Source: Streptomyces sp. GQFP (GTDB taxonomy: Bacteria; Actinomycetota; Actinomycetes; Streptomycetales; Streptomycetaceae). From it: a DNA stretch of 64,000 nucleotides. The position numbers and the translations under genes were made by a program. This document shows, piece after piece, positions 1-64,000 of the stretch. The stretch lies in the NCBI RefSeq assembly GCF_021545335.1, contig NZ_CP089312.1:6696001-6760000 (forward strand), read 5' to 3'. Position 1 is the first letter of the stretch; every line of letters begins with the position of its first letter. Under the pieces are notes generated by a model, which saw only the letters and a list, made by a program, of their open reading frames with translations, was not told where the DNA came from and did not search any database.

Positions 1-933
1 CTGCGCATCCTTGTGGGACAGGGCTCGTACGGTGCGGGACGGGCTCGGTCGGCCCAGTTGCTCCGCCATCCATGTGCTCGTGGCGACCAGGCCGGCGAGG
101 TCGACCCCGGTCTCGATGCCGAGGCCCTGGAGCATCCACACCAGGTCCTCGGTGGCCAGGTTGCCGGTCGCCGACTTGGCGAACGGGCAGCCGCCGAGGC
201 CGCCCGCTGAGGCGTCCACGGTGGTGACGCCGTGCTGGAGCGCGGCCAGGGTGTTGGCGAGAGCCTGCCCGTAGGTGTCGTGGAAGTGCACGCCGAGCAC
301 GTTCGCCGGCACGCCCTGTTCGTTGAGGGAGGAGAGCAGCTCCAGGACATGGCCGGGGGTGGCGACACCGATCGTGTCGCCGAGGCTCAGCTCGTCGCAG
401 CCCATGTCCCGCAGCGCCCTGCACACCCGTACGACCTGGTGGATCGGGACCGGCCCCTCCCAGGGGTCGCCGAAGCACATCGACACATAGCCGCGTACGT
501 GCGCCCCCTCGTCCTTCGCCCGCCGCACCACCGGCTCGAACACCGCGAGCGACTCGTCGAGCGTGCGGTTGAGGTTGGCCTTGGCGAAGGATTCGGTCGC
601 GCTGGCGAAGACGGCTACCTGCCGTGCGCCGAGCGCCAGGGCCCGGTCCAGGCCGCGTCCGTTCGGAACGAGCACCGGCAGCCGTACGGGGAGATCGCTG
701 ATCTGGGGGAACAGGTCCTCCGCGTCCGCCAGTTGGGGCACCCACTTGGGGTGGACGAAGCTCGTCGCTTCGATCGTCGTCAGGCCCGCGTCGGCGAGTC
801 GGCGGATGAACTCCGCCTTCACCGCCGTCGGCACGGTCGCCTTCTCGTTCTGCAGCCCGTCACGCGCGCCGACCTCGTGGATCCTGACCCGCGCGGGCAG
901 ACCCGGGGCCGGTACGACCATGGGGAGCGTCAT
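1..933 (-). CDS. hmgL: Hydroxymethylglutaryl-CoA lyase, 3' end cut by window edge
   Basis: Predicted cytosolic lyase that splits HMG-CoA into acetyl-CoA and acetoacetate, the last step of leucine breakdown. The reading frame runs 311 codons to the window edge without a stop. The family is about 300-320 aa, so only a few C-terminal residues are missing. Visible motifs are GARDGLQNE near the N-terminus (metal/substrate site of the DRE-TIM fold), HFHDTYGQA, and the lyase signature [17 protein letters not shown], whose catalytic Cys is about residue 249. The ATG overlaps the stop of the upstream biotin carboxylase gene (ATGA), so the two are translationally coupled. Third gene of the carboxyltransferase-carboxylase-lyase operon. 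Confidence 0.93.
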
Positions 934-2924
934 TTCTCCTCCTCTGCCGAGGCCCGCTCTGCCAAGGACTCCGCGGGGGTGATCACGGCGAGCACCTGGT
1001 CCATGGCGACCGTCGTCCCCGGGGTGACGTCCAGCTCGGCGACCGTGCCCGCGTGCGGGGCGGAGATGACGTGCTCCATCTTCATCGCCTCCACGACCAG
1101 CAGGCTCTGCCCGGCCGTCACCTCGTCGCCGACGGCGACCTTCACGACCGTCACCGTCCCCGGCATGGGCGCCGTGAGCGAGTCGGCGCCGGAGTGTGCG
1201 GAGCCGGTCAGGGCGGCGGCCACGGGGTCGTGGTCGCGCACCTGCCACGCGTCGCCGTCCCGGCCCAGCCACTCGCCGGCGCGGTGGAACGTGTGCCGGA
1301 TGCCGTCCAGGACCACGGACACCTGATCGTCGGTGACGGTGTGGGTGCCATGTCCCACATGAGTGACGGGTTCAAGTCCCGGCACGCGCAGGGAGAAGCC
1401 GACCGGCTTGGGTGTGCCGCCGAGCCGCCAACCGTTGGGCACCGAGAAGGGATCCGTCCAGCCGCCCTCCTCTACCCCCGCCTTCGGCCGCAGCGCCTCC
1501 ATCCGTACGGCCGCCGCCGCCTCGTACACCTCCTCCGGCACCCCGTCCGGTACGAGGGAGTCCACCTCGCGCTCGACCAGCCCCGTGTCCAACTCGCCCG
1601 CCACGACCGCCGGATGGGCGAGGAGCCGGCGCAGGAACCCCGCGTTCGTCGGCACGCCCAGTGTGACCGTCTCCGCGAGGGCGGCGCGGAGCTTACGGAG
1701 CGCGGTAGGACGATCCGGGCCGTACGCGATCACCTTGGACAGCATCGGGTCGTACAGCGAACCGACCTCCGCGCCCTCGGCCAGCCCCGAGTCGGTGCGT
1801 ACGCCGTCACCGGAGGGTTCGCGCAGGGCGAGCACCGTCCCGCCGGAGGGCAGGAACCCGCGGGAGCCCTCCCTGACGGACACGGTCTCCGCGCAGACCC
1901 GGGCCTCCACGGCGTGCCCGGTCAGCCGTACGTCCTCCTGTCCGAAGGGCAGTGGCTCGCCCGCCGCGACCCGCAGCTGCCACTCCACCAGGTCGAGGCC
2001 GGTGACCAGCTCCGTCACCGGGTGCTCCACCTGGAGGCGGGTGTTCATCTCCATGAAGTAGTACGAGGCGGGATCGCTGCCCGGGACGATGAACTCGACC
2101 GTCCCCGCGCCGACGTAGCCGCAGGAGCGGGCCGCCTGGACGGCCGCCTCGCCCATGGACGCGCGCGTGCCTTCGTCGAGGAGGACGGAGGGCGCCTCCT
2201 CGATGATCTTCTGGTGCCGCCGCTGGAGCGAACACTCGCGCTCGCCCAGGTGCACGACGTTTCCGTGGCCGTCGGCCAGGACCTGGATCTCGATGTGCCG
2301 GGGCCGGTCCACCCACCGCTCCACGAGGAGCGTGTCGTCGCCGAAGGAGGCGCGGGCCTCGCGGCGGGCGGCGGCGATCTCCTCCGCCAGCGCGCCTGCC
2401 TCCCGCACCAGCCGCATGCCCTTGCCGCCCCCGCCCGCGCTGGGCTTGAGGAGCACCGGCATGCCGATCTCCCGTGCCGCGTCGGCCAGTTCGGCGTCGG
2501 TGAGGCCGCTGCCGCTCGACCCGGGGACCACCGGGACCCCGGCCGCGCGGACCGTCTCCTTGGCGCTGATCTTGTCGCCCATCAGGGAGATCGCGTCGGC
2601 GGGCGGCCCGATGAAGACGAGCCCGGCGTCGACGCACGCGCGCGCGAAGCCCGCGTTCTCCGCGAGGAAGCCGTACCCCGGGTGCACGGCCCGGGCGCCG
2701 GTGCCGGCGGCGGCTTCGAGGATGCGGGGGACGGACAGATAGCTCTCCGCCGCTGCCGCAGGTCCGATCCGTACCGCCGTGTCGGCCTCCCGGACGTGCC
2801 GGGCGTCGGCGTCCGCGTCGGAGAAGACGGCCACCGAACGCACGCCCAGCGCGCGCAGGGTGCGGACGACCCGGACCGCGATCTCGCCCCGGTTGGCGAC
2901 AAGCACCGTATCGAACATCGTCAT
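930..2924 (-). CDS. Acyl-CoA carboxylase alpha chain (biotin carboxylase + BCCP)
   Basis: 664-aa biotin-dependent carboxylase subunit. The biotin carboxylase domain starts at [10 protein letters not shown], with ATP-grasp loop [10 protein letters not shown] and [14 protein letters not shown]. The C-terminal biotinyl domain carries the attachment motif VVEAMKMEH about 50 residues from the end. I chose the ATG at 2924 because GAAAGGG lies just upstream; the frame is open much further upstream, but that part is antisense to the neighbour's coding frame. Next to HMG-CoA lyase and an MCC-like beta chain, the likely substrate is 3-methylcrotonyl-CoA (leucine pathway). Propionyl- or acetyl-CoA cannot be excluded from sequence alone. 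It follows the beta-chain gene after about 53 bp. Confidence 0.93.
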
Positions 2925-2977
2925 CGCCCTTTCGCCTTGGCCTGCGCCTTCGTCATCGTCAGAGGTCCCCTCACGTC

Positions 2978-4594
2978 TCACATCCGGAAGACGCCGAACT
3001 GGGGTTCGCCCAGTGGCGCGTTGGCGCAGGCGGTGAGCGCGAGTCCCAGTACCTGGCGGGTTTCCAGGGGGTCGATGACGCCGTCGTCCCAGAGCCGGGC
3101 GGTCGCGTAGTAGGCGTTGCCCTGGCGCTCGTACTGCGCGCGGATCGGGTCCTTGAAGGCGTCCTCGTCCGCCGCCGGCCAGGACTCCCCACGGGACTCC
3201 AGCTGGTCCCGCTTGACGGTCGCGAGGACGGAGGCCGCCTGCTCGCCGCCCATGACCGAGATCTTGGCGCCGGGCCACATCCACAGGAAGCGCGGTGAAT
3301 ACGCCCGGCCGCACATCGAGTAGTTCCCGGCCCCGTACGACCCGCCGACCACCACCGTCAGCTTGGGCACGCGCGTGCAGGCCACCGCCGTGACCATCTT
3401 GGCGCCGTGCTTGGCGATGCCCCCCGCCTCGTAGTCGCGCCCCACCATGAACCCGGAGATGTTCTGGAGGAACAGCAGCGGGATGCCGCGCTGGTCGCAC
3501 AGCTCGATGAAGTGGGCGCCCTTCTGGGCGGATTCGGAGAACAGGATGCCGTTGTTGGCGATCACCCCGACCGGGTGCCCGTGGATCCGCGCGAACCCGG
3601 TGACCAGGGTCTGCCCGAATTCGGCCTTGAACTCCGAGAAACGAGAACCGTCGACCACGCGCGCGATGATCTCCCGTACGTCGTAGGGGGTGCGGGGGTC
3701 GACGGGTACCGCCCCGTACAGCCCGTGCGGATCCACCTTCGGCTCGATGGCCGGCCGGACGTCCCAGGGGAGCGCCCCGCGCGCGGGGAGGGTCGCGGCG
3801 ATGTTCCGGACGATGCGCAGGGCGTGCGCGTCGTCCTCGGCGAGATGGTCCGTAACACCCGACACGCGCGCGTGGACGTCCCCTCCGCCCAGCTCCTCGG
3901 CGGTGACGACCTCACCGGTGGCGGCCTTCACCAATGGGGGCCCGCCCAGGAAGATCGTCCCCTGATTGCGGACGATGACGGCTTCGTCGCTCATGGCCGG
4001 GACGTAGGCCCCACCGGCCGTGCAGGACCCCAGCACGGCGGCGATCTGCGGAATCCCGGCGCCGGACATGCGGGCCTGGTTGAAGAAGATCCGCCCGAAG
4101 TGGTCACGGTCGGGGAAGACCTCGTCCTGCATGGGCAGGAAGGCCCCGCCGGAGTCCACCAGGTAGATGCAGGGGAGCCGGTTTTCGAGGGCGACCTCCT
4201 GCGCGCGGAGATGCTTCTTGACGGTCATCGGGTAGTACGTGCCGCCCTTGACAGTGGCGTCATTGGCGACGATCACGCACTCACGCCCGCTGACCCGCCC
4301 GATCCCGGCGATGACACCTGCGGCCGGTGCCTGACCCTCGTACATCCCGTCGGCGGCGAGGGGAGCCAGCTCCAGGAAGGGCGACCCGGGATCAAGGAGC
4401 TGGTCCACCCGCTCCCGGGGAAGCAGCTTCCCGCGCGCGGTGTGCCGGGCCCGGGCCTTCTCGCCTCCGCCCAGCCGGGCCACGGCCAGCTTGCCGTGCA
4501 GCTCCTCGACCAGCGCACGGTGAGCCGCCTCGTTGGCCCGCCAGGCCTCCGACGCGGGGTCCGCCGCGCTGTGCAGCTCCGGTGCCTCCTGCAT
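2978..4594 (-). CDS. Acyl-CoA carboxylase beta chain (methylcrotonyl-CoA-carboxylase type)
   Basis: 538-aa carboxyltransferase, close to the usual length of MCC beta chains. It contains the two crotonase-like halves with [11 protein letters not shown] (oxyanion region of the N-half), [20 protein letters not shown] and [20 protein letters not shown] (C-half). These match MCC beta chains better than the AccD/PccB type. It transfers CO2 from carboxybiotin to the acyl-CoA. First gene of the left-facing operon with the alpha chain and HMG-CoA lyase. The start at 4594 leaves a short divergent promoter region to the TetR gene, and that region contains two palindromic operators. Confidence 0.93.
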
Positions 4595-4647
4595 CCTGCG
4601 GTCTCCTCACCCAGTGGTCGTCCGGCGATCCGCCGACGGCCGACTAG

Positions 4648-4690
4648 TTAATGAGCGTTAACGCATTTCCTCCAGGTTAACGACCGCTAA
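4648..4690. promoter_or_regulatory. Two TetR-type operators in the divergent promoter
   Basis: Two 14-bp imperfect palindromes, TTAATGAGCGTTAA (4648-4661) and TTAACGACCGCTAA (4677-4690). Both fit TTARYGNNCRYTAA and their centres are 29 bp apart. They sit between the carboxylase operon and the tetR gene. The sequence is seen directly; binding by the adjacent TetR protein is inferred from position and from the TTARCGNNCGYTAA-type sites known for some TetR regulators of acyl-CoA catabolism. Confidence 0.7.
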
Positions 4691-4713
4691 CCTCCGTGTC
4701 TAGAATCATTTGC

Positions 4714-5322
4714 ATGGCCACCAGAACCGACGCCCCGACCCGTCGCGAGCAGATCCTCAAGGAGGCTGCCCGGCTCTTCGCCGAGCGCGGTTTCCATGGT
4801 GTGGGCGTGGACGAGATAGGGGCCGCGGTGGGCATCAGCGGCCCCGGCCTCTACCGCCACTTCCCGGGCAAGGACGCGATGCTCGCCGAACTGCTGGTGG
4901 GCATCAGCGGCCAGCTCCTGACGGGCGGCAAGCGGCGGGTCGCGGAGTCCGACGGCGACCCCGAGACTCTCCTCGACTCCCTCATCGAGGGCCATATCGA
5001 CTTCGCCCTGGACGACCGCCCCCTGATCACCCTCCACGACCGCGAACTGGACCGCCTGCGCGACAGCGACCGCAAGCTGGTGCGCCAGCTCCAGCGGCAG
5101 TACGTCGAGCTATGGGTGGAGGTGGTGCGCGAGGTCTACCCGGAGCTGACCGAACCGACGGCCCGCTCGGCGGTCCACTCGGTCTTCGGCCTCCTGAACT
5201 CGACCCCGCACCTGGGCCGCCCGGGCGCCCTTCCGGGCCGGGGCACCACGGCGGCCCTGTTGCACCGGATGGCCAGGGGGGCGTTCGCGGCGGCGGAGGT
5301 GCCGGGCTCGGCGGGAGAGTGA
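4714..5322 (+). CDS. TetR family regulator of the carboxylase/dehydrogenase locus
   Basis: About 202-aa one-domain repressor. The N-terminal HTH (REQILKEAARLFAERGFHGV then IGAAVGISGPGLYRHFPGKD) is typical TetR; the rest is a ligand-binding helical domain. A GTG at 4696 is in frame, but the ATG at 4714 gives the usual N-terminus and keeps the second operator clear of the coding region. It is divergent from the acyl-CoA carboxylase operon and co-directional with acyl-CoA dehydrogenase. It probably senses an acyl-CoA intermediate and controls both directions. The ligand is unknown. Confidence 0.88.
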   Translation: MATRTDAPTRREQILKEAARLFAERGFHGVGVDEIGAAVGISGPGLYRHFPGKDAMLAELLVGISGQLLTGGKRRVAESDGDPETLLDSLIEGHIDFALDDRPLITLHDRELDRLRDSDRKLVRQLQRQYVELWVEVVREVYPELTEPTARSAVHSVFGLLNSTPHLGRPGALPGRGTTAALLHRMARGAFAAAEVPGSAGE

Positions 5323-5380
5323 CGAGCGTTACGGCCCAACTCCCCTGGACGGGGCTTCGTACTCGCCGGTACGGTTGATC

Positions 5381-5400
5381 TGAGCAAGCGCTTAGGCAAG
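5381..5400. promoter_or_regulatory. Palindromic AGCAAGCGCTTAGG element upstream of acyl-CoA dehydrogenase
   Basis: The core AAGCGCTT (5386-5393) is a perfect 8-bp palindrome located 27 bp before the GTG start. It differs from the TTARCGNNCGYTAA sites upstream of tetR, so a second regulator may act on the dehydrogenase. Regulatory function is inferred only from symmetry and position. Confidence 0.35.
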
Positions 5401-5419
5401 TCGAATCGAGGAGGCGGCG

Positions 5420-6577
5420 GTGCGCCGTACTGTGTTCAACGAGGATCACGAGGCGTTCCGGGAGACCCTTCGTGCCTTCATCGAGGCCGAGGTCGTGCCC
5501 GTCTACGACGAGTGGTTCGCCGCGGGCCAGGCGCCGCGCGAGTTCTACTACAAGCTGGCCGAGCTGGGCCTCTTCGGGATCAACGTCCCGGAGGAGTTCG
5601 GTGGCGCCGGCATCGACTCGTACAAGTTCGAGGCCGTGATGTACGAGGAGACGTCCCGCGCGGGCGTCCAGTTCGGCGGCTCCGGAGTACACGTCCTGCT
5701 CGGTCTGCCGTACATCAAGATGCTCGCCACCGACGAGCAGAAGAAGCGCTTCCTGCCGAAGTTCGTCTCCGCCGAGGAGATGTGGGCCCTCGCCATGACC
5801 GAGCCGGGCACCGGCTCCGACCTCGCGGGCATGAAGACCACCGCCAAGCTCAGCGAGGACGGCACCCACTACGTCCTCAACGGCTCCAAGACCTTCATCA
5901 CCGGCGGCGTCCACGCCGACCGTGTCATAGTCTGCGCCCGCACCGACGCGCCCAGCGCCGAGGACCGCCGCCACGGCATCTCCCTCTTCGCCGTGGACAC
6001 CAAGTCCGAGGGCTACTCCATCGGCCGCAAGCTCGACAAGCTCGGCCTGCGCACCTCCGACACCGCCGAGCTGGCGTTCGTCGACGTCAAGGTGCCCGTC
6101 GAGGACCTCCTCGGCGAGGAGAACAAGGGCTTCTACTACCTCGGCCACAACCTCGCCTCCGAGCGCTGGGGCATCGCCTTCGGCGCCTACGCGCAGGCCA
6201 AGGCCGCCGTCCGGTTCGCCCAGCAGTACGTGCAGGAGCGCACCGTCTTCGGCAAGCCGGTCGCGTCCTTCCAGAACACCAAGTTCGAGCTGGCCGCCTG
6301 CAAGGCCGAGGTGGACGCGGCCGAGGCCGTCGTGGACCGCGCCCTGGAGGCCCTCGACGCGGGCGAGCTGACCCCCGCCGAGGCCGCCAGCGCCAAGCTG
6401 TTCTGCACCGAGGTCGCCCACCGCGTGATCGACCGCTGCCTCCAGCTGCACGGCGGCTACGGCTTCATGAACGAGTACCCGATAGCCCGCCTGTACGCCG
6501 ACAACCGCGTCAACCGCATCTACGGCGGCACCAGCGAGATCATGAAGTCGATCATCGCGAAGGACATGGGCCTGTAA
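5420..6577 (+). CDS. Acyl-CoA dehydrogenase
   Basis: 385-aa FAD enzyme that introduces the alpha,beta double bond in acyl-CoA. It has the family signatures MTEPGTGSDLAGM (about 130-143) and QLHGGYGFMNEYPIARLYAD (about 340-360). The start is GTG 5420, preceded by GAGGAGG. The C-terminal position that holds the catalytic Glu in medium-chain enzymes is Gly here (IYGGTSEI). ASERWGIA in helix G carries a Glu at the position used by long-chain and isovaleryl-type enzymes. In this neighbourhood a branched or long acyl substrate is likely. Confidence 0.92.
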   Translation: MRRTVFNEDHEAFRETLRAFIEAEVVPVYDEWFAAGQAPREFYYKLAELGLFGINVPEEFGGAGIDSYKFEAVMYEETSRAGVQFGGSGVHVLLGLPYIKMLATDEQKKRFLPKFVSAEEMWALAMTEPGTGSDLAGMKTTAKLSEDGTHYVLNGSKTFITGGVHADRVIVCARTDAPSAEDRRHGISLFAVDTKSEGYSIGRKLDKLGLRTSDTAELAFVDVKVPVEDLLGEENKGFYYLGHNLASERWGIAFGAYAQAKAAVRFAQQYVQERTVFGKPVASFQNTKFELAACKAEVDAAEAVVDRALEALDAGELTPAEAASAKLFCTEVAHRVIDRCLQLHGGYGFMNEYPIARLYADNRVNRIYGGTSEIMKSIIAKDMGL

Positions 6578-6659
6578 GGGAGTAGGCCTGTAAGGACATG
6601 GTCCTGCAGGACACGGACCCGTAAGGTTCCGGAAATTACTTGCCAGTAGAAATGGCTGC

Positions 6660-7541
6660 ATGAGTCAGGCACTTCAGTCTCTCCTCGATCTGCTCGACCT
6701 TGAGCAGATCGAGGAGAACATCTTCCGCGGCCGGTCCCGGCCCGCCATCGTCCCCCGCGTCTTCGGCGGGCAGGTGGCGGCCCAGGCCCTCGTCGCCGCC
6801 GGGCGTACGGTCCCGTCGGACCGTCCCGCCCACTCGCTCCACTCGTACTTCCTGCGCCCCGGCGACCCCGGCGCGCCGATCGTCTACACCGTCGACCGCA
6901 TCCGCGACGGCCGCTCCTTCACCACCCGGCGGGTCGTCGCGGTCCAGCACGGACAGCCGATCTTCCACCTCTCCGCGAGCTTCCAGCAGCACGAGGACGG
7001 CCTCGACCACCAGGCCCCGATGCCCGCCGCCCCCGACCCGGCGACCCTCCCCACGGCCGAGGAACAGCTCCCCAGGTACGCGCATCTGGACCCGGCGATC
7101 GTCGAGAAGTTCCTGGAGTCCCGCGAGGCCGTCGACATCCGCTACGTCGACGACCCGCCCTACGGCAGGTTCGGCGAGCCCCGCGAACCGCGCTCCCAGG
7201 TCTGGTTCCGTACGAACGGCAAGCTCGGCGGCGCGGTGGACGAACCGCTGCTCCACGTGTGCCTCGCCACCTACGTCTCCGACTACACGCTGCTCGACTC
7301 GGTCCTGCTCGCGCACGGACGAGGCGGCTGGGCGGTGAACGACGTGGTCGGCGCCTCGCTGGACCACGCGATGTGGTTCCACCGCCCGTTCCGCGCCGAC
7401 GAATGGCTGCTGTACGACCAGGAGTCGCCGTCCGCGTCCGGCGGCCGTGGGCTCGGCCAGGGCCGCATCTACACGCAGGACGGACAACTGGCGATCACGG
7501 TCATCCAGGAGGGCGTGATCCGGGTCCCACGCGCCTCCTGA
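6660..7541 (+). CDS. tesB: Acyl-CoA thioesterase II (TesB type)
   Basis: 293-aa double hot-dog thioesterase hydrolysing acyl-CoA to free acid and CoA. The N-terminal hot-dog carries FGGQVAAQAL and AHSLHSYFLRPGD. The second half has DYTLLDSVLLAHG and SLDHAMWFHRPFRADEWLLY, with the Asp/His region of TesB proteins. It lies 82 bp after the acyl-CoA dehydrogenase and may be read through from it. A 15-bp perfect inverted repeat occupies codons about 8-19. Confidence 0.9.
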   Translation: MSQALQSLLDLLDLEQIEENIFRGRSRPAIVPRVFGGQVAAQALVAAGRTVPSDRPAHSLHSYFLRPGDPGAPIVYTVDRIRDGRSFTTRRVVAVQHGQPIFHLSASFQQHEDGLDHQAPMPAAPDPATLPTAEEQLPRYAHLDPAIVEKFLESREAVDIRYVDDPPYGRFGEPREPRSQVWFRTNGKLGGAVDEPLLHVCLATYVSDYTLLDSVLLAHGRGGWAVNDVVGASLDHAMWFHRPFRADEWLLYDQESPSASGGRGLGQGRIYTQDGQLAITVIQEGVIRVPRAS

Positions 7542-7551
7542 CCAGCTGTTT

Positions 7552-8403
7552 CTACGCGCTTTCGCTTTCGCTTTCGCTTTCGCTGTCGGTTTCGCTCTCG
7601 TTCTCGCCGAGCAGCCCGGCCTCGTTGAGCAGGAACGCCGTCAGCGGGTCGTAGAAGCGCGGGCTCGTCACATGGTCGTCGAGCGGAACGGCCACCTGGA
7701 GGGTGCCTTCCGACTCGGCCAGGAACAGCGCGGGGTCGTTGCAGTCGGCGTACCCGACCGAGTCGATGCCGTGCTGTCCGGCGTACCCCGCCCAGCCGTG
7801 GTCGGCGACGACCAGGTCGGGCAGCGGACGGCCCTCGCGCTCAAGTCCCGTAAGAATCGCGCGCATCGGCTCGCCGGAGTGGGTGTGCCACAGCGTGGCC
7901 CCGTGCTCCAGCACCGCCACGTCCGCGAACTGGAAGACGTACCCCTCGTCCGTCGTCAGACCGTCCGGGATGACGACGATCTCGCAGCCGGCGGACCGCA
8001 GCGCGTCGGCCGTGGCGCGGTGCACGTCGAGCAGGCCGCCCGGGTGGCCGGTGGCGAAGAGGACCCGCTGCTGGCCGTCGGCCGCCTTGCGCAGCCGGGC
8101 CGCGAGCCGCTCCAGCGCGGCGACCGTCAGCTCGGGGTCGATGGTGTCCTGGCCGTACCGGTGTTCGGGATCGTCGTTCACGCCGACGCGCTCGGCCATC
8201 ACCGCGAGCACGTCCTGCTCGTCGGTCCAGCGGTCGCCCAGCTCCAGCCCGAGCCAGTAGTGCCGTTCGCCGTTCGCCAGCTTGCGGTAATGGGAGAGGT
8301 TGTTCTCGCGGGGCGTGGCGACATCACCCGCGATACGGGTTTTCACAAGGTGATCGACAAGCTCGGCGCGGCTGGGAATCCCGGGTATCGGCATGCCTCC
8401 CAT
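7552..8403 (-). CDS. Phosphatase-like protein with a Ser-Glu repeat tail
   Basis: About 283 aa, from the ATG at 8403 (MGGMPIPGIP). A second ATG at 8394 is possible; the open frame upstream adds residues with no RBS. It resembles a conserved actinobacterial family usually labelled phosphatase: residues such as LFATGHPGGLLDVH and LVVADHGWAGYAG look like metal/phosphate-binding loops, but I see no classic HAD or PHP signature. The last 20 residues are an alternating Ser-Glu tract encoded by TTTCGC hexamer repeats on the + strand, so tail length may vary between strains. It ends 10 bp from tesB (convergent). Confidence 0.6.
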   Translation of the reverse strand: MGGMPIPGIPSRAELVDHLVKTRIAGDVATPRENNLSHYRKLANGERHYWLGLELGDRWTDEQDVLAVMAERVGVNDDPEHRYGQDTIDPELTVAALERLAARLRKAADGQQRVLFATGHPGGLLDVHRATADALRSAGCEIVVIPDGLTTDEGYVFQFADVAVLEHGATLWHTHSGEPMRAILTGLEREGRPLPDLVVADHGWAGYAGQHGIDSVGYADCNDPALFLAESEGTLQVAVPLDDHVTSPRFYDPLTAFLLNEAGLLGENESETDSESESESESA

Positions 8404-8466
8404 TGTGAGGCAGACAACAGCCCGCGTGCCCGGCGTCCCGACCGCTGGGACGCAGGTCACGCCACG

Positions 8467-9951
8467 TCAGTACTGCCTTATCGCGAACCACAACTCCATC
8501 CGTACGTCGGGATCGTCGAGGTCCGTGCCGAGGAGGGCCGTGCAGCGCGCGATCCGCTGCCGGACGGTGTTGCGGTGCACGGCCAGCGCGACCGCCGTAC
8601 GGTCCCAACTCCCGTGCAGGGAGAGCCAGGTGCGCAACGTGTCGACCAGCGCCGGGGCCCCGGCGATCGGCGCGAGGAGGGTGCGGGCGTGGGCCGCCGC
8701 GTCGGCTTCGGGGACGAGGTCCGAGAGCGCGGCCCGCTCGCCGTGGCGGACGAGGGGCGTACGGGTCGCCCTGGCTCGGGCGAGCGCGCGGGCCGCCTGG
8801 GTGTCGGCGGACGGCCACTCGCGCGGACCGGCCGGGGCGCTCACCCCGCACGTCCAGCCGGGCTGCGGGGCGACCTCACGACCGGCGGGCAGCAGGACCC
8901 GTACGACATCCCCGTCGACGTCGACCAGCGGTGAGCCGAGCGCCGTACCGAGCGCCGAGGCGGTCACCGGATCGGGGGCCGGCCCGTCGGCTGCTTCGGG
9001 CCGCGCGTGTACGACGGTCCAGCGCTCGCCGCCGCCCAGCAGAGGCGCCACGGTCTCCGGTGCCGCCCCCAGCAGCAGCCGTACGAGGGCCGAGGAGCGG
9101 GCGGCGCCGGTGCCGCTCTGGTGTTCGCCGGTGAGGAGGGCGAGGAGTACGGCGGCCACGGAGGCGATCGTGTGGTCGCCGGACGTACGTTCGGGTGCCG
9201 CGACGGCGAGTACGAAGCCCTGGCCGGTGCCGAGGGCGTAGGCGGCGAGACGGGTGCCGGCGGTGGGGTCGGTGTCCGTGGCGGAGGCGGGGCCACGGGT
9301 GGGCCGGACCACGGCCGCGAGGTCGGCCAGGGAACCGGCTGCGTCCGTCTCCCGCCCCGCAGCCGCGATCTCCGCTCCGTCCGGCCCGTACAGCACCGCC
9401 CGGCCACCCACTCGCTGGGCCAGCTGGCGCAGCACGGAGGGCACCGGGTCCGGGCGGGACGCGGCGGCGGCCAGGCTCTGCTGGGCCTCCGTCACGCGGC
9501 GGAGTTCGGCCAGCCGGGCCTGCGCCATGAGCTGCCAGACGGCACGGGCCACGCCCGAGAAGGTCGTCCGCGGCGGGACCTCGACGAGCGGCAGCTCGTA
9601 CGCGTCGCAGGCCTCGACCAGCGCCCGCGGCACGCTGTCGTGCACCGGCGCCACCCCGAAGCCGAGCGCGGCGCCGCCGGCCTCGACGATCCGGGAGACG
9701 TAGTCGTCGAAGTACGTCCCCGACCCGGCCGCCTCCGGGATGTGCACCCCGGCCGTCAGCAGCAGCTCACCGCCGAGCAGATACGGGTACGGGTCCGCCA
9801 TTTCCGACGCGTGCGCCCAGTGGATCGCCGGGTCGGGGGCGGTCGGGCCGGCGATCTGGCGCAGGGCGAGGTCCTCGCGGGCGAGGAGGGCGGAGAGGGG
9901 GACCGGGGGTGTGGGCGGTACGGAGGGGGCCGGGTCCGGCAGGGTGGACAT
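8467..9951 (-). CDS. PucR family transcriptional regulator
   Basis: 494-aa regulator of the PucR/CdaR type. An N-terminal purine-catabolism (PucR) domain (LSALLAREDLALRQIAG to about residue 140) is followed by a GGDEF-like middle region. The C-terminal HTH_30 contains SWDRTAVALAVHRNTVRQRI, typical of this family. The start at 9951 gives the conserved N-terminus; the frame continues upstream, but that part is antisense to the agmatinase gene. Divergent from agmatinase, 129 bp apart. It likely activates or represses the agmatinase/TPP-enzyme operon in response to a nitrogen-rich metabolite (inference). Confidence 0.85.
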   Translation of the reverse strand: MSTLPDPAPSVPPTPPVPLSALLAREDLALRQIAGPTAPDPAIHWAHASEMADPYPYLLGGELLLTAGVHIPEAAGSGTYFDDYVSRIVEAGGAALGFGVAPVHDSVPRALVEACDAYELPLVEVPPRTTFSGVARAVWQLMAQARLAELRRVTEAQQSLAAAASRPDPVPSVLRQLAQRVGGRAVLYGPDGAEIAAAGRETDAAGSLADLAAVVRPTRGPASATDTDPTAGTRLAAYALGTGQGFVLAVAAPERTSGDHTIASVAAVLLALLTGEHQSGTGAARSSALVRLLLGAAPETVAPLLGGGERWTVVHARPEAADGPAPDPVTASALGTALGSPLVDVDGDVVRVLLPAGREVAPQPGWTCGVSAPAGPREWPSADTQAARALARARATRTPLVRHGERAALSDLVPEADAAAHARTLLAPIAGAPALVDTLRTWLSLHGSWDRTAVALAVHRNTVRQRIARCTALLGTDLDDPDVRMELWFAIRQY

Positions 9952-9954
9952 GAT

Positions 9955-9967
9955 GGATGTTCCATCC
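9955..9967. promoter_or_regulatory. GGATG-TTC-CATCC palindrome overlapping the PucR translation start region
   Basis: A 5-3-5 perfect inverted repeat just 4 bp upstream of the PucR ATG, where its RBS would be. It could be an autoregulatory operator or an mRNA hairpin limiting translation. Only symmetry and position support this. Confidence 0.35.
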
Positions 9968-10080
9968 GTACGAGGCGGCGACAGTGGATGAAACGTACAC
10001 TTCCTGGTGCTGTCCCGGCCACCTAGTCTGGCGCCAGCGGCTCGCCGGCCACGTCCGGCGCAGAGAGAAGGCGGAACGGT

Positions 10081-11097
10081 ATGACCAGCAGCCACCAGAC
10101 GCCCCGTGGCCCCGTCGACTCGTCCCGCGTCCCGAGATTCGCCGGTCCCGCGACCTTCGCGCGGCTGCCGCGCCTCGACGAGGTCGGCGGACGTGCGGAT
10201 GTCGCCGTGGTCGGGGTGCCGTTCGACTCGGGGGTCTCGTACCGGCCGGGCGCGCGCTTCGGCGGCAACGCGATCCGCGAGGCGTCGCGGCTGCTGCGCC
10301 CGTACAACCCGGCGCAGGACGCGTCCCCGTTCGCGCTGGCGCAGGTGGCGGACGCCGGGGACATCGCCGCCAACCCGTTCAACATCAACGAGGCCGTGGA
10401 GACGGTGGAGGCGGCGGCAGATGAGCTGCTGGGGGCAGGGTCGAGGTTGATGACCCTCGGGGGTGACCACACGATCGCGCTGCCGTTGTTGCGATCGGTG
10501 GCGAAGAAGCACGGCCCGGTCGCGCTGCTCCACTTCGACGCCCATCTCGACACCTGGGACACCTACTTCGGGGCCGAGTACACACACGGGACGCCGTTCC
10601 GGCGGGCGGTGGAGGAGGGCATCTTGGACACCTCCGCCCTCTCCCACGTCGGCACGCGTGGTCCGCTGTACGGCAAGCAGGACCTGGACGACGACGCGAA
10701 GATGGGCTTCGGCATCGTGACGTCGGCGGATGTGATGCGGCGGGGGGTCGACGAGGTCGCCGACCAGCTCCGCGACCGGATCGGCGACCGCCCGCTGTAC
10801 ATCTCCATCGACATCGACTGTCTCGACCCGGCGTTCGCACCCGGCACGGGTACGCCGGAGGCGGGCGGTATGACGTCGAGGGAGCTGCTGGAGATCCTGC
10901 GGGGCCTGGCGTCCTGCAACCTGGTCTCGGCGGATGTGGTGGAGGTGGCCCCCGCGTACGATCACGCCGAGATCACGTCGGTCGCGGCGTCGCACACGGC
11001 GTACGAACTGACGACGATCATGTCCCGCCAGATTGCCCAACAGACTGCACAGGCCCGCGGGGACGAGGGCGAGAACGAGGACGGCGTAGCGAAATGA
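10081..11097 (+). CDS. speB: Agmatinase / ureohydrolase
   Basis: 338-aa manganese ureohydrolase. Metal ligands are visible in [24 protein letters not shown] and [19 protein letters not shown], the three arginase-family signatures. The expected reaction is agmatine to putrescine plus urea; guanidinobutyrase activity is a possible alternative because family members with this fold differ in a few loop residues. Its stop overlaps the start of the TPP enzyme (ATGA), so the two are co-translated and probably act in one guanidino-compound pathway. Divergent from PucR. Confidence 0.88.
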
Positions 11098-12794
11098 CCC
11101 ACGACCACGACCTGGTGCTGAAGCCGACCGCCGCTCAGACGGAGGCCGCGCTCAACCCGCCCCCCGGCCGCAACGGCGGAGACCTGGTCGTGGAGACGCT
11201 GGCCGGCCTCGGCACGACGACTGTCTTCGGCCTGCCCGGCCAGCACGCCCTGGGAATGTTCGACGCACTGCGCCGCTCGGACCTGCGGTACATCGGCCTA
11301 CGGGTGGAGAACAACGCGGGGTTCGCGGCGGACGCGTACGGCAGGGTGACGGGAGAGGCGGCGCCGCTCCTGCTGTCGACAGGCCCGGGCGCGCTGACGT
11401 CACTGGCGGCACTCCAGGAGGCGGCGGCGGCGTCGGCCCCGGTACTGGCGATCAGCAGCCAGATCCCAACTGCCGGGCTGGGCGGGGGCCGACACGGCTA
11501 CCTCCACGAACTCCCGGACCAGCAGGCGTCGTTCAGGGGTGTGGTGAAGTCGGTTCACACGGTGCGTACGCAGTCGCAGATCCCGTCGGCGATCGCGGAT
11601 GCCTGGAAGTCGGCGCTCACGGTCCCGCACGGCCCGGTCTGGGTGGAGATCCCGCAGGACGTGTTGTTGTCGGAGACTGCGATCCCGGTGGTGACGGGCG
11701 GCGACGCCTTCCCCGAGGAGCTGCCCCCGCGCCCCGAACTGACGGCCCTGGCAGCCCACTTGCTGTCCAACGCCGAGCGCCCGGCGATCATCGCGGGCGG
11801 CGGAGTCGTACGGGCGGACGCGTCGGGCAAGTTGAGGGCGCTGGCGGAGCGACTGCAGGCGCCGGTGGTGACGACGTACGGCGGGAAAGGGGCGTTCCCG
11901 TGGACGCACCCGCTGTCCCTCCAGTCCTGGATGGAGGACCGGCACACGACGGACTTCCTTGAGGACGCGGACGTGTTGCTGGTCGTGGGCTCGGGACTGG
12001 GCGAACTGTCGTCGAACTACCACACGTTCAAGCCGCGCGGCCGGGTCATCCAAGTCGACGCGGACCTCGGCAAGTTGGAGTCCAACCACCCCGCGCTGGG
12101 CATCCACGCGGATGCACGGCTGGCGCTGCAGGCGCTGCTGGAAACGGTGGTGGCGAGGGAGGACGAGGCGGCGAGGACGGAGGCGGAGGAGCGGGTCCGG
12201 GGAGTGCTGGACCGGGTGGGCGAGCGGATCGCCGCTCAGGAACTCACCCTGGAGCAGGGCTTGTTGAAGTCGATCAGGGCGGCGCTGCCGTCCCGGTCCC
12301 CGTCCTTCTGGGACATGACGATCCTCTCGTACTGGGCCTGGGCGGGCTTCGACCCGCGCGGCACGAACACGATGCACTCGGCTCAGGGGGCGGGTGGGCT
12401 GGGCTATGCCTTCCCGGCGGCCCTGGGAGCGGCCGTGGCCGACCCGACGTACCCGGTGCTGGCGGTCTCGGGGGACGGCGGGGCGCTGTACGGGATCGCG
12501 GAGTTGGCGACGGCTCGGCAGTACGACCTGAACGTGACCTGGCTGATCGTGGATGACGGCGGCTACGGCATTCTGCGCGAGTACATGACGGACGCGTTCG
12601 GGGAGGCGACGGGGACGGAGTTGTCGCGGCCGGACTATGTGGCGCTGGCGGAGTCGTTCGGGGTGCCGGGGGTGCGGACGACGCCGGAGACGCTGGAGAA
12701 GGATCTGGCTGAGGCGTTGGGGGAGGCGGGGCCTTCGGTGGTGGTGCTTCCGGCGGTGTTGCGGATGTTCGCGGCGACGCATTTGGGTGACTGA
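11094..12794 (+). CDS. Thiamine-diphosphate enzyme (acetolactate-synthase-like)
   Basis: 566-aa ThDP enzyme with PYR, central and PP domains. The PYR-domain activating Glu is in [14 protein letters not shown] (about residue 66). The PP domain has [12 protein letters not shown], but the second half of the ThDP motif reads VDDGGYG where most members have NN. The substrate is unknown. Its overlap with agmatinase suggests it acts on a keto acid or aldehyde derived from an arginine/agmatine-related compound. It is not obviously the housekeeping acetolactate synthase, which normally sits beside ilvN/ilvC. Part of codons 389-409 is duplicated near 19.25 kb. Confidence 0.82.
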
Positions 12795-12816
12795 CGGCGC
12801 TCGAGGGCGGAGGCGG

Positions 12817-13536
12817 TCACCTGGTTCCTGCGGCGCCCGTCGCGACGAGGTCCAGCAGGTTGTCGTGGATCTCGGTGAACCGGGCCCGTACCGCTTCCGC
12901 CGCCTTGGCGACATCGCGGGCGGCGGGGTCGCGGGGCCGTTCGAGCAGCAGTTGGACGGTGTCGGCCAGGGCGGTCTCGGGATCGTCGATGCTGAACGGG
13001 CCCGCGTCATGGGCGTTGCTCATGACGGTGACGAACCCGACCAGCACGGCGTGCAGGGCGTACATCTGCCTGGGCAGCGGGAGGTCGTCGCGCACGATCC
13101 CGTGGTCGCGCAGGATCGTCAGGACCGCGTTGCCCATCGCGCTCGTGGTGGCCTCGGCGAAGCGCTGCTGGTCGGTGGGGCGGTGGAGCAGCTGGCGCAT
13201 GGCGCTGTCGTCGCTCTGGAGCCACCGCAGCCACGGGTTGCTCAGCGTCGTACGGATGAGCAGCGGAGCGAGACGGCGGGGCAGGACGGACTGCGGGTCC
13301 TGGGCGATCCGGTCGTTGACGGTCTCGATCCAGGTCAGCACCTCGCGTGCGGCCAGCCCCACGAACAGGTCTTCCTTGGTCTCCCAGTACAGGTAGACCG
13401 TGCCCTTGCCCACGGCCGCGGCTGCGGCGATCTCGGCGATGGTCACCTTGCGGAGGCCGTGTTCGAGGGCCAGCTCGCGCGCGCTGTCGAGGATTCTGGC
13501 CGCCTTGACGGAGTCGTGTTCGATCAGCCGGCTCAC
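12817..13536 (-). CDS. TetR family regulator
   Basis: 239-aa repressor starting at GTG 13536 with GGGAGG upstream. The HTH region IAEIAAAAAVGKGTVYLYWE (about 31-52) is clear, followed by a helical ligand domain with TetR_C-like features. It follows the FAD monooxygenase by 90 bp in the same direction, and probably controls that gene and the divergent hydrolase through the TGACCA/TGGTCA repeats at 14.88-14.97 kb. It ends 22 bp from the convergent TPP-enzyme gene. Confidence 0.88.
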   Translation of the reverse strand: MSRLIEHDSVKAARILDSARELALEHGLRKVTIAEIAAAAAVGKGTVYLYWETKEDLFVGLAAREVLTWIETVNDRIAQDPQSVLPRRLAPLLIRTTLSNPWLRWLQSDDSAMRQLLHRPTDQQRFAEATTSAMGNAVLTILRDHGIVRDDLPLPRQMYALHAVLVGFVTVMSNAHDAGPFSIDDPETALADTVQLLLERPRDPAARDVAKAAEAVRARFTEIHDNLLDLVATGAAGTR

Positions 13537-13626
13537 CGTCGTGTTTCCTCCCGTTTCGCTCTTCGCAGCATGATGTCACGGGGGTTCGCGGGGGTTCACG
13601 GAGGTGAGCAGGCCAGGGCGGACCGG

Positions 13627-14859
13627 TTACGACAGGCCGATGTCGACCGTCTTCATCCGGGAAGCCTTGCTGCGATGCTCCAGCTTCGAGATGACCGTAC
13701 GGCCGACCGTCGTCCCCACCACGTGGTCGAAGAGGGACCGGATCTGGTACTCGGTGTGGTCGGCCGGGACGAAGAGCTTGCGCATGGCTATGCCGGTCTC
13801 CTGGTGGAACTCGATGAAGGGGCGGAGTTTCTCCTCCCAGGCCCGCAGCGCCCGCGGCACGTCTCCGGGATGCCGCTCCAGCATCGTGCCCAGCATGTCG
13901 GCCCCGGCCAGGCCGCTGGAGGCCCCCATCCCGGAGTAGAGGGTCAGACACCAGGCCGAGTCGCCGACGAGCACGACCCGGCCCTGGTGCCAGGTGTCGA
14001 GCCGTACCTGCTCGGCGGTGTCGAACAGGTGGTCCGGTGCCTGCTCGAACTGGTCGAGCAGCCAGCCGAGCGTCGAGCCCGTGGGCTCCGGTCCGAACAC
14101 GGCCCGCAGCGAGTCGATGGCGGGCCGGGTGAACTCGCCGTCCACATCGTCGGTGCGGTAGTTGAACAGCACCGTCGGGGGCCGGTCGGCGAAGGCGAAC
14201 ACCCATGCGGACCGGCCGAGTTCGGACATGACGATGCCGTCCGTGCCCCGGAAACCGGGGACCGAGCTGGGCAGGGCGCAGGCCGCGAGCATGTAGCCGA
14301 GACGGTGGATGTGGCCGTCATCGGGCCCGAAGGCCAGCCGCCGCACGGTCGAGCGCAGACCGTCGGCGCCGACGACGAGGTCGAACCGTTCGGTGGTCAC
14401 CGTCCCCGAGGCCCGGTCCTCGATGTCGACGTGTACGCCGTCCTCGTCCTCGTCCTCGTCCTGGCGCAGCGCCACAGGCACGGACGCGTACCGGATCTCG
14501 ACGTCCTCGGGCAGGGCGTCGAACGCCGCCTGCTCGACATCGCCGCGCACGACCGGGCGTGACTCGCCGGCCACGGCCTCGGCGAAACCCATGCCGCGCC
14601 GTCGCCGGCCCGCGCGATCGACGTTGTAGTAGGCGATGTCCTCCGAGAAACGGTCCGGCACCTCGATGCCCAGACGCTCGGCCGCGGTGATCCCGGTGCC
14701 GAAGAGAGTGAGGAAGTACCCGCCGCGCCGGCGTTCGGCTGCTTTCTCCAGGACGGTGACGTCCCAGCCCGCCTTGTGGAGCCGCAGCGCGGAGGCGGTT
14801 CCACTGACGCCGAGTCCGACGACGAGGGCCCGCTGTCGCGGGTTGGTGTTCGTGTTCAT
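13627..14859 (-). CDS. FAD-dependent monooxygenase (aromatic hydroxylase type)
   Basis: 410-aa group A flavoprotein monooxygenase. The Rossmann GxGxxG is VVGLGVSGTASALRLHKAGW (about 14-33), the DG motif is VVGADGLRSTVRRLA, and the second FAD motif is VVLVGDSAWCLTLYSGMGAS. It would hydroxylate an aromatic or polyketide-like compound using NAD(P)H and O2; the substrate is unknown. The related family includes antibiotic-modifying oxygenases, so a xenobiotic role under TetR control is plausible. An acidic DEDEDEDG insertion lies about residue 133-140. In an operon with the downstream TetR gene. Confidence 0.87.
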   Translation of the reverse strand: MNTNTNPRQRALVVGLGVSGTASALRLHKAGWDVTVLEKAAERRRGGYFLTLFGTGITAAERLGIEVPDRFSEDIAYYNVDRAGRRRRGMGFAEAVAGESRPVVRGDVEQAAFDALPEDVEIRYASVPVALRQDEDEDEDGVHVDIEDRASGTVTTERFDLVVGADGLRSTVRRLAFGPDDGHIHRLGYMLAACALPSSVPGFRGTDGIVMSELGRSAWVFAFADRPPTVLFNYRTDDVDGEFTRPAIDSLRAVFGPEPTGSTLGWLLDQFEQAPDHLFDTAEQVRLDTWHQGRVVLVGDSAWCLTLYSGMGASSGLAGADMLGTMLERHPGDVPRALRAWEEKLRPFIEFHQETGIAMRKLFVPADHTEYQIRSLFDHVVGTTVGRTVISKLEHRSKASRMKTVDIGLS

Positions 14860-14874
14860 GTCCCCAGACTATAC

Positions 14875-14965
14875 TCACTGACCAGATTGGTCATTTGGTC
14901 AGTCGTTGATCGGCTGTCTGATCAGTGACTGACCAGCCACTGATAAGTCACTGCTTGGCCGTCTG
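14875..14965. promoter_or_regulatory. Cluster of TGACCA/TGGTCA operator half-sites
   Basis: TGACCAGATTGGTCA (14879-14893) is a perfect 6-3-6 palindrome, and a further TGGTCAGT follows at 14896-14903. Related pieces (TGATCAGTGACTGACCA, CACTGATAAGTCACTG, TGATCGGTCA) continue to about 14972. The cluster fills the gap between the divergent monooxygenase and hydrolase genes, so it is a likely multi-site TetR operator. Confidence 0.65.
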
Positions 14966-15027
14966 ATCGGTCATCTGATAGGTCGTGAAATCAAGTCGCG
15001 ACCAACACGAAGAACGGAGTTGCCGCC

Positions 15028-15792
15028 ATGCCAACCGTTTTCGTCCACGGCTTCCCCGAGACGCAGGACGTCTGGGAGCCGCTGCTCGTCGAGCTGGAAC
15101 GCGTCGCTCCCGCCCGCCCCGCCCCGATCCGCCTCTCCCCGCCCGGTTTCGGGGCGCCCTTGCCGACGGGGTTCGGTGCGACCGTCGGTGACTACCGGGA
15201 CTGGCTCATCGGCGAGTTGGAGCGTTTCGCCGAGCCCGTCGACCTGGTCGGACACGACTGGGGCGGCGCACACGCCCTCAACGCGGTGATGGCCCGCCCG
15301 GACCTCGTACGCAGCTGGGTCAGCGATGTGATCGGCCTGTTCGACCCGGACTACGTATGGCACGAGTTCGCCCTGAGCCAGCAGGCGCCGGAGAGCACGG
15401 GCCCGGCCTCCGCCGTACCGCTCGGCCCGGACCCCGAGATGCGGGTCGCGATCCTCGTACAGCTCGGCATGAGCGAGCCGGTGGCGCAGCGGGTCGCGGC
15501 GGGCCAGGACGAGGCGATGGGCCGAGCGGCGTACGCCCTCTACCGATCGGCCGCCCAGCCGGTGATGGCCGAACTGGGCCAGAACCTCGAACGCGCGGCG
15601 CAACGCCCGGGCCTGTCCCTGCTCGCCACCGAAGACCGCGTGGTCGGCACGGACGAACAGCGCACCCGCACGGCACGCCGGGCCGGCGCCCGTACGGTGA
15701 CACTCGACGGCCTGGGCCACTGGTGGATGACTCAGGACCCGGTACGGGGCGCCCAGGTCCTCACCGATTTCTGGGACGCGTTGGACGGCTGA
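15028..15792 (+). CDS. Alpha/beta hydrolase (epoxide hydrolase/dehalogenase-like)
   Basis: 254-aa cytosolic hydrolase. HGFPET near the N-terminus forms the oxyanion hole, GHDWGGAH (about 77) gives an Asp nucleophile as in epoxide hydrolases and haloalkane dehalogenases, and LGHWWM near the end supplies the catalytic His. Translation starts at ATG 15028. Divergent from the FAD monooxygenase across the operator cluster, so the pair may oxidise a substrate and then open or cleave the product (inference). Confidence 0.85.
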   Translation: MPTVFVHGFPETQDVWEPLLVELERVAPARPAPIRLSPPGFGAPLPTGFGATVGDYRDWLIGELERFAEPVDLVGHDWGGAHALNAVMARPDLVRSWVSDVIGLFDPDYVWHEFALSQQAPESTGPASAVPLGPDPEMRVAILVQLGMSEPVAQRVAAGQDEAMGRAAYALYRSAAQPVMAELGQNLERAAQRPGLSLLATEDRVVGTDEQRTRTARRAGARTVTLDGLGHWWMTQDPVRGAQVLTDFWDALDG

Positions 15793-15840
15793 CGGGCCGG
15801 ACGGGCCGCCGAGGTCTGCGTACGAGGCCGGGCGATCCGG

Positions 15841-15873
15841 CCCGTTCCCAGTCCTTCTGGGCCATACGGATGG
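15841..15873. repeat. 33-bp repeat copy shared with 19284-19316
   Basis: The core GTCCTTCTGGG and flanks match 28 of 33 positions with 19284-19316, in the same orientation; a shorter match lies in the TPP-enzyme gene near 12294-12314. The two intergenic copies bracket the PIN-to-methyltransferase block. Possible recombination or insertion footprint. Confidence 0.5.
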
Positions 15874-15876
15874 GTA

Positions 15877-16329
15877 CTACTCGGGAATCGGAAGTACCTG
15901 CAAGGGCTTCTCTGTCGGTGTGCGGGGTGCGATGACGTTCCGATAGTGGTGATCGAGTGTCAGCACGACGGGCTGTGGCAACGTCCATGCCAGGAGAGCG
16001 TTGACCGCGTCGGTCATTCCGATGGCGTCATGATCCGCGTACGTACGCATGAGCCGCTCGGCCTCGCTCAGCAACGGCCATCCCACGGCGGCGAGCTTGA
16101 GGCGATCGGCGCTTGCCCATGCGCGCATGCTGGCCAGAGCGTCTGCGGCTGCCCTGCCGCTGATCTTCGTCGTGAGGTGATAGTCCAGTTCGGTCAGGAC
16201 CAGCGGTGACACGACGAGCCGGTCGGCCAGGGAGAGGGCTTGTACGGCGGATTCGTGATGATCGTCCTTGCGGTTGTAGATCGCGAGGAGAACCGACGTG
16301 TCCGCCACGGCGAACCGGTGACGCTTCAA
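15877..16329 (-). CDS. PIN-domain toxin (VapC-like)
   Basis: About 150-aa predicted Mg-dependent ribonuclease. PIN-fold acidic residues are visible: Asp in VADTSVLLA (about 9-10), Glu in LVLTELDYHL, Asp in IGMTDAVNA, and Asp in VVLTLDHHY. No ATG fits. A TTG at 16327-16329 overlaps the antitoxin TGA as TTGA, which gives the normal PIN N-terminus (KRHRFAVADTS) and coupled translation. Upstream in-frame sequence is antisense to other genes. With the preceding small gene it forms a type II toxin-antitoxin pair; target RNA unknown. Confidence 0.8.
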   Translation of the reverse strand: MKRHRFAVADTSVLLAIYNRKDDHHESAVQALSLADRLVVSPLVLTELDYHLTTKISGRAAADALASMRAWASADRLKLAAVGWPLLSEAERLMRTYADHDAIGMTDAVNALLAWTLPQPVVLTLDHHYRNVIAPRTPTEKPLQVLPIPE

Positions 16330-16625
16330 CAGTCGCCTTCCTGGAAGAGGTCGTCGCCGGACTTGGCTGCGAGGTCGGAGGGGCCGTCGAACATCGCACG
16401 CGTCAGCGCGGCCATCGCCTCGGAGTCCTCGCCAAAGGAGGAGGAGAAGGACAGCGGGACGCGGCGAGCGATGCGATCCAGCGCGACCTCCTCCGGGGTG
16501 CGCCCCTCCAGAAGGGCCAGTGTGCGCAGTGCTTCGGCTTCGGCGCCCGTGTAAGTGACGGTGACGGTGACAGCATCCTTGGGCGGGGCCGCGTGGTCCG
16601 GCGGTGGAACGGGGGCGTCGGCCAC
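16326..16625 (-). CDS. Putative antitoxin partner of the PIN protein
   Basis: 99-aa acidic protein overlapping the PIN gene by four bases. The N-terminus is proline-rich. The segment VTVTYTGAEAEALRTLALLE then GRTPEEVALDRIARRV could be a short beta strand plus two helices, as in ribbon-helix-helix antitoxins. The acidic C-terminal part probably wraps the toxin. It lies 71 bp downstream of the HATPase gene in the same direction and may be co-transcribed with it. Assignment rests mostly on gene order. Confidence 0.65.
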   Translation of the reverse strand: MADAPVPPPDHAAPPKDAVTVTVTYTGAEAEALRTLALLEGRTPEEVALDRIARRVPLSFSSSFGEDSEAMAALTRAMFDGPSDLAAKSGDDLFQEGDC

Positions 16626-16696
16626 GGGGATCTCCTAAGGTGTGCCGTTCGGTGTGATGTGCGGTGATTCCGACAGTACCGTCGCGTGAGCGGTGC

Positions 16697-17131
16697 TCAT
16701 CGTGGAAGCGCCAGTTCCACCCACGTCGCTTTCCCGATGCCGTGCAGTCGGGGACAGCAGCCCCAACGCTCAGCGAGGGTCTGTACGAGGGTGAGGCCGC
16801 GGCCTCCTTCGTTGTCGGGGCTGGTCTGTCGGGGTGTGGGGCGGCGGTTGTTCGCGTCGGCGACCTCCACGCGCAGGCATCCGTTGTGCGTGGCGAATCG
16901 GACGCCGATCTCGCGGCCGGGCGGGGTGGAGGCGTGCCGGAGGGAGTTGGTGACCAGCTCCGAGAGCAACAGCTCGGCGGTTTCGGCGACTTCGCCGTCG
17001 ATCTTCCAGTCGGTGAGCTGGGTGCGGAGGAGTTCGCGGGCGCGGGGGGCGCTGCGGGGGGTGTGGGGGAGCTGCCAGGTGGCTTCCGACATGCCGCTTG
17101 CAGGTTGCTGAAGTGCGGTGTGGGCCGGCAT
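16697..17131 (-). CDS. ATP-binding anti-sigma-type protein (HATPase_c)
   Basis: 144-aa GHKL ATPase of the RsbW/SpoIIAB-like group abundant in Streptomyces. The N box is ELLLSELVTNSLRHA, the G1 region VEVADANNRRP, and the G2 region EGGRGLTLVQTLAERWG. I chose ATG 17131 because GGAGG lies five bases before it; that RBS overlaps an in-frame ATG at 17143. Divergent from the GntR gene across three palindromic operators. It likely regulates a sigma factor or a DUF397/HTH partner; partner unknown. Confidence 0.82.
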   Translation of the reverse strand: MPAHTALQQPASGMSEATWQLPHTPRSAPRARELLRTQLTDWKIDGEVAETAELLLSELVTNSLRHASTPPGREIGVRFATHNGCLRVEVADANNRRPTPRQTSPDNEGGRGLTLVQTLAERWGCCPRLHGIGKATWVELALPR

Positions 17132-17171
17132 GAAGACCTCCAAGGCGGGGGACGAGAGAGGGTCGGAATCT

Positions 17172-17308
17172 TCTCTAGAGATGTAGCCACTGAAGCGCCC
17201 GCGCTGAGCCTTCGCAATACATCTCTAGAGATGTGAGCGAAATTGCTCGGAGGTGATAGCTGACTGGTGGTGAGGGGGCGGTGGGCGGTGCCTAGGATGT
17301 CTAGAGAT
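17172..17308. promoter_or_regulatory. Three TCTAGA-centred palindromes between HATPase and GntR genes
   Basis: TCTCTAGAGA (17172-17181), ACATCTCTAGAGATGT (17219-17234, perfect 16-bp palindrome) and ATGTCTAGAGAT (17297-17308). The last is 18 bp before the GntR ATG, the first about 40 bp before the HATPase ATG. GntR/HutC proteins commonly bind such T-C-T-A-G-A-centred sites, so autoregulation plus control of the HATPase gene is the simplest reading. Confidence 0.75.
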
Positions 17309-17326
17309 GATCGGAGGGAGACCTTG

Positions 17327-18085
17327 ATGAGCGGCCGGGGCGCGGGGCGTCAGCCCAAGTACCAGCGCATTGCCGAGGAGCTGCGGGCGGCCATCGAATC
17401 CGGTGAGTACGGCCCGGGTGAGAGGCTCCCTGGCGAGAACGACCTCATGGACGTACACGGTGTTGCCCGTATGACGGCCCGACAGGCTCTCGGTGTTCTG
17501 CAGGCTGAGGGCATCGTCGAAGCGCGCAAGGGGGCCGGGGTGTTCGTCCGGGACTTCAAGCCCATTCGGCGCCGGGGTGTCCAACGCGTTGCTCACTCGC
17601 AGTGGGGCGAAGGCCGGTCCATCTGGGCGGCCGACGCAGCAGGCCGTGAACTCGTTGTCGACTCGGTCGAGGTGAGCGAGGAGGAGGCCCCGGCTGTGGT
17701 CGCCGGCGTTCTGGACCTGGAGGAAGGGGCCCAGGTCTGTGTGCGGCGGCGCCGCTACACCCTCGACGGTAAGCCGGTGCTTCTCGCCACGTCGTATCTG
17801 CCGGCAGACCTGGTCGCCGGTACGCCCGTCACGCAGGCGGACACGGGCCCTGGCGGTATCTACGCGAGGCTTGAGGAACTGGGCCGCAAGCCGGTCCGCT
17901 TCCGCGAGGAGATCCGCTCCCGGATGCCGAGCGGGGACGAGGCCGTGCGACTGGAGTTGCCGTCCGGCGTGCCTGTCGTGCTGGTTGCCCGGACCGCGTT
18001 CGATGCCGAGGGCGTGGCCGTCGAGGTGAACGAGATGGTGTTGGACTCGGCCGCGTATGTGCTGGAGTACGGCTTCGAGGCCTGA
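17327..18085 (+). CDS. GntR family regulator (HutC subfamily)
   Basis: 252-aa regulator. The N-terminal winged helix (YQRIAEELRAAIESGEYGPG, ENDLMDVHGVARMTARQALG) is followed by a UTRA ligand domain from about residue 85 to the end. ATG 17327 is preceded by GGAGGGAG; the in-frame upstream start at 17267 would translate through an operator. Divergent from the HATPase gene. The presumed ligand is a small metabolite; no catabolic genes are adjacent, so its targets may be local only. Confidence 0.88.
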   Translation: MSGRGAGRQPKYQRIAEELRAAIESGEYGPGERLPGENDLMDVHGVARMTARQALGVLQAEGIVEARKGAGVFVRDFKPIRRRGVQRVAHSQWGEGRSIWAADAAGRELVVDSVEVSEEEAPAVVAGVLDLEEGAQVCVRRRRYTLDGKPVLLATSYLPADLVAGTPVTQADTGPGGIYARLEELGRKPVRFREEIRSRMPSGDEAVRLELPSGVPVVLVARTAFDAEGVAVEVNEMVLDSAAYVLEYGFEA

Positions 18086-18086
18086 A

Positions 18087-18215
18087 TTGGTGCTGGCGGG
18101 AACCCGGCGATTAGCGCTGGGAGGCGCCTTCGATCACCTCCGTGCCGCAGCCCTCGGCGCGATGGAATCCGAGTCTCGGATCATGGCGATCGCCGAGGGG
18201 CTGACCGACTCATAA
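18087..18215 (+). pseudogene. 3' remnant of an XRE/DUF5753 regulator gene
   Basis: The frame reads GTRRLALGGAFDHLRAAALG then about 18 residues to a TAA at 18213. This matches the C-terminal helix of the HTH-DUF5753 proteins that normally precede DUF397 genes. The HTH and most of DUF5753 are missing, and the preceding sequence is the GntR stop. A deletion has removed the partner while keeping its tail and the DUF397 gene. Confidence 0.6.
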
Positions 18216-18228
18216 GGAAGAGCAGCAC

Positions 18229-18429
18229 ATGTCGTCGCAGCGGACCACTTGGTTCAAGAGCAGCTACAGCGGCCAGAACGGGGAATGCATAGAAATCCGC
18301 CTGCGGACGGCCGGTATCGACGTCCGTGACTCGAAGAACCTGCCTGGCCCTGTCGTCGCTGTCGGCGCCGTGGCGTGGCTGTCGTTTCTCGGCGAGGTAG
18401 AACGGGTCGCGCATGTTGTTCGGCGATAA
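18229..18429 (+). CDS. DUF397 small protein
   Basis: 66-aa DUF397 protein. It has the family pattern WFKSSYSGQNGECIEIR, then VRDSKNLPGP and a helix with AWLSFLGEV. AAGGAAGAG lies six bases before the ATG. DUF397 proteins usually work with an HTH-DUF5753 partner in Streptomyces developmental regulation; here the partner is reduced to a fragment immediately upstream. The C-terminal HVVRR tail departs from the usual ending. Confidence 0.75.
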   Translation: MSSQRTTWFKSSYSGQNGECIEIRLRTAGIDVRDSKNLPGPVVAVGAVAWLSFLGEVERVAHVVRR

Positions 18430-18478
18430 GTGACCCGCCGTCAATATTCGAGCGACCGAGCAGAAAGCCCTGCGTAGG

Positions 18479-19237
18479 GTGACCGTCGTGGAGTCAGCTG
18501 ACTTCTACACCGGCATTGTCGCGGAGCTCTACGGGCCGCTGAAGTCCTACTCCCAGGACCCCGAGCCCTACGCGGACTTCATTCGGCAAGTCGGTATGCC
18601 AGCGCTGGAGTTGGGGTGCGATGACGGTGAGCCGCTGATCGAGCTGCGGCGGCGTGGTCTGGACGTCGATGGTGTCGATTCCTCGGGCGACATGCTGGAG
18701 CGGCGCCGGCGCCGGGCCGACGTACAAGGCGTTGGTGTCACCGTTTTCCAGCAGCGTATGGAGGCTCTGGACCTGCCCCGCCGCTACCGGGCGGTCTTCC
18801 TCGCCGGGCCGACCTTCACGCTGCTCCCGGACGACGTCACTGCGCTCGCCGCCCTGCGCGGTATCCGCGCTCACCTGGCCGAGGGCGGCACCGCTCTGGT
18901 GCCGCTGTTCACCCCCGAGCCGATCCCCGCCGAACAGATCGGCCGGGTGCGCACGGCCATCGCGGCCGATGGCGCCGAGCTGCGGGTGTCCGTCGTCGAC
19001 GAGCAGCGTGACGAGACGGCCCGGACGCAGACGACGCTTCTGCGCTACGAACGGCACCGCGGCTCGGACAGCACTGTCGAAGAGCGCCCGTGGACCATGC
19101 ACTGGTACAGCCGGGAGCAGTTCGAGGAACTGGCCGTCCTCGCCGGTCTGGTGGTGAGCGCGGTCACCGACGCGGACGGCAAGCCCGCCCCTGCCGACGC
19201 CTCCGGCGTGCTGCACTTCCGACTCCGGTCCGGCTGA
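18479..19237 (+). CDS. Class I SAM-dependent methyltransferase
   Basis: 252-aa cytosolic methyltransferase. Motif I is ALELGCDDGEPLIEL (about 38-52), followed by GVDSSGDMLERR as the acidic loop that binds the SAM ribose. The C-terminal part (TMHWYSREQFEELAVLAGL) resembles small-molecule methyltransferases of the Methyltransf_25 group. GTG 18479 is the first in-frame start giving a normal N-terminus. Substrate unknown; neighbours are unrelated accessory genes. Confidence 0.78.
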   Translation: MTVVESADFYTGIVAELYGPLKSYSQDPEPYADFIRQVGMPALELGCDDGEPLIELRRRGLDVDGVDSSGDMLERRRRRADVQGVGVTVFQQRMEALDLPRRYRAVFLAGPTFTLLPDDVTALAALRGIRAHLAEGGTALVPLFTPEPIPAEQIGRVRTAIAADGAELRVSVVDEQRDETARTQTTLLRYERHRGSDSTVEERPWTMHWYSREQFEELAVLAGLVVSAVTDADGKPAPADASGVLHFRLRSG

Positions 19238-19249
19238 CCGCCTGAGTAG

Positions 19250-19420
19250 GGCCTGTTGAGGTCGATCAGGGCGGCGCTGCCGACCCGTTCCTCGTCCTTC
19301 TGGGGCATGCGGACGGAGCGCGCGGCGCTGGAGCAGCGTTGGGGTGCGTCGGAGATCACCGTCGACGACTTCGCGGAGTGGTTCTGCTTCTCCTACGGAC
19401 CGCCGAGGCAGCGTCGATAG
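19250..19420 (+). pseudogene. Gene fragment beginning with a duplicated piece of the TPP-enzyme gene
   Basis: An open stretch bounded by in-frame stops. Its first 20 codons (GLLRSIRAALPTRSSSFW) match the TPP-enzyme segment at 12259-12320, at about 88% DNA identity. The rest (MRTERAALEQRWGASEITVD and on) has no match I recognise. It lacks a start and RBS, so it is a remnant or chimeric fragment rather than a working gene. Confidence 0.5.
19284..19316. repeat. 33-bp repeat copy shared with 15841-15873
   Basis: Direct repeat partner of 15841-15873, 28 of 33 positions identical, lying inside the fragment at 19250-19420. The 3.4 kb between the copies carries the PIN/antitoxin, HATPase, GntR, DUF397 and methyltransferase genes. 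Confidence 0.5.
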
Positions 19421-19423
19421 TGT

Positions 19424-20056
19424 GTGGCCGTGACGGAGTATTCGTACAGCGCGGCGGATATTGAAGTACTGGAGTTCGATACCGCCGTGCGTAAGCGGCC
19501 TGGCATGTACTTCGGGGTGGGGCCCGGAAGTCCGAAGCTGTCGGCCAGCTTGCTGTGCGCCGTGGCGCGGCACGTGCTTCATCCGGCAGCAAGGGTTGCC
19601 GCAGAGCATACCTTGCGTGGTCTTGTCGAGATCACCGGCGACAGCAGTTTCACGGTGGCCATGGACCACCCGCACGACTGGGGAGCGTCCGGTGGTCCCG
19701 AACTCGGTTACTACGATTCCCTTCTGGGCCCCGAGTGGTGGCTGCTGGCAGCTGCTGCCGCAGTGTCCCGACAGGTGACTGTCGAGATGTGGTGCGCGGG
19801 GCGCGGGTTGCGCCAGGAACTCCGCGGCATCCGGCCTCTCGACGGTCCCCAGGAGTTTCATCCGGCCGAAGGCAGCGGCACACGAGTGAGCTTCGCCGTC
19901 GATCCGGCGTATGTCGGAGAGCACTTCGTGTTCCCCACAGACCTTGCGAACCTCGATCTCCACGGTCCGTACTGCCTGGAGCCAGCAGGCCCGGGTTATC
20001 TCCTGTTCAGGGACGTCCGGCACGAGCACAGCACGCCGGAGATCTTGCACCACTGA
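19424..20056 (+). CDS. Stand-alone GyrB N-terminal-like protein
   Basis: 210-aa protein whose N-terminus follows the GyrB start (YSAADIEVLEFDTAVRKRPG then MYFG). The middle resembles the GyrB transducer strand region (MWCAGRGLRQELRG, GSGTRVSFAVDP). The GyrB ATP-site helix with the catalytic Glu and Asn (EVVDNSIDEA type) is not recognisable, so it probably does not hydrolyse ATP. It could bind gyrase subunits or DNA competitively, or be a regulatory relic. No gyrA partner is nearby. The function is not known to me. Confidence 0.55.
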   Translation: MAVTEYSYSAADIEVLEFDTAVRKRPGMYFGVGPGSPKLSASLLCAVARHVLHPAARVAAEHTLRGLVEITGDSSFTVAMDHPHDWGASGGPELGYYDSLLGPEWWLLAAAAAVSRQVTVEMWCAGRGLRQELRGIRPLDGPQEFHPAEGSGTRVSFAVDPAYVGEHFVFPTDLANLDLHGPYCLEPAGPGYLLFRDVRHEHSTPEILHH

Positions 20057-20133
20057 CTGTTCAGCACTGGAGTTCCGCTGTTCCGCCGTCCTGCGTGGGC
20101 AGGGCTCGTTGGGCTCGTAAGGGTCTCCTGATC

Positions 20134-20572
20134 ATGGACGTGATGACGGGGAACGAGATGATCGCCATCCCGCCGGGGCAGGTGACGCTGTCTGACCGGC
20201 GGACGCAGCGCAGTTGGCCGGTCAAGCTCTCGCCCTACCAGCTTGCGGCATTCCCCGTCACCCAGGCGTTGTACGCACAGATCACGGGCCTGCGGCCGAG
20301 CGCCGCCCAGGGGGGAGCAACTGCCCGTCGAGTCCGTCTCCTGGTGGGACGCGGCGTGGTTCTGCAACTCCCTGTCCCGGCGCGACGGGTTCACGCTCGC
20401 GTACAACCTCCGTACCGACGGAGAAGGCGTCGAGTGGGACGTGTCCGCCGACGGGTACCGGCTGCCGACCGAAGCCGAGTGGGAGCACGCCTGGCGTGCC
20501 GGTACGGGAGCGCTCCTCGCGGGGCCTTCTCGCTGCTTCTGTTCGGGCCCCTCGCCGGGTTGGGCACGCTAG
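20134..20572 (+). pseudogene. Formylglycine-generating-enzyme (SUMF1) family gene, frameshifted and truncated
   Basis: The first frame gives [18 protein letters not shown] and [13 protein letters not shown]. After the run of six G at 20310-20315 the homology continues in another frame as [20 protein letters not shown] and [18 protein letters not shown]. Removing one G restores a continuous SUMF1-type sequence. Homology then stops at about 20517, well before a full-length C-terminus with its active-site cysteines. It is therefore a degraded gene, unless the G run reflects a sequencing error; the C-terminal loss would remain. Confidence 0.72.
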
Positions 20573-20582
20573 CGTCGCGTGT

Positions 20583-21017
20583 ATGAAGGTCCGTCGCAAC
20601 GTTCGTGCGGTTCTGCTTGATGGCGGTCAGTTGGTGTTCCTGCGCCGAGGATGGCCGGGTGGCGCCCTCTACTACACGACCGTCGGTGGGGGCGTCGAAG
20701 CTGAGGACGCCGACCTCGAAGCGGCTCTACGTCGCGAAGTGATGGAAGAGATCGGCGCCACGATCGGCCCTGCGACCGAGTTCCTGACCCTGACCGAACC
20801 GGGCGAAAAGGTCACCGTCATCCAGCACTTCTTTCGCGCCGACGTGCTGGACATGGATCCAGGTCGCCGTAGCGGCCCTGAACTCGACGATCCCGATACA
20901 GGTGACTTCTCGCCGGTGCGAGTCGCGTTGGATGCGTCAGCCGTGCGAGCGCTTGAACTTCATCCGCCCGAACTCGCCAACTACTTGTGGGAGTACGTCG
21001 AGAATTGGGGTGCCTGA
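20583..21017 (+). CDS. Nudix hydrolase
   Basis: 144-aa Nudix-fold protein. It hydrolyses nucleoside-diphosphate-linked compounds with Mg. The box core AALRREVMEEIGA is intact (REVMEEIG); the upstream Glu of the box is displaced within GGGVEAEDADLE. ATG 20583 begins right after the SUMF1 remnant; longer frames upstream belong to that remnant. No operon partner; probably a house-cleaning enzyme. Substrate unknown. Confidence 0.82.
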   Translation: MKVRRNVRAVLLDGGQLVFLRRGWPGGALYYTTVGGGVEAEDADLEAALRREVMEEIGATIGPATEFLTLTEPGEKVTVIQHFFRADVLDMDPGRRSGPELDDPDTGDFSPVRVALDASAVRALELHPPELANYLWEYVENWGA

Positions 21018-21190
21018 GAAGGTGGCACCCCTCGACGGATCTCGTAGGGGCGCCCCCTCAGTCTGTTGCGAGGTCGGTCCTCATCCTTGAGAGATTTTCA
21101 TCCTGATTTCGCAGGTCACGGGGCTGGTGTGGGTCGGGGGTGACGGACTCGTGCCGGTCAGCATCATGATCGTCCTGGGGAGATCGTCGG

Positions 21191-21710
21191 TCACCTCTGC
21201 ACTTCGGTGTTCGCCAGGACGAGGAGGGCCCGCAGGAGCGTCGTCGCGTGGTGGGTGTTCATGCGGACCTTGGTGAGGATGCGCCAGGTCTTGAGGTTGG
21301 CGAAGCCGTGCTCGACGGCCGCGCGTTCGCGGCTGAGCAGGCGGTTCGCCTCCTTCTCCGCGTCGGTGAGCTGGTGGTTGCGGGTGGCCTTGCGGCTCGG
21401 TGATGATCACCGGGTCGTCGTCGGGCTGGTCGTCGAGTCCGACGAAGCCGAGGTCGGCCAGGGCGCCGAGCCCGGCTTCGCGAAGGTGTGTGGTGATCTT
21501 GTCGTGGCGGGCGGTGGTGATCTCGCTGGACCGGCCGGGCCGGGCCGAGGAAATCCAGATCAGATTGCCCTTCTCGTCGGTCAGCGCGAGAAACAGCAGG
21601 CCATGGGCCTTGTGTTTCCCGCTGTAGTTCCTGCGGTTGTCGGCTCCGGTGCGGCGCCGGGTGCCGTCCAGCAGGACGAGCACGCCGCCCCACTGCGCGA
21701 TCTTCTTCAG
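21191..21710 (-). pseudogene. IS5-family transposase fragment with frameshift
   Basis: It starts abruptly at LKKIAQWGGVLVLLDGT and includes YSGKHKAHGLLFLALTDEKG (DDE_Tnp_4-like catalytic region). It changes frame near 21396-21402, then continues as EKEANRLLSRERAAVEHGF and LKTWRILTKVRMNTHHAT to a stop at 21191. About 120 N-terminal residues are missing. Inactive. Confidence 0.75.
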
Positions 21711-22303
21711 GGCCCGGTCCAGGCGCAGGCCACGTCCTTCGCCGTCACCGGACCGCCCGCATCGGTGACGATCTCCATAATCCGCCGATAGTCCGAGGTC
21801 AGGACCTCAAGACCCATCCCGTCAACGCGGTCCGGGACCAGCCGCATCCCGGCCGCACCCGGTGTCAAGACCACCGGTTCCGGCTCCGGCTCCTGCTCCG
21901 GCTCCTGCTCCTGCTCCTGCTCCACGATGCCTGACGGACTCCGCCCGCCATCCGTTGCCTCGGCCCACTGCCCGTACACCACCTCGGCAGCCTCCAGCCT
22001 GGCCACCTCGACGTCGATCGCCGCCAGTTCCTTGCGCAGCAGCTCGGCCCGCTCAGCCAACATCACCCGCCGCTCGATCGTCCACGTCAGCACGTCCGCC
22101 ATGAACAGTCCCTCTCCGGTCCGGCCTTCCCTCTCGGAGCGTACGAAGAGACCACCGCCGAAAACCGATTCCCGCAGAACGAGCCTGAGACGGACGATCA
22201 CCTGCTAACGATCTCGCCTCCGGCCAGCACGAGCCAGCCACCACACAGCCACACCAGCCCCCGTGACCTGCGAAATTCAAGACGACAGGGCTTCACTGCG
22301 GTG
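21561..22303 (-). repeat. Left arm of large inverted repeat flanking the caspase cassette
   Basis: 743 bp that read, reversed, almost identically at 25993-26759 (767 bp). The 24-bp length difference is fully explained by the Glu-Gln/Glu-Pro codon tract. The arm includes 27 bp beyond the IS terminus, so it is an inverted duplication of DNA that already contained the IS chimera, not a second independent insertion. Confidence 0.85.
21707..22102 (-). CDS. Small coiled-coil protein with EQ/EP tract, copy 1 (C-terminally truncated)
   Basis: 131 aa from ATG 22102 (GAGAGGG upstream). An N-terminal coiled coil (IERRVMLAERAELLRKELAA) leads to an EQEQEQEPEQEPEPEP tract and a winged-helix-like end (DYRRIMEIVTDAGGPVTAKD), which breaks off where the transposase fragment begins. 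Unknown function. I infer it is the truncated front of a longer DNA-binding protein. Identical to the copy at 26194 except for eight fewer residues in the tract. Confidence 0.5.
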   Translation of the reverse strand: MADVLTWTIERRVMLAERAELLRKELAAIDVEVARLEAAEVVYGQWAEATDGGRSPSGIVEQEQEQEPEQEPEPEPVVLTPGAAGMRLVPDRVDGMGLEVLTSDYRRIMEIVTDAGGPVTAKDVACAWTGP

Positions 22304-22389
22304 GCCAGCGGCGCCAACTAGCTGCCATGGCCGATTGGCGCCACACTGGAATGAGGGATTTGTAGCGGTTTGTATTGGGGGATGAGCGC

Positions 22390-22821
22390 ATGCATGACGA
22401 CGTTTCGTGGAGAAGTCACCCAGCAGATCAGCGGGTGGACGATGCGATGGAAGTGCTGCTGGTCGTCGCGCCAGATCCTGATGTGGAGCCGGAGGCGGGG
22501 GAACGGGTGACCCGTCGGCTGAGATCGGAGATTGCCGATCTGGATGTCGAGTGGGTCCGTCCTGGCCCAAGCGTGCCCGCTCCAGACGGTGCGAAGGCCG
22601 CCGATCCTGTCACGCTCGGAGCCATCGTGGTGGCGCTGAGTTCGTCCGGTGGCGTGTTCACGACGCTCATCGAGACCGTACGCGATTGGCTCGACAGGTC
22701 CTCCGCACGGCATCGTGTTTCGCTGACCATCGACGGCGACACGATCGAACTGGAGAAGGCATCCACCGCCGAGCGGCGCGAATTGATCGACATATACATC
22801 CGTCGCCACACAGGCAGCTAG
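22390..22821 (+). CDS. EACC1-like effector-associated small protein
   Basis: 143 aa; GGGGG lies eight bases before ATG 22390. It begins with a beta strand (MEVLLVVAPDPD), then a helix (AGERVTRRLRSEIA), a Gly/Ser-rich hydrophobic helix (TLGAIVVALSSSGGVFTTLI), RDWLDR, and the strand pair VSLTIDGDTIELEKAS. This order matches the effector-associated constant component 1 (EACC1) family, encoded next to caspase and trypsin-like effectors in actinobacterial conflict systems. It ends two bases before the caspase gene, so they are one operon. Probable adaptor or sensor; its biochemical role is not established. Confidence 0.75.
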   Translation: MHDDVSWRSHPADQRVDDAMEVLLVVAPDPDVEPEAGERVTRRLRSEIADLDVEWVRPGPSVPAPDGAKAADPVTLGAIVVALSSSGGVFTTLIETVRDWLDRSSARHRVSLTIDGDTIELEKASTAERRELIDIYIRRHTGS

Positions 22822-22823
22822 CC

Positions 22824-25547
22824 ATGGGCCGCCGGCTGGCGCTACTTGTCGCCACATACGAGTACCGGGACAGTGCTCTGCGGCAGTTGACCACCCCCGC
22901 GCACGACGCGGAGGCGCTCGCCGCGGTGCTGCGTGACCCGGACATTGCCGGGTTCAAGGTCACTACCCTGGTGAACCAACCGCATCACATCGTCGGTGAG
23001 GCCGTCAACGACCTTTACCACGACCGACGCCGCGACGACCTCACACTCCTGTACTTCACAGGCCACGGACTCAAGGACGATGAGGGCCGGCTTTACCTGG
23101 CGATGGCCGACAGCCGCCACGACAGCCCGCTGTTCACGGCGCTGTCCGCCGAGCAGATTGATCAGGCCATGGTGGGATCCGCGTCCCGGCAAAAGGTGCT
23201 GATCCTCGACTGCTGCTACAGCGGGGCGTTCCCGGCGGGCAGGATCGCCAAGGCCGACACTGCGGTGCACACGCTGGAACGCTTCCATGCTCGCGGCCGA
23301 TGTGTGCTCACTGCATCGGACGCGACCCAGTATTCATTCGAGGGAAACCAGGTGCACGGTCAGGCGGCGCAGTCTGTGTTCACTCGCCACCTTGTGGAGG
23401 GGCTGCGCGAGGGCAGCGCGGACCTCGATGGCTACGGCAACATCACCCTGGACGAACTCTACGGCTACGTTCACGAACGAGTCGTCGAGGAGATGCCGCA
23501 GCAGCGGCCCAAGAAGCAGGACAGCGTCGAGGGCCGCATCGTCATAGCCCTCAACATCAGCTGGGCCCTGCCTGCCTACCTGCGCAATGCCCTCACCAGC
23601 CCGATCGCCGACGACCGGCTCGCCGCGCTCGATGGGCTCGCCCGTTTGCACGACATCGGCAACGACGTGGTACGCAGCACCGTCCTCGATGAGATCCGCC
23701 ACCTCACCGACGACGACAGCAAACGCGTGTCCACCGCCGCCACCACGCGCCTGCGGTCTCTCGCCCCTCAAACATCGGCGTCAGAAGCGCCGTCCGAAGT
23801 ACCGTCCAACCCTCCTTCTGTACAGCAGCAGGCCTCAGCCAGTCCAGGCACCGGCCCTGAGGACGCCCTTGGCCGCCGCGGTGAAGCCCACCGCCTGGCG
23901 GGCCGCTTCGACGAAGCCATCACCGACCTCACCGCCGCACTCAACCTCGACCCCACCCTGGCCTGGGCCCTCGCTGAACGGGGTGAAGCCCACCGCGAGG
24001 CGGGCCACTTCGACGAAGCCATCACCGACTTCACCGCCCTGCTCGACCTCAAACCCGAATTCCCGTGGGCCCTGGCTCAACGCGGTGAAACCCACCGCCA
24101 GGCGGGCCGCTTCGACCAAGCCATCACCGACTTCACCGCCGCGTTCAACCTCGACCCCGAATACGCGTGGGCTCTCGCCTCTCGCGGTCAGACCCACCGC
24201 CAGGCAGGCCACTTCGACCAAGCCATCACCGACCTCACCGCCGCACTCGACCTCGACCCCACCATGGCCTGGGCCCACACCGAGCGAGGCGCAGCCCACT
24301 TCCGGGCCGGCCGCTTCGACCAAGCCATCAGCGACTTCAACGCCGCACTCGACCTCAACCCCGAGGACCTGTGGGCCCTCGCTGAACGTGGTGAAGCCCA
24401 CCGCGAGGCGGGCCACTTCGACCAAGCCATCAGCGACTTCAACGCCGCACTCGACCTCAAACCCGAATACCCGTGGGCCCTCGCCTCTCGCGGTGCAGCC
24501 CACCGCGAGGCGGGCCACTTCGACCAAGCCATCACCGACCTCACCGCCGCACTCGACCTTGCCCCCGAAGACCTGTGGGCTCTCGCCTCTCGCGGTCAGA
24601 CCCACCGCCTGGCGGGCCACTTCGACGAAGCCATCACCGACTTCACCGCCCTGCTCGACCTCAAACCCGAATTCCCGTGGGCCCTGGCTCAACGCGGTGA
24701 AGCCCACCGCCTGGCGGGCCACTTCGACCAAGCCATCACCGACCTCACCGCCGCACTCGACCTCGACCCCGAAGACCTGTGGGCCCTCGCCTCTCGCGGT
24801 GCAGCCCACCGCGAGGCGGGCCACTTCGACCAAGCCATCACCGACCTCACCGCCGCACTCGACCTCGACCCCACCCTGGCCTGGGCCCACGCCGAGCGAG
24901 GCGCAGCCCACCGCCGGGCCGGCCGCTTCGACCAAGCCATCAGCGACTTCACCGCCGCACTCGACCTCAAACCCGAATACCCGTGGGCCCTCGCTGAACG
25001 TGGTGAAGCCCACCGCCTGGCGGGCCACTTCGACCAAGCCATCACCGACTTCACCGCCGCACTCGACCTCAAACCCGAATTCCCGTGGGCCCTGGCTCAA
25101 CGCGGTGCAGCCCACCGCGAGGCGGGCCGCTTCGACCAAGCCATCACCGACCTCACCGCCGCACTCGACCTCGAGCCCGAATATCCGTGGGCTCTCGCCT
25201 CTCGCGGTCAGACCCACCTCCAGGCGGGCCACTTCGACGAAGCCATCACCGACTTCACCGCCCTGCTCGACCTCAAACCCGAATTCCCGTGGGCCCTGGC
25301 TCAACGCGGTGAAACCCACCGCCAGGCGGGCCACTTCGACCAAGCCATCACCGACTTCACCGCCGCGTTCAACCTCGACCCCGAATACGCGTGGGCTCTC
25401 GCCTCTCGCGGTCAGACCCACCGCCAGGCAGGCCACTTCGACCAAGCCATCACCGACCTCACCGCCGCACTCGACCTCGACCCCACCATGGCCTGGGCCC
25501 ACGCCGAGCGAGGCGCAGCCCGTCGCCGGGCCGGCCGCTTCGACTAA
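22824..25547 (+). CDS. Caspase-like protease with 16.5 near-identical TPR repeats
   Basis: 907 aa. The N-terminal caspase-fold (C14) domain spans about 1-235, with catalytic His81 in LLYFTGHGLKDD and Cys131 in LILDCCYSGAF. A helical linker runs to about 347. Then come TPR units of exactly 34 residues (102 bp), 16 complete plus a 17th cut at RAGRFD by TAA. Unit consensus: ALA.RGEAH..AGHFDQAIT then DLTAALDLDPE..W. Start ATG 22824, two bases after the EACC1 stop; longer upstream frames overlap that gene. Predicted role: repeats sense a partner or invader signal and the caspase cleaves cellular proteins, causing abortive defence or programmed death. The abrupt end suggests C-terminal truncation. 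Confidence 0.88.
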   Translation: MGRRLALLVATYEYRDSALRQLTTPAHDAEALAAVLRDPDIAGFKVTTLVNQPHHIVGEAVNDLYHDRRRDDLTLLYFTGHGLKDDEGRLYLAMADSRHDSPLFTALSAEQIDQAMVGSASRQKVLILDCCYSGAFPAGRIAKADTAVHTLERFHARGRCVLTASDATQYSFEGNQVHGQAAQSVFTRHLVEGLREGSADLDGYGNITLDELYGYVHERVVEEMPQQRPKKQDSVEGRIVIALNISWALPAYLRNALTSPIADDRLAALDGLARLHDIGNDVVRSTVLDEIRHLTDDDSKRVSTAATTRLRSLAPQTSASEAPSEVPSNPPSVQQQASASPGTGPEDALGRRGEAHRLAGRFDEAITDLTAALNLDPTLAWALAERGEAHREAGHFDEAITDFTALLDLKPEFPWALAQRGETHRQAGRFDQAITDFTAAFNLDPEYAWALASRGQTHRQAGHFDQAITDLTAALDLDPTMAWAHTERGAAHFRAGRFDQAISDFNAALDLNPEDLWALAERGEAHREAGHFDQAISDFNAALDLKPEYPWALASRGAAHREAGHFDQAITDLTAALDLAPEDLWALASRGQTHRLAGHFDEAITDFTALLDLKPEFPWALAQRGEAHRLAGHFDQAITDLTAALDLDPEDLWALASRGAAHREAGHFDQAITDLTAALDLDPTLAWAHAERGAAHRRAGRFDQAISDFTAALDLKPEYPWALAERGEAHRLAGHFDQAITDFTAALDLKPEFPWALAQRGAAHREAGRFDQAITDLTAALDLEPEYPWALASRGQTHLQAGHFDEAITDFTALLDLKPEFPWALAQRGETHRQAGHFDQAITDFTAAFNLDPEYAWALASRGQTHRQAGHFDQAITDLTAALDLDPTMAWAHAERGAARRRAGRFD
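23865..25544 (+). repeat. 102-bp tandem repeat array (TPR-coding)
   Basis: Sixteen full 102-bp units and one 48-bp partial. Each unit encodes one TPR. Units differ mainly in a few codon blocks (LDPTLAW, LKPEFPW, LDPEYAW, PEDLW). The order of units 2-4 recurs as units 14-16, showing segmental duplication inside the array. No indels break the 102-bp period. Confidence 0.95.
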
Positions 25548-25654
25548 CAGGGGGCTCACGGAGCCTCATCTACGGCAACGACCACCCGTCGAGATCACGT
25601 TGCCGTGGATGCGGGCGAACGGCCGGCCTGCCGGATCCGGGTCAGCGCGAGGCC

Positions 25655-25996
25655 CAGCAGCCGATGTACCCGCACCGCGCGACCCTGCTCGCCGTCCAGG
25701 CGGCCGGGCTCGAACGGCTCTACCCGGATGTCGGCGACCCCTGGCAGCCGAGCGCCCTGTACCTGGCAACGCACCCGCACTCGGCCTCGACGGTGTGGGG
25801 CGGACACATGGCCGCCATGGGCAAGGCCATGCTCACGGTGCCGGACGAGTGGGTCACCGCGACCGTCGACGTCAGCCCCTGGCTGGAGCAGAAGGTCGCC
25901 GCTGTGCTGGCCCACCGCACCGAGGTCGAGCGGGGAGCCGCCCCCGGGCTGATCGCCGGGCTCTCCGCCGCCGAACGGGAACGGCTGCTCTTCACC
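25655..25996 (+). pseudogene. PIG-L/LmbE deacetylase C-terminal fragment
   Basis: The frame reads YPHRATLLAVQAAGLERLYP, HPHSASTVWGGHMAAMGKAM, DVSPWLEQKVAAVLAHRTEV and ERERLLFT. This resembles the C-terminal half of PIG-L (LmbE/MshB-like) zinc deacetylases. The N-terminal metal-binding half (AHPDD motif) is absent, and the end is cut where the right inverted-repeat arm begins. Between the caspase stop and this fragment (25548-25654) I see nothing else. Confidence 0.55.
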
Positions 25997-26019
25997 GCAG
26001 TGAAGCCCTGTCGTCTTGA

Positions 26020-26759
<740 letters not shown>

Positions 26760-26858
26760 TCGTGGGGCGGTCGCCGTACGCGTCAGTAGCTCGCCACGTG
26801 GCAGTAGCCCGCCCGATCCCTGTCGCCCCTGGGCGAAGCAGGGGCTCGTCCGGACGCA

Positions 26859-26889
26859 CTGAACGCCCCGTAGCTCACGGGGCGTTCAG
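26859..26889 (-). terminator. Hairpin downstream of the secreted nuclease gene
   Basis: A 13-bp perfect stem, CTGAACGCCCCGT / ACGGGGCGTTCAG, with a 5-base loop, about 30 bp after the nuclease stop. Likely intrinsic (U-poor, Streptomyces-style) terminator. The rest of 26760-26919 shows no gene. Confidence 0.75.
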
Positions 26890-26919
26890 GGTAAGGCGGG
26901 ACGTCTGCCGTCGGACCGG

Positions 26920-27729
26920 CTACCAGATCGCCTCGACCCACTCCGGGTGGTCGATGAACGGGTTCCGGTTGCCCTGGTAGTTGGTGTAGATGAGGTCGTT
27001 GCGGCGCTCCTCGAAGGCGTTGGGCGGGTCCGCCTCGTTCCACGCCTTGAGGATGGCGAGCTTGCCCATGTACGGGTTGCTGCCGTTGCCCACCTTCTCG
27101 TTGGGCTCCAGGTCCGCCCAGCCGTCGTCGCCCTCGTAGCGGACCGTCATGTAGAGGATCATGCGGGCGACGTCGCCCCTGTCCGCGGCGCGCGGTGCGA
27201 AGGAGTCGGAGTCGACGGTGCTGCCGCCGCCGTTGGTGACCGTGCTGCCGCCGTTGTCGAAGTCCAGGTTGCCGCGGATGCTGTTGACCTGGACGTCGCA
27301 GGGGCGCAGGTGGTGCAGGTCTGTGCCGGGGCCGGTCGCCTCGCCGAAGTCGCCGTGGGACTTGGCCCACGTGTGCTCGCGGTTCCAGTCGCCGACGTCG
27401 CCGCCGTTAAGCGACTTGCTGCGCGAGACACCGCTGTACAGCAGGATCACGTTGCTGCTGTTGTTCGGGTCCTGGTCGGTCACCTTGAGCGCGTTCCAGA
27501 CGGCGGAGTACGAGATCTTCGTCTGGCTGCTGATGATCGTGTGCAGCGAGGACTTGAGGCTCGTGCCGGTCTTGCCGATCGCGTTCTTGTAGTACGTCGA
27601 GTCGTACGCGGTCGTCGTCGCGCCGGCCGGGGTCGCCGTCATCGTGGGGATGGCGAGGGCGGCCAGAACCGTCGATGTGGCGAGCGCCACGGCCTTCCAA
27701 CGGCGGGTGCGTATCTGCGTCGCGGGCAT
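26920..27729 (-). CDS. Secreted endonuclease I family nuclease
   Basis: 269 aa with a Sec signal peptide (RTRRWKAVALATSTVLAALA, cleavage near PAGA-TTT, about 38). The mature part is an endonuclease_1 (His-Me finger) domain: GDWNREHTWAKSHGDF and TDLHHLRPCDVQVNS carry the catalytic His and metal ligands. It degrades extracellular DNA for nutrients or during development. Single gene between two strong hairpins. Confidence 0.88.
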   Translation of the reverse strand: MPATQIRTRRWKAVALATSTVLAALAIPTMTATPAGATTTAYDSTYYKNAIGKTGTSLKSSLHTIISSQTKISYSAVWNALKVTDQDPNNSSNVILLYSGVSRSKSLNGGDVGDWNREHTWAKSHGDFGEATGPGTDLHHLRPCDVQVNSIRGNLDFDNGGSTVTNGGGSTVDSDSFAPRAADRGDVARMILYMTVRYEGDDGWADLEPNEKVGNGSNPYMGKLAILKAWNEADPPNAFEERRNDLIYTNYQGNRNPFIDHPEWVEAIW

Positions 27730-27928
27730 CGGGGGTGTCCGTTCTACGCGTGTCGAATGAGCGAGACATCCGGGAGCGTGACATGGACATGCGTTTCAGG
27801 CAATGAACTGCGCGTGTCCGTTGCGTGACTTGAAGCGGCAACTCGGTTGATTCCGGCCCGATTTGACGCGCGTAGAGCCAAGAGAGCGTTATGGGGAGGT
27901 CATGGGAGGGTCTGGAGGCTCGAGATAG

Positions 27929-27966
27929 GTGTGGCCCCTGACCGGAAATCCGGTCAGGGGCCACAC
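27929..27966 (-). terminator. Strong 17-bp hairpin between nuclease and glycosyltransferase genes
   Basis: GTGTGGCCCCTGACCGG, loop AAAT, then the exact complement. It lies 28 bp beyond the glycosyltransferase stop (minus strand), so it is the terminator of that gene. The remaining intergenic DNA to 27730 should hold the nuclease promoter; no clear site seen. Confidence 0.8.
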
Positions 27967-27993
27967 AGTTCACTCGGCGTCAGTCGATCAGGC

Positions 27994-30306
27994 TCAGCTG
28001 ACGTCCGACGCGTCCAGGCGGTAGATCGACGACGTGGATTGCGTGCTCGTCTGCGTGCTGCCCGACTCGCTCTCCTCCGTCGTCGAGCTCGACGAGGTGC
28101 TGTACTCGCTCTCCTTCACCGCCGTGCCGTGCTCCTGCACCCACGCCGTGACCTCCGAGCTGAGGCTGGAGCCGCCCATGCCGCCCCCGCCGCCCGTGCT
28201 GCCGATCTGGATGTAGTGCAACTCGCCCTTCTTCACCAGCTCCTTGAGCTTGGCCAGGGTCATCGCCTTGTCGGTGCCGGTCCAGCCCCACATGGAGATC
28301 ACCGGCTCGCCGCTGCTCACGATCAGCTGCGCCGCGCCCTGCGAATTGGACACCGCCAGCAGCCACTTGGCGCCGTCCTGGTGCTTCTTCAGGTACGTGA
28401 TCAGCTCGGTGCTGGCGCCGCCGCCCATGCCGCCACCGCCCATACCTCCGCCGCCACCGCCCATGCCGCCGGGCTGTCCGCCCTGCTGCTGGCCGCCGGC
28501 CTCGCCGGTCTCACCGCCGGTGCCGCTCGGAGGCGTACCCATACCGCCGTCCTGCTGGCCACCACCCTGCTCACCGGTGCCACCGGGCGCCCCGCTGGGC
28601 ATCCCGCCACTGGGCGGCGTACCCATCTGACCGCCCTGCTGCTGACCGCCCTCGGCCTGGCCACCCTGCTGTTGGCCGTTCTGCTGGCCCTGGCCGCCGC
28701 CGGGGAAGCCGCCGCCCGCACGATTGCCACCGCCCCCGCCGCCACCCGGACCACCCATGCCGCTGCCCGTCGAAGGACCGGCCGTCGGGTTCGTACCGCC
28801 CATGCCGCCGCCCGTCGCCGACGTCTCCGCGAAGGAGTACGCGGCCGGGCCGGCCACCGCCGCGACGATCGCCGCGACCACCGAGGCCGCCAGCAACTGG
28901 ACGCGGCGTCCGGTGCGGAAGACCAGCAAACCCGTGATCGCCAGTGCCATCAGCACCGCGATCGTCGGCCACAGCCACGCGTTCCAGTCGGAGGTCCGGC
29001 GCAGCAGCACGATCGACCAGATACCGGTGATGCCGAGCGCCAGCGGGAGTACCCACACCCACCGCTTGTCGGTGCGGAACGCGCGCAGCAGGAGCACTCC
29101 GCCGCCACCGCACAGTGCCGCGATGCCGGGCGCGAGGGCGGTCGTGTAGTACGGGTGCATCGTGCCCTCGGCCATGGCGAAGGTCAGGTAGTGGAGCAGC
29201 GTCCAGCCGCCCCACATCAGCAGGGCGGCGCGAGTTGCGTCCGTGCGCGGGGCTCGGCCGATCAACACCAGGCCGCCCACCAGCGCTATGCCCGCGAAGG
29301 GGATCAGCCATGAGATCTGGCCGCCCAGGATCTCGTTGAACATCCGGCCGATGCCCGCGGTCCCGGAGAACCCGCCGCCTCCGCCACCGCCGCCCCCGCC
29401 GTTGCCCTCGCCGCCGAGGACGCGGCCGAGGCCGTTGTAGCCCATGATCAGGTTCCAGGCGCTGCCGTCCGTCGAACCGCCGATGTACGGGCGTTCGTCG
29501 GCCGGGACCAGGGAGACCGCCGTCGCCCACCAGAAGCTGGCGACCGCGAGCGCGACGCCCGCGAGCAGCAGGTTCACGATCCGCTTCACGAGGCCCAGGT
29601 TGGCCGCGAACAGGTACACCGCGAAGACGGCCGGCAGGGCGATGTAGCCCTGGAGCATCTTCGTGTTGAAGGCGAGGCCGAAGCACACCGCCGAGCCGAG
29701 CAGCGGCAGCAGCCTGCCGTCACGCGTGGCGCGCAGCGCGAGGGCCGCGCCCGCCACCATCAGGCAGACCAGCAGCGTGTCGGGGTTGTTGTCCCGGTTG
29801 ATGGCCACGGTGATCGGGGTGAGAGCCAGGACGAGTGCGGCCACGGTGGCCGCCGCGTGGCCGAACACCCGCTTCACGGAGGAGTGCAGGATCCAGATGG
29901 TGCCGAGCGCTGACGCGATCAGCGGCGCCATCATCTGCCACGTGCCGAAGCCGAACACCCGGCAGGACAGGCCCATGACCATGAGGACGAAGGGTGGCTT
30001 GTCGACGGTGAGGAAGTTCCCCGCGTCGAGCGAGCCGAAGAACCACGCCTTCCAGCTCTGCGTTCCGCTGAGCACGGCCGCGCTGTAGAAGCTGTTGAGG
30101 CCGGAGGAGGAGAGGTTCCAGGAGTACAGGACTCCGGCCAGCACCATGATCGCGAGCAGCGCGGGCAGCGACCAGCGCGGCGCCTTCTCGAGCGTGCCGG
30201 GCGTACCTGGCGCGGTGGGGGCCGGTGGAGCCGCGGGGGCCGCGGGATCCGCGGCCACGGGGGTCTCCGGAGCGTGGGGGTGTGGATCGGTGGCAGATGT
30301 CACCAT
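27994..30306 (-). CDS. Membrane glycosyltransferase (ArnT/PMT, GT39-like)
   Basis: 770-aa polytopic protein. A cytoplasmic Pro/Ala-rich N-terminus is followed by about 10-12 membrane segments. Loop 1 has FYSAAVLSGTQSWKAWFFG and NFLTVDKPPFVLM, the acidic/periplasmic signature of polyprenyl-phosphate-sugar transferases. After the last helix comes a 150-residue Gly/Gln/Met-rich low-complexity linker and a soluble C-terminal domain (WLLAVSNSQGAAQLIVSSGE). It transfers a sugar from a lipid-phosphate donor outside the cytoplasm; acceptor unknown. A second poly-Gly run lies in a middle loop (about 310). Confidence 0.85.
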   Translation of the reverse strand: MVTSATDPHPHAPETPVAADPAAPAAPPAPTAPGTPGTLEKAPRWSLPALLAIMVLAGVLYSWNLSSSGLNSFYSAAVLSGTQSWKAWFFGSLDAGNFLTVDKPPFVLMVMGLSCRVFGFGTWQMMAPLIASALGTIWILHSSVKRVFGHAAATVAALVLALTPITVAINRDNNPDTLLVCLMVAGAALALRATRDGRLLPLLGSAVCFGLAFNTKMLQGYIALPAVFAVYLFAANLGLVKRIVNLLLAGVALAVASFWWATAVSLVPADERPYIGGSTDGSAWNLIMGYNGLGRVLGGEGNGGGGGGGGGGFSGTAGIGRMFNEILGGQISWLIPFAGIALVGGLVLIGRAPRTDATRAALLMWGGWTLLHYLTFAMAEGTMHPYYTTALAPGIAALCGGGGVLLLRAFRTDKRWVWVLPLALGITGIWSIVLLRRTSDWNAWLWPTIAVLMALAITGLLVFRTGRRVQLLAASVVAAIVAAVAGPAAYSFAETSATGGGMGGTNPTAGPSTGSGMGGPGGGGGGGNRAGGGFPGGGQGQQNGQQQGGQAEGGQQQGGQMGTPPSGGMPSGAPGGTGEQGGGQQDGGMGTPPSGTGGETGEAGGQQQGGQPGGMGGGGGGMGGGGMGGGASTELITYLKKHQDGAKWLLAVSNSQGAAQLIVSSGEPVISMWGWTGTDKAMTLAKLKELVKKGELHYIQIGSTGGGGGMGGSSLSSEVTAWVQEHGTAVKESEYSTSSSSTTEESESGSTQTSTQSTSSIYRLDASDVS

Positions 30307-30510
30307 CGAATCGTCTGGACGGGGGGTGGGTGAGGGCTGTGGTGCAGCTGGGGGCCACCTGTGAATACGGGCAACAGTGTGTTACGTGCGGTGCATGCTT
30401 TACCCAAAGGAAATCGGGCAGGCGTACAACCATTCGTACGTGCATGTGAGTCAAAGGGGACCAGCGTGCCGGGGGGCCGCTGACGTCTTTCACGGGGATG
30501 GGGAACCTCC

Positions 30511-31368
30511 ATGACTCACCACATATCCAGATCCGCGCGTGCCCACGCGCTCGGTGTCGCCGTCGGGGCCGCCACCGCGATCTCGCTCCTCGCCACCGCC
30601 ACACCCGCCAACGCCGCCACCGCGGCGGTCAGTTGTACGTCGGCCAAGCCCGCCCTCGCCACCAAGCTGAAGCGGGACATCACCTCCGCCCTCGCCGGGC
30701 GCCAGGGCTCCATCGGCGTCGGTGTCTTCGACCGCTCGACGAAGACCACCTGTGTGTACCGGGCGCAGACCGCCTTCGACTCCGCCAGTGTCGTCAAGGT
30801 GACCGTCCTCGCGACCCTGCTCTGGGACGCCCAGAAGACCGGACGCGCCCTGACCGCCACGGAGAAGAGCCGCGCCACGGCCATGATCACCAAGTCGGAC
30901 AACGCCGCCACCACCAAGCTGTGGAGCCAGCTCGGCCTGACGAAGATCAAGGGCTTCCTCGCCGCCGCCAACATGACCCAGACCCGGCCCGGCGCCAACG
31001 GCTACTGGGGGCTCACCCAGATCACCGCCCGCGACGAGCAGAAGCTCCTCGCGCTCACCACCATCCACAACGCGGTCCTGACCGACAACTCCCGTGCGTA
31101 CATCCTGAAGTTGATGAACCAGGTCGTCGCGTCGCAGCGCTGGGGTACGCCGAAGGGCGTGCCCTCCGGTGTCTCCGTGCACGTCAAGAACGGCTGGCTG
31201 CAGCGCGCCTCGCACGGCTGGCGGGTGCACAGCGTCGGCTCGTTCAAGGGCGGCGGCCACGACTACATGATCTCCGTGCTCACCCACGGCAACAGCACCT
31301 GGAACTACGGCATCACGACCATCGAACGCGTCGCCAAGGTCGTACACAAGGACCTCGCGGCCGGCTGA
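30511..31368 (+). CDS. Secreted serine hydrolase of the class A beta-lactamase fold
   Basis: 285 aa with a signal peptide ending near ANA-ATA (about 36). The active-site SxxK is SVVK in FDSASVVKVTV, and the SDN motif is in ITKSDNAATTKLW. The usual KTG triad is KNG (HVKNGWL), and no clear Omega-loop Glu (ExxLN) is visible. It therefore may be a penicillin-binding or peptidase-like enzyme rather than an efficient beta-lactamase. Monocistronic or followed closely by the phytase-like gene (62 bp). Confidence 0.8.
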   Translation: MTHHISRSARAHALGVAVGAATAISLLATATPANAATAAVSCTSAKPALATKLKRDITSALAGRQGSIGVGVFDRSTKTTCVYRAQTAFDSASVVKVTVLATLLWDAQKTGRALTATEKSRATAMITKSDNAATTKLWSQLGLTKIKGFLAAANMTQTRPGANGYWGLTQITARDEQKLLALTTIHNAVLTDNSRAYILKLMNQVVASQRWGTPKGVPSGVSVHVKNGWLQRASHGWRVHSVGSFKGGGHDYMISVLTHGNSTWNYGITTIERVAKVVHKDLAAG

Positions 31369-31430
31369 TCGCGGACCGACTTCACTGCGCGGCCTCCCGG
31401 CCGTCACCAACCCGCCTTACGGTGACCGCC

Positions 31431-32465
31431 ATGCGTCTGCGAACCGTACTCACCACCCTCACCGCCGGCCTGGCGGCGGCCACCTGCCTGACCGCCGCCG
31501 GACCGGCGAACGCCACCTCCATCAACGCCCATACCAGTAACGCCTGTTCACCCACCGTCTCCATCGACCGCTTCTCCGACGCCCTCGACAAGACGACGTA
31601 CGACGGCACCTTCGTCGGCAACTTCTCCGCGCTCGCCGTCGACCGGAACGGCGACCTCGCCGCCCTCTCCGACCGCTCCTCCCTCTTCGCCCTCGACCGG
31701 CGGACCCTGAGCCCGACGAGCGTCGTCCCGCTCGCCGACGAGACCGGCGCCGCGCTCGACTCCGAGGGCCTGGTCGTCGACCGCGACGGCACCCGGCTCG
31801 TCTCCTCCGAGACGGAACCCTCCGTACGCCGCTACTCCCGCGACGGCCGCATCCTCGACCGTCTCCCGGTGCCGGCCGCGCTCCAGGTCGCCCCGGCCGG
31901 TCGCGCCACCACCAACCAGACCTTCGAGGGGCTCACCCTGCTCCCCGGCGGCCGTACGCTCCTCGCCTCCATGGAGTACGCGATCTCCGGCGACTCCACG
32001 GGCATCGTCCGCTGGCAGACCTGGGAGCGGAAGGGCGGCCCCTTCGTCCTCGGCGCCCAGTACGCCTACCGCACCGACACCAACCTCGGCGTCCCCGAGG
32101 TCGCGGCCACCCCCGACGGACGCCTTCTCGTCCTGGAGCGCGGCTTCACCGCAGGCGTCGGCAACACCGTCCGCCTCTACCTGGCCGACCCGCGCCGCGC
32201 CACCGACACGAGCGGCGTCGAGAACCTCACCGGGCAGGACGGCGTACGCCTGGTCAAGAAGACCCTCCTCGCCGACATCGTGAACTGCCCGTCACTGGGA
32301 GCGACCGCCAAGCAGCCCCAGCCCAACCCCCTCCTCGACAACATCGAGGGCATGGTCATCACCGGCCATACCCACGGCGGCCTGCGCGTTCTCCTGGTCA
32401 GCGACGACAACCAGAACGCCGTACAGACGACCCGTTTCTACTTCCTGAAGGTCCGCACGCCGTAG
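31431..32465 (+). CDS. Secreted esterase-like phytase-domain protein
   Basis: 344 aa with signal peptide (LTTLTAGLAAATCLTAAGPA, cut near ANA-TSI). The mature part matches the esterase-like activity of phytase (PF13449-type) beta-propeller: GNFSALAVDRNGDLAALSDR, DSEGLVVDRDGTRLVSSE, FEGLTLLPGGRTLLASMEY and NIEGMVITGHTHGG. Substrate uncertain; phosphoester or lactone. Likely extracellular. Confidence 0.78.
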   Translation: MRLRTVLTTLTAGLAAATCLTAAGPANATSINAHTSNACSPTVSIDRFSDALDKTTYDGTFVGNFSALAVDRNGDLAALSDRSSLFALDRRTLSPTSVVPLADETGAALDSEGLVVDRDGTRLVSSETEPSVRRYSRDGRILDRLPVPAALQVAPAGRATTNQTFEGLTLLPGGRTLLASMEYAISGDSTGIVRWQTWERKGGPFVLGAQYAYRTDTNLGVPEVAATPDGRLLVLERGFTAGVGNTVRLYLADPRRATDTSGVENLTGQDGVRLVKKTLLADIVNCPSLGATAKQPQPNPLLDNIEGMVITGHTHGGLRVLLVSDDNQNAVQTTRFYFLKVRTP

Positions 32466-32569
32466 CCGCAGCCGTCCCCGGGTTTGTTGCGGAGGGATGA
32501 AATCCGCTTCCGTCCGCGTTGGTGCTTACCGGCGGAGAGTGGAATCGCGGATCTACGAAAGGCACCGGA

Positions 32570-35500
32570 GTGACGGACCAACGGGGGCGGGAGCCGGTAG
32601 CAGAGGGATGGGCGCGGCGGCTGGTCGGATACGCCTGGCGGTATCCGAAGGACGTCGTGCTCTCCCTGGGCGCCTCCCTCGGCGGTATGGCCCTCATGGC
32701 GATCGTCCCGCTGATCACTAAGGTGATCATCGACGACGTCATCGGCGACAAGACCCGTTCGATGGCCCCCTGGGCGGGCGCGCTCGTCGTCGCCGCCGTC
32801 CTCGTCTACGTCCTCACCTACATCCGCCGCTACTACGGCGGCCGGCTCGCCCTCGACGTCCAGCACGATCTGCGGACGGAGATGTTCGGGACGATCACCC
32901 GGCTCGACGGGCGCCGCCAGGACGAGCTGTCGACCGGGCAGATCGTCGGGCGGGCCACCAGCGACCTCCAGCTGATCCAGAGCCTCTTCTACATGCTCCC
33001 GATGACCATCGGGAACCTGCTGCTCTTCCTGATGTCCCTCGCGATCATGGCCTGGCTGTCGATCCCGCTGACCCTGGTCGCCCTCGCCGTCGCGCCCGCC
33101 CTGTGGATCATCGCCAAGCGCAGCCGTACGAAGCTCCACCCGGCCACCTGGTACGCGCAGGCCCAGGCCGCCGCCGTCGCGGGTGTCGTCGACGGCGCCG
33201 TGACCGGCGTACGCGTGGTGAAGGGCTTCGGGCAGGAGGACCAGGAGACCGGGAAGCTCCGGGAGGTCGGGCGGCGGCTCTTCGCGGGGCGGCTGCGGAC
33301 GATCCGCTTCAACTCCGTCTACACCCCGGCCCTCCAGGCCGTGCCCGTGCTGGGGCAGGTCGCGATGCTCGCCGTGGGCGGCTGGCTGGCCGTGGGCGGG
33401 CACATCACGCTCGGTACGTTCGTCGCGTTCTCCACCTATCTCGCCCAGCTCGTGGGCCCGGTGCGCATGCTCGCCATGGTGCTGACCGTCGGCCAGCAGG
33501 CACGGGCCGGTACGGAACGCGTCCTCGAACTCATCGACACCCGGCCCTCCATCTCCGACGGCCACAAGGACCTGCCCGCCGACGCCCCGGCCACCGTCGA
33601 GTTCGACGACGTGTCCTTCGGGTACGACCCCGAGCGCCCCGTCCTCGACGGGCTCAGCCTGGAGATCCGGGCCGGCGAGACCCTCGCCGTCGTCGGGTCG
33701 TCGGGCTCCGGCAAGTCGACCGTCTCTCTCCTCCTGCCGCGCTTCTACGACGTGACGCGCGGCGCGGTCCTCGTCGGCGGCCACGACGTCCGCGAGCTGA
33801 CCAGCGAATCGCTGCGGGCCGCGATCGGGCTCGTCCCCGAGGACTCCTTCCTCTTCTCCGACACCGTCCGCAACAACATCGCGTACGGCCGTCCGGACGC
33901 CACCGAGGAGCAGATCCTCACCGCCGCGCGTGCCGCACAGGCGGACCGTTTCATCGCCGAGCTGCCCCACGGCTACGACACCAAGGTCGGCGAGCACGGC
34001 CTCACCCTCTCCGGCGGCCAGCGCCAGCGCGTCGCACTGGCCCGCGCGATCCTCACCGACCCCCGCCTTCTCGTCCTCGACGACGCCACCTCCGCCGTGG
34101 ACGCGCGCGTCGAGCACGAGATCCACGAGGCACTGAAGCACGTCATGGAGGGCCGGACGACCCTCCTCATCGCCCACCGCCGCTCCACCCTCGGCCTCGC
34201 CGACCGCATCGCCGTCCTCGACGCCGGACGCCTCGCCGACATCGGCACCCACGAGGAACTCCAGGCCCGTTCCGCCCTGTACCGGCGGCTGCTGACCGAC
34301 CCGGACGAGCTGGGCGGAGTCTCTCCAGGCCGCGCCCTGCCCTCCCTGCCGCCCGAGGACACCTCCGTACGGGACGAGCTGGACGCCGAGTTCGATGCCG
34401 AGCGCGGGGTCACCCCCAGGCTGTGGACCGGTGACCGCGAGCGCAAGGACACGGCGTTCGACGGGATGCCGGCCACCCCCGAACTCCTCGCCCAGGTCGA
34501 GGCGTTGCCCCCGGCCGCCGACACCCCGGCCATCGACGAGGCCCGCGCGGTCACGCCCGAGGAGTCGTACGGGCTGAAGCGGCTGCTGCGCGGCTTCGGG
34601 AAGCCGCTGCTGGTGAGCCTCGGGCTCGTCGCCGTGGACGCCGGGATGGGACTGCTCCTGCCGATCCTGATCCGGCACGGCATCGACTCCGGGGTCTCCC
34701 AACTCGCCCTGGGTGCCGTGTGGGTGGCCTCCGCGCTGGCCCTCGTGTCGGTCGTCGTCCAGTGGGCGGCGCAGATCGGCGAGATGCGGATGACGGGCCG
34801 TACCGGCGAACGCGTGCTGTACGCCCTCCGGTTGAAGATCTTCGCCCAGCTGCAACGTCTCGGACTCGACTACTACGAACGGGAGTTGACCGGCCGGATC
34901 ATGACGAGGATGACGACGGACGTGGATGCGTTGTCGACGTTCCTGCAGACCGGCCTGGTCACTGCCTTCGTCTCCGTCGTCACCTTCTTCGGCATCATGG
35001 TCGCCCTGGTCGTGATCGACGTACAGCTCGCGCTCGTCGTGTTCGTGACCATCCCGGTGCTGGTCGTCGGCACGTTCTACTTCCGCCGGGCGAGCGTCAA
35101 GGCGTACGAACTCGCCCGTGAGCGCGTGTCGTTGGTCAACGCAGATCTCCAGGAGTCGGTGTCCGGGCTGCGGATCGTGCAGGCCTTCCGGCGCGAGCGG
35201 GCGGGCGGCGAGCGGTTCGCCGAGGGCAGCGACAGCTACCGCCGGGCACGTGTCCGGGGCCAGTGGCTGATCTCCGTGTACTTCCCCTTCGTACAACTGC
35301 TGGCCTCGGTCGCCGCCGCTGCGGTGCTGATCGTGGGGGCGGGCCGGATCGAGAACGGCACACTGACGACGGGTGCGCTGGTGGCGTACCTCCTCTACAT
35401 CGACCTGTTCTTCGCGCCCGTGCAGCAGCTCTCGCAGGTCTTCGACGGGTACCAGCAGGCGACGGTGTCGCTGGGGCGCATCCAGGAGCTGCTCCAGGAG

Positions 35501-36313
35501 CGGACCTCCACCGAGGCCGTCGAGGAGCCGCTGGAGGTGCTGTCCCTGCGCGGTGACATCGCCTTCGAGGGCGTGGACTTCGCGTACGGGGACGACGAAG
35601 AGGCCCTGAGCGAGGTCGAGTTGACGATTCCGGCGGGGCAGACCGTCGCGTTCGTCGGAGAGACCGGCGCCGGCAAGTCGACGCTCGTGAAGCTGGTCGC
35701 CCGCTTCTACGACCCGACCGGCGGGCGGGTCACCGTCGACGGCACCGATCTGCGCGACCTCGACATCACCTCGTACCGGCATCGCCTCGGGGTCGTGCCG
35801 CAGGAGGCGTACCTGTTCCAGGGGACCGTGCGGGACGCCATCGCGTACGGGCGTCCGGACGCCACCGACGCCCAGGTGGAGGCGGCGGCACGGGCGGTCG
35901 GCGCCCACGACATGATCGCCACGCTGGAGGGCGGCTACCTCCACGAGGTCGCCGAGCGCGGCCGCAACTTGTCGGCAGGGCAACGGCAGTTGATCGCGCT
36001 GGCCCGCGCGGAGCTGGTCGACCCGGACATCCTCCTCCTCGACGAGGCGACGGCGTCACTGGACCTGGCCACCGAGTCCCAGGTCAACCAGGCCACGGAC
36101 CGCCTGGCAGGCCGCCGTACAACCTTGGTGGTAGCCCACCGCCTGACGACGGCGGCCCGCGCAGACCGCGTCGTGGTCATGGCCGACGGCCGAGTCACAG
36201 AAGACGGCACCCACGACGAACTCCTCCAACTGGACGGCCGCTACGCCGAGTTGTGGCGCACGTTCGTAGGCACCCCGGACGAGGAGGAACCGCTCACATC
36301 GTCCCGCGCCTGA
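32570..36313 (+). CDS. Fused ABC exporter (TMD-NBD-TMD-NBD)
   Basis: 1247 aa from GTG 32570; an in-frame start at 32519 lacks an RBS. Each half has a six-helix ABC_membrane domain and an NBD. NBD1: Walker A GSSGSGKST, signature LSGGQRQRVALARA, Walker B LLVLDDATSAVD with Asp instead of catalytic Glu. NBD2: GETGAGKST, signature LSAGQRQLIALARA, ILLLDEATASLD. One degenerate and one consensus ATP site is the hallmark of heterodimeric multidrug/lipid exporters, here fused into one chain. Probable drug or lipid export; substrate unknown. Confidence 0.92.
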   Translation: MTDQRGREPVAEGWARRLVGYAWRYPKDVVLSLGASLGGMALMAIVPLITKVIIDDVIGDKTRSMAPWAGALVVAAVLVYVLTYIRRYYGGRLALDVQHDLRTEMFGTITRLDGRRQDELSTGQIVGRATSDLQLIQSLFYMLPMTIGNLLLFLMSLAIMAWLSIPLTLVALAVAPALWIIAKRSRTKLHPATWYAQAQAAAVAGVVDGAVTGVRVVKGFGQEDQETGKLREVGRRLFAGRLRTIRFNSVYTPALQAVPVLGQVAMLAVGGWLAVGGHITLGTFVAFSTYLAQLVGPVRMLAMVLTVGQQARAGTERVLELIDTRPSISDGHKDLPADAPATVEFDDVSFGYDPERPVLDGLSLEIRAGETLAVVGSSGSGKSTVSLLLPRFYDVTRGAVLVGGHDVRELTSESLRAAIGLVPEDSFLFSDTVRNNIAYGRPDATEEQILTAARAAQADRFIAELPHGYDTKVGEHGLTLSGGQRQRVALARAILTDPRLLVLDDATSAVDARVEHEIHEALKHVMEGRTTLLIAHRRSTLGLADRIAVLDAGRLADIGTHEELQARSALYRRLLTDPDELGGVSPGRALPSLPPEDTSVRDELDAEFDAERGVTPRLWTGDRERKDTAFDGMPATPELLAQVEALPPAADTPAIDEARAVTPEESYGLKRLLRGFGKPLLVSLGLVAVDAGMGLLLPILIRHGIDSGVSQLALGAVWVASALALVSVVVQWAAQIGEMRMTGRTGERVLYALRLKIFAQLQRLGLDYYERELTGRIMTRMTTDVDALSTFLQTGLVTAFVSVVTFFGIMVALVVIDVQLALVVFVTIPVLVVGTFYFRRASVKAYELARERVSLVNADLQESVSGLRIVQAFRRERAGGERFAEGSDSYRRARVRGQWLISVYFPFVQLLASVAAAAVLIVGAGRIENGTLTTGALVAYLLYIDLFFAPVQQLSQVFDGYQQATVSLGRIQELLQERTSTEAVEEPLEVLSLRGDIAFEGVDFAYGDDEEALSEVELTIPAGQTVAFVGETGAGKSTLVKLVARFYDPTGGRVTVDGTDLRDLDITSYRHRLGVVPQEAYLFQGTVRDAIAYGRPDATDAQVEAAARAVGAHDMIATLEGGYLHEVAERGRNLSAGQRQLIALARAELVDPDILLLDEATASLDLATESQVNQATDRLAGRRTTLVVAHRLTTAARADRVVVMADGRVTEDGTHDELLQLDGRYAELWRTFVGTPDEEEPLTSSRA

Positions 36314-36317
36314 CTGC

Positions 36318-36377
36318 TGAACGCCCCGCAGGGGCCGTTCAGGGGCGCGGGGAACTGCGCGACCAGCCAAAGACGAC
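36318..36377. repeat. Dispersed intergenic repeat, copy A, with hairpin
   Basis: Hairpin TGAACGCCCC / GGGGCCGTTCA (36318-36341, one bulge) directly followed by the shared core GGGGCGCGGGGAACTGCGCG ACCAGCC (36342-36368). It lies 5 bp after the ABC exporter stop, so it likely also serves as terminator. Related copies at 41276, 43992 and 47353. Confidence 0.75.
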
Positions 36378-36467
36378 CCGCACCCGAAGTACCACGCAAC
36401 CGTTCGACACGCGCGGTGCGTCCGTACATCAGTACGGTAGAGCGCGGCGGCGACAGGAGAGGCGACG

Positions 36468-36854
36468 GTGACTGGTGGTTCTGTACGGCGACGGATGGCC
36501 CTCGGCTTGGCCGTGCTGACCGCGTCAGGCATGCTCGCCCTAGCCAGCCCCGGAACCGCCGAAGCGGCAGCGCCCTGCTCCGGCCGCAAGGCACGCACAC
36601 TCACCTTCTCCACCGGCGAGGTACACATATACCGGCGCAGCGGCTACGTCTGCGCCATCACCCTCTCCAAACGCCCCGGCGTCCGCCAGTGGATGTCGGT
36701 GAGCGTACGGGCGCGCGGCGGACGCCCGGTCGTCGACGAGGGCGAGTTCTCGAAACGGGCCGGCCCGGTGACCGTGCACGCGGGACGACGGCATGTGTGG
36801 GTGAAGGGGTCGGTCGGGCGGGGATCGGTCAGTTCTGGCTGGATCCGGTGTTGA
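36468..36854 (+). CDS. Small secreted protein of unknown function
   Basis: 128 aa from GTG 36468. The signal peptide (RRRMALGLAVLTASGMLALA, cut near AEA-AAP) leads to an about 95-residue basic mature chain with three cysteines (PCSGRK, YVCAIT, GWIRC) and mostly beta-strand-like sequence. I recognise no family. It may be an extracellular inhibitor or spore-surface protein. Gap to the next gene 130 bp. Confidence 0.65.
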   Translation: MTGGSVRRRMALGLAVLTASGMLALASPGTAEAAAPCSGRKARTLTFSTGEVHIYRRSGYVCAITLSKRPGVRQWMSVSVRARGGRPVVDEGEFSKRAGPVTVHAGRRHVWVKGSVGRGSVSSGWIRC

Positions 36855-36984
36855 GTCCCTGTTGAGTTCCCTCCCCGACCCTATTTACTGATCCCCTGCC
36901 CGAGGGATTTCCCTATCTCCCCTGGTGCGTCCGGCAGTTGCTCCGATAGCTTCCGGCGCACAGATGTTTCATAGGGGAGGGTGC

Positions 36985-38436
36985 ATGCGCAAGGCGCTCA
37001 GATGGCTGCTGGCGCTCACCGTGCTCATTGGCACGTTGAGTACGGCGGGAGCGGCGACCGCCGCTCAGCCGGAGGCCACCGGCACCACACAAACGACCAG
37101 TAGCGCGGACATCAAGGACCAGCTCCTCGCGATACCGGGCATGAGCCTGATCCAGGAGAAGCCGTACACCGGCTACCGGTACTTCGTCCTCGAGTACACC
37201 CAGCCGATCGACCACCGGCGACCGTCCAAGGGCACGTTCCAGCAGCGCATCACCGTCCTGCACAAGGACGTCTCACGCCCGACCGTCTTCTTCACCAGCG
37301 GGTACTTCGTCAACACGAACCCCAGTCGCAGTGAGCCGACGCGGATCGTCGACGGCAACCAGGTCTCCCTGGAGTACCGCTTCTTCACGCCGTCCCGGCC
37401 CGACCCGGCCGACTGGTCCAAGCTGGACATCTGGCAGGCGGCCAGCGACCAGCACCGCGTCTTCACGGCGCTGAAGAAGATCTACGCCAAGAAGTGGCTG
37501 TCCACGGGCGGTTCGAAGGGCGGCATGACCGCCACGTACTACGAGCGCTTCTACCCGCGTGACATGGACGGCGTCGTCGCGTACGTCGCCCCCAACGACG
37601 TGGTGAACAAGGAGGACTCGGCGTACGACCGGTTCTTCGCCACCGTCGGTACCAAGGAGTGCCGCGACCGGCTGAACGGCGTCCAGCGCGAGGCCCTCGT
37701 CCGCCGGGAGCCGCTGGAGAAGCGGTACGCGGAGTACGCCACCGCCGAGGGCCTCACCTTCGACACCATCGGCAGCCTCGACAAGGCGTACGAGGCCACC
37801 GTGCTCGACTACGTCTGGGGCTTCTGGCAGTACAGCCTGCTCGCCGACTGCGAGTCGATCCCGGCCGACGCGAAGAACGCGACCGACGACGACATCTGGA
37901 CCTCGATCGACACGATCGCCGGGTTCTCCTTCTACACCGACCAGGGCCTGGAGCCGTACACGCCGTACTACTACCAGGCGGGCACCCAACTCGGCGCGCC
38001 CACCATCAAGTTCCCGCACATCGAGAAGAAGTCCATCCGCTACGGCTACCTGCCGCCGCGGGAGTTCGTCCCCCGGGACATCTCGATGACGTTCCAGCCG
38101 CGGGCGATGCGTGACGTCGACAACTGGGTCAAGCACCGCGCGAACCAGATGCTGTTCGTGTACGGGCAGAACGACCCGTGGGGCGCCGAGCCGTTCCGCC
38201 TCGGCAAGGGCGCGAAGGACTCGTACGTCTTCACCGCCCCCGGCCTGAACCACGGCGCGAACGTCGCGGCTCTGGTCCCCGAGCAGAAGGCCCTCGCCAC
38301 GGCCCGCATCCTGGAGTGGGCCGGAGTCGCCTCGACCGCCGTCCAGTCCAACCCGTCGGCGGCCAAGCCGCTGGCGACGTACGACGCGAGGCTCGACAAG
38401 CGGAACATCGAGCGCGAGCCCACCCTGCGCCCGTAG
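36985..38436 (+). CDS. Secreted tripeptidyl aminopeptidase (S28/PS-10 type)
   Basis: 483 aa; ATG 36985 with GGGGAGG upstream. Signal peptide to about residue 28 (AATA-AQP). The alpha/beta-hydrolase peptidase has its Ser in STGGSKGGMTATY, Asp in FVYGQNDPWGAEP and His in APGLNHGAN. Actinobacterial members of this family remove N-terminal tripeptides from extracellular proteins. The length fits. Monocistronic, with a strong hairpin downstream. Confidence 0.87.
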   Translation: MRKALRWLLALTVLIGTLSTAGAATAAQPEATGTTQTTSSADIKDQLLAIPGMSLIQEKPYTGYRYFVLEYTQPIDHRRPSKGTFQQRITVLHKDVSRPTVFFTSGYFVNTNPSRSEPTRIVDGNQVSLEYRFFTPSRPDPADWSKLDIWQAASDQHRVFTALKKIYAKKWLSTGGSKGGMTATYYERFYPRDMDGVVAYVAPNDVVNKEDSAYDRFFATVGTKECRDRLNGVQREALVRREPLEKRYAEYATAEGLTFDTIGSLDKAYEATVLDYVWGFWQYSLLADCESIPADAKNATDDDIWTSIDTIAGFSFYTDQGLEPYTPYYYQAGTQLGAPTIKFPHIEKKSIRYGYLPPREFVPRDISMTFQPRAMRDVDNWVKHRANQMLFVYGQNDPWGAEPFRLGKGAKDSYVFTAPGLNHGANVAALVPEQKALATARILEWAGVASTAVQSNPSAAKPLATYDARLDKRNIEREPTLRP

Positions 38437-38480
38437 TTCCAGCAGTTCCAGCAGTTCCACTAGTTCCAATAGCTCCAGGA
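38434..38480. repeat. Degenerate 9-bp tandem repeat after the peptidase stop
   Basis: Five imperfect copies of AGTTCCAGC/T run from the TAG stop onward. No function evident; probably slippage-generated. Confidence 0.5.
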
Positions 38481-38495
38481 TTGCCTGCTCAGGCA

Positions 38496-38539
38496 GCCAC
38501 GACGGCCGACCGGTTCACATTCCGGCCGGCCGTCGTGGC
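38496..38539 (+). terminator. 18-bp hairpin terminator downstream of the peptidase gene
   Basis: GCCACGACGGCCGACCGG / CCGGCCGGCCGTCGTGGC, one mismatch, 8-base loop. It separates the peptidase from the leader peptide/ssuD-like unit. Confidence 0.8.
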
Positions 38540-38569
38540 ATTTACGGATGATGTGTATAGTCCCGCCCC

Positions 38570-38644
38570 ATGGATTCCGGTGTCGAGCTGGTGAAGCGCG
38601 TGCACGTCGACCTGCTCAGGGTCGCCACCGCGCTGTGTAGCTGA
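38570..38644 (+). CDS. Cysteine-type leader peptide upstream of the sulfonate genes
   Basis: 24 codons: MDSGVELVKR then VHVDLLRVATALCS. The basic-xHVDLLRVxxAxC pattern with a Cys codon next to the end is the signature of actinobacterial putative leader peptides found before sulfur-assimilation genes. There, ribosome stalling at Cys codons under cysteine limitation relieves attenuation. 147 bp separate it from the monooxygenase ATG. Too short for ordinary gene callers. Confidence 0.72.
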   Translation: MDSGVELVKRVHVDLLRVATALCS

Positions 38645-38791
38645 CTCCGCGCGCCTGTTTTCGGCGCCTTTCTCCCTCTTCTTCCTCGGGTGCGCCGCCT
38701 CTGCTTTGGCGTGATTCAACGTTGCATCCACGCCGGAACGGCATATTCCCTGCGTATCCCGGACCCGCTCCATCTCCCGTTGGAGACCCCC
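38645..38791 (+). promoter_or_regulatory. Predicted attenuator region with alternative stems
   Basis: GGCGC at 38663-38667 can pair either with GCGCC at 38651-38655 or with GCGCC at 38692-38696. The mutually exclusive stems lie right after the leader peptide stop, followed by a pyrimidine-rich stretch. The arrangement fits leader-peptide attenuation; the pairing is inferred by eye. Confidence 0.45.
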
Positions 38792-39889
38792 ATGACCGTG
38801 CGTCTGCACTGGTTCCTGCCGACCACCGGCGACGACCGCAGCGTGGTCGGTGTCACCGCGCGCGACTCCCTCCAGTCCCGCACCACCACCCGACCGCCCA
38901 CCCTCGACTACCTCGCCCAGGTGGCACGGGCCGCCGAATCCGCCGGCTTCGAGGCCGTGCTGACCCCGACCGGCAGCGACTGCGAGGACTCCTGGCTCAC
39001 CACGGCCGCCCTCATCCCGCAGACCAGCCGGCTGAAGTACCTGGTGGCCTTCCGGCCCGGCGTGATCGCGCCCCCGCTCGCGGCCCAGATGGCGGCCACC
39101 TACCAACGGCTGTCCGGCGGACGGCTGTTGCTCAACATCGTCACCGGCAGCGACGCCGACGAGCAGCGCGGCTACGGCGACTTCCTCGGCCACGACGAGC
39201 GCTACGCCCGCACCGACGAGTTCCTCACCCTCCTCCACACGGCGTGGACAGGGGAGCCGTACGACTACGAGGGCGCCCACTACCGGGTCGCGGGCGGACG
39301 GCTGCGCAGGCCCCCGCTGGCCCGCCCGCCGGTCTTCTTCGGCGGCTCCTCCGAGGCCGCCCTGCCGGTCGCCGCCCGCCACGCGGACACGTACCTCACC
39401 TGGGGCGAGCCCCCGGCCGCCGTCGCCCGCAAGATCGCCCGGGTGCGTGAACTGGCCGCCGCCGAGGGGCGGGAGCTGTCGTACGGGATCCGGCTGCACG
39501 TCATCAGCAGGGACACCGCGCAGGAGGCGTGGGCGGAGGCCGACCGGATCCTCGCCACGCTCGACCCGGCCGCGATCAGGGCCGCGCACGAGCGGTTCGC
39601 GGCCTCCGAGTCGGCCGGGCAGCGCGCGATGGCCGCCCTCAGCCGCGGAAGCACCGACCGGCTGGAGATCCATCCCAACCTGTGGGCGGGTTTCGGCCTC
39701 GTGCGACCGGGCGCCGGCACCGCCCTCGTCGGCAGCCACGAACAAGTCGCCGAGCGCATCGAGGAGTTCGCCTCTCTCGGCATCGAGCACTTCATCCTCT
39801 CCGGCCAGCCCCATCTGGAGGAGGCCATCCGGTTCGGGGAGTGCGTACGGCCGCTGCTGGCGGCCGATGGTCAACTCGCCGCCGCCTGA
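38792..39889 (+). CDS. ssuD: FMNH2-dependent alkanesulfonate-type monooxygenase
   Basis: 365-aa bacterial luciferase-like (LLM) enzyme. It aligns along its whole length with SsuD: HWFLPTTGDD, TPTGSDCEDSWL (active-site Cys), LVAFRPGVIAPPLAAQMAAT, NIVTGSDADEQ, TYLTWGEPP, IHPNLWAGFGLVRPGAGTAL and ILSGQPHLEEA. It releases sulfite from a sulfonate using FMNH2 and O2. It sits under a cysteine leader peptide and before a sugar-type ABC transporter, so the substrate may be a sulfonated sugar (SmoC-like role). No flavin reductase lies nearby. Confidence 0.88.
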   Translation: MTVRLHWFLPTTGDDRSVVGVTARDSLQSRTTTRPPTLDYLAQVARAAESAGFEAVLTPTGSDCEDSWLTTAALIPQTSRLKYLVAFRPGVIAPPLAAQMAATYQRLSGGRLLLNIVTGSDADEQRGYGDFLGHDERYARTDEFLTLLHTAWTGEPYDYEGAHYRVAGGRLRRPPLARPPVFFGGSSEAALPVAARHADTYLTWGEPPAAVARKIARVRELAAAEGRELSYGIRLHVISRDTAQEAWAEADRILATLDPAAIRAAHERFAASESAGQRAMAALSRGSTDRLEIHPNLWAGFGLVRPGAGTALVGSHEQVAERIEEFASLGIEHFILSGQPHLEEAIRFGECVRPLLAADGQLAAA

Positions 39890-39937
39890 CGTTCTCTGAC
39901 GTCACCTCAACAACCCTCCACCGAAAGGAAATCCGTC

Positions 39938-41236
39938 ATGCCCTCGACCCTCGACAGACGAACAGCCCTCCGTCTCTTCGGCGCCGCCGGACTCGGCCTC
40001 GCCACCGCCGCGTGCGCCGGCCCCGGCGGCGGCTCGGGCGCGGCGGACGCGAGCGCCTCCCCCTCAGCCCTCGCCACCTCCGGCGCCGTCAAGGGCACCG
40101 TCTCCTTCGCCCACTGGCGGGCCGAGGACAAGGCGGTGATCGCCGAGCTGATCAAGGCCTTCGTCAAGAAGTACCCGGACGCCGGTGTCGAGCAGGACAT
40201 CTCGCCCTCCGCCGACTACCAGTCGACCGCCCTCCGCCGCATCCAGGGCTCGAAGACCGGCGACCTGTTCACCTCGTTCCGGGGCGCCCAGTTCGAGCAG
40301 ATCGTGAAGGCGGGCGTGTACGCGCCGCTGACCGGCACGGACGTCACCGGCAAGTACCAGAAGAGCCTGACAACTCCCGGCGCGGCGAAGGGAGTTCAGT
40401 ACGGACTGCCCTACCAGCTCGTCTTCAACATGCCGCTCGCCAACACCGACGCCCTCGACAAGGCCGGCCACACCAGCGCGCCGAAGGACTGGGACGGCTT
40501 CCTCCAGCTCCTGGACGACCTCAAGGGCAAGGGCTACACCCCGATCGCCTGGCCCGGCGGCGACACCGCCAACGCGGGCCAGCTGCTGAACACCATGGTC
40601 ATGAACAACGCGCCCAGCGACGACATGTTCACCAAGATCGAGTCGGGCGAGTACAAGGCGACGGACGACTGGTTCATCACCACCCTGGAGCAGTACGCCC
40701 AGCTGGCACCGTACTTCCAGGCCCGCGCCACCGGTTCGACGACCGACGCCGTGACCCAGCTGTTCGCCGAGGGCAAGGCGGGCCTGCTGGCCACCGGTTC
40801 CTTCCAGATGGCGGGCGTGCGCGCACTCGGCGCCAAGTTCCCCTTCGACCTCGTCGCGCCGATCACCACGACCGCCGAAAAGGCCAGGTACGAGGGCGTG
40901 TTCAACACCACCTTCATCCTCGGCGTCAACAGCGCGTCCGACGTCCAGCCGGCCGCCTACGCCTTCCTGGAGTTCCTCAGCGACCCGGCGAACGCGGGCA
41001 CCTACGCCAACGGCACCGGCCAGCACGTCACCGTCGAGGGCGTCGACTACACCAACGCCGACCTCAAGTCGGTCGCGCCCTGGCTGACGAAGAAGACGCT
41101 GCTCGCTCCGCGGTTCCAGTTCCTGAACCTCGACATCCGTACGGCTGTCGAGAACGCGGCGGTCGCGGTTGTCGGGGGCAAGAAGCCGGCGGAGGCGGCC
41201 GAGGATGCCCAGCGTGTCATCGACCAGAAGCGGTGA
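39938..41236 (+). CDS. Extracellular solute-binding lipoprotein (family 1, sugar type)
   Basis: 432-aa binding protein. A twin-arginine N-region (DRRTALRLFGAAG) and lipobox LATAAC (Cys about 27) indicate a Tat-exported lipoprotein. The rest matches family 1 sugar-binding proteins: GTVSFAHWRAEDKAVIAELI, YGLPYQLVFNMPLANTDAL, GKAGLLATGSFQMAG and LEFLSDPANAG. First transporter gene, 48 bp after the monooxygenase. No ATPase is encoded here; Streptomyces sugar transporters commonly share one distant MsiK-type ATPase. Confidence 0.9.
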   Translation: MPSTLDRRTALRLFGAAGLGLATAACAGPGGGSGAADASASPSALATSGAVKGTVSFAHWRAEDKAVIAELIKAFVKKYPDAGVEQDISPSADYQSTALRRIQGSKTGDLFTSFRGAQFEQIVKAGVYAPLTGTDVTGKYQKSLTTPGAAKGVQYGLPYQLVFNMPLANTDALDKAGHTSAPKDWDGFLQLLDDLKGKGYTPIAWPGGDTANAGQLLNTMVMNNAPSDDMFTKIESGEYKATDDWFITTLEQYAQLAPYFQARATGSTTDAVTQLFAEGKAGLLATGSFQMAGVRALGAKFPFDLVAPITTTAEKARYEGVFNTTFILGVNSASDVQPAAYAFLEFLSDPANAGTYANGTGQHVTVEGVDYTNADLKSVAPWLTKKTLLAPRFQFLNLDIRTAVENAAVAVVGGKKPAEAAEDAQRVIDQKR

Positions 41237-41258
41237 TCGCTCCGCGGGGTGGGCGGTT

Positions 41259-42191
41259 TTGAACGCGCGGGTCGGTGGGGGCTTGTCGCACAGTTCCCCG
41301 CGCCCCTGTCGGGGCGCGTCACAGCGGCGGCGTGCTTCACGGGCGCTGTGGCTGTTCCCCGTGCCCGCACTCGCTCTCTACCTGTTCTTCTTCGCCTACC
41401 CGACCCTCCAAGCGGTTCAGTACGCACTCACCGACTGGGACGGGTACAGCGCCACCTATCACAGGGTGGGGCTGCGTAACTTCTCCGAACTCGCCACCGG
41501 GGACGACGTGTTCAGGAACGCGGCCGAGAACAACCTCAAGCTGACGGTGACCGTCGTCCTCGCGCAGACGGCGCTGGCGCTGCTCCTCGCGCTGTACCTC
41601 GTACGGACGACGAAAGCCTCAACTCTCCTGCGGGCGCTGTTCTTTCTGCCCACCGTGCTGTCGTCGGTGGCCGTCGCCTTCGTGTGGCGGTTCGTGTACG
41701 ACCCGGACGGTGGGCTGCTCAACTCGGCGCTCAGAGCGGTGGGGTTGGACTCCTGGCAGTCGGTGTATCTCGGCAATCCGGACGCGGCCGTGTTCTGGCT
41801 GGCGCTGACCCAGGTGTGGTTCCACGCGGGTCAGATGATGGTCGTCTACATCGCCGGACTCCAGGCGATACCCAAGGAGTTGTACGAGGCCGCCGAACTG
41901 GACGGCGCCGGGCGCGCGGCCCGGTTCCGGCACATCACCTGGCCGCTCGTCGCACCGGCCACCGGGATCGTGGTCGCCTACACCACCGTGCAGTCCTTCA
42001 AGGCCTTCGACCTGGTCCTCGGCCTCGGCGGCAACCCGCCAGGACCCGCCCTCGACCTGCTCTCCACCCGGGTCTACACGACCTTCTCCAACAACCAGTT
42101 CGGCTACGCCGCCGCCCAGTCCCTGGTGTTCATGGCGCTGATCGCGCTGCTCACCTGGGTCCAGCGGCGGGCGCTGCGGAGGGCTGCCTGA
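41259..42191 (+). CDS. Sugar ABC transporter permease 1 (MalF type)
   Basis: About 310 aa with six membrane helices, beginning at ALWLFPVPALALYLFFFAYP, and the EAA loop YEAAELDGAGRAARFRHITW that docks the ATPase. Start uncertain: TTG 41259 with GGGGTGGGCGG upstream, or TTG 41283. Both precede or fall within a dispersed repeat whose translation (SHSSPRPCRG) becomes the N-terminus. The next permease starts one base after its stop. Confidence 0.85.
   Translation: MNARVGGGLSHSSPRPCRGASQRRRASRALWLFPVPALALYLFFFAYPTLQAVQYALTDWDGYSATYHRVGLRNFSELATGDDVFRNAAENNLKLTVTVVLAQTALALLLALYLVRTTKASTLLRALFFLPTVLSSVAVAFVWRFVYDPDGGLLNSALRAVGLDSWQSVYLGNPDAAVFWLALTQVWFHAGQMMVVYIAGLQAIPKELYEAAELDGAGRAARFRHITWPLVAPATGIVVAYTTVQSFKAFDLVLGLGGNPPGPALDLLSTRVYTTFSNNQFGYAAAQSLVFMALIALLTWVQRRALRRAA
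41276..41320. repeat. Dispersed intergenic repeat, copy B, inside the permease 5' end
   Basis: GGGGCTTGTCGCACAGTTCC CCGCGCCCC followed by the GTCGGGGCGCG return arm. This is the reverse orientation of copy A's core. It overlaps the permease N-terminal codons. Confidence 0.75.
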
Positions 42192-42192
42192 C

Positions 42193-43008
42193 GTGCTCCA
42201 CAAAACCGTACGCCCCGCCGTCCTCATCCTGGGCGCCCTGGCCGTCGTACTGCCGCTGCTGGTGGTGCTGTTCGGCACGTTCAAGTCCCTGCCGCAGCTC
42301 TTCGACTCACCGCTGGCCCCGCCGTCGTCGCCCACCCTCGACAACTACCGCCGGGCGGTGGACGAGGGCGGACTCGGTACGGCCTTCACCAACAGCCTCG
42401 TCGTCACGGCGGGCGCGGTCGCGCTGACCCTGGTCGTCGCGAGCCTCGCCGCGTTCTTCTGCGCGCGGATGCCCGGGCGGATCGGCTGGGCGGTGTTCGG
42501 GGTGCTCGTCGCGGGGCTCGCCGTGCCCGCGCAGGCGGCGATCGTCCCGCAGTACGTGCTCTTCGACCGGCTCGGCCTGACGGACAGTCTGCTCGGCCTC
42601 GGCCTGGTGGACACGACGATGACGCTCCCGACGGCGGTGTTCATCCTCGGCGGCTTCCTCCGGACGATCCCCGAAGAGCTGTACGAGGCCGCCGAGTTGG
42701 ACGGTGCCGGACCACTGCGGACCTTCCGTTCTCTCGCCCTCCCGCTGACGAAGCCGGCGCTCGCGACGACCGGCATCTTCCTGTTCGTCATGGACTGGAA
42801 CGACCTGCTCTACCCGCTGCTCTTCGTCCGCTCCCAGGAACAGCGCACGCTGCCACTGGCGTTGCTGGACTTCCAGGGCGAGTTCCTCACCCAGTACCCG
42901 CTGCTGTTCGCGGGCGTCGTCATCGCGTCGGCGCCGGTGGTCGTCGTGTACGTGCTGCTCCAGCGGTACTTCGTGTCCGGGCTGACGGCGGGAGCCGTAA
43001 GAGGCTGA
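42193..43008 (+). CDS. Sugar ABC transporter permease 2 (MalG type)
   Basis: 271 aa from GTG 42193, one base after the previous stop. Six membrane helices and EAA loop LYEAAELDGAGPLRTFRSLA. Completes the lipoprotein-permease-permease set. Followed by a convergent lipoprotein gene 68 bp away. Confidence 0.9.
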   Translation: MLHKTVRPAVLILGALAVVLPLLVVLFGTFKSLPQLFDSPLAPPSSPTLDNYRRAVDEGGLGTAFTNSLVVTAGAVALTLVVASLAAFFCARMPGRIGWAVFGVLVAGLAVPAQAAIVPQYVLFDRLGLTDSLLGLGLVDTTMTLPTAVFILGGFLRTIPEELYEAAELDGAGPLRTFRSLALPLTKPALATTGIFLFVMDWNDLLYPLLFVRSQEQRTLPLALLDFQGEFLTQYPLLFAGVVIASAPVVVVYVLLQRYFVSGLTAGAVRG

Positions 43009-43076
43009 TGGGCCAACCCTTTTGACTTGGCGTCAGGAACTCCTCGCCCAACCTTCGCCCGACAAAATGGAATCTC

Positions 43077-43772
43077 TCACACCGCTTTCGCGCACCCCAC
43101 TGGCCGATCCCCGCCCAGTTGGACGTAAAGGGCCGTGGATGCAGGGCAGTTGACGCGTTTGACGACCGCCTCGGTCACCTCGTACTCCGGCTTCTTCTCG
43201 CCCGTCCCGTCGCACGCCGTCTCGCGCACCTCCCCCTGCCCCGCGCTGTACACGCAGTCGCCGACGATCGTGCGCGGACCTCCGCCGCCGCCCGGGTCGC
43301 CGGGGTGCGGGGCCTGGAGGTTGCGCATGCAGGAGTAGCCCTGCGGGACGGCCCCGTCGCCGTCCTCGTCGGCGGCGGGCCGCTGTTCGCTGATGTGCAG
43401 CACGAAGTCGGTGGTCGCCGGGCACGCCGGACCGGCACTCACCTTGCCGTCGTACCGGGCCACGACCCGGGCCGCCGCCCGCTCGCTGGTGCAGGGCACC
43501 TCGGTGAAACTGGTGGTGCCGAAGGAACTGCACTCGTCGACGGAGAGGAAGACGGTGCCGTAGCCGGTGGGCCGGGGCGGCGCCGGTCGCTGGTCGACCG
43601 CCGTACCGTCGGCGGCCCCGGAGGTCCCGGTAGAGGAACCGTCCTCGGAATCGCCACCTGACGCCAGCTGGCACCCCGTCCCCATGAACAGCGCGACCAC
43701 CGCGAGCACCGCGCAGGCGAGCACCCGCACGCGCACCACTTCCGTGGACCCCACAGAACGCCTCTTGCGCAT
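43077..43772 (-). CDS. Secreted lipoprotein of unknown function
   Basis: 231 aa from ATG 43772; a longer in-frame start exists but the RBS-like GGGGGG precedes this one. N-region RKRR, hydrophobic helix VRVLACAVLAVVALF, and lipobox MGTGC give a membrane-anchored lipoprotein. The mature part has eight or so cysteines (DECSSF, VPCTSE, PACPAT, YSCMRN, GDCVYS, TACDGT, VNCPAS, VGCAKA), probably disulfide-paired in two repeated segments. No family recognised. It may sense envelope conditions. Confidence 0.68.
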   Translation of the reverse strand: MRKRRSVGSTEVVRVRVLACAVLAVVALFMGTGCQLASGGDSEDGSSTGTSGAADGTAVDQRPAPPRPTGYGTVFLSVDECSSFGTTSFTEVPCTSERAAARVVARYDGKVSAGPACPATTDFVLHISEQRPAADEDGDGAVPQGYSCMRNLQAPHPGDPGGGGGPRTIVGDCVYSAGQGEVRETACDGTGEKKPEYEVTEAVVKRVNCPASTALYVQLGGDRPVGCAKAV

Positions 43773-44083
43773 CGCATCCCCCCGAGTACCCCCGCTCAGC
43801 GTGGCCCGCGCCGGCCGGGCCACGCCAGATGTCCAGAGGATTTGCGCCTATTGGGGGTGGTGCGCCGGTTGTGCGACGTACGGCGTGTACGCCGCCTTGC
43901 TTCTCTTTCCCGAGCGAGTTCGGCGAGATCAACTACGGTTCGGCAGCGCGCTGGAGGGGGGTGGTGCGTTGTCGGCTGCGGGCCCGGTGGGGGCTGGTCG
44001 CGCAGTTCCCCGCGCCCCTGAAAACCGTGGGCGCGGGGAACTGTGCGACCAGCCACGACGGCGCCGCAGTGCACTGACAACCG
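43773..44083. other. Intergenic region, 311 bp
   Basis: The right half holds the large hairpin repeat at 43992-44054. The left half should contain the lipoprotein promoter; I see no clear motif or gene. Confidence 0.5.
43992..44054. terminator. Dispersed repeat copy C forming a 26-bp hairpin
   Basis: Two inverted copies of the repeat core (43992-44017 and 44029-44054, one mismatch, 11-base loop) form a long hairpin 30 bp beyond the GH3 stop. Likely terminator for the GH3 gene, built from the dispersed repeat family. Confidence 0.78.
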
Positions 44084-45886
44084 TCAGTACGACAGCCCGT
44101 GGCCGATCGGATAAAGGACCCGCGTCGGATCCTCCGCGTCCAGCACCGGCACCGGCAGCTTCCCGCGTGGCCGGACCCGCCCCGCGATCACCCGTGCGGC
44201 GGCCCGGAGTTCGACGTCGGTCCAGGAGTACGAGGCCAAGTAGGCCTGTACAGCGGGCAGTTGGGCGACGTCGTACGGGTTGCGGAGCGCCACGCACACC
44301 ACCGGCCGCCCGGTGGTGAGGAGTTGGGCGACCAGGGTCCGCTGGCTTCTCGTGGCACCGACGTTGTACGTCCCGACGACCACCGCGTCCACCTCCCCGG
44401 TGGCGGCGACCGCCCGGGCGATGACGGCGGCGGAGGGCGCGGTGCCGGTCGAGAGGGCGGTCGCGGTGAAGCCCAGTTCCGTGAGGGCGCCCGCGAGGAC
44501 GGTGGTCGGCGGTCCGGTCGTACCGGACGGCGAGGCGGGATCGGCCCCGACGACGAGCACGGTCTTCTGCGCGACCCTCGAAAGGGGCAGCAGCTTCCGT
44601 TCGTTGACGAGGAGGGTGGTGGTCCGCTCGGCGATCCGGTCGGCGGCGGTGAGATGGCCGGCGACCCCGACGGCCCGGTCGACGCCGGCGTGGGTGACGT
44701 ACGGCCGGTCGAGCAGTCCGAGCCGGTTCTTGAGCCGCAGGACGCGCAGGATCGACGCGTCGAGCCGCGCCTCGGTCAACTCCCCCTGCCGTACGGCCGT
44801 GAGGACGGCGTTCCAGGCGATGTCGAGGGAGGGTGGATTGAGGAGCTGATCGACTCCGGCCTTCAAGGCCAGCACCGGAACCCGGTCGTCCCCGTACTTC
44901 TCCCGTACGCCCTGCATGCCCAGCGAGTCGGTCACCACGACCCCGTCGTAGCCGAGTTCCTCGCGAAGGATGCCGGTGAGGATCGGGCGGGAGAGGGTCG
45001 CGGGGTCGCCGGAGCCGTCGAGGGCCGGGACCATGATGTGGGCGGTCATGATCGAGTCGATGCCGGCGCGGATGGCGGCGCGGAACGGCGGAGCGTCGAT
45101 GGTGTTCCATTCCTCCCGCGTGTGCTCGATGACGGGGAAGCCGTAGTGGCTGTCGACGGCGGTGTCCCCGTGCCCCGGGAAGTGCTTGGCGGTGGCGGCG
45201 ACGGAGGCCCGCTGGTACCCGGTGACCTGCGCCGCGACCAGCCCCGCGACAGCGGCCGGATCGGCGCCGAACGACCGTACGCCGATCACCGGATTGGCCG
45301 GGTTGACGTTCACGTCGGCGACGGGCGCGTAGTCCTGGCGGATGCCGAGGGCGCGCAGCTCGGCGCCGCTGATGCTGCCCGCCGTACGGGCGTCGGTGCG
45401 CGAGCCGTTCGCGCCGAGGGCCATGGCGCCCGGGAGGAGGGTGGCGGGTTTGCCGACGCGGGCGACGATGCCGTGCTCCTGGTCGGTGGAGATGAGTACG
45501 GGCAGCCCACGGGGGAGGCCGAGCGAGGCCTTCTGGATCCCGTTGCTCAGATCGGCGATCTGATGGGGATCGCGGGTGTTGTGAGCCCAGGAGAAGTAGA
45601 TGATCCCGCCGACCCGGTACCTGGCGATCAGCTCGGCCGCCGTCCGGACGCCGATCTCCTTGAGGTTGGCGTCGATGTCGGCCTGGTCGGGTGCGGTGGC
45701 GGAGTGCCCGTACACCCGCATGACGAACAGCTGACCGACCTTCTCCTCCAGGGTCATCCCGGCGACGATCCGCCGGAACCGCGCGTCACTGTCGTACGGC
45801 TGTGCCTCACCCCCGAGGGCGAGCGCGGCACCGGTGCCGGCGGTCGCGGCGAGAAGAGCACGTCTGGTGGTGCCGGAGTCGCGCAC
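44084..45886 (-). CDS. Exported glycoside hydrolase family 3 (beta-N-acetylhexosaminidase-like)
   Basis: 600 aa. Twin-arginine signal (TTRRALLAATAGTGAALALG) indicates Tat export. The GH3 N-domain has DQEHGIVARV, the NagZ-type loop KHFPGHGDTAVDSHYGFP (catalytic His/Asp dyad of N-acetylglucosaminidases) and the nucleophile Asp in VVVTDSLGMQGV. A second alpha/beta sandwich domain follows (about 400-600). It likely cleaves N-acetylglucosamine or muropeptide/chitin fragments outside the membrane. An inverted repeat lies just upstream. Confidence 0.88.
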   Translation of the reverse strand: MRDSGTTRRALLAATAGTGAALALGGEAQPYDSDARFRRIVAGMTLEEKVGQLFVMRVYGHSATAPDQADIDANLKEIGVRTAAELIARYRVGGIIYFSWAHNTRDPHQIADLSNGIQKASLGLPRGLPVLISTDQEHGIVARVGKPATLLPGAMALGANGSRTDARTAGSISGAELRALGIRQDYAPVADVNVNPANPVIGVRSFGADPAAVAGLVAAQVTGYQRASVAATAKHFPGHGDTAVDSHYGFPVIEHTREEWNTIDAPPFRAAIRAGIDSIMTAHIMVPALDGSGDPATLSRPILTGILREELGYDGVVVTDSLGMQGVREKYGDDRVPVLALKAGVDQLLNPPSLDIAWNAVLTAVRQGELTEARLDASILRVLRLKNRLGLLDRPYVTHAGVDRAVGVAGHLTAADRIAERTTTLLVNERKLLPLSRVAQKTVLVVGADPASPSGTTGPPTTVLAGALTELGFTATALSTGTAPSAAVIARAVAATGEVDAVVVGTYNVGATRSQRTLVAQLLTTGRPVVCVALRNPYDVAQLPAVQAYLASYSWTDVELRAAARVIAGRVRPRGKLPVPVLDAEDPTRVLYPIGHGLSY

Positions 45887-46398
45887 GGGGGCGCTCCTTC
45901 CCTCGTGAAGGAAACTTCCGAGACGTTACGAATAACCGGGAAGTTTCTTCCAGTCAAGGGTGCGCACACTAACGGGAGATGGCCGTTTTTCCCCGGAAAG
46001 GGGCCGTCACCGGCGCATCGGAGGGGGGCGCGCCGGTGACGGCTCGCTGCCGGCCGCGGGCGGCTGGAGAGGGTAGGTCAGCGATCGCAGCCAGCAGCGA
46101 GGCCGACACCGCACCACGGTGACTCATCCGGCAGTCGTGTCGGTTGGACGGGGGCGGGTCGGGGTGGGTTCCCGGAATCCGGCCAAAATCGGGAAGTTGG
46201 TACGGGGGTGGACGGCGGGGCGGGTGCGATACCCACGCGGGGCGATCCGTAACCGGACCGACACACCGGAATCGCGTCAACCCTCTTCCATTCCAAGCCT
46301 GTTGGGCGATGATCCCACCAACGCCCTGCATGCTCTCTCGCCGCAGCAGTGCCAGTCGGGGGACCGGCCAGGGGAAGCCGAGACGGAGGAGGCGCGGG
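45887..46398. other. Intergenic region, 512 bp, between GH3 and amidase genes
   Basis: It contains the divergent promoters of two cell-wall enzyme genes and the GAAACTTCC/GGAAGTTTC repeat. Short open frames on the minus strand here have no RBS or recognisable product. No further element recognised. Confidence 0.5.
45910..45947. promoter_or_regulatory. Inverted repeat GAAACTTCC / GGAAGTTTC upstream of the GH3 gene
   Basis: 9-bp arms at 45911-45919 and 45939-45947, each half itself shaped GGAA-NN-TTCC. Located about 25-60 bp before the GH3 start; a plausible repressor site for an amino-sugar regulator. Not similar to the usual DasR box. Confidence 0.45.
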
Positions 46399-47316
46399 AT
46401 GGCGACGAAGACAGGACCTCAGAGATACCCGGGCGCCAGCCGGGCGAACTGGTACCAGGACGACTACCCGGGCGACTCGATGCAGGTCAACGTCGTCGTC
46501 CTGCACACCACCGAGGGGCGCAGCCTGCCCACGTACAGCGGTGGTTCGATGGCGCCCAACCTGACGGCGGTGCCGGATCTCGCCGCGAAGAAGCTGAAGT
46601 GGTACCAGCACTTCGACATAGAGACCTCGTCCCGGGCCCTCGCCAACAAGCGGGGCGGTGTCGAGACCAACACGCTCAACGTCACCCAGGTGGAGCTGGT
46701 CGGCACCTGCGACCCCAAGACGCACAAGAAGTGGACGACGGCGGGCCAGGCACACGTCTACTGGCCCGAGGCCCCCGAATGGGCGCTGAAGTCGGTCGCG
46801 CGGTTCCTGGCCTGGATGCACGAGGAGCACGGCGTGGCACTGTCCGGCCCGAAGGCGTGGCCGGACTACCCGACCTCGTACGCCGACGGCGGCGGCCAGC
46901 GGCTGTCCTTCGCCGAGTGGAAGGCGTTCAAGGGCGTCTGCGGCCACATGCACGTCCCGGAGAACGACCACGGCGACCCGGGCGGCATCGACTTCTCCGC
47001 GATCGTCAAGCACGCCAAGGACGAACTGGACGTGAACGACGACACCCCGACGCCGACCGTGCCCAAGCCGGTCGTGGTGCCCGCCTATCCGGGCCGCAAG
47101 TACTTCACGGCGGGCGCGGTGAACGACCACGTCCTCAAGCTCGGCAAGCAGCTGGTCAAGCGCGGCTTCGGCGACCACTACAAGGTCGGCCCGAGCCGCA
47201 GCTGGGGCGAGGCCGACCGCCTCAACGTCCGAGACTTCCAGAAGTCCCGCAAGGAACTGCGCGGCGACGCGGACGGCTACCCGGGGCCACTGACGTGGCG
47301 CCTGCTGTTCTCGTAA
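46399..47316 (+). CDS. N-acetylmuramoyl-L-alanine amidase with peptidoglycan-binding tail
   Basis: 305 aa. An amidase_2-like domain with zinc His in VNVVVLHTTEGRS and CGHMHVPENDHGDPGGIDFS (about 195-215). After a TPTPTVPKP linker, a C-terminal peptidoglycan-binding-like region (RKYFTAGAVNDHVLKLGKQL, WGEADRLNVRDFQKS). No signal peptide is visible, as in phage endolysins. It could be a domesticated lysin. ATG 46399 follows GGAGGCGCGG. No other phage genes nearby. Confidence 0.8.
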   Translation: MATKTGPQRYPGASRANWYQDDYPGDSMQVNVVVLHTTEGRSLPTYSGGSMAPNLTAVPDLAAKKLKWYQHFDIETSSRALANKRGGVETNTLNVTQVELVGTCDPKTHKKWTTAGQAHVYWPEAPEWALKSVARFLAWMHEEHGVALSGPKAWPDYPTSYADGGGQRLSFAEWKAFKGVCGHMHVPENDHGDPGGIDFSAIVKHAKDELDVNDDTPTPTVPKPVVVPAYPGRKYFTAGAVNDHVLKLGKQLVKRGFGDHYKVGPSRSWGEADRLNVRDFQKSRKELRGDADGYPGPLTWRLLFS

Positions 47317-47352
47317 CCGTGGTTGGCGCGCTGCCGAACCGCCGGTCCGGCA

Positions 47353-47389
47353 GCGCCCCTTAAGGGGCGCGGGGAACTGCGCGACAAGC
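47353..47389. repeat. Dispersed intergenic repeat, copy D, with perfect 18-bp palindrome
   Basis: GCGCCCCTTAAGGGGCGC (47353-47370) is fully palindromic and runs into the core GCGCGGGGAACTGCGCGACA AGCC. It lies 37 bp after the amidase stop; probable terminator. Confidence 0.75.
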
Positions 47390-47514
47390 CACGACGGCGC
47401 GGCAGCGAACCGACAACCGGAACCTCGCGCACTTCCCGCAGAGCGCCTACCGTTCATGGTCCATTTCGCGGACGTTCCGACGCGCGAGACACGGCCCGCG
47501 CGAGCATAGGGCCC

Positions 47515-48765
47515 ATGGCCGACGTACAGATCCCCGGTTCCAAGTCCATCACCGCCCGCGCCCTCTTCCTCGCCGCCGCAGCCGACGGAGTCACCACCCT
47601 CGTACGCCCCCTGCGCTCGGACGACTCGGAGGGCTTCGCCGAGGGCCTGGTCGGCCTCGGCTACCGGGTCGGCCGGACTCCCGGCGCCTGGCAGATCGAC
47701 GGCCGCCCGCAGGGCCCGGCGGCCCCCGAGGCGGACATCTACTGCCGCGACGGCGCCACGACCTCCCGTTTCCTGCCGGCCCTCGTCGCCGCCGGCCACG
47801 GCACCTACCGCTTCGACGCCTCCCCCCAGATGCGCCGCCGCCCCCTGGCCCCCCTCACCCGCGCCCTGCGCGACCTGGGCGTGGACCTGCGGCACGAGGA
47901 GGCGGAGGGCCACCACCCGCTGAGCATCCAGGCGGCGGGCGTCGAGGGCGGGGACGTCACCCTGGACGCGAGCGAGTCGTCCCAGTACCTCACCGCGCTC
48001 CTGCTCCTCGGCCCCCTGACCCGTAAGGGCCTGCGCATCCACGTCACGGACCTGGTCTCTGCCCCCTACGTGGAGATCACCATCGCGATGATGCGGGCGT
48101 TCGGGGTGGAGGTGCACAGGGAGGGCGCCGTGTTCGTGGTCCCGCCCGGCGGCTACCGCGCCACCACCTACGCCGTCGAGCCCGACGCCTCCACCGCCAG
48201 CTACTTCTTCGCGGCGGCGGCCCTCACCGGCGGCGAGGTGACGGTCCCCGGCCTCGGCACCGGCGCGCTCCAGGGCGACCTGGCCTTCGTCGACGTACTG
48301 CGGCGAATGGGCGCACGGGTGGAGACCACCGCCGACCGTACGACCGTCACCGGCACGGGCGAACTGCGCGGCCTGACGGTCAACATGCGGGACATCTCCG
48401 ACACCATGCCGACCCTGGCGGCCCTCGCCCCCTTCGCCTCCGGCCCCGTACGCATCGAGGACGTGGCCAACACCCGCGTGAAGGAGTGCGACCGCCTGGA
48501 GGCCTGCGCGGAGAACCTCCGGCGGCTGGGGGTACGGGTGGAGACGGGCCCGGACTGGATCGAGATCCACCCCTGTCCGCCCGGTACGGCTCCGGCGCAG
48601 GGCACGGACATCAAGACGTACGGCGACCACCGCATCGTCATGTCCTTCGCGGTGACCGGCCTGCGCACCCCCGGGATCACCTTCGACGACCCGGGCTGCG
48701 TACGGAAGACGTTCCCCGGGTTCCACGAGGCGTTCGCGGAGCTGAGCACCGAGCTGCCGCGCTAG
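47515..48765 (+). CDS. EPSP synthase (3-phosphoshikimate 1-carboxyvinyltransferase), divergent paralogue
   Basis: 416 aa. EPSP synthase landmarks: PGSKSITARALFLA near residue 7 (consensus has N where this has A), PLRSDDSEG, RDGATTSRFLPAL, NMRDISDTMPTLAALAPF, ANTRVKECDRLEA and YGDHRIVMSF. It would join PEP and shikimate-3-phosphate. The loop equivalent to NAGTAMR of the E. coli enzyme reads DGATTSR, placing Ala at the Gly96 position. It stands alone, not in an aro operon, so it may be a secondary or specialised copy. ATG 47515. Confidence 0.87.
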   Translation: MADVQIPGSKSITARALFLAAAADGVTTLVRPLRSDDSEGFAEGLVGLGYRVGRTPGAWQIDGRPQGPAAPEADIYCRDGATTSRFLPALVAAGHGTYRFDASPQMRRRPLAPLTRALRDLGVDLRHEEAEGHHPLSIQAAGVEGGDVTLDASESSQYLTALLLLGPLTRKGLRIHVTDLVSAPYVEITIAMMRAFGVEVHREGAVFVVPPGGYRATTYAVEPDASTASYFFAAAALTGGEVTVPGLGTGALQGDLAFVDVLRRMGARVETTADRTTVTGTGELRGLTVNMRDISDTMPTLAALAPFASGPVRIEDVANTRVKECDRLEACAENLRRLGVRVETGPDWIEIHPCPPGTAPAQGTDIKTYGDHRIVMSFAVTGLRTPGITFDDPGCVRKTFPGFHEAFAELSTELPR

Positions 48766-48916
48766 GGCGGTGCCCGGGGTCGCACCTGGGGTCTTCCCTG
48801 AGGCGTACCCCGAGGCGCGGTGGTCCGTGTCGTCCCTAATGTTCCCGGCGAGGGACGCGGAGGACGCCCGGCAGGGGGCCGGGCGGCACGCTTCCCGAAC
48901 GAGGGAGATGATTGCT

Positions 48917-49187
48917 GTGGGACCGAGCGACGTCGAGATCGTCCGGGTGTTCGCCCGGAAGCCGGCCAGCCCGAACGCCGACCCGACGCTGAACCCCAAC
49001 GAGCCGGCCGAGGTCGCGGTCGAGGCGGAGGCGGGCGACGCCATCTTCCAGATCGGGGCGCCCTACGAGGTCGAGATCACTGTCAAGGACCTCGTCGACG
49101 GCACGAACATCCCGACGACACCGGCCAACGTGGTCAGCGGGCAGCTCAGCCAGGCCCCCTGGGACAAGCAGCACGTCGCGTTCGTCC
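48917..49187 (+). pseudogene. Truncated gene of unknown family (5' part)
   Basis: GAGGGAG at 48901-48907 points to GTG 48917. The protein GPSDVEIVRVFARKPASPNA, YEVEITVKDLVDGTNIP then QLSQAPWDKQHVAFV looks like the N-terminal part of a secondary-metabolism or conserved hypothetical protein. Near 49187 the frame runs into sequence antisense to a LuxR-type gene, so the 3' end is lost. Confidence 0.5.
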
Positions 49188-49722
49188 CCTCTCCGGTGAG
49201 CAGCCGCCGCAACCCCTCGGGCAACGCCGGATCATCGGCCTCCCGTACGACGACGACCGTGAGCACCCGGTCGGCGCGCAGTCGGCGCAGGGCGAAGGCC
49301 AGCGCCTGGAGGGACGAGGAGTCCGCCCAGTGCGCGTCGTCCACGACGAGGACCAGCGGCCCGGCGGTACGGGTCTGGAGTTCACCGAGTACGTCGAGCA
49401 GCCGGGCGCCGGCGGTCGGCGCGTCGGCTGCCGGGGGCCGGGGGAGGACCTGCTCGTCGTGTGCGGTACGGGAGAGGAGCTGGTCGAGCAGCCCGAACGG
49501 AAGCCCGGTCTCGTTCTCCTCCCCGCATGCCCTCAGTACCTCGGCGTCCGGGTGCCCGGCGACGAAGCGCCCGATCAGCGCGGTCTTCCCGATCCCGGCG
49601 GGCCCGTCGACCAGCACGATCCGGGACGCCCCGGCGGCAACGTGCGCCAACTGCCCGTCCAGAGCCGAGAGATGACGGCCCCGCCCGACGAACGGACTGC
49701 CCTGGTCCCCCAGTTCCCCCAT
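49188..49722 (-). pseudogene. Truncated LuxR/MalT-type ATPase regulator (5' part)
   Basis: About 178 codons from ATG 49722: FVGRGRHLSALDGQLAHVA, Walker A DGPAGIGKTALI, Walker B LVLVVDDAHWADSSSLQAL. These match the N-terminal NTPase of large LuxR-family (LAL) regulators, normally about 900 aa. Homology stops after LPEGLRRLLTGE, where it meets the truncated plus-strand gene. The C-terminal HTH is gone, so it cannot act as a normal regulator. Confidence 0.7.
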
Positions 49723-49886
49723 ACCGGTCACTCCCCCAAGTTCCCGCCGCGGGCCCCCGCCGCCCCTGCCACCCTCGCGTACGGGGGAGCGCCGCTCAAG
49801 GGCCCGCCTGGACCAATCCGGGACACCGGGGACATGGAGGTCACGGTCGGGCAGCAGACGTACCCCACACGGAGGTCTCCGACCCG

Positions 49887-50834
49887 TCACCCTGCTTGGC
49901 GGCCGACCAACTCCGCGGCTGACAGTCGCAGTTGCTCCCGCACCGCCACCAGCACCGGATCTCTCTCCGCCCCCGTCCGCACGGCCGCGAAGACGTTCCG
50001 CGACGGCGGCGCACCCTCTGTCGTCAGCAGGACGAGACGCCGATGGGCGTACAGCGGCTGGACCAGGCGGGGGATCAGCGCCACCCCCTGCCCCGCCTCG
50101 ACGAGGGCCGCCAGCGCACCCCAGTCGTTCACGGCGTGCCGGATGTCCGGCGTGAAGCCGGCCGCCGCGCAGACGGAACGGGCCACCGCACCACAGCAAC
50201 TCGACGCGGCGCCGATGATCCATGGGTCGGCGGCGAACTCACGCAGGCCGACCCGGTCGCGGCCGGCCAGGCGATGGCCGGCCGGTACCGCGAGGTCCAG
50301 GACGTCGGTGAACAGGTCGAGGCGGTGGTAGCGGCGGTCGGTGTGCGGTGGCGCGGCGGCGAAGTCCACGGCCACGGCGAGGTCGACCTGTCCCGAGTCC
50401 AACGCCGTGAAGACGTCCGGCGGCTCGGCCTCGACGACGTCGATACGGACCTGGGGCAGCCGGTCGGCCAGCGCGTTCATCGCCCCCGGCAGCAGTCCGA
50501 GGATGCCGCTGGAGAAGCACCCGACGGTGACCGAGCCCCGTCCGCCCTCCCCGTACGCGGCCAGGTCGGCCCGTGCCCGCTCCAGTTGGGCCGCGATCAC
50601 ATCGGCGTGGGCGAGCAGGACCCGTGCCTGAGCGGTCAGTCGTACGCCCCGTCCCTCCCGCTCCGTCAGCGGCACACCCATCTCGCGGGCCAGGGCCGCG
50701 AGCTGCTGGGAGACCGCCGAAGGCGTCAGATGCAGTGCCTCGGCCGTCCTCGCCAGGCTGCCCCGGCGCTGGAGTTCGCGCAGGACGGTCAGACGGCGCA
50801 GGTCGACATTGAAGGTCTCGCTTACCTGTTCCAC
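49887..50834 (-). CDS. LysR family transcriptional regulator
   Basis: 315 aa. The N-terminal winged HTH (LRELQRRGSLARTAEALHLT, PSAVSQQLAALAREMGVPL) is followed by a two-lobe substrate-binding domain (GSVTVGCFSSGILGLLPGAM onward). Divergent from the small hydrolase gene with a 51-bp shared promoter, the standard LysR target arrangement. Inducer unknown. Confidence 0.9.
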   Translation of the reverse strand: MEQVSETFNVDLRRLTVLRELQRRGSLARTAEALHLTPSAVSQQLAALAREMGVPLTEREGRGVRLTAQARVLLAHADVIAAQLERARADLAAYGEGGRGSVTVGCFSSGILGLLPGAMNALADRLPQVRIDVVEAEPPDVFTALDSGQVDLAVAVDFAAAPPHTDRRYHRLDLFTDVLDLAVPAGHRLAGRDRVGLREFAADPWIIGAASSCCGAVARSVCAAAGFTPDIRHAVNDWGALAALVEAGQGVALIPRLVQPLYAHRRLVLLTTEGAPPSRNVFAAVRTGAERDPVLVAVREQLRLSAAELVGRQAG

Positions 50835-50885
50835 CGTAAAAGATTAACTGGACCGAATTCCTGCTGATCGGAAACCATCGCGTGC

Positions 50886-51446
50886 ATGACCACGTACTCC
50901 TACCTGATTCTTCACGGCTGGCAGAACCACCGTCCGAAGAACCACTGGCAGCACTGGCTGGCCGACCGTCTCACCGGGCTCAGCCACCATGTCACCTACC
51001 CGCAGCTGCCCGACCCCGACGACCCCGACCTGGAGCTGTGGCTGACGGAGCTTGCCCGCCACCTCGACGACCTGCCGGCCGGCGCGGAACGCGTGGTGCT
51101 GGCCCACAGTGCCGCCGCCGTGCTGTGGCTGCACGCCGCCGCCCGGGGGATGCCCGGCCTCGGCGTCGACCGGGTCCTGCTGGTCGCCCCGCCGTCCGCC
51201 TCCGTCCTGCTGCGGCACCCGGAGGTCGCCCGGTTCGCCCCGCCCGCCCTGGACTTCACCCTGCCCGGCCGTACGGAACTGATCGCGGGCGACGACGACC
51301 CGTACTGCCCGGAGGGCGCCCGTACTGTCTACGGCGACCCGCTGAACATCCCCACGGAGATCGTCCCGGGCGGCGCGCACCTCGACCCGGACGCCGGGTA
51401 CGGGCCGTGGCCCGCCGTACTGGACTGGTGCCTGGCCCAGAGGTGA
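50886..51446 (+). CDS. RBBP9/YdeN-type serine hydrolase
   Basis: 186-aa alpha/beta hydrolase of the small RBBP9 (PF06821) group. LILHGWQNHRPKNHWQHWLA holds the family start, nucleophile Ser in VVLAHSAAAVLWLH (a variant of the GxSxG elbow), Asp in AGDDDPYCPEGA and His in GGAHLDPDAGYGPWP. Likely esterase; substrate unknown. Probably controlled by the divergent LysR protein. Confidence 0.85.
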   Translation: MTTYSYLILHGWQNHRPKNHWQHWLADRLTGLSHHVTYPQLPDPDDPDLELWLTELARHLDDLPAGAERVVLAHSAAAVLWLHAAARGMPGLGVDRVLLVAPPSASVLLRHPEVARFAPPALDFTLPGRTELIAGDDDPYCPEGARTVYGDPLNIPTEIVPGGAHLDPDAGYGPWPAVLDWCLAQR

Positions 51447-51450
51447 GAGG

Positions 51451-52251
51451 TCAGGCCGACTCGTTGAGCAGCCGGGCGAGGTGGTCGTGGCCGGCGCCCA
51501 GCAGGCCCTCCAGGGGTGCGGCGGCCTCGTACCACCGCTTCTCGTACTCCCAGCACAGCCACCCGTCCCACCCGTGCCGGGAGAGGACCTCGACGCACTC
51601 GGAGAGCGGCAGGACACCGGCGCCCAGGGTCAGCGGGGTGGTGTCCTCGGCCGAGGCGATGTCCTTGACCTGGACGTATCCGAGGTGCGGGGCGAGGGCC
51701 GCGTAGCTCTCCGACGGCTGCTCGCCGCCGAGCCAGGTGTGCATGACGTCCCAGAGCGAGCCCACCTGCCGGTGGCCGACCGGGCCCAGGACGCGGATCG
51801 CGGCGGCGCCCGTGCGATGCGAGTCGTGGGTCTCCAGGAGGATGCGTACGCCGAGGTCGGCCGCGTACTCGGCGGCCGTGCCGAGTCTGCGGGCCGCCGC
51901 CGCGTCGGCCTCCTCGGGGGTCTGCTCGGTGCCGCCGCCGGGGAAGACGCGGACGAAGGGGGCGCCCAGGTCACGGGCGAGTTCGAGGAGCGCGCGGAGG
52001 TCGGTGAGCACGGGCTCGTCGTCGCCGGGGGCCGCGACCCGGACGTACCCGGCGAGGCCGAGGATCTCGACGCCGGACGCCTTGAACTCGGCGGCCACAT
52101 CGGCCCGTTCGGCCAGGGTGAGACCGAGGTGGACGGGCTCTTCGGGGTGCGTGCGCAGCTCGACGCCGTGGTAGCCGTGGGTGGTCGCGAGATGCAGGAC
52201 ATCGGGTAGGGGGAGACCGGGGACGCCGAGGGTGGAGAACGCCAGTTTCAT
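51451..52251 (-). CDS. Sugar phosphate isomerase/epimerase (TIM barrel)
   Basis: 266 aa AP-endonuclease-2-fold protein. MKLAFSTLGVPGLPLPDVLH start, LLETHDSHRTG and SLWDVMHTWLGGEQ metal-site strands, YVQVKDIASAEDTTPLTLGA, and WDGWLCWEYEKRW near the end with the usual Glu. It would isomerise a sugar or inositol derivative. Starts 16 bp after the MarR-GNAT gene, same direction. Confidence 0.82.
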   Translation of the reverse strand: MKLAFSTLGVPGLPLPDVLHLATTHGYHGVELRTHPEEPVHLGLTLAERADVAAEFKASGVEILGLAGYVRVAAPGDDEPVLTDLRALLELARDLGAPFVRVFPGGGTEQTPEEADAAAARRLGTAAEYAADLGVRILLETHDSHRTGAAAIRVLGPVGHRQVGSLWDVMHTWLGGEQPSESYAALAPHLGYVQVKDIASAEDTTPLTLGAGVLPLSECVEVLSRHGWDGWLCWEYEKRWYEAAAPLEGLLGAGHDHLARLLNESA

Positions 52252-52267
52252 GCAGGGACCATATCTG

Positions 52268-53200
52268 TCACTCCGCGGTGCCGTGGAGATCCAGCCGCCA
52301 GTCCTGCCCCAGCAGATCCTTGCCGAAGGAGCGGTGGGGCTTCTCGGTGGTGAGGACGAAGCCGTGGCGCTGGTAGACGTGGCGGGCGGCGGTGAGTACG
52401 TCGTTGGTCCACAGGACGAGGTCGCGGTAGCCGACCTCGCGGGCGAAGCCGACGACGGCCGCGACGAGCCGGTCGCCGATACGGAGCCCGCGCGCGTCCG
52501 GCTCGACGAGCAGCAGCCGCAGCCGGGCGGTCCCGGGCGCCTCGTCCCGTACGCACATCACGCACCCGACCGGCCGCCCGTCCAGCTCGGCGATCCACAC
52601 CCGCTCCAGATGCGGGTCGTGGTCCTCGGCGAAGTCGGCGACGATCCGGGCGACCAGCCCCTCGTAGTCGGTGTTGAAGCCGTACTCGGACGCGTACAGC
52701 GCCGCGTTGCGCTGCACGATCCAGCCGAGGTCGCCGGGGGCGGGATCGCGCAGCACGACGTCCTCGCGGCGCGGCGGCCGGCCCTCGGAGAGGAGCGAGC
52801 GGACCGTGCGCAGCGCCTCCGCGAGCCGGGGCCGGTCGGCGGCGGGCACGGTGGCGAGCAGCGAGCCGATGGCCTCCGTGGAACGCTCGTTCAGCAGGTC
52901 GGCGGTCTCGCGGCCCCGGCTGGTGAGCGTGACGCGCCGCCGCCGGGGATCACGGTCGGAGGGCGCCCGCTCGATCAGCCCGTTCTCCTCGAACTTGTTG
53001 AGGATCCGGCTCAAGTACCCGGCGTCCAGGGTGAGTTCGGCACGGAGATCGGCGGCGTCGGTACGGGTGGAGTGCGCGAGTTCGTAGAGGACGCGGGCCT
53101 CGGTGAGGGTGTAGGGGGCGTAGAGGCTGCTGCTGTAGTCGAGTGCGCCGATCACGTTCGTGTAGAAGCGGTTGAAGGAACGGATGTCCTGGACGGTCAT
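52268..53200 (-). CDS. MarR-GNAT fusion protein
   Basis: 310 aa. An N-terminal MarR winged helix (LYELAHSTRTDAADLRAELT, LDAGYLSRILNKFEENGLIE, DRDPRRRRVTLTSRG; about 35-110) is joined to a GNAT acetyltransferase (about 150-305) with WIAELDGRPVGCVMCV and acetyl-CoA loop VEPDARGLRIGDRLV. Such fusions occur in actinobacteria; the acetyltransferase may act on the ligand sensed by the MarR part or on a small amine. In an operon with the isomerase. Confidence 0.88.
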   Translation of the reverse strand: MTVQDIRSFNRFYTNVIGALDYSSSLYAPYTLTEARVLYELAHSTRTDAADLRAELTLDAGYLSRILNKFEENGLIERAPSDRDPRRRRVTLTSRGRETADLLNERSTEAIGSLLATVPAADRPRLAEALRTVRSLLSEGRPPRREDVVLRDPAPGDLGWIVQRNAALYASEYGFNTDYEGLVARIVADFAEDHDPHLERVWIAELDGRPVGCVMCVRDEAPGTARLRLLLVEPDARGLRIGDRLVAAVVGFAREVGYRDLVLWTNDVLTAARHVYQRHGFVLTTEKPHRSFGKDLLGQDWRLDLHGTAE

Positions 53201-53374
53201 GGGGCCACCTCGCCGACGGGATATTGGACGCGAACCTGGTAGTCGATATCTGACTCAGTCAGAGATGTTGGCGCTTCGAGGGTAGAGCGCGGGCGATGTG
53301 TTCCTCAAGGCCCGGCAACGGAGCGGCAATGCCCGTCTCCGGCATCCCACGGCTTGGCCAACCCCATGCCACTC

Positions 53375-53396
53375 GTTGCTCACTTGTTCATCCGCC
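53375..53396 (+). promoter_or_regulatory. PHO-box-like pair of 11-bp direct repeats upstream of phospholipase C
   Basis: GTTGCTCACTT immediately followed by GTTCATCCGCC. Streptomyces PhoP sites consist of adjacent 11-bp units beginning GTTCACC; unit 2 matches 6 of 7 core bases and unit 1 matches 4 of 7. It lies 78 bp before the start of a phosphate-releasing enzyme, a typical PhoP target. Confidence 0.5.
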
Positions 53397-53473
53397 GCCC
53401 CTGACGCCCCTCGCCGCCCGAGGCGAAGAGTGAAGCCGAAAGGCAGGCCCAACAGGCTCAAGAAGGGGCAATC

Positions 53474-54901
53474 ATGGCCGAGTTGACCCGTCGTAGACTC
53501 CTTGGCTCCGCCGCAGGCACCCTCGGCGGCGCCGCGGCACTCTCCCTCCTCCCGCCCAGCGTCCAGCAGGCCGTCGCGGCCGGACCGCCGCGGCACGGCT
53601 CGCTCGACGACATCGAGCACGTAGTGATGCTCATGCAGGAGAACAGGTCCTTCGACCACTACTTCGGCACGCTGTCGGGCGTACGGGGCTTCGCGGACCC
53701 GCACGCGCTGAAGCTGCCCGACGGCCGCCCGGTCTTCTACCAGCCGGACGCCGTGAACCCGAAGGGGTACCTCCTCCCCTTCCACCTCGACACCCACACG
53801 TCCAGCGCACAGGCGATCCCGTCCACGAGCCACGCCTGGTCGGTGCAGCACGAGGCGTGGAACGGCGGCAAGATGGATCAGTGGCTGCCGGCCCACCGCA
53901 AGGCGGACGGCGTCAACGGCCCCTACGTGATGGGCTATTACACGCGCGAGGACATCCCGTTCCAGTTCGCGCTCGCCGAGACGTTCACGATCTGCGACAA
54001 CTACTACTGCTCGGTGTTCGGCCCGACCTGGCCGAACCGCCTGATGTGGATGACGGGGACGATCGATCCCGGCGGCACCCAGGGCGGCCCGATCACCAGC
54101 AACGTGGCACCGACCCCGTACCGCTGGACGACGTACGCCGAGCGCCTCCAGGCGGCGGGCGTCAGCTGGAAGGTGTACCAGCAGGACGACGACTACGGCT
54201 GCAACATGCTGGAGCAGTTCGCCACGTTCAAGCAGGCGGCGCCCGGGTCGGAACTGTACGAGCGGGGCGTACGTCCGCAGCCGGAGGGCACGTTCGAGGA
54301 CGACGCCCGCAACGACCGTCTCCCGGCGGTGAGTTGGATCATGCCGACGAGCTTCCAGTCGGAGCATCCCGACTATCTCCCGGCGGCGGGCGCGGACTTC
54401 GTGGCGTCGAAGATCGAGGCGATAGCGTCGAACCCCAAGGTGTGGCGCAAAACGGCCTTCATCCTCAACTACGACGAGAACGACGGCCTGTTCGACCATG
54501 TGGCCCCGCCGACCCCGCCGGACGGCACGGCGAACGAGTTCATCGGCGGCCTGCCGATCGGCGGCGGTTTCCGCGTCCCGGCGATCATCATCTCGCCCTG
54601 GACGGTGGGCGGTTGGGTGGCCTCGGAAGCCTTCGACCACACCTCGGCACTCCAGTTCCTGGAGCGCTTCACGGGAGTCGAGGAACCGAACATCACCGAC
54701 TGGCGCCGAGAGGCCTTCGGCGACCTCACCTCCGCGTTCCGCTTCCGCGACTCCCGCCCCCGCCCGCCGCGCCTGCCGCACGACACGGCGGAGCAACTGG
54801 AACGGGCGAAGGAGGAGGTGGCAACGCTGCCGAAGCCGACGCTGCCGGGGGCCGCGCAGTCGTTCCCGAGGCAGGAGAAGGGGCATCGACCGCACGTGTG
54901 A
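53474..54901 (+). CDS. Tat-exported phospholipase C / phosphoesterase
   Basis: 475 aa. Tat signal TRRRLLGSAAGTLGGAAALS to about 40. The phosphoesterase (PF04185) domain has VVMLMQENRSFDHYFGTLSG, CDNYYCSVFGPTWPNRLMWM, LNYDENDGLFDHVAPP and AFDHTSALQFLERFTG, giving the metal and catalytic residues. It lacks the two C-terminal beta domains of 680-aa haemolytic enzymes, so it is the short form. It hydrolyses phospholipids or phosphomonoesters outside the cell. A PHO-box-like repeat upstream suggests induction by phosphate starvation. Confidence 0.88.
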   Translation: MAELTRRRLLGSAAGTLGGAAALSLLPPSVQQAVAAGPPRHGSLDDIEHVVMLMQENRSFDHYFGTLSGVRGFADPHALKLPDGRPVFYQPDAVNPKGYLLPFHLDTHTSSAQAIPSTSHAWSVQHEAWNGGKMDQWLPAHRKADGVNGPYVMGYYTREDIPFQFALAETFTICDNYYCSVFGPTWPNRLMWMTGTIDPGGTQGGPITSNVAPTPYRWTTYAERLQAAGVSWKVYQQDDDYGCNMLEQFATFKQAAPGSELYERGVRPQPEGTFEDDARNDRLPAVSWIMPTSFQSEHPDYLPAAGADFVASKIEAIASNPKVWRKTAFILNYDENDGLFDHVAPPTPPDGTANEFIGGLPIGGGFRVPAIIISPWTVGGWVASEAFDHTSALQFLERFTGVEEPNITDWRREAFGDLTSAFRFRDSRPRPPRLPHDTAEQLERAKEEVATLPKPTLPGAAQSFPRQEKGHRPHV

Positions 54902-54994
54902 GGTGGGGCCGGCTGGACGCCGGACGGGTGGGGCCCGGAGGCATGGCTCGGGCGCCCCACCCGGACAGTCCGGAAGCCGTAAGGGGGGCGGGTC

Positions 54995-55390
54995 TCAGGC
55001 CCAGAACTCGTTGCTGCGGTCGATGTCCTCGACGCATTCGTCGACATCGACGACCTTGTCCCCGACGATCCGGAAGACGAGGGCGCCCGGCTCGTCGATC
55101 CGCCTGCCCTGGCGCTCGGCGGTGAAACGGTGCACAGCGACCACGTGCCCCCGGCCGTCGACGAGAAGGTTCATCAGCACGACACGCATGCTCCCGGCGG
55201 TCTCTTCGGCGAGCCGACGGAACATGTCGATGATCGCGTCCTGCCCCTTGAAGTCCCCGGAGAGAGGATGGCTTCCGGGTACGTGGTGCGTGGCGTCCGA
55301 CGCGATCAGGGTGCGCATGGTGTCCATGTCACCGCGCGAGAAGGCGTCGTAGCCCTTGCGTACGAGGGCTGCGTGCGGGTGCTCAGCCAT
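54995..55390 (-). CDS. SnoaL-like (NTF2-fold) protein
   Basis: 131 aa from ATG 55390 (MAEHPHAALVRKGYDAFSRG). NTF2/SnoaL fold pattern: LVRKGYDAFSRGDMDTMRTL, DATHHVPGSHPLSGDFKGQD, MFRRLAEE, HRFTAERQGRRIDEPGALVF and VDVDECVEDIDRSNEFW. It could be a small cyclase/isomerase or a ligand-binding protein. Isolated gene. Confidence 0.78.
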   Translation of the reverse strand: MAEHPHAALVRKGYDAFSRGDMDTMRTLIASDATHHVPGSHPLSGDFKGQDAIIDMFRRLAEETAGSMRVVLMNLLVDGRGHVVAVHRFTAERQGRRIDEPGALVFRIVGDKVVDVDECVEDIDRSNEFWA

Positions 55391-55493
55391 GGTGATCGCC
55401 ACCTTTCGGGTGTGTGGGCGATGTTCGACTGACGGGGCCCATTGTCCTCGGGTTCGGGGTCGTGTGCAGGTCAGACGCAGGTCAGGGCCGGGG

Positions 55494-55523
55494 CCCCGCC
55501 CTGGAGGGGGAACCAGGGCGGGG
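55494..55523. terminator. 11-bp hairpin between SnoaL-like and unknown genes
   Basis: CCCCGCCCTGG / CCAGGGCGGGG with an 8-base loop, about 67 bp before the next ATG. It lies upstream of both divergent genes, so it may be a leader hairpin rather than a terminator. Confidence 0.45.
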
Positions 55524-55589
55524 TGTCACAGGCGGCGTCCAGGATCTTGCTCGGCGTGACTGTCAGACCCCTGTGTCATAGTCCACAGC

Positions 55590-56240
55590 ATGATCTCAGC
55601 TAAGGATCCAGACGACCTCGTGGGCACCGCGGACACCGTTGAAGCCTTGTTACGGCAATGGGTGGATCACATCAACCGCTCTCGCGAAGGGTGCACGCCC
55701 AGGCCGGAATGGTTCGCCTACGTAGGTGAGTTGGCGCTGGAGGAGACGGTCACCTGGTTCGGGATGGGTAGCGGTGGCTATTCTCACGAGGATCTGCCCA
55801 CAGGACTGAGCAAGGCTCCGGTATACGCGGGCTTCTACTGGTGCCGGGAGGACGGCAAGCCTCCGGTGGCCCGGGCCAGCATCGTTGTCGTGCCGCTGGC
55901 GGACGCCGCCCGTATCAGGGCGGCCGACTGGGGCGACGGATATGACGGCTACGAACCGGCCCCGCTGGAAGGATATGCCGTCTTGTGCAGCAACCCGTTC
56001 GACCCGAAGCGGGCCGGTGAGGAAGGCGCCGAGGCCCATCTCCGCAACGCGAAGTCCATCATCGCGGCCGGCGACCGTGAAGGTCGCCAAGCCAACTACG
56101 CCGAAATCGTCACCGATCCGGACCGCGGAGGCAACGCCCTGTTCTTTCCCGTATTGGGGGAGGAGAGGGGCGGCTACGAAGCGGTGGAGCCGGACGAAAC
56201 CGTTGTCTGCCTCGCCTTCATCGACTACGACTCCTACTAG
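55590..56240 (+). CDS. Hypothetical protein, 216 aa
   Basis: No signal peptide, no membrane helix. Acidic, with WFAYVGELALEETVTWFGMG, APVYAGFYWCREDGKPPVAR and GYDGYEPAPLEGYAVLCSNP as the most structured parts. I do not recognise a family. The isolated position, somewhat lower GC third-position bias, and cytosolic acidic character are compatible with an immunity-type or stress protein, but this is speculation. It converges on the LacI gene. Confidence 0.55.
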   Translation: MISAKDPDDLVGTADTVEALLRQWVDHINRSREGCTPRPEWFAYVGELALEETVTWFGMGSGGYSHEDLPTGLSKAPVYAGFYWCREDGKPPVARASIVVVPLADAARIRAADWGDGYDGYEPAPLEGYAVLCSNPFDPKRAGEEGAEAHLRNAKSIIAAGDREGRQANYAEIVTDPDRGGNALFFPVLGEERGGYEAVEPDETVVCLAFIDYDSY

Positions 56241-56323
56241 CCCCCACGACAGCTCGCCCTCCTCGGACTCACACGATCACGAAACGGACGTCACGCGACC
56301 ACGCCGAACCCCTGCCCCGCCCC

Positions 56324-57370
56324 CTACCCCCGAGGCACCCCCGAAGACCCCCGAACCATCAACTCCCCCCGAACCGTGGCGATCCCCCCGGGCGGCGGCT
56401 CCTCCCGCCCCATCGCGATCCGCCCCGCCCGAGCCCCCGCCTCCGACAACGGCAACCGCACCGTCGTCAACGAAGGCACCGCATCCACGCTGAACGGCAG
56501 ATCATCGAACCCGGCGACGGAAACGTCGTCCGGAATCCGCCGCCCCGACTCCCGCAGCGCCGCGCACGCCCCGATCGCGACGGAGTCGTTCGCGGCGACG
56601 ACAGCCGTGAGCGACGGGTCCCGGCGGAGCAGCTCCAGCGTGGCCTCGTACCCCGACCGCCGGTCGTACCGCCCGTGCACGGTCCACCGGGGATCTTCGG
56701 CAATCCCATGGCCGGCCAGCGCCGCCCGGTGCCCCTCCAGCCGATGCCGGGTCGTCGTCCGTTCCTCCGGCCCCGCGATGTACCCCAGCCGTCGATGCCC
56801 CAGCCCGATCAGATGCTCGGTCAGCTCCTGACCGCCACCTCGGTTGTCGAACGTCAGCGCGATCGCGGAGGTGTCCGGCGCCGGCGGACGCCCGCACAGC
56901 ACCACCTTCGTGCCCGCCTCCTCCAGCCGCCGCAGCTTCGCCGAGACCGCCGCGAGGTGCGGCTGGTTCTCCACCGCGCCGCCGGTCAGGACGACCGCCG
57001 CCGCGCGCTGCCGCTGCAGCAGGGTCAGATACGTCAGCTCGCGCTCCGGCGAGCCGCCTGTGTTGCACACCACAGCCAGCCGCTCGCCGCCCGCCCGCCC
57101 ACCGGGGCCCGACACCTCCGACTGGATCGCACTCGCCATGATCCCGAAGAAGGGGTCGGCGATGTCGTTGACCAGAATCCCGACTAGGTCGGACGTGGCC
57201 GCGGCGAGCGCGCTCGCGGGCCCGTTGAGCACGTAGTCCAGCTCGTCCACAGCTCGCAGCACCCGCTCACGGGTGGTTGCGGCCACGGGATAGTTCCCGT
57301 TCAGTACGCGCGACACCGTCGCGGGCGAGACCTGCGCGCGGGCCGCCACGTCCGCCAGGGTCACCGTCAT
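56324..57370 (-). CDS. LacI family transcriptional regulator
   Basis: 348 aa. N-terminal HTH VTLADVAARAQVSPATVSRV then LNGNYPVAATTRERVL and hinge, followed by a periplasmic-binding-like sensor domain (VGILVNDIADPFFGIMAS, AVVAANDSVAIGACAALRES, VSVAGFDDLPF). Divergent from the oxidoreductase operon; it likely represses that operon and binds the sugar substrate. The C-terminal VRGSSGVPRG tail is usual for Streptomyces members. Confidence 0.9.
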   Translation of the reverse strand: MTVTLADVAARAQVSPATVSRVLNGNYPVAATTRERVLRAVDELDYVLNGPASALAAATSDLVGILVNDIADPFFGIMASAIQSEVSGPGGRAGGERLAVVCNTGGSPERELTYLTLLQRQRAAAVVLTGGAVENQPHLAAVSAKLRRLEEAGTKVVLCGRPPAPDTSAIALTFDNRGGGQELTEHLIGLGHRRLGYIAGPEERTTTRHRLEGHRAALAGHGIAEDPRWTVHGRYDRRSGYEATLELLRRDPSLTAVVAANDSVAIGACAALRESGRRIPDDVSVAGFDDLPFSVDAVPSLTTVRLPLSEAGARAGRIAMGREEPPPGGIATVRGELMVRGSSGVPRG

Positions 57371-57462
57371 GTCGTCGTCCTCCGGTCGCGCAACTTGTCG
57401 TCCATCGCGTCGCTGTGAGTTGTCGTATTTTGCGTCTTCGCGTCCATACCGATGCAGACCCT

Positions 57463-57530
57463 ATGACCTTCGAAGGATCGCCGACGGACCTTCGGCATGA
57501 CCTTCGAGGGATCGCCGACGGACCTTCGGC
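57463..57530. repeat. Tandem 34-bp direct repeat
   Basis: Two abutting copies (57463-57496 and 57497-57530) starting ATGACCTTCGARGGATCGCC and ending GACCTTCGGC, one mismatch. About 95-160 bp upstream of the LacI start. Could be duplicated regulator sites. Confidence 0.7.
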
Positions 57531-57648
57531 GGAGCCTCGACCGGCCGTCGAGGAACACCGCAACCCCGATTGTTCGCACCCCCGAACAATTCGGCCTCTC
57601 TGTGCTCTTGTCCAGACCGCTGCACAGAGGCTAGCTTCTCCCTAGATA

Positions 57649-57660
57649 GAAAGCGCTTGC
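57649..57660. promoter_or_regulatory. LacI-type operator candidate GAAAGCGCTTGC
   Basis: Near-palindrome around the central CG, matching the GAAAGCGCTTTC form common for LacI/GalR regulators in actinobacteria. Located between the divergent LacI gene and the operon, about 105 bp before the oxidoreductase start. Confidence 0.65.
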
Positions 57661-57764
57661 TGTAACGCTTGCCAGTAGGGCCGCCGAGGGCTGCTCTCCC
57701 ACCGGGCGTACGCGGCGCGTACACCGCGTACCCCGCCCCCTGTGGCACCTACGAAGGGAAAGAC

Positions 57765-58922
57765 GTGACACGCAAGACGGTGCGTATCGCCATGAACGGC
57801 GTGACCGGGCGCATGGGCTACCGCCAGCACCTGGTCCGCTCCATCCTCGCCCTGCGCGAACAGGGCGGTCTCGACCTCGGCGACGGCACCGTGCTGTGGC
57901 CGGAACCGATCCTGGTCGGCCGCCGCGAGCACGCCCTGAAGGCGCTTGCCGAGCAGCACGGCCTGGACCCCGCGAACGTCTCCACGGACGTCGACGCGGT
58001 CCTCGCCGACCCGACCGTCGAGATCTACTTCGACGCCCAGGTCACCTCCGCCCGCGAGGAGTCGATCAAGAAGGCGATCGCCGCGGGCAAGCACATCTAC
58101 ACGGAGAAGCCCACGGCCACCGGCCTCGACGGCGCCCTCGAACTGGCCCGGCTGGCCAACGCCGCCGGTGTCCGCCACGGCGTCGTCCAGGACAAGCTGT
58201 TCCTCCCGGGCCTGCTGAAGCTCAAGCGCCTGATCGACGGCGGCTTCTTCGGCCGCATCCTCTCCATCCGGGGCGAGTTCGGCTACTGGGTCTTCGAGGG
58301 CGACTGGCAGAGCGCCCAGCGCCCCAGCTGGAACTACCGTTCCGAGGACGGCGGCGGCATCGTCGTCGACATGTTCCCGCACTGGGAGTACGTCCTCCAC
58401 GAACTGTTCGGCCGCGTCAAGTCCGTCCAGGCGCTCACCGCCACCCACATCCCGCAGCGCTGGGACGAGAACGACAAGCCGTACGACGCCACCGCCGACG
58501 ACGCCGCCTACGGCATCTTCGAGCTGGAGGGCGGCGCGATCGCCCAGATCAACTCCTCCTGGACCGTACGGGTCAACCGCGACGAACTCGTCGAGTTCCA
58601 GGTCGACGGGACCGAAGGCTCGGCCGTCGCGGGCCTCCGCAACTGCCGTGTCCAGCACCGCAGTTCCACGCCCAAGCCGGTCTGGAACCCTGACATCCCG
58701 GCGACCTACTCCTTCCGCGACCAGTGGCAGGAGATCCCGGACAACGCCGAGTTCGACAACGGCTTCAAGGCCCAGTGGGAGCTGTTCCTCAAGCACGTCT
58801 ACGCCGACGCGCCCTACCAGTGGGACCTGCTGGCCGGTGCCCGTGGTGTACAGCTCGCCGAACTGGGCCTGAAGTCCTCGGCGGAGGGCGTCCGTCTCGA
58901 CGTACCGGAGATCGCGCTGTGA
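57765..58922 (+). CDS. Gfo/Idh/MocA family oxidoreductase
   Basis: 385 aa from GTG 57765 (GAAGGGAAA upstream). The N-terminal Rossmann part starts VRIAMNGVTGRMGYRQHLVR; EKPTATG is the family EKP motif (about 114-120) with catalytic Lys. The C-terminal part has GGGIVVDMFPHWEYVLHELF. NAD(P)-dependent oxidation of a sugar or inositol derivative is expected. First gene of a three-gene operon; its TGA overlaps the next GTG. Confidence 0.87.
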   Translation: MTRKTVRIAMNGVTGRMGYRQHLVRSILALREQGGLDLGDGTVLWPEPILVGRREHALKALAEQHGLDPANVSTDVDAVLADPTVEIYFDAQVTSAREESIKKAIAAGKHIYTEKPTATGLDGALELARLANAAGVRHGVVQDKLFLPGLLKLKRLIDGGFFGRILSIRGEFGYWVFEGDWQSAQRPSWNYRSEDGGGIVVDMFPHWEYVLHELFGRVKSVQALTATHIPQRWDENDKPYDATADDAAYGIFELEGGAIAQINSSWTVRVNRDELVEFQVDGTEGSAVAGLRNCRVQHRSSTPKPVWNPDIPATYSFRDQWQEIPDNAEFDNGFKAQWELFLKHVYADAPYQWDLLAGARGVQLAELGLKSSAEGVRLDVPEIAL

Positions 58923-60076
58923 CCATCCAACTCCCGGACGCAAGCGGAGCGTTGAGCGCGTACGAGCCGCGCTCCACCCCGCTCACCCTCAGCCCCGGCA
59001 CCCCCTTCACCTCCCGTACGGTCTACTCGGCGGCCCACGTCGTCGCCGACCCGTACGCCGACGTGTCCCCGGACTCCCCGGCCGCCGTCGACTGGGACGC
59101 GACCCTCGCCTTCCGCCGCCACCTCTGGTCCCACGGCCTCGGTGTCGCGGAGGCCATGGACACCGCCCAGCGCGGCATGGGCCTGGACTGGGCCGGTGCG
59201 GCCGAGCTGATCCGCCGTTCGGCGGCCGAGGCGAAGGCCGTCGGCGGTCTCATCGCCTGTGGCGTCGGCACCGACCAACTCACCACCCCCGGCGCCTCCT
59301 TGGCGGACATCCGCAAGGCGTACGAGGAGCAGCTCGCCCTCGTCGAGGAGGCGGGCGCCAAGACGATCCTGATGGCGTCCCGGGCTCTCGCCGCCGCCGC
59401 GAAGGGGCCCGAGGACTACCTCGACATCTACGGCCACCTGCTCAGGCAGTCCGCCGAGCCCGTGATCCTGCACTGGCTCGGCCCGATGTTCGACCCGGCG
59501 CTGGAGGGCTACTGGGGGTCGAGCGACCTCGACGCGGCCACCGACACGTTCCTCGACGTCATCGCCGCCCACCCCGACAAGGTCGACGGCATCAAGGTGT
59601 CGCTGCTCGACGCCCAGCGCGAGATCGACATCCGGCGCCGCCTCCCGCAGGGCGTGCGCTGCTACACGGGCGACGACTTCAACTACCCCGAGCTGATCGC
59701 GGGCGACGAGAAGGGCTTCAGTCACGCCCTGCTGGGGATCTTCGACCCGTTGGGGCCGCTGGCGGCGGAGGCGGTGCACGTTCTCGACACCGGGAACACG
59801 GCCGGCTTCCGTGAACTCCTCGACCCCACCGTCGAGTTGTCCCGCCACCTCTTCCAGACCCCCACCCGCTTCTACAAGACGGGCGTGGTCTTCCTGGCCT
59901 GGCTGGCCGGCCACCAGTCGCACTTCACGATGGTCGGCGGACTGCAGTCGGCCCGCTCCCTCCCGCACTTCGCCCGCGCCTATCAACTCGCCGACGGACT
60001 GGGCCTGTTCCCCGACCCGAAGCTGGCGGAGGAGCGGATGAAGAACCTGCTGTCCCTGTACGGAGTGGCCCAGTGA
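58919..60076 (+). CDS. DUF993 (dihydrodipicolinate-synthase-like) protein
   Basis: 385 aa from GTG 58919, overlapping the previous stop by four bases. The DUF993 family is related to DapA-type aldolases: LIACGVGTDQLT, PVILHWLGPMFDPALEGYWG, DGIKVSLLDAQREIDIRRRL (Schiff-base type Lys in GIKVS) and YTGDDFNYPELIAGDEKG. Probably a retro-aldol or dehydratase step in the same sugar catabolic route. Its stop overlaps the isomerase GTG. Confidence 0.8.
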   Translation: MTIQLPDASGALSAYEPRSTPLTLSPGTPFTSRTVYSAAHVVADPYADVSPDSPAAVDWDATLAFRRHLWSHGLGVAEAMDTAQRGMGLDWAGAAELIRRSAAEAKAVGGLIACGVGTDQLTTPGASLADIRKAYEEQLALVEEAGAKTILMASRALAAAAKGPEDYLDIYGHLLRQSAEPVILHWLGPMFDPALEGYWGSSDLDAATDTFLDVIAAHPDKVDGIKVSLLDAQREIDIRRRLPQGVRCYTGDDFNYPELIAGDEKGFSHALLGIFDPLGPLAAEAVHVLDTGNTAGFRELLDPTVELSRHLFQTPTRFYKTGVVFLAWLAGHQSHFTMVGGLQSARSLPHFARAYQLADGLGLFPDPKLAEERMKNLLSLYGVAQ

Positions 60077-60918
60077 CCAGCACCAGCACCGACGATCTCG
60101 CCCGCTTCAGCATCAACCAGATGACGGTCAAGCAGCTGTCGATGCCCGAACTGGTCGACGCCTGCGGCCAGTTGGGCATCGGCAACGTTGGCCTGTGGCG
60201 CGAGCCCGTCCAGTCGTACGGCCTGGAGGCGACGGCCAAGCTGGTCCGCGACGCGGGCCTGACCGTCACCACCCTGTGCCGGGGCGGCTTCTTCACGGCC
60301 ATCGACCCTGAGGAGCGGGCCAGGGCGCTGGACGACAACCGCCGCGCCGTCGACGAGGCGGCGACGCTCGGCACGGACACCCTGGTCCTGGTCTCGGGCG
60401 GCCTCCCGGCCGGCTCCAAGGACCTGTACGGCGCCCGCGAGCGCATCGCGGACGCCCTGGCGGTCCTGGGCCCGTACGCCGAGAGCCATGGCGTGAAGCT
60501 GGCCATCGAGCCGCTCCACCCCATGTACGCCTCGGACCGCTGCGTCGTCTCGACGCTCACCCAGGCCCTCGACCTCGCGGAGCGCTTCCCCGCCCACCAG
60601 GTCGGCGTCACGGTGGACACGTACCACATCTGGTGGGACGACAACGCGCCCGCGCAGATCGCCCGCGCCGGTGCCGGTGGCCGTATCCACACCTTCCAAC
60701 TCGCCGACTGGACCACCCCGTTGCCTGAGGGCGTCCTCAACGGCCGGGGTCAGATCGGCGACGGCTCGATCGACATGCGGGAGTGGAGGACGTACGTCGA
60801 GGCCGCCGGTTACACCGGTGCCATCGAGGTCGAGCTGTTCAACGACGCGCTGTGGGCCCGGGACGGGCGCGAGGTGCTCACGGAGACCGCGGCGCGGTTC
60901 GTCGAGCACGCGGCGTAA
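60073..60918 (+). CDS. Sugar phosphate isomerase/epimerase (TIM barrel)
   Basis: 281 aa from GTG 60073. AP-endonuclease-2-like barrel: LWREPVQSYGLEATAKLVRD, TTLCRGGFFTAIDPEERARA, KLAIEPLHPMYASDRCVVST, GVTVDTYHIWWDD, FQLADWTTPLPEG and AIEVELFNDALWARD supply metal ligands. Third gene of the operon, coupled by a GTGA overlap. It may isomerise the oxidised sugar made by the first enzyme. Confidence 0.85.
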   Translation: MTSTSTDDLARFSINQMTVKQLSMPELVDACGQLGIGNVGLWREPVQSYGLEATAKLVRDAGLTVTTLCRGGFFTAIDPEERARALDDNRRAVDEAATLGTDTLVLVSGGLPAGSKDLYGARERIADALAVLGPYAESHGVKLAIEPLHPMYASDRCVVSTLTQALDLAERFPAHQVGVTVDTYHIWWDDNAPAQIARAGAGGRIHTFQLADWTTPLPEGVLNGRGQIGDGSIDMREWRTYVEAAGYTGAIEVELFNDALWARDGREVLTETAARFVEHAA

Positions 60919-60991
60919 CGGTACGACCGTCCGTGCCTGGTGAAACAGGCGGATCACCGGGCACGGACGGTTCCCTCCCCTGGCAACGACT

Positions 60992-62008
60992 TCAGGCGCG
61001 GATCTCGATGCCGTGCGAACGGTCGTCGGTGAGGATCTCCATCAGGGCGCGGTGTTCGGTGCGCAGCCGGTCGACCTTGCCGGTGACCTTGTTGCGGACC
61101 TCCAGCTCACAGCTGGTGATCTTGGTGTTGAGGCAGTGCTTGATGCCCCCGGGCGGGTTGTAGTAGTTGAGCCCGACGAACTGTTCCTTGGCTGCCAGGA
61201 ACCGCCCGTTGACCGTCACGGTGTCGTCGCCCGTGCTGAAGTCCCAGTGGAAGTAGCCGAATTGGGCCTTCGCCGTCAACGCCCGCCGCATCGAGACGAG
61301 TTGGTGCTCGCGGTCGTCGTGGCGCAGGACCAGGAACGTCGCCAGCGGGGTCCGTACCGGGCCGATCTTCGCCCGCGCGGTGACGATCTCCAGGAAGCTG
61401 TCCGGGGCGTCGTCGAACCCGGCGACCTGCCCGAAGGCGTAGTAATCGGTGTGCTGGCTGCCCCAGTTGTGGTTCTGGCTGCCCGTCCAGCCGTCCACGT
61501 CGACCGTCTCGCCGTCGACCGTCAGCGAACCGTCGAAGCGCGCCAGCGGCATCCCGACCAGGCTCTTGGCCTTGGGGAAGCCGCCCGCGTACATCTTCTG
61601 CGGCAGCAGGAACAGCGGCGGCTCGGTGCCCTCGTACGTCAGGTCCCAGCCGATGCCGCCGTTCGGGCCCGTCGCCTCGCCCTTGAGCCGGCCCGGTTCC
61701 AGCACCCGGTCGGCGACGCGCGCGCCGAACGTCCCACGCCGGAACTCGCATTCGGCGATCGGGTGCTCCTCCTTGGCGACCACGTGCCGGCCCGTCACCC
61801 CGTCGAAGTACACCGCCCACAGCTCACCGATGGCCGCCTCCGGCATCCCGGCCGGGCTGAAGACGGTGTAGCGGATCCAGAAGGCGCGCGGCTCCGTGGG
61901 ATGGTTTCCGCGCTGGTAGAAGCTCTCGTAGTGGCCCTGCGGCCGGGCCGGGTCGTACTGGACCGTGTTGAGCGGCAGGGTGTGCGGATCGTCCTGGCGC
62001 GTCACCAT
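60992..62008 (-). CDS. CrtC/AttH-like lipocalin-fold protein
   Basis: 338 aa; ATG 62008 is preceded by GGAG at proper spacing (an upstream TTG at 62020 is weaker). Sequence such as IGWDLTYEGTEPPLFLLPQK, VDGWTGSQNHNWGSQHTDYY and FGYFHWDFSTGDD resembles the double-lipocalin hydroxyneurosporene synthase/AttH group, which act on isoprenoids or lipids. No signal peptide. 46 bp after the P450 gene in the same direction, so it probably modifies the same product. Function unproven. Confidence 0.6.
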   Translation of the reverse strand: MVTRQDDPHTLPLNTVQYDPARPQGHYESFYQRGNHPTEPRAFWIRYTVFSPAGMPEAAIGELWAVYFDGVTGRHVVAKEEHPIAECEFRRGTFGARVADRVLEPGRLKGEATGPNGGIGWDLTYEGTEPPLFLLPQKMYAGGFPKAKSLVGMPLARFDGSLTVDGETVDVDGWTGSQNHNWGSQHTDYYAFGQVAGFDDAPDSFLEIVTARAKIGPVRTPLATFLVLRHDDREHQLVSMRRALTAKAQFGYFHWDFSTGDDTVTVNGRFLAAKEQFVGLNYYNPPGGIKHCLNTKITSCELEVRNKVTGKVDRLRTEHRALMEILTDDRSHGIEIRA

Positions 62009-62054
62009 CAGAGGCTCCAAATGCGTTGTCGTGGACGGGGGTTGGGGAGAGAGG

Positions 62055-63494
62055 TCAGGGATGGCGGGGGCGTCGGTCGTGCAGGGTCATCACCATGCCG
62101 TAGCGGGGGCGCAGGGTGATCGTCGCGTGGTCGACGACCCGGTGGGACGGGACGTGCCGGAACTCGTAGCGCTGCAGCAGCGCGGCGAGCAGGAGGTGCG
62201 CCTCCATGAGCGCGAAGTGCTTGCCGATGCACAGGTGCGGGCCCGCGCCGAAGGGCATGTAGGCGAACCGGTGCCGTTTTCCTGGCGCCTTGCGCTCCAC
62301 GGTGCGGAAGCGGTCGGGGTCGAAGCGTTCCGCGTCGGGCCAGTGCGCCGAATGGCGGTGGATGTTGTGCAGGTTGACCAGGACGCGCGAGCCCGCCGGC
62401 ATCCGGTGGCCGCCCAACTCCGTGTCCTTCAGGGTCAGTCGGGGCACGATCGGCGCCGACGGGTACATCCGCAGCGACTCCTCGAAGACCTGGAGCGTGT
62501 ACGGCATGGCGCGCAGGTCCTCGACGGTGGGCAGGCGTCCGCCGAGGGCCTCGTCGACCTCGCGCTGTACGGCCGCCAGGACGTCACGGTGCCGGGAGAG
62601 GAGGTAGAAGGTCCAGCTGAGGGTGACCGCGGTCGTCTCGTGACCGGCGGCGAAGGTGGTGATCACCTCGTCGCGCAGCTGGCGGTCGTCCATGCCCTGG
62701 CCGGTGTCCTCGTCCCGGGCGGCGAGAAGCATGTCCAGCAGGTCGTCGGACCGGACGTCCGCGCTCTCCGCCTCCGCCTCGGCCCGGCGTTCGCGGATGA
62801 TGCGGCGGATCAGCGCGTCGATGCCGTCCATGACCTCCCGGAACCGGCGGTTGCGGGGGGTCGGCCAGTGCGTGGGCGGGCTGAAGGGGTTCTGGAGCCG
62901 GTCGAAGGCGAAGTTGATCGCCACGTCCACGGCGTCCGGCCCGAGTTCGCCGAGCCCCTCGGTGATGTCGGTGCTGAACATGCACCGGCTCACGATGTCG
63001 AGCGTCACCCGCATCAGCTCGGTGTGCAGATCGACGGCGTCACCGGTGCGGTAGGTGGCCGCCATGTGGGTCAGCTGGTCCTCGACCGAGGCGGACATCG
63101 TACGGAACATCGAGGAGAGGGCCTGTTTGCCGTAGATCGGCTGCATCATGCGCCGGTTGGTCATCCAGCTCTCGTGGTCGCTGCTGGTCAGCAGGCCCTC
63201 GCCGAGCACCAGGCGCAGCGGGTTGTCGGGGCCGAGCTTGCCGTAGGCGGCGCTGTCGGTCAGCACCTCCCCGGCCAGCTCCGGGCTGGACACACCGTGC
63301 ACGGACACGGGCCCGAGCCGGTACCGCACGAGGTCACCGCCCTCGCGCCAGCCGTCGCGCATCGCGGCGAGGATGTCCCGCCGGAAGGCCGGCACGCTGC
63401 CGAGCAGGGGCAGTCCGCGCATCTCGGGAGCCATGCGGAGGCCCGTTTGGCCGTTCGCTTGATTGCTCACCCGACCGCTCACCTGGCTGCTCAT
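62055..63494 (-). CDS. Cytochrome P450
   Basis: 479-aa haem monooxygenase. I-helix EVITTFAAGHETTAVTLSWT, ExxR in VFEESLRMYPSAP, and haem loop MPFGAGPHLCIGKHFALMEA with the axial Cys. The N-terminus lacks a membrane anchor. Longer than typical bacterial class I P450s (about 400 aa) and more like CYP102/CYP4-like soluble forms. Its ATG overlaps the methyltransferase TGA by four bases. It likely oxidises a lipid or terpenoid together with neighbouring genes. Confidence 0.9.
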   Translation of the reverse strand: MSSQVSGRVSNQANGQTGLRMAPEMRGLPLLGSVPAFRRDILAAMRDGWREGGDLVRYRLGPVSVHGVSSPELAGEVLTDSAAYGKLGPDNPLRLVLGEGLLTSSDHESWMTNRRMMQPIYGKQALSSMFRTMSASVEDQLTHMAATYRTGDAVDLHTELMRVTLDIVSRCMFSTDITEGLGELGPDAVDVAINFAFDRLQNPFSPPTHWPTPRNRRFREVMDGIDALIRRIIRERRAEAEAESADVRSDDLLDMLLAARDEDTGQGMDDRQLRDEVITTFAAGHETTAVTLSWTFYLLSRHRDVLAAVQREVDEALGGRLPTVEDLRAMPYTLQVFEESLRMYPSAPIVPRLTLKDTELGGHRMPAGSRVLVNLHNIHRHSAHWPDAERFDPDRFRTVERKAPGKRHRFAYMPFGAGPHLCIGKHFALMEAHLLLAALLQRYEFRHVPSHRVVDHATITLRPRYGMVMTLHDRRPRHP

Positions 63495-64000
63495 TTCCTG
63501 CCCAGGGCGCAGACCCAGCCCAGCGAACGGCGTGGCTCGGCGACGAACCGGGTGTCCTTGAAACCGGCGACATCGAGCAGCGCCACGAGCTCGGCGCCGG
63601 ACAGGATACGCAGCCCGTCCTGCTCGGACCGCTCGGTGAAGCGCCGCCCGAACAGCCGCTGGGTGAGCGTCGGTACGGTCGCCGCCTCCCGGCTCATCTC
63701 CAGGGTGATCGCCAACTGCCCACCGGGCTTGAGGACTCGGTACGCCTCGGCGAGTCCACGCAGCGGGTCGGGCCAGAAGTAGAAGGTCTCGATCGCGCTG
63801 ACCCGGTCGAACACACCGTCCTCGTAGGGCAGTTGACCCACATCCCCCTGCCGGATCGCTACCCGCCCCTGCCCGACGGCGGCGGCGTTGCGCCGTACGG
63901 CCTGCCGGACCATGGTGGCCGAGTAGTCGAGCCCCGCGACGAACCCCAACTCGGCCCGCCGGGCGAGCAGTTCGACGGCCATCCCGCTGCCGCAGCCGAG
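63491..64000 (-). CDS. SAM-dependent methyltransferase, 5' end beyond window
   Basis: At least 169 codons; the frame continues past the right edge. Motif I is visible at the edge (LGCGSGMAVELLARRAELGF), then GLDYSATMVRQAVRR, QGDVGQLPYEDGVFDRVSAI and YRVLKPGGQLAITLEMSR. Small-molecule class I type (UbiE/ERG6-like). The stop overlaps the P450 start, so methylation and oxidation are coupled in one operon. Confidence 0.85.
   Translation of the reverse strand, partial: LGCGSGMAVELLARRAELGFVAGLDYSATMVRQAVRRNAAAVGQGRVAIRQGDVGQLPYEDGVFDRVSAIETFYFWPDPLRGLAEAYRVLKPGGQLAITLEMSREAATVPTLTQRLFGRRFTERSEQDGLRILSGAELVALLDVAGFKDTRFVAEPRRSLGWVCALGRK

Follow-up and report, generated by a model that had tools for sequence, protein, structure and literature searches.

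An SsuD-branch monooxygenase operon with an importer of a sulfoquinovose-cluster family in Streptomyces: a candidate route for sulfosugar desulfonation

Sulfoquinovose (SQ) is an abundant plant sulfosugar. The sulfo-SMO and sulfo-ASMO routes, known from the Smo genes of Agrobacterium and SquD of Novosphingobium, pair an FMNH2-dependent monooxygenase from the SsuD superfamily with an ABC importer of the sugar type, as does the Streptomyces operon described here. One passage of a 2026 review places sulfo-ASMO in alpha- and beta-Proteobacteria (PMC12890257), and a 2026 study reports, in the section concerned, sulfo-SMO clusters in aquatic Actinomycetota, called there by SmoB plus SmoC (PMC13372026); C–S cleavage of SQ in Actinomycetota is therefore not new as an idea. 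Judged by titles and the starts of abstracts, our literature search found no paper on SQ use by Streptomyces. Compared at the level of sequence, the operon is a variant of the sulfo-SMO idea with neither an adjacent SmoB nor an enzyme of the SmoC branch. Its most likely role, as we read its genes, is the uptake and desulfonation of a sulfosugar for sulfur; that this sulfosugar is SQ itself or one of its small glycosides, for example sulfoquinovosyl glycerol, we consider probable, if well short of certain.

Gene content and gene order

The operon lies in a window of 64,000 nucleotides (the whole stretch of DNA analysed) from a genome of 8.3 Mb in a single contig, whose closest relatives at this locus are Streptomyces; because completeness is rated at 78%, absences from the genome are soft. 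All parts are on the plus strand. A putative –10 box, TATAGT (38556..38561), stands 8 bases ahead of the ATG of a leader ORF of 24 codons (38570..38644), and is followed by genes for an SsuD-branch, putatively FMNH2-dependent sulfonate monooxygenase of 365 residues (38792..39889), a family 1 solute-binding lipoprotein of 432 residues (39938..41236), a MalF-type permease (41214..42191) and a MalG-type permease of 271 residues (42193..43008). The original prediction had listed a leader, an SsuD-like enzyme, a family 1 lipoprotein and MalF/MalG permeases, and each of these was found where it had been placed. Both permeases match BPD_transp_1, and the binding protein matches PF01547 at 83 bits. 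Comparison with orthologs indicates that MalF probably starts at GTG 41214, since this codon overlaps the binding-protein stop as the ATG of the orthologs does; the MalF N-terminus carries about 29 added residues derived from a dispersed repeat. No ATPase gene follows MalG in the operon, and no SsuABC-type transporter lies beside the SsuD-branch gene at this locus. The S37 peptidase gene upstream was rejected as an operon member, being upstream in just two of the nine other Streptomycetaceae loci (L064 and L066).

We then determined how widely this arrangement is kept. The GTDB collection (84,980 species according to the tool description) was scanned with a binding-protein pattern, a search that returns close relatives only. 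It yielded 42 distinct loci, each assigned to Actinomycetota by its record title; MalG and binding-protein genes at these loci were located by tblastn. By the same method, SsuD immediately precedes the binding protein, MalF and MalG at 15 of the 42 (L063–L070, L073, L077 and L080–L084), and a sulfoglycolysis cluster lacking SsuD adjoins the binding protein and permeases at 18. A TauD-family dioxygenase precedes the binding protein at one (L087, Enemella), and eight (five Actinoplanes, two Nocardioides and one Piscicoccus) lack both SsuD and recognised SQ enzymes. Counts and trees exclude L044, which lies on the contig of L068, and L151–L157, several of which are contigs already among the 42. 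With the window and G510 added, and G208 counted once as the contig of L068, the SsuD type comprises 17 distinct loci: ten from Streptomycetaceae, including the window, and seven from Actinoplanes/Paractinoplanes. Conservation of gene order had been named beforehand as a point on which the original prediction could fail, and it did not fail there, the order SsuD–binding protein–MalF–MalG recurring at these 17 distinct loci.

The module is narrow in distribution. With the best few candidates per genome scored, the binding protein occurs in at least 2 of 199 genomes of the genus and at least 12 of 345 of the class. Among 30 SsuD loci, the binding protein adjoins SsuD in the three that are at least 84% identical, the window being one of them; it is beside SsuD in none of the other 27 (63–66% identity), nor in any of the 52 comparison loci of the SsuD tree.

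The monooxygenase

The SsuD-like protein matches PF00296 at 255 bits and TIGR03565 at 450.3 bits, the latter below that model's cut-off of 518.2. Its predicted structure (mean pLDDT 83.6) is closest to MsuD (Z 45.6, rmsd 2.0, 351 residues aligned, 55% identity), with SsuD second; two SQ monooxygenase structures follow with Z of 37.5 and 37.2 and 32% identity. Membership of the SmoC/SquD branch was ruled out, the enzyme being far nearer to MsuD and SsuD than to 7olf and 7oh2.

In a tree with 52 other actinobacterial SsuDs, the 17 transporter-linked SsuDs form one clade (support 98/91), which argues that the gene order is not due to chance. The nearest SsuD outside this clade, L118, is preceded by an SsuA-family gene (197.6 bits against a cut-off of 163.5), on a contig that stops about 150 bases past SsuD. 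Among the linked enzymes, W7 and C64 are kept in 17/17 and R305 in 16/17, and with the filter used the clade departs from other SsuDs at eight positions. P306, one of the eight and beside R305, is present in 16 of the 17 and replaced by Gly in 50 of the 52 others; nine of the 17, the window protein among them, carry Q339, with Tyr or His in the rest; and ten, again including the window protein, have S284 for His. These positions are presumably near the SsuD active site.

SsuD enzymes are promiscuous, and an importer of SQ or SQ glycosides might simply be accompanied by an ordinary broad-range alkanesulfonatase, co-placed for sulfur supply and also using sulfonates brought in by other transporters. 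This is the sole SsuD-branch enzyme found in the genome (5 of 55 candidates scored, 10 of 31 PF00296 loci checked), and the genome encodes four NMT1-type binding proteins at other loci, one above the cut-off of the SsuA model, as such a division of labor would suggest. Against this, the linked SsuDs are a clade of their own with changes beside R305, and we regard a merely co-placed alkanesulfonatase as decidedly unlikely. A dedicated sulfosugar desulfonase is the reading we carry forward.

The importer and its sister clusters

The binding protein, MalF and MalG of the window share 49–63%, 54–67% and 53–62% identity, respectively, with their counterparts at the 18 sulfoglycolysis loci and in G087, where a sulfo-EMP cluster likewise contains this binding protein and permease pair. 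On these identities all three are homologous to the transporter family of actinobacterial sulfo-EMP clusters, a family that, from its gene neighborhoods, otherwise sits mainly in such sulfoquinovose clusters. Every one of the 18 loci encodes a YihT-type aldolase, 15 a kinase (all but L078, L086 and L094) and 16 an SftI-like isomerase; the two exceptions to the last, L098 and L100, have in common, in its place, a member of the GlcNAc 2-epimerase family, to which YihS belongs. Neighboring genes in L074 and L085 encode a DeoR regulator, a kinase of the PfkB family, an aldolase, an isomerase whose C-terminal domain is of the L-fucose isomerase type, a glycosidase of family GH31, an M24-type protein, an aldehyde dehydrogenase and a TauE exporter. 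The most distant binding proteins found, about 40% identical, come from three small genomes (stretches with GC of 0.44–0.45) in which the isomerase is present; kinase and aldolase are in view in two of the three, and the third stretch, L149, begins at its contig's first base, within MalG. Part of a report on the sulfo-EMP pathway of Arthrobacter proposes an ABC transporter for SQ (PMC8873060).

The ligand of the sister-cluster transporters would follow from these enzymes, and the best solved relatives of the aldolase and kinase tested belong to the SQ pathway: sulfofructosephosphate aldolases for the former (E = 2.1e-88, next family 4.6e-18) and sulfofructose kinase for the latter (3.7e-33, with a sugar kinase next at 7e-31). 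For the isomerases tested, the one model matched is that of sulfoquinovose isomerase, SftI, at 266–288 bits against a cut-off of 700, a useful PDB relative of the L148 isomerase was sought and none found, and the GH31 tested is closer to YicI than to YihQ. The low isomerase scores and the YicI-like GH31, together with a pathway described for sulfofucose in one part of a published account (PMC12421959), are what one would expect if the importer carried not SQ but a different sulfosugar (for instance sulfofucose or some other sulfonated glycoside), which SsuD then desulfonates. The best matches of kinase and aldolase are SQ-pathway enzymes nonetheless, and we judge a non-SQ ligand unlikely. The original prediction had guessed a sulfosugar substrate from gene functions; the presence of 18 of 42 related transporters in sulfo-EMP clusters lends that guess support, and SQ, or a glycoside of it, is the ligand that we favor.

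The binding proteins themselves point the same way across both settings. Forty positions with polar or aromatic residues are conserved both in the 17 SsuD-linked and in 22 sulfo-EMP-linked sequences, and at thresholds of 94% and 90% no position separates the two groups; Arg7 and Cys26 are invariant among 39 aligned sequences and Arg8 almost so. The SsuD-linked proteins, together with five Actinoplanes sequences that have no SsuD beside them, group in a single 22-member clade (97/95), and support for the branch holding the SsuD-linked proteins drops to 85/48 when a distant outgroup is added. As the remaining rows of the tree are mainly sulfo-EMP-linked and the outgroup likewise, the transporter's link to sulfo-EMP seems to predate its link to SsuD, which would be derived.

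The predicted structure of the binding protein (mean pLDDT 88.6) is nearest, among the matches listed, to raffinose- and chitin-oligosaccharide-binding proteins, as might be seen if this were an ordinary sugar importer with SsuD as its neighbor by happenstance. SsuD adjacency is nevertheless kept at 17 distinct loci in two families, which rules out chance neighbors, and the rest of the transporter family is mainly in sulfoglycolysis clusters; an ordinary sugar importer is thus highly improbable. SmoF gives a weak, distant profile match to the window protein (E = 1.9e-7) and is absent among the 50 structure matches listed, although the two may still be kin.

The cysteine leader, the proposed pathway and known systems

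The leader, MDSGVELVKRVHVDLLRVATALCS, ends ...LCS before its stop codon, and a transcript leaderless at this ORF is likely; TGTGTATAGTCC is conserved before all nine leaders. These nine come from the ten Streptomycetaceae loci, L069 being the exception; in the same scan of 450 bases upstream, none of the seven Actinoplanes loci had one. The 27 variable sites among the nine sequences fall at third (12), first (9) and second (6) codon positions. All nine have TGT as their only Cys codon, the rarer of the two in the window (23 TGT against 104 TGC). As a conserved short ORF with a Cys codon by its stop, the leader is a candidate cysteine attenuator. GC-rich inverted repeats after several leaders were seen by eye only, and the interval 38440–38900 has no Rfam family above its gathering score, the only match being at chance level. 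One passage on other Actinobacteria describes cysteine leader ORFs lacking clear terminators (PMC1262725), and the part of an S. lividans reannotation that treats leaders gives eight, none assigned there to cysteine (PMC8079986).

A related leader, mostly reading R-G-H-I-D-L-L-R-V-A-S-A-A-C, is found ahead of the gene, in the same orientation, in 12 of 17 stretches around SsuDs unlinked to this transporter, and gave no matches in reversed sequences; the letters DLLRVA were not found in the papers searched. Since such leaders also stand before other SsuDs, control of the operon is probably tied to cysteine supply, in contrast to that of a pathway for carbon catabolism.

The lipoprotein would thus capture the sulfosugar outside the cell, and MalF and MalG would bring it in with a MalK/MsiK-type ATPase encoded elsewhere. 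Streptomyces sugar importers share one ATPase, MsiK, and the MalK-type OB domain is matched four times in the genome; of the two proteins scored, one passes a UgpC-type cut-off (466 against 432 bits). The monooxygenase, receiving FMNH2 from a reductase encoded elsewhere, would cleave the C–S bond to give sulfite and 6-dehydroglucose; sulfite would enter cysteine by assimilation, and the leader peptide would turn the operon on when cysteine is scarce. Because the importer's relatives sit in sulfoquinovose clusters and here accompany a sulfonate-cutting enzyme, Streptomyces carrying the operon probably take sulfur from SQ.

The genome encodes ten SsuE-family (FMN_red) proteins and has six GH31 matches, none of them in the window, in keeping with the original caveat that flavin reductase and sulfoquinovosidase lie outside it. 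A 2022 review notes, in one passage, that other flavin reductases may serve where a cluster lacks SsuE (PMC9594981). None of the three full GH31 proteins attains the cut-off of the YihQ-type model (254, 172 and 211 bits against 553), and the best of them, L106, was rejected as an SQase because it fits an alpha-xylosidase model (1243 bits against 606); GH188 is another family in which an SQase might be sought (PMC10755693). A Pfam scan covering ten genes that flank the operon (30511 to 50834, the ORF at 32519–36313 excluded) identified no aldo-keto reductase of the SmoB type, five of the ten being matchless, and a search of the genome, run without a positive control, found no YihT-type aldolase. 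A sulfur-scavenging route may dispense with a dedicated carbon branch.

We consider it an even call whether actinomycetes made an SQ desulfonation route independently of SmoC and SmoF, by combining an SsuD of the ssu-operon kind with the SQ importer of sulfo-EMP clusters under cysteine-leader control, to supply sulfur instead of carbon. The importer would then be a swap-in part, joined to sulfo-EMP enzymes, to SsuD and, once, to the TauD/AtsK-type dioxygenase of L087, which is nearer to the alkylsulfatase AtsK and its kin than to E. coli TauD and so may act on sulfate esters. If true, soil actinomycetes (Streptomyces and Actinoplanes) would be users of SQ for sulfur by a dedicated route, and there would be an additional route of C–S cleavage, with proteins other than the proteobacterial ones. 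The monooxygenase and binding protein provide a precise protein pair for testing this.

Three known systems frame the operon. The sulfo-EMP clusters of Arthrobacter AK01 and AK04, as far as one account sets them out, have a YihT aldolase, PfkB kinase, aldehyde dehydrogenase, TauE and ABC transporter that recur in the sister loci, whereas the window operon lacks those enzymes and would be expected to cut C–S rather than C–C (PMC8873060). With Streptomyces SsuD alkanesulfonate operons it shares the SsuD branch and a related leader (of the two scanned, L048 has the leader and L053 none); both scanned operons have an NMT1/SsuA-type binding protein, their own ATPase and a permease, in contrast to the family 1 lipoprotein and MalF/MalG pair, with no ATPase, of the window. 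Compared with sulfo-SMO, finally, the monooxygenase is of the MsuD/SsuD kind, the binding protein is only remotely SmoF-like, and in place of an adjacent SmoB, SsuE-family reductase and GH31 the operon has a cysteine leader.

A repeat at the MalF start and a leader ORF family

Between the binding-protein gene and MalF of the window operon lies a dispersed repeat (41237-41345) whose core, GTCGCRCAGTTCCCCGCGCCCCT, occurs at five sites in the window when up to three mismatches are allowed. The MalF frame reads through this repeat, with a MalF N-terminus longer by about 29 residues, and the repeat is missing from all nine orthologs compared. Members of a leader ORF family, mostly RGHIDLLRVASAAC, lie 5' of SsuD genes unlinked to the transporter (12 of the 17 such stretches, L046-L062); the letters of this family had no match in the literature searched.

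Genes preceding the transporter in other genomes

At L070, an SsuD-linked locus, the product of the SsuD gene (L070:6165-7211) matches the window SsuD only over residues 1-322 and forms a long branch in the SsuD tree; its C-terminus may be frameshifted. Immediately before the same transporter in Enemella stands a gene for a TauD/AtsK-type Fe/alpha-ketoglutarate dioxygenase (L087:6915-7847), a possible third sulfur-releasing partner of the transporter. The binding-protein gene of Piscicoccus is immediately preceded by a gene for an Rrf2-family regulator (L099:7198-7665), possibly another sulfur or redox control.

Sulfo-EMP clusters and their GH31

In two small genomes (L148 and L150; GC of the stretches 0.45), the sulfo-EMP clusters are compact and include a distantly related member of the transporter family. 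Among the sister loci, which have the same transporter family without SsuD, most sulfo-EMP clusters contain a GH31 (L074, L085 and others). The one sister-cluster GH31 compared, closer to YicI than to YihQ, could be a sulfoquinovosidase of another type.
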